A DNA stretch of 10,081 nucleotides from Chlorobiota bacterium (lineage in GTDB: Bacteria > Bacteroidota > Bacteroidia > Bacteroidales > F082), in NCBI GenBank assembly GCA_030619415.1, contig JAUXBM010000040.1, positions 1 through 10,081 on the forward strand, written 5' to 3'. Positions 1-10,081 of the stretch are shown here, in pieces (position 1 is the first letter of the stretch; the number at the start of each line of letters is the position of its first letter). A program made the position numbers and the translations under genes. The notes under the pieces are model-generated. The model was not told the DNA's origin. It ran no database searches and saw only the letters and a list, made by a program, of their open reading frames with translations.

Positions 1-594
1 GGAAAAGCAACACCGCGTGATTACGAAAGTGTTTCAGTGCTGTTCACCGATTTTAAAGGTTTTACCAAAATTGCCGAAGGACTTACCCCCAATGAATTAG
101 TCACTGAATTAAATACTTTTTTCCAGGCATTTGATTCGATTGTTGAAAAGCATGAGCTCGAAAAAATAAAAACAATCGGGGATGCATATATGTGTGCTGG
201 TGGCATTCCTACAGCAACTAACGACCACTTTATTAAAACAGTAAAAGCTGGATTGGAGATGCAGGAGTTCATGTTCAATACAAATGAAAAAAGAAAAGAG
301 CAGGGACTGGTTCCCTGGGAACTGAGGGTTGGGATTCACACCGGTCCGGTTGTAGCCGGAGTTGTTGGAAAAAAGAAATACGCTTACGATATCTGGGGGA
401 ATACGGTAAACATTGCCAGCAGGATGGAATCCAATGGAGAGACAGGAAAAGTTAATATTTCTTCAGCTACTTATCAACTAATTAAGGATAATTACAGCTG
501 CCATTACCGCGGCAAAATTTCCGCTAAAAATGTTGGTGAAATAGATATGTATTTTATAGAAAATGAAATTGCTGCGAAACCATCAGTAGCATAA
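1..594 (+). CDS. Class III adenylate cyclase, C-terminal catalytic domain (5'-partial)
   Basis: The frame is open from the first base of the window, so the N-terminal sensor or membrane part is missing; 197 codons remain. They form one cyclase homology domain that should convert ATP to 3',5'-cAMP as a homodimer. Counting from the first window codon, the metal-binding aspartates are D17 (FTDFKGFT) and D61 (GDAYM). The purine-selecting pair is K57 (IKTIGDAYM) and D130 (YDIWGN), the adenylate-cyclase combination; guanylate cyclases carry Glu and Cys. The transition-state residues N137 and R141 (GNTVNIASRM) are also present. The chain therefore looks catalytically complete and of the IIIa type. 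An internal GTG at 37 could be mistaken for a start, but the conserved first strand begins upstream of it. It lies 18 bases before the flavoprotein gene on the same strand, so co-transcription is likely. What input controls it cannot be seen here. Confidence 0.93.
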   Translation, partial: GKATPRDYESVSVLFTDFKGFTKIAEGLTPNELVTELNTFFQAFDSIVEKHELEKIKTIGDAYMCAGGIPTATNDHFIKTVKAGLEMQEFMFNTNEKRKEQGLVPWELRVGIHTGPVVAGVVGKKKYAYDIWGNTVNIASRMESNGETGKVNISSATYQLIKDNYSCHYRGKISAKNVGEIDMYFIENEIAAKPSVA

Positions 595-612
595 AAAAAA
601 TAAAGATAACAA

Positions 613-1965
613 ATGGTATATAATAATTCTGAAAACCTGGTTCTGGAGGACGGATCAAACATTGCTGTTATTGGTGGCGGACCCGCCGGGAGTTTCTTTT
701 CCTATTTTGCACTGGAGTTTTCCGAGCGATTTGGTTTGGAAATTAATGTTGATATAATCGAAGCAAAAGATTTCAACTGTATAGGTCCTTCCGGTTGCAA
801 TCATTGTGGCGGTATCGTCTCCGAATCGCTTATTCAGGCTTTATCTGCCGAAGGCATTGTTCTGCCATCAAACGTAATACACAGAGGAATAGAATCCTAT
901 ACCCTTCACCTCGAGCAGGGAACAACGGTAATTGAAACTCCCGTGCATGAACAACGAATTGCATCGATGTTCAGAGGTTCCGGACCCCGTGGTTCAACAG
1001 GTGATGACGAATTAAGTTTCGACAATTACTTACTGGACCTCTGCAGGGAAAAAGGAGCTAACATCATATCCGGAAGGGTCATTGAGGCTGAAAACAATAA
1101 TGATGGCGTAATTCTTAAAACAAAGGAGGGCACTGAAAAAAAATACGACCTGGTTGTAGGTGCAGTTGGTCTAAATTTAAAAGCATTGCAATTGTTTAAA
1201 AACCTCAGTCCATCATTCAAACCACCACAAACTACCAAAACCCATATTTGTGAATTCCATCTGGGTGAAAAAATCATTGATGAATACTTTGGTGATTCAA
1301 TGCACGTATTTTTACTGGACTTACCAAATATCAAGTTTGGAGCTCTTATTCCCAAAGGACAATACGTAACCATGGTTTTATTGGGTTCCGATATTAATAA
1401 GCAGATTGTTTCCGCTTTTCTAAATGCTAAGCCGGTCAGAGATTGTTTCCCAGCTCACATGGATATAGAAAGTATCATGCCTTGCCAATGCTATCCAACG
1501 ATCAATGTTCAAGGGGCAAAATCTGCATTCGGTGACAGGATGATTTTAATTGGAGATTCCGCTTCATCCAAATTATTTAAGAATGGGATCGGTGCAGCCT
1601 ATATCACTGCGAAAGCGGCAGCCAAGACAGCTATTTTCGAGGGTGTTTCAGAAAATGATTTCAGAAAACATTACCAGCCGGCTTGTAGTGACCTCGATCG
1701 GGATAATATGGTGGGCAAATTCATCTTTACAGTAACAACGATCATTCAAAAATCTCCGTTACTAAAAAAAGGATTATTGAGTATGGTGATAAAAGAGCAA
1801 ACAAAAGCAAATCATAAGCGGTTGATGAGTTCCATGCTTTGGGACACTTTCACCGGCAGTGCACCTTACACTGACATTTTAAAGCGCACATTAAATCCAA
1901 TGTTTAGCATCAACTTTTTTGGCCATACCTTGAAAAGAATTTTTAATGGCTCAAATAATAAATAA
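613..1965 (+). CDS. FAD-dependent oxidoreductase, geranylgeranyl-reductase/PHBH-like
   Basis: The 450-residue protein has an N-terminal Rossmann dinucleotide motif GGGPAG (residues 21-26) followed by the acidic ribose-binding end of beta-2 (IIEAKDF, 48-54). A second FAD signature lies near residue 307 (GDRMILIGDSAS, with G314-D315), followed by a Gly/Ala-rich helix (NGIGAAYITAKAAAKTA). This order is typical of the GR2 flavoproteins that include geranylgeranyl reductases, lycopene cyclases and p-hydroxybenzoate-hydroxylase-like enzymes. Beyond that fold I cannot name a substrate. Odd features are a cysteine cluster C56/C62/C65 (GPSGCNHCGG) where the substrate or isoalloxazine side usually lies, and a PCQC motif at 290-293. 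The C-terminal ~90 residues are basic and helical and might lie against a membrane. The ATG at 613 is the first good start and has no Shine-Dalgarno, as is normal for this phylum. The end overlaps or abuts the next gene. Confidence 0.85.
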   Translation: MVYNNSENLVLEDGSNIAVIGGGPAGSFFSYFALEFSERFGLEINVDIIEAKDFNCIGPSGCNHCGGIVSESLIQALSAEGIVLPSNVIHRGIESYTLHLEQGTTVIETPVHEQRIASMFRGSGPRGSTGDDELSFDNYLLDLCREKGANIISGRVIEAENNNDGVILKTKEGTEKKYDLVVGAVGLNLKALQLFKNLSPSFKPPQTTKTHICEFHLGEKIIDEYFGDSMHVFLLDLPNIKFGALIPKGQYVTMVLLGSDINKQIVSAFLNAKPVRDCFPAHMDIESIMPCQCYPTINVQGAKSAFGDRMILIGDSASSKLFKNGIGAAYITAKAAAKTAIFEGVSENDFRKHYQPACSDLDRDNMVGKFIFTVTTIIQKSPLLKKGLLSMVIKEQTKANHKRLMSSMLWDTFTGSAPYTDILKRTLNPMFSINFFGHTLKRIFNGSNNK

Positions 1966-2326
1966 TATGAAAAACAAGAAATTAGGACGTCTTTATAACG
2001 ATGGAGAAATTGTAATAAAACAAGGGGAACAGGGTGACTGCCTTTATGTGATCCAGGACGGAAAAGTCGAAATTATTGACGAATCAGGCGAAAAAGAAAT
2101 TAGGTTGGCTGAATTGGGCGAGACTGAATTTTTTGGAGAAATGGGTTTGTTTGAAAAGGATGTACGCTCATGTACGGTCAGGGCATTGGGAGATGCAAAG
2201 ATCATGACCATAGATAAGAGGAATTTTTATAAAACCATTCAAAAAGACCCAACCCTGGCTTACAGGCTTTTGGAAAAAATGTCGAACAGGCTCAGAGATA
2301 CCAACAAAAAACTAAGGAATCAATAA
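1946..2326 (+). CDS. Stand-alone cyclic-nucleotide-binding domain protein
   Basis: This 126-residue protein consists almost wholly of one CAP-type beta-roll and has no DNA-binding or enzymatic domain. The phosphate-binding cassette is intact: FFGEMGLF with G64-E65, then VRSCTVRA with R74-S75. These match the E and R-S positions (E72, R82, S83) with which E. coli CRP holds cAMP. It is therefore a credible cAMP receptor that would act by protein-protein contact, as regulatory subunits do. Two starts are possible: ATG 1946, which overlaps the flavoprotein gene by 20 bases, or ATG 1967 (residue 8), one base after that gene's stop. The second removes a low-complexity head (AQIINN) and fits the domain better. 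The candidate partners are its operon neighbours, the flavoprotein, the HD protein and the START-like protein. Which one it controls is unknown. Confidence 0.88.
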   Translation: MAQIINNMKNKKLGRLYNDGEIVIKQGEQGDCLYVIQDGKVEIIDESGEKEIRLAELGETEFFGEMGLFEKDVRSCTVRALGDAKIMTIDKRNFYKTIQKDPTLAYRLLEKMSNRLRDTNKKLRNQ

Positions 2327-2366
2327 TTGATGCACACTCTGTTGCAAAAATCTTTAAATAAAGATT

Positions 2367-2993
2367 ATGTGTAAGATAGATGACAAAATTGTGAAAGAAG
2401 CAAAGGATTTCGTCATAAACCTGCTTGATAAAAGGCTTTCTGAGAAACATTTGTACCATACCTGCAAGCATACTTTAGATGTGCTGAAGAATGCAGAGGT
2501 GATTGGTAAATACAGTAATTTAGATAGAGATGACCTTAATGTACTGCGGATAAGCACATTATTTCATGATGTTGGTTATATTGACACATATGATGATCAT
2601 GAGGCAAAAAGTGCAATATATGCCACTGATTTCCTCAAATCAAAGTATGTTAATGAACTCATAATTAAACGAGTCGTTGATGCAATACTTTCAACACAAG
2701 TACCTCAAAAACCAGATGATAAAGTATCTGAGATGTTGTGTGATGCAGACCTGATGTACCTGGCTAATGAATCTGAATATTTCGAAAAGGCAGAATTATT
2801 ACGTCAGGAGTGGTTTTTAATTGGGATAAAAAATTTGAGTGAATATGACTTTTATTTGGCTTCTCTGGAGTTTTTTAACTCCCATCATTATCATACTGAA
2901 TACGGAAAGAGTATGCTTCAACCTAAAAAAGAATTCAATGCAAAAATAATCCGTGAGAAAGCATCAAATTTCAGTTACAAATCCACAATGTGA
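2367..2993 (+). CDS. HD-domain metal-dependent phosphohydrolase, possible cyclic nucleotide phosphodiesterase
   Basis: The HD-superfamily metal ligands are all visible in this 208-residue cytosolic protein: H35 in YHTCKHT, H67-D68 in LFHDVGY, and the distal aspartate in LCDADLMYL (D126 or D128). The first histidine of YHxxxH (H31), together with HTLDV after it, recalls the YHNxxHAxDV signature of class I cyclic nucleotide phosphodiesterases. There the first His is the proton donor and the second binds metal. The ADL near the distal Asp also recalls the CADL segment of those enzymes. The HE..SA stretch (78-83) is closer to the bacterial predicted phosphohydrolases of the COG4339 kind, whose substrates are not settled. 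Cleavage of cAMP is inferred from motif and neighbourhood, not proven. The gene starts 40 bases after the cyclic-nucleotide-binding gene, and its stop overlaps the GTG start possible for the next gene. Confidence 0.8.
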   Translation: MCKIDDKIVKEAKDFVINLLDKRLSEKHLYHTCKHTLDVLKNAEVIGKYSNLDRDDLNVLRISTLFHDVGYIDTYDDHEAKSAIYATDFLKSKYVNELIIKRVVDAILSTQVPQKPDDKVSEMLCDADLMYLANESEYFEKAELLRQEWFLIGIKNLSEYDFYLASLEFFNSHHYHTEYGKSMLQPKKEFNAKIIREKASNFSYKSTM

Positions 2994-3784
2994 GTACCAA
3001 AGGCGAAAGTTCTGTAAATTGGGGCAGAATTATAATTGATTTCCAGGAGGAAATAACGACAAATATTAATATGCAGAAACCACCGGCAAGAAGCGAGAAT
3101 ATAGTGTCTGATTTCAGGAGCTTCTTTCTGCATGTGCCTGAAACAAAAACTTTTGTTGAAATAAATTCTGAGGAAGACCGTAAAAAGTACAGTCAACTAA
3201 TTTTCCGGCGAACTGGCATTGGCGTTGATAAATACAGGATGTTGAACATCCATCGTATTCGCATTGACGCACCATCAAAATTTATTTTTGAAGAGTTGAT
3301 GACCTGGGATGGGAATTCGAGCTGGTGGCCAAACTACATTGCGAAGGCAAATCTTGTGAATGGCAGTTTGGAAAATATCAAAATAACCCTGTTTGGCTTC
3401 TCACAAAATATATTCAAACTAAGAAATGGCATTTTCGGATATCACTTACTACATCTATTTAATCTAAATGCCATAAAAATCCAAAAAGATCCTGATTCCA
3501 ATAATGGCCGGCTTCTTTTGTATCGATGTAGTGGTGGCTATCCTATCGGTGTTTTTGCAATGTATGCGCGTGATTCGATTGCTGAACAGGATGAAGCAGG
3601 AATGTCTCAGTTGTTTATTGTTGTCGGTTTTAACTTTTACGGAAATAAAAATCTTTCTAACCTGAATCTTTTAAACAGAACATGGGAAAAAGTTCACAAC
3701 AAGGTTACCGCAAATGTTATGGACAAAATAAAACTTAAATGCGAGTGGAATTATAATTATTTGAAAAGAGACAAAAAACAATAG
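2990..3784 (+). CDS. Probable SRPBCC/START-like fold protein, function unknown
   Basis: I do not recognise a specific family. The pattern suggests the helix-grip (SRPBCC/START) fold: a first strand HRIRIDAP (residues 88-95), a helix with a Trp-rich end (FEELMTWDGNSSWWP), several strands including GRLLLYRCSGGYPIG, a strand QLFIVVGFNFYG, and a long amphipathic C-terminal helix (from about 227, RTWEKVHNKVTANVMDKIK). Such folds bind hydrophobic ligands in a cavity, which would fit a flavoprotein of the lipid-reductase type nearby, but this is inference. The start is uncertain. GTG 2990 overlaps the HD stop by four bases (translational coupling) and gives 264 residues; ATG 3071 (residue 28) gives 237. 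An AGGAGG at 3045-3050 lies 20 bases before 3071, too far for a normal ribosome site. No signal peptide or membrane segment is seen. Confidence 0.65.
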   Translation: MSTKGESSVNWGRIIIDFQEEITTNINMQKPPARSENIVSDFRSFFLHVPETKTFVEINSEEDRKKYSQLIFRRTGIGVDKYRMLNIHRIRIDAPSKFIFEELMTWDGNSSWWPNYIAKANLVNGSLENIKITLFGFSQNIFKLRNGIFGYHLLHLFNLNAIKIQKDPDSNNGRLLLYRCSGGYPIGVFAMYARDSIAEQDEAGMSQLFIVVGFNFYGNKNLSNLNLLNRTWEKVHNKVTANVMDKIKLKCEWNYNYLKRDKKQ

Positions 3785-3840
3785 TTTTTGTCGGTACTTG
3801 ATGATTTTGGGGGTTCAAAATTGAAATATTAATCCAATAT

Positions 3841-4539
3841 ATGAATAAAAAATTTATTGAAAATAGAACTTGTTTAGGATGTCAGGCAAAGTCTCCGCTA
3901 TTTAAGCTCCTTTCTGATAAAGAGCTTGAATTGGTTGATCAAAACAGGACTTCCGTATTTTTCCAAAAAGGGGAAACAATACGAAAACAGGGAGCTGTAT
4001 TAACACATGTCATATCATTGAATTCCGGGTTGGCGAAAGTGTACCTTGAAGGAGCAAACAATAAAAACACCATATTGGGGATTGTTAACCCTACCTCTTT
4101 TATAGGTGGACCTGGGATGTTTATCGATCGGGTGAACCATTTTACCGTCACCGCATTGGCAGATTCCTGTGTATGTTTTATTGAATTGAATACATTTAAG
4201 GCACTTCTTCAAGAAAATAGTTTATTTGCGGACGGTTACTTTAAGCACCTCAGCAACGTTACTCTGTCAGCATATAACAGGATTATCAATCTTACCCAAA
4301 AACAAATGGCAGGGCGACTGGCAGATACCTTAATTTATCTTTCAGATGAAATATTTAATAGCAAAAAATTTGAGTTGTTAATGACGAAAAATGATCTTGC
4401 AGAGCTATCAGGCATGTCAAGAGATAACACTGTCAGGAATTTAAAAAAATTTCACCAGGATGGGATAATCAATCATTCAAATAATTTGATTGAAATTCTG
4501 GATTATAATTCTCTTGAAAATATTCGACGAACCTTTTAA
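3841..4539 (+). CDS. Crp/Fnr-family transcriptional regulator
   Basis: The 232-residue protein has the Crp/Fnr layout: a beta-roll sensor domain (about 25-115), a dimer helix (about 117-150) and a C-terminal winged helix (about 170-222). The helix-turn-helix is TKNDLAELSGMSRDNTVRNL from residue 182. The cAMP-contact positions are lost: in the cassette FIGGPGMF..VNHFTVTA, Glu is replaced by G90 and Arg-Ser by N99-H100, so cAMP is an unlikely ligand. It has C11-x2-C14 at the N-terminus and C110/C112 in DSCVCFIEL. C112 aligns by eye with C122 of E. coli FNR, and C11/C14 with C20/C23, but the position of FNR C29 is Leu20. A redox, NO or metal signal is therefore possible. It is last in the operon, 56 bases after the START-like gene, and might also have its own promoter. 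Its targets are unknown; autoregulation of the cluster is a reasonable guess. Confidence 0.9.
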   Translation: MNKKFIENRTCLGCQAKSPLFKLLSDKELELVDQNRTSVFFQKGETIRKQGAVLTHVISLNSGLAKVYLEGANNKNTILGIVNPTSFIGGPGMFIDRVNHFTVTALADSCVCFIELNTFKALLQENSLFADGYFKHLSNVTLSAYNRIINLTQKQMAGRLADTLIYLSDEIFNSKKFELLMTKNDLAELSGMSRDNTVRNLKKFHQDGIINHSNNLIEILDYNSLENIRRTF

Positions 4540-4570
4540 ACCTGGCCTGTCAGTAACTGTTATATATTTA

Positions 4571-6442
4571 TTACTCCGAAGATACCCTGATAAAACCACG
4601 ATATGCCCCGATGTAAAAACTGTTGCCGGGACCAAAGGTGAAAGTCCCCCAAATATTGTTGAACACTTTGCGGTCGTAATGCTTCGAGCCCAGCGACCCC
4701 CATTTCAGCAGGAAATTGATGTTGTCGCCAAAGTGACCTTTCTCGAAATATGGTTTGATATAAAACACCCGCAATCCTGTATTAAAATCAATACCAGTGA
4801 TTTGCCAGTCGTAATGGCCATCGTAGTCGTCGTCTGAACGGTTATACACATACATCATTCCCACAGGAGTTGATAGTTTTGGGGTGGCTGTTTTGCAATC
4901 ATAGACACCACTGGCCGGCCAGTTTTCAACCACTTCAAAAATTCCTTTCGTCTCATTGTAATCAAACCGCATGATGCCTCCGGGGGTTATATTGTCTTCA
5001 AACGGGTCTTCATAACCATAAGTATTTGCGAGAATGAAACTATTGTCATAGGCAACAACTGAGTTTTCTACCGCGGCACCGGCATTGGTAAATAATTTGT
5101 GTTTGGAGACCAGCAGACCGGTTTCCTGTGAATAAATACAAAGGTTTACCTGCAGCGAATCGTTGTCACAAATGGCGACGAAACGGTCATCCATCAGGGT
5201 TGGGGTGGTTCCGCTCCCGGCATTTAGCTGACCGGGTTTCACCTTTTTGTCGTTGTTATAAACGAGGTCGCCCTCTTTGTATGCCTCAACCCATTTGGGG
5301 TCGAGTTCGATCTGTTTGTTTTCTTCATTAAACCGAAGTTTATACAAAGCATAATTGGAGACAATATACACCCCATCTTTTCCAACGGAAAATGAATTCT
5401 GTATTTCTTCCCTTGTATCTTCTGTTGTCATAAAAGCTTCACGGAACTTTTCTTTGAACTCCGGGGTGTACTTTTCAATTTCCCGGTACAAATCAATGTC
5501 TTCAAAGCTTTTAAAATGGGTATCGAAATGTTTGTTGATCTTATCGATCGTTCCAAAAAATCCGATGTAAGAAGCATAAACTCTCATGCAGCCTTCTTCG
5601 GTGAGCTCATTACGATGAATCAGACCCACTATTCCATGCCGGGAAGTAAACCAGATATTGCCATGAATATCGGGCATGAGGGCAGTGAGCAGGTTCATTT
5701 TGTCTTTTTCAGAAAGGTGTTCATCAACAATATCCCCGGCTTCAATTTGTTGCTTGATATTTGTCGATTCGATGATTTCATCTTCAAATTTCCGGTCCTT
5801 GATCTGTATCCTGAGAATGTTGTTGTTGGCTCCCGGAATATAATAATGATCTTTATCTGAAAGGTAGGAATAAGCACCCCCGGCAGTATTATGAAAAATC
5901 TTTTCCCGTCCTTTTTTTCCAATTAGTTCCATCACTTTGGTGCCACGGCCCGGGACTTCGATCTGATCGAGTACGATGATAGTATCGGTTACATGAAGTA
6001 ACAAAAGTGTAGTATTTTCTCTTCCAAAAGAAAGCGTTACCAGTGTTGAATCATCAACAAAATCAAAGGCAGGGCACATGCCCGAAAAGCCTCCTTTTTT
6101 CTGTAAGACATGGAAGTACTGTACAGTGACATTTTCAGGCAATGGCCCCGGCAAATTGGTTACATCCGAAGAATGTGAATCTTCGTGCATGGCACTGGGT
6201 AAATCATATTTCATGTAAGGATGGTTCCATTTTTCCTTTTTTGGTAATGGATCAGGCAATACCTTTTTTCCGCCGGTGTGCTCCAGCCATTCATCATACC
6301 AGCCTGTTTCTAATTGTGCTGCCTGGGTAATAAATCTAAAATCGGCAGGTTCCATTACTTCGTTGTGGCAGTGTTGACCAAAGCCAATAGCTGCATTTAA
6401 AACGAAAGGAATTATAAGGGTAAACTGTAAGTATCTTATCAT
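4571..6442 (-). CDS. Secreted beta-propeller-like protein, function unknown
   Basis: The open frame runs up to a TTG at 6496, but the ATG at 6442 is the likely start. It begins with a typical signal peptide (MIRYLQFTLIIPFVLNAAI, cut near GFG|Q), giving 623 residues. The 54 bases ahead of it overlap the promoter-like element. The mature protein begins QHCHNE and continues with an acidic, His-rich segment (HEDSHSSD). A long series of beta-strand repeats follows, with phrases common in SMP-30/Vgb-type propellers and two-component-sensor propellers, such as PDIHGNIWFTS and GKDGVYIVSNYALYKL. The blades are too divergent for me to count. A Lys/Glu-rich helical insert of roughly 60 residues sits in the middle (IDKINKHFDTHFKSFEDIDL onwards). 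I cannot name a family or a reaction. No C-terminal sorting domain is evident. It is convergent with the Crp/Fnr gene (31 bases apart) and downstream of the lipoprotein gene. Confidence 0.72.
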   Translation of the reverse strand: MIRYLQFTLIIPFVLNAAIGFGQHCHNEVMEPADFRFITQAAQLETGWYDEWLEHTGGKKVLPDPLPKKEKWNHPYMKYDLPSAMHEDSHSSDVTNLPGPLPENVTVQYFHVLQKKGGFSGMCPAFDFVDDSTLVTLSFGRENTTLLLLHVTDTIIVLDQIEVPGRGTKVMELIGKKGREKIFHNTAGGAYSYLSDKDHYYIPGANNNILRIQIKDRKFEDEIIESTNIKQQIEAGDIVDEHLSEKDKMNLLTALMPDIHGNIWFTSRHGIVGLIHRNELTEEGCMRVYASYIGFFGTIDKINKHFDTHFKSFEDIDLYREIEKYTPEFKEKFREAFMTTEDTREEIQNSFSVGKDGVYIVSNYALYKLRFNEENKQIELDPKWVEAYKEGDLVYNNDKKVKPGQLNAGSGTTPTLMDDRFVAICDNDSLQVNLCIYSQETGLLVSKHKLFTNAGAAVENSVVAYDNSFILANTYGYEDPFEDNITPGGIMRFDYNETKGIFEVVENWPASGVYDCKTATPKLSTPVGMMYVYNRSDDDYDGHYDWQITGIDFNTGLRVFYIKPYFEKGHFGDNINFLLKWGSLGSKHYDRKVFNNIWGTFTFGPGNSFYIGAYRGFIRVSSE

Positions 6443-6493
6443 AGGTTTATGTTTGTTCCATGTGATTTTCGTTGACAATCGAAAAGGATAATT

Positions 6494-6527
6494 CAAAATT
6501 AAACCTTTCTGTTAAAACTTATGCAAA
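6494..6527 (-). promoter_or_regulatory. Bacteroidota-type promoter for the secreted propeller gene
   Basis: Read on the minus strand, TTTG (6527-6524) is followed after 22 bases by TAATTTTG (6501-6494), matching the TAnnTTTG -7 element. The spacer is slightly longer than the usual 19-21 bases. Transcription would start near 6487 and leave an untranslated leader of about 45 bases before ATG 6442. The element also overlaps the TTG at 6496, which argues against that codon as the start. This is motif evidence only. Confidence 0.5.
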
Positions 6528-6604
6528 CACAAAAGAATAACACAATAAGGAATTATAGAAATATACGTGGGATACAAAAAGTATACAATATCAAAAAAGA
6601 TAAA

Positions 6605-7228
6605 TTAATGTCCTTCTTCAGGAGCGTATGGTAAATGTGAATCATGTAAGATGACACGCAATTTACCTTCGTCGTCTTTTGTATAGGCAAAAGAGTATTC
6701 AACTTTCACATCCTCGCCACCCAGGGCCGGTGTAAAGTAATAGTTACCCATCGCGATAGCCATATTGCCTACAATTTTTATCCCGGTGTTTTCCCATCTA
6801 ACAGCACTCCAGGGATTAAGCGCAAAACCATGATCTTCCTGATAATTGGCATTTCCTCCAATAAAATAAGAAAGTGCACCTTCTTTTGTTGTACGGAATT
6901 GTTTCACAGAAGCCAATGTGGGTTTAAATAAAACGACTCCTAAATTAAATCCGTACACATCATCTACAAAGTTCACCAGTTCAGTTTCGTAATCGCCTTT
7001 TTCTAAATACGTCTTGCCAATGCGGACAACTCCTTCCGCCCATATTTTTTGAGCATCTAAAACTTCTTGTTCAGAAATTATTACTGCTGCTTTTGAATGT
7101 AATTCGCTCTCTTTTTGTTTGTCTGCTGCCGGCTGTTTGCAAGAAACAAAACTCAAAGTAAATGCGGTGGCAAAAATTGCAGCAAATAAAGTTAAATTGC
7201 CTTTTGTTCTTAAACTATTTTTTTTCAT
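6605..7228 (-). CDS. Lipoprotein resembling iota-class carbonic anhydrase (COG4337, CaMKII-AD fold)
   Basis: The 207-residue protein starts with a basic N-terminus and a hydrophobic segment ending in LSFVSC, a relaxed lipobox with C30 as the lipidated residue. It is therefore probably anchored in the outer or inner membrane facing the periplasm. The mature part matches, from memory, the COG4337 family of NTF2-like proteins that includes metal-independent iota carbonic anhydrases: AQKIWAEGVVRIGKTY (59-74), VYGFNLGVVLFKPTLA (91-106), FRTTKEGALSYFIGG (111-125), GFALNPW (134-140) and GNYYFTP (161-167). The C-terminal signature, usually HHSSLPY, is HDSHLPY here (195-201). The four residues I recall as catalytic would map to T104, Y121, H195 and S197, all present. 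Proteins of this family are sometimes mislabelled phosphoribosyl-AMP cyclohydrolase. Hydration of CO2 is inferred from family. The downstream minus-strand propeller gene is also exported. Confidence 0.75.
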   Translation of the reverse strand: MKKNSLRTKGNLTLFAAIFATAFTLSFVSCKQPAADKQKESELHSKAAVIISEQEVLDAQKIWAEGVVRIGKTYLEKGDYETELVNFVDDVYGFNLGVVLFKPTLASVKQFRTTKEGALSYFIGGNANYQEDHGFALNPWSAVRWENTGIKIVGNMAIAMGNYYFTPALGGEDVKVEYSFAYTKDDEGKLRVILHDSHLPYAPEEGH

Positions 7229-7311
7229 TTTAATGATTTGAATCCGTCAAGATTTAACTGGGCTTTAAAGATATCATCCTGAGTTGTGATTATATTTTCA
7301 AAAGTAGTCGA
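7229..7311 (-). pseudogene. Decayed fic gene fragment containing the inhibitory-helix region
   Basis: On the minus strand an open stretch with no start codon begins after an in-frame TAA (7314-7312). It reads STTFENIITTQDDIFKAQ followed by LNLDGFKSLK, and stops at TGA 7227-7225. The core ENIITTQDDIFKA is nearly the same as ENIITTQDELYKA at residues 68-80 of the intact Fic protein 1 kb upstream. At the DNA level 7262-7301 and 8326-8365 agree at 33 of 40 positions without gaps. The S-x3-E-N inhibitory motif is kept. There is no Fic catalytic motif nearby, so this is a remnant and not a working gene. Its second half differs from the intact gene, so it more likely comes from a paralogue than from a recent duplication. 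Its TGA overlaps the lipoprotein ATG (ATGA), probably by chance. Confidence 0.62.
7299..7306 (-). promoter_or_regulatory. -7 promoter element (TACTTTTG) ahead of the lipoprotein gene
   Basis: TACTTTTG on the minus strand matches TAnnTTTG and lies 70 bases before ATG 7228. The nearest TTTG upstream (7335-7332) is 25 bases away, longer than usual, so the -33 partner is doubtful. The element overlaps the upstream end of the decayed fic fragment. The same octamer precedes the intact fic gene. Confidence 0.35.
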
Positions 7312-7481
7312 TTATGATAAGAAACATCGAACAAAAAATAAGAAATGTAAAAGTATTTAAAGTCTTGCACAGGACGTGACTCCGTATTCGATCACGCAGA
7401 TGCGGGTTTCTTTCATATATTTTGGAATAAAAGTTAACAGCCATAGGGCATGAAGTGAGTACGAGACGGGATTTTTGTACA
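7312..7481. other. Intergenic stretch between fic and the fic remnant
   Basis: This 170-base stretch has no credible gene. It is locally richer in GC (about 7368-7410 and 7441-7470) than its surroundings, which suggests debris of a lost element. I could extend no further Fic similarity into it in any frame. No rho-independent terminator with a proper loop and T-run is seen after the fic stop. Confidence 0.5.
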
Positions 7482-8564
7482 TTATCGCTTCAATATCTCA
7501 ATCAGTTCTTTGTTGATGTATAAGGTTTCCCGTCCAACTTTTTGAGATTCTAAAATTCCTGTTTTTTCCATTTCTTTCAAATATCTTGATGCAGCCTTTC
7601 TTTCTACTTTTAAATGATTTACAACAAATTCTATTTTTGAATATGGTTGCTCAAATAGAAGTTCTACCAATTCCTTTTTGTAAATTTTTGGGGAATTAAT
7701 GCGTACTTTCTCAATTGTTCGCTCTAATAATTGCCTTATAGTATTAATTTTTCCAATCGTTTGTAATGAGGTAATTTCAACGGCTTTTAACATAAATAAA
7801 ATCCATTCCTCCCAATCGCCTGTCTTGTTTGTCTGATTTAATAAACGATAATAGTCAGTTTTGTTTTCTATAATATAAGCACTTAGATATAGAATTGGAA
7901 TATCAATTAAATCATTTAAAATCAGATATAAGATATTTAATATTCTGCCTGCCCTGCCATTACCATCGTAAAAAGGGTGAATGCTTTCAAATTGATAATG
8001 GAGTATTGCCAAATTAATCAACGGAGATAAATCCGGCTCATTTTGGTTAAAATGATCAATAAAATTGCTCAGCAAATCCAAAATCTCTTGTTTGTCTTGA
8101 GGTGGTGTATAAACGACTTCTCCGGTTCTGTCATTTTTTAGAACAGTTCCGGGTGTGCTTCTTATTCCTGCTGTATTATCTATCAGTTCTTGTTGGATAC
8201 CTACTATGTCATTTACTCTGAGAAATCCTTGATTTTCAAGAAGATTGAATCCGTAAAATAATGCTGTTCGATAATTTACAACTTCTTTTGTCTCTGCTGA
8301 GATAGCTAATTTGTTTACGGTTAATGCTTTATAAAGTTCATCCTGGGTGGTGATGATATTTTCAATCTCAGAACTCCCCTGTGCCTCTTGCAGCACAATA
8401 GCATTGATTAACATTGATTGATTTGGAATTGTGCCGGCAATACCTTTTAACTCAGCTAATGCTGTTGCAGCCCTGTTAGTTTGCCTTAAAACCGCTATTG
8501 TTTCTACCTGTTCTCTTTTCGGGGGAAGTTTTTCAAGATGATAAAATGGTGTATCCTGTCCCAT
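7482..8564 (-). CDS. Fic-family protein adenylyltransferase (class II, with C-terminal winged helix)
   Basis: The 360-residue protein carries the complete Fic catalytic motif HPFYDGNGRAGR (196-207). H196 is the catalytic base, D200 binds Mg2+, and the Gly/Asn/Arg loop binds the phosphates. It should transfer AMP from ATP to a hydroxyl side chain of a target protein. An N-terminal inhibitory motif S-x3-E-N is present (S64...E68-N69 in SSEIENI), which marks a class II, self-inhibited enzyme; E68 would block the ATP gamma-phosphate. The flap segment TGEVVYTPP (147-155) is in the usual place. The C-terminal part (about 290-358) forms a winged helix (SKIEFVVNHLKVERKAASRYLKEM) that could bind DNA or the target. 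The length is normal for the family. ATG 8564 is supported by a promoter element 17 bases upstream. No separate antitoxin gene is needed or seen. The target is unknown. Confidence 0.95.
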   Translation of the reverse strand: MGQDTPFYHLEKLPPKREQVETIAVLRQTNRAATALAELKGIAGTIPNQSMLINAIVLQEAQGSSEIENIITTQDELYKALTVNKLAISAETKEVVNYRTALFYGFNLLENQGFLRVNDIVGIQQELIDNTAGIRSTPGTVLKNDRTGEVVYTPPQDKQEILDLLSNFIDHFNQNEPDLSPLINLAILHYQFESIHPFYDGNGRAGRILNILYLILNDLIDIPILYLSAYIIENKTDYYRLLNQTNKTGDWEEWILFMLKAVEITSLQTIGKINTIRQLLERTIEKVRINSPKIYKKELVELLFEQPYSKIEFVVNHLKVERKAASRYLKEMEKTGILESQKVGRETLYINKELIEILKR

Positions 8565-8574
8565 GTTCTTTTTA

Positions 8575-8593
8575 TTTGTACCAAAAGTACAAA
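8575..8593. promoter_or_regulatory. Perfect dyad (operator candidate) in the fic promoter
   Basis: TTTGTAC, five bases, GTACAAA: a perfect 7+7 inverted repeat ending 11 bases before the fic start codon. Allowing a one-base bulge, the symmetry continues outward (TTTATTT against AATAAA) to about 8571-8598. A further AAAGTAC (8596-8602) repeats the right half-site 12 bases on. It covers the -7 box of fic, so a bound protein would block transcription. The winged helix of Fic itself is a possible ligand. Confidence 0.5.
8582..8589 (-). promoter_or_regulatory. -7 promoter element (TACTTTTG) of fic
   Basis: TACTTTTG on the minus strand fits TAnnTTTG and ends 17 bases before ATG 8564, so the leader would be only about 10 bases. 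No clear TTTG or TTG partner stands 19-21 bases upstream, so the promoter may be weak or depend on an activator. It forms the centre and right arm of the dyad. Confidence 0.4.
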
Positions 8594-8707
8594 ATAAAGT
8601 ACATGTGTATTTGTTTTGAAATATTTTATTGCATGAAACAGGAAGAATATTTCAATCCGCTGACTTCAAGGTAAGTCGCAAACCTATGATAATTACCCTA
8701 ATGCCGA

Positions 8708-8740
8708 ATTGCACTAACTTAGGAATTATTACTACCTTTG
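8708..8740 (+). promoter_or_regulatory. Bacteroidota-type promoter for the AAA_14 ATPase gene
   Basis: ATTG (8708-8711), 21 bases, then TACCTTTG (8733-8740), a full match to TAnnTTTG. Transcription would start near 8747, after the TTG at 8629 that opens the reading frame and just before ATG 8761 and ATG 8770. This places the true gene start at one of those two ATGs. Confidence 0.55.
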
Positions 8741-8760
8741 GTGTCCATATTCATATAAAT

Positions 8761-9897
8761 ATGGTCAGCATGATAGCCAGATTATTACAAAAACAGATAG
8801 CAGAGAAACTCAAACCCGGACTTGTGGTTGGATTATTTGGAGCGAGAAGAACAGGTAAAACTGTAATAATGGAAGAAATTCAAAAGTCAATCACAAATGG
8901 AAAAGTCTTAATGGTTCAAGGTGAGAACCTTGATGTAGCGGAGATTTTGTCGAGCCAACGGCTAAGCAGGCTAAAGCAATTAATTAAAGGTTATGATTAT
9001 TTATTTATTGATGAAGCACAAAAAATACCGAACATTGGTGTCAATCTCAAATTAATTGTAGATACAATGCCCGACCTTACCGTTTTTGTAACAGGTTCGT
9101 CAGCTTTTGACCTGAAAAATAAAATTGGCGAACCATTAACAGGACGAAGCAAATTCTATTATCTGTACCCAATAGCCCAGGGGGAGTTGGATGAAGATTA
9201 TATGACGGCATTTGAAAATTTAGAACCACGCTTGATTTATGGCACATATCCACAGGTAATAACAACCGAATCTGTTGTTGAAAAAAGAGATGTACTGGAG
9301 TCAATAAAAAATGGATATCTTTTAAAGGACATCCTTGAACTGGATAACCTGAAAGATTCAATTTTTATTCTAAACTTGTTGAAACTGCTTGCATTTCAAA
9401 TCGGAAAAGACGTGTCACTTAGAGAATTGGCAACCAGCTTAAGTGTAAATAAGAACACGGTAATGAGGTATTTAAACCTCCTTGAGAAAAATTACATTAT
9501 ATTTTCTCTTTCCGGATTTAGCAGGAATCTCAGGAAGGAAATCTCTAAATCTTCAAGATATTTCTTCTGGGACAATGGTATTAGAAATGCTGTGATTTCC
9601 AATCTCAATTTGCTAAACTCACGAGATGATGTTGGTAAGCTTTGGGAGAATTATTGTATTTCTGAAAGAATGAAAATCAACCATTACCGGGGCAGGATGA
9701 CCAATTATTATTTTTGGCGGACGTACGACCAAAAGGAGATTGACCTCATTGAAGAAAGAGACGGACACATCTATGCTTTTGAATTTAAATGGGGTCAGAC
9801 AAAAGTAAAAAAACCGTATTTGTTTCTGGATACCTATCCAAATTCTTCATTTTCTGTTATCAACAAAGAAAATTTTCTTGATTTTATTGGTCGGTAA
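8761..9897 (+). CDS. AAA_14 ATPase with C-terminal DUF4143 (PD-(D/E)XK-like) domain
   Basis: The frame is open from a TTG at 8629, but the first 44 codons do not look like the family and contain the promoter, so the start is ATG 8761 or, better, ATG 8770 (MIARLLQKQI, 375 residues). Numbered from 8770, Walker A is GARRTGKT (24-31), Walker B is YLFIDEAQ (77-84) and sensor 1 is TGSSA (108-112). The middle part (about 205-250) includes a helix-turn-helix-like stretch, SLRELATSLSVNKNTVMRYL. The C-terminal DUF4143 domain ends with EIDLIE...AFEFKWG, giving D325, E338 and K340 in the spacing of a PD-(D/E)XK nuclease fold. This is the COG1373 family, widespread in Bacteroidota and archaea, with no established role. 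It diverges from fic and converges on the next gene 12 bases away. Confidence 0.9.
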   Translation: MVSMIARLLQKQIAEKLKPGLVVGLFGARRTGKTVIMEEIQKSITNGKVLMVQGENLDVAEILSSQRLSRLKQLIKGYDYLFIDEAQKIPNIGVNLKLIVDTMPDLTVFVTGSSAFDLKNKIGEPLTGRSKFYYLYPIAQGELDEDYMTAFENLEPRLIYGTYPQVITTESVVEKRDVLESIKNGYLLKDILELDNLKDSIFILNLLKLLAFQIGKDVSLRELATSLSVNKNTVMRYLNLLEKNYIIFSLSGFSRNLRKEISKSSRYFFWDNGIRNAVISNLNLLNSRDDVGKLWENYCISERMKINHYRGRMTNYYFWRTYDQKEIDLIEERDGHIYAFEFKWGQTKVKKPYLFLDTYPNSSFSVINKENFLDFIGR

Positions 9898-9909
9898 TAC
9901 AATTAGAAA

Positions 9910-10081
9910 TTATTCTGCCGGATATTCCATTATCTTATCTACCACAAATTTCCGGGAAGCCTCCCCGTCAACTAATTTATAATGAATTTCACGGATTTCA
10001 CCTGTTGGCTGTGCATTTATATCTCCTTCATTATAAGTTTGAAAACGTTGAACCAAAGTGGTTTCTACAATAGCAAAATCA
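9910..10081 (-). CDS. Unrecognised protein, C-terminal part only (5' end outside the window)
   Basis: Minus-strand codons are open from the window edge to TAA 9912-9910, giving 56 residues ending RKFVVDKIMEYPAE. The stretch is hydrophilic and mixed alpha/beta in character (EIREIHYKLVDGE), with no signal, membrane segment or motif that I recognise. Codon use looks like real coding sequence and no stop interrupts it, while the opposite strand is broken. The gene is convergent with the ATPase gene. I give no function. Confidence 0.6.
   Translation of the reverse strand, partial: DFAIVETTLVQRFQTYNEGDINAQPTGEIREIHYKLVDGEASRKFVVDKIMEYPAE

Follow-up and report, generated by a model that had tools for sequence, protein, structure and literature searches.

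Does the gene cluster at the start of the window, the 10,081 nt stretch of DNA analyzed here, connect cAMP synthesis directly to a flavin-dependent enzyme? Bacterial cAMP acts mainly via transcription factors, and to our knowledge direct control of an enzyme by cAMP has been described in few cases (Bd1971 and mycobacterial Pat). The preliminary description had proposed a unit of six genes, with a flavoprotein as the effector gated by a receptor. Followed across relatives, the flavoprotein–receptor pair stayed together, but the six genes as a whole did not.

Gene arrangement of the cluster

Gene and domain calls bore out six genes at the positions first assigned, all on the forward strand. The first (1–594), cut at its 5′ end by the contig start, encodes the catalytic domain of a class III adenylate cyclase. 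A flavoprotein of 450 amino acids follows (613–1965), then a stand-alone CRP-type cyclic-nucleotide-binding (CNB) protein with a C-helix and without a DNA-binding domain (1946–2326), whose true start is likely the ATG at 1967 (119 amino acids). Further downstream lie genes for an HD-domain metal-dependent phosphohydrolase (2367–2993), a START/SRPBCC-like protein (2990–3784, starting at GTG 2990 or ATG 3071) and a Crp/Fnr-type regulator with a helix-turn-helix (HTH) domain (3841–4539; PF00027 and PF13545). The gene content originally described therefore holds for all six, with two corrections: the cyclase is truncated, and the residues for cAMP contact are absent from the regulator.

In positions 1–5000, promoter-like sites numbered 11 (15.8 in shuffled sequences) and terminator-like sites 7 (3.4 in shuffled sequences); none of the terminator-like matches lay in the gaps between the six genes or just past the last one. 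Because one forward-strand promoter-like match (1930–1959) is located at the flavoprotein–CNB junction, the CNB gene may be transcribed separately. A plasmid search gave no match.

A flavoprotein family with four conserved cysteines

The flavoprotein has a GR2-type (GR2/PHBH), geranylgeranyl-reductase-like fold. By sequence, it had no match in the PDB at an E-value of 1e-3 (best 0.033 with the limit at 10), and it scored 45.6 bits against the NCBIfam model TIGR02032, below the cut-off of 158.8. We compared it with the geranylgeranyl-reductase motifs GxGxxG, CGG cysteine, LxGD and PxxYxWxFP, as given in PMC10821996, using an alignment of 320 rows in which some proteins are present twice, as locus and database copy. 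Each glycine of GxGxxG is found in 317 rows and the GD of LxGD in all 320 (its leucine in 228). Cys65, matched to the CGG cysteine Cys47 by motif only, occurs in 319 rows. The cavity motif PxxYxWxFP is replaced by F-G/A-A-x-I/V-P, with Phe in 320, Ala in 319 and Ile or Val in 320 rows, an equivalence proposed by eye from the final proline. Four cysteines in CxxC and CxC arrangement are all retained in 318 rows.

Among 295 genomes of the order (E-value 1e-20) and 395 of the phylum (1e-30), only the window's own genome was positive, so the flavoprotein is rare and patchy there. Environmental data yielded 4648 family members at 1e-10 among 7999 scored candidates, and a distant member used as query yielded 3893 at 1e-30 among 7998 scored.

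The flavoprotein is mostly paired with a cyclic-nucleotide receptor

A scan of genome contigs with the single sequence found no relative; an alignment scan found 203. We used the best 80 of these, so distant relatives are undersampled, and assigned neighboring genes with domain-level models. Over the resulting 81 loci, including the window, a CNB domain adjoins the flavoprotein in 42 and is fused to it in 22, which makes 64 with either arrangement, and 17 have neither. When the flavin part alone was scored, 83 of the nearest 120 relatives carried a CNB by HMM search and 81 by precomputed Pfam assignments. None of 632 control genes had a CNB, as judged with a CNB model built from the same loci and leaving out CNB genes up to about 250–300 bases from the flavoprotein (the partners and extra copies in L051, L066 and L075).

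CNB and flavoprotein distances are correlated over the 64 loci (Spearman 0.67; maximum 0.11 in 1000 permutations), as expected for a pair inherited together. On the tree, the fused state was gained or lost at least six times on starred branches, and both fusion and adjacency recur in the two deep clades. With a fused protein as query, 27 of the 120 relatives listed had two CNBs; two proteins (P0145 and P0196) also had a PilZ domain.

The pair was not confined to Bacteroidota but occurred in records labeled with many other phyla. It is amenable to testing, since named isolates carry it: Lutimonas (L017, L039), Eudoraea adriatica (L041) and Draconibacterium aestuarii (L029). In L017, from Lutimonas halocynthiae, the two proteins are fused, and in L029 they are separate. 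None of the titles and abstract openings listed in literature searches mentions this pairing.

The receptor retains its predicted ligand contacts

The window CNB matches PF00027 with 81.1 bits (cut-off 27.5), and its residues 14–125 align to positions 25–138 of the NCBIfam CRP model, below the full-length cut-off of that model. It has both the Glu and the Arg of the phosphate-binding cassette, which we take to be the cyclic-nucleotide contacts. Each of them is present in 66 of 69 CNB rows; the partners of the L079 and L080 flavoproteins have each lost one. This conservation bears on the possibility that the CNB merely localizes the flavoprotein or serves as a scaffold, with no catalytic gate and no direct effect of cAMP on activity. 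Such a role would fit the low confidence of the linker in a fused flavoprotein–CNB model (residues 444–456, pLDDT < 50) and the 17 loci in which the flavoprotein stays recognizable without a CNB, showing that the enzyme can exist without one. Against it stand the persistence of the contact residues and the finding of cyclase genes only near the CNB-bearing form, and we consider this reading unlikely.

Cyclase genes were found only near receptor-bearing flavoproteins

The window cyclase matches PF00211 (197 bits, 2.4e-58) and, aligned to mammalian AC5 and AC8, has the Asp pair, the adenylate-type Lys and Asp, and the Asn and Arg, presumably serving metal binding, adenine recognition and catalysis, respectively. 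Of the 64 loci with a CNB, 19 have a cyclase-type gene in the examined flank, against none of the 17 that lack a CNB, a difference with a Fisher p of 0.009 that takes no account of kinship. One of the 19 (L059) has no PF00211 match at 1e-4 and lacks the substrate residues, in L071 and L072 a Thr replaces the substrate Asp, and five of the genes lie on the opposite strand. The input domains vary (TPR, HisKA-receiver, FHA, DUF5939), and the output pair is constant. The suggested effector gated by the receptor is thus well backed, because the flavoprotein–receptor pair is real and cyclases were found only near the receptor-bearing forms.

The ligand might instead be a different cyclic nucleotide such as cGMP, or it might be cAMP from elsewhere in the cell rather than from the neighboring cyclase. 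The position equivalent to CRP Thr127, an adenine contact, is a Thr in only 11 of 69 CNB rows, no cyclase was found in the examined flank of 45 of the 64 CNB loci (many contigs being short), and the genome of the window encodes a second cyclase of the same layout. Against another nucleotide, the adenylate-type Lys and Asp are present in every one of the 13 cyclase rows in the alignment for loci of Bacteroidota type (L008 fragments left out). We therefore give this alternative a low probability, somewhat below that of a scaffold.

The remaining neighbors are variable

The HD protein (PF01966, 35.7 bits) retains its metal ligands H, HD, H and D in all ten full-length rows; in the PDB it found only a weak match to a ribosomal protein (E 0.08). 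Its gene occurs in 11 of 81 loci and that of the START-like protein, which has a helix-grip fold, in 22, with many contigs short. START-like genes are also found near 15 of the 17 flavoproteins without a CNB, and a different SRPBCC-type family is present in five loci. A comparison of the DUF2867 part of a recurrent SDR neighbor with the START-like protein gave no support for a relationship in sequence (hhalign probability 0.9%). Neighbors of the NAD(P)H/Fe-S-oxidoreductase type occur in six loci, one of which was run against Pfam.

Matches to the HTH domain of the window's Crp/Fnr regulator turned up, besides the window itself, in no loci other than L004, L029, L014, L015, L016 and L020. As a cAMP receptor this protein was rejected, with Gly and Asn in place of the contact Glu and Arg. 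The complete order of six genes was found beyond the window only in L004, which speaks against a fixed unit; that the genes are chance neighbors without any joint function is nevertheless very improbable, given that fused and adjacent pairs recur across the two deep clades, that the control was empty and that the distances are correlated. Chance is unlikely for the flavoprotein–CNB pair and may apply to the Crp/Fnr gene.

A proposed cAMP-gated flavoenzyme

From sequence and predicted structure, we consider it fairly likely that the product of the cluster is a flavoenzyme gated by cAMP, with a hydrophobic compound as its substrate. A switch protein controlling the flavin enzyme probably senses cAMP that is made beside it. 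A membrane-anchored TPR cyclase, recognizable by its domain and residues, would make cAMP, and the CRP-like domain with its contact residues would bind it. The adjacent or fused CNB would then switch the flavoprotein allosterically, as linkage and fusion suggest and for which Bd1971 is a precedent. The flavoprotein may oxidize or reduce this hydrophobic substrate, perhaps an isoprenoid, with the START-like protein as its possible holder or supplier. More speculatively, the HD protein, a candidate phosphodiesterase, might hydrolyze cAMP, and the Crp/Fnr regulator might respond to a different cue.

A bolder and rather doubtful extension is a module that has spread horizontally across phyla and in which sensor cyclases of diverse kinds feed a cAMP-gated four-cysteine flavoprotein for redox chemistry on a START-carried isoprenoid lipid or quinone. 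If so, membrane redox chemistry would be under direct cAMP control without a transcription step, and the PilZ-fused forms would combine cAMP and c-di-GMP input.

Comparison with known systems

Since switch and enzyme are neighbors or fused in many differently labeled bacteria, our results point to an undescribed route by which cAMP acts on metabolism directly. In environmental data the family of this flavoprotein is large, and most members in the sample examined have a fused or adjacent cyclic-nucleotide receptor. If gating holds, cAMP would gain a widespread metabolic output, Bacteroidota a testable cAMP pathway, and an unassigned flavoprotein family a regulated role.

Mycobacterial Pat, a cAMP-regulated protein acetyltransferase, likewise has a CNB domain fused to an enzyme, with acetyltransferase activity as its output; against the NCBIfam Pat model the CNB of the window reached 35 bits, which is short of the cut-off. 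The flavoprotein resembles geranylgeranyl reductases as well as the EtfC/FixC subunit (PDB 3oz2, 3atq, 7koe) in its fold and in GxGxxG, the CGG cysteine and LxGD, motifs described in PMC10821996; the window family differs by its additional CxxC/CxC cysteines, its CNB partner and the altered cavity motif. Family 2B encapsulins (PMC8346489) carry an internal cNMP-binding domain with proposed cNMP control in many phyla, and thus also attach such a domain to a metabolic system, but there the domain sits on a shell protein instead of an enzyme. In Bd1971 of Bdellovibrio, a cAMP-sensing c-di-GMP phosphodiesterase whose CNB was among the PDB matches of the window CNB, a CRP-type cyclic-nucleotide domain directly controls an enzyme (PMC6717892). 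There, however, the sensor is N-terminal and the output an EAL phosphodiesterase, whereas here the sensor is separate or C-terminal and the output a flavoprotein.

Recurrent linkage of the flavoprotein to a cyclic-nucleotide-binding domain

The assembly behind the window is 56% complete, and the window covers all 10,081 bases of its contig C117. The six plus-strand genes span positions 1–4539 with intergenic distances of 18, −20, 40, −4 and 56 bases, followed by a convergent gene at 4571–6496. Further downstream on the minus strand lie a gene resembling metal-independent carbonic anhydrase (6605–7228; its score of 152 bits falls short of the 350-bit cut-off) and a SoFic-type Fic protein adenylyltransferase gene (7482–8564; 420 bits where the model's cut-off is 550), the latter beside an AAA_14/DUF4143 ATPase gene (8629–9897).

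Scanning genome contigs with a 30-sequence alignment yielded 203 relatives of the flavoprotein (613–1965, plus strand), the best 80 of which were kept, giving 81 loci together with the window. A gene for a CRP-type cyclic-nucleotide-binding domain (CNB) lies on the same strand at most 250 bases from the flavoprotein gene in 42 loci; in 22 the two are fused, and 17 have neither arrangement. None of 632 other genes of at least 150 amino acids in the same loci, a control that leaves out the CNB genes next to the flavoprotein, has such a CNB. The adjacent CNB gene follows the flavoprotein gene in 40 cases and precedes it in two, and 32 of the 42 overlap it, a number inflated by the mechanical calling of reading frames.

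With midpoint rooting, the flavoprotein tree splits into two deep clades, and CNB partners were found in both. Nearly all members of the first are labeled Bacteroidota (L004 is labeled Chlorobiota) and the second carries labels of many phyla, including one Bacteroidota label (L048); these labels were taken from the titles of the records, most of which are metagenome bins, and individual ones may be wrong. The fused state requires at least six changes on the starred branches of the tree. In L051, the gene for an MscS-type channel that itself carries a cyclic-nucleotide domain (2110–3663) lies immediately upstream of that for a fused flavoprotein, and an MscS gene also lies ahead of the flavoprotein-CNB pair in L010.

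Database searches gave query-dependent fusion counts. A fused protein as query, which is biased toward fusions, returned PF00027 in all 120 matches listed, 27 of them with two CNBs. When the flavin part alone was scored, precomputed Pfam assignments placed PF00027 in 81 of the 120 matches listed and an HMM search found a CNB in 83 (79 known from the other listings and 4 among the 41 newly listed), leaving 37 unfused; the window flavoprotein retrieved a single fusion among its 120 matches listed. In two of the matches listed for the fused query, P0145 and P0196, a single chain also carries a PilZ domain besides the flavoprotein and cyclic-nucleotide parts, an architecture that could possibly integrate cAMP and c-di-GMP.

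The stand-alone receptor of the window (1946–2326, plus strand) has a frame of 126 codons comprising the CRP cAMP domain and C-helix without the DNA-binding domain; the real protein is probably 119 amino acids long. The Glu and Arg holding ribose and phosphate are each retained in 66 of 69 CNB rows, obtained by removing seven HTH regulators from a 76-row alignment and including a few CNBs that are not direct partners. In L079 and L080 the CNB that partners the flavoprotein directly has lost a contact residue. At the position that we take to match CRP Thr127 the window has Thr, but this residue occurs there in just 11 of the 69 rows.

Cyclases with varied input domains

Because the contig starts inside the first gene of the window, what remains of this class III cyclase is the catalytic domain alone. 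Residues that we take to be the metal-binding Asp pair, the adenine-type Lys and Asp, and the catalytic Asn and Arg are all present. Of the 64 loci that have a CNB, 19, the window among them, show a cyclase gene within the examined flanks, versus none of the 17 that lack one (Fisher p 0.0086, with loci counted without correction for kinship). Fourteen are on the flavoprotein strand and five on the opposite one (L031, L032, L058, L071 and L072); the call in L059 is doubtful, and Thr replaces the substrate-type Asp in L071 and L072.

The input type in Bacteroidota-type loci is TPR repeats (Pfam on L004, L006, L017 and L029). Simple hydropathy found a hydrophobic segment ahead of the cyclase domain in all eight Bacteroidota-type TPR cyclases scanned, and one near the N-terminus exceeding the threshold in six of seven with a complete N-terminus (the exception is L007), suggesting that their input probably sits on the outer side of the membrane. 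A second cyclase in the window's own genome, on a 3555-base contig stretch, has a similar repeat run and hydrophobic segment as judged by eye. Elsewhere the input is HisKA plus receiver in L074 (Chloroflexi), with a Cache histidine kinase gene in between, FHA in L071 (Acidobacteria) and DUF5939 in L050. Varied inputs with a constant output pair would be expected if cAMP is the link.

Other neighboring genes

The START-like family occurs in 22 of the 81 loci, one of which (L035) encodes it as a fusion with the flavoprotein; 15 of the 17 loci lacking a CNB have it. In the other two, L055 has a different SRPBCC-type protein upstream, with Polyketide_cyc2 above cut-off, and the sequence of L025 stops 394 bases past the flavoprotein gene. 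This second SRPBCC-type family, of 157–160 amino acids, is present in five loci; only L055 passes a Pfam cut-off and L043 has no match. HD genes occur in 11 loci, every one in the Bacteroidota-type clade, and their metal motif is complete in all ten full-length rows.

Within 7 kb, ten loci encode a subtilase that carries MBG repeats together with a type IX secretion tail (three members checked by Pfam: L004, 2162–6856; L011, 1167–6905; L017, 10883–16549, its tail just under cut-off). In seven of the ten (L004, L006, L007, L011, L017, L029 and L039) a large subtilase gene is directly 5′ of that of the TPR cyclase. The same distance holds an SDR with DUF2867 in ten loci (four members checked by Pfam), a pirin in six (one checked) and an NAD(P)H/Fe-S oxidoreductase in six, found in proteobacterial records (one checked; L077, 10762–12444). 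This last enzyme would fit as a candidate electron donor to the flavoprotein.

A putative cAMP-gated flavoenzyme

A cAMP-gated flavoenzyme acting on a hydrophobic substrate is the best account of the observed domains, residues, linkage and fusions. The receptor would bind cAMP and thereby gate the flavoprotein, which would carry out a redox reaction on its substrate; the HD and START-like proteins may have roles as well. A flavoprotein with a cyclic-nucleotide-binding domain is not named in the titles and abstract openings of the papers listed, weak evidence of absence given that subscription journals were mostly uncovered. A paper on predicted cyclases names an HD phosphohydrolase among the gene partners of one such enzyme (PMC4886424).
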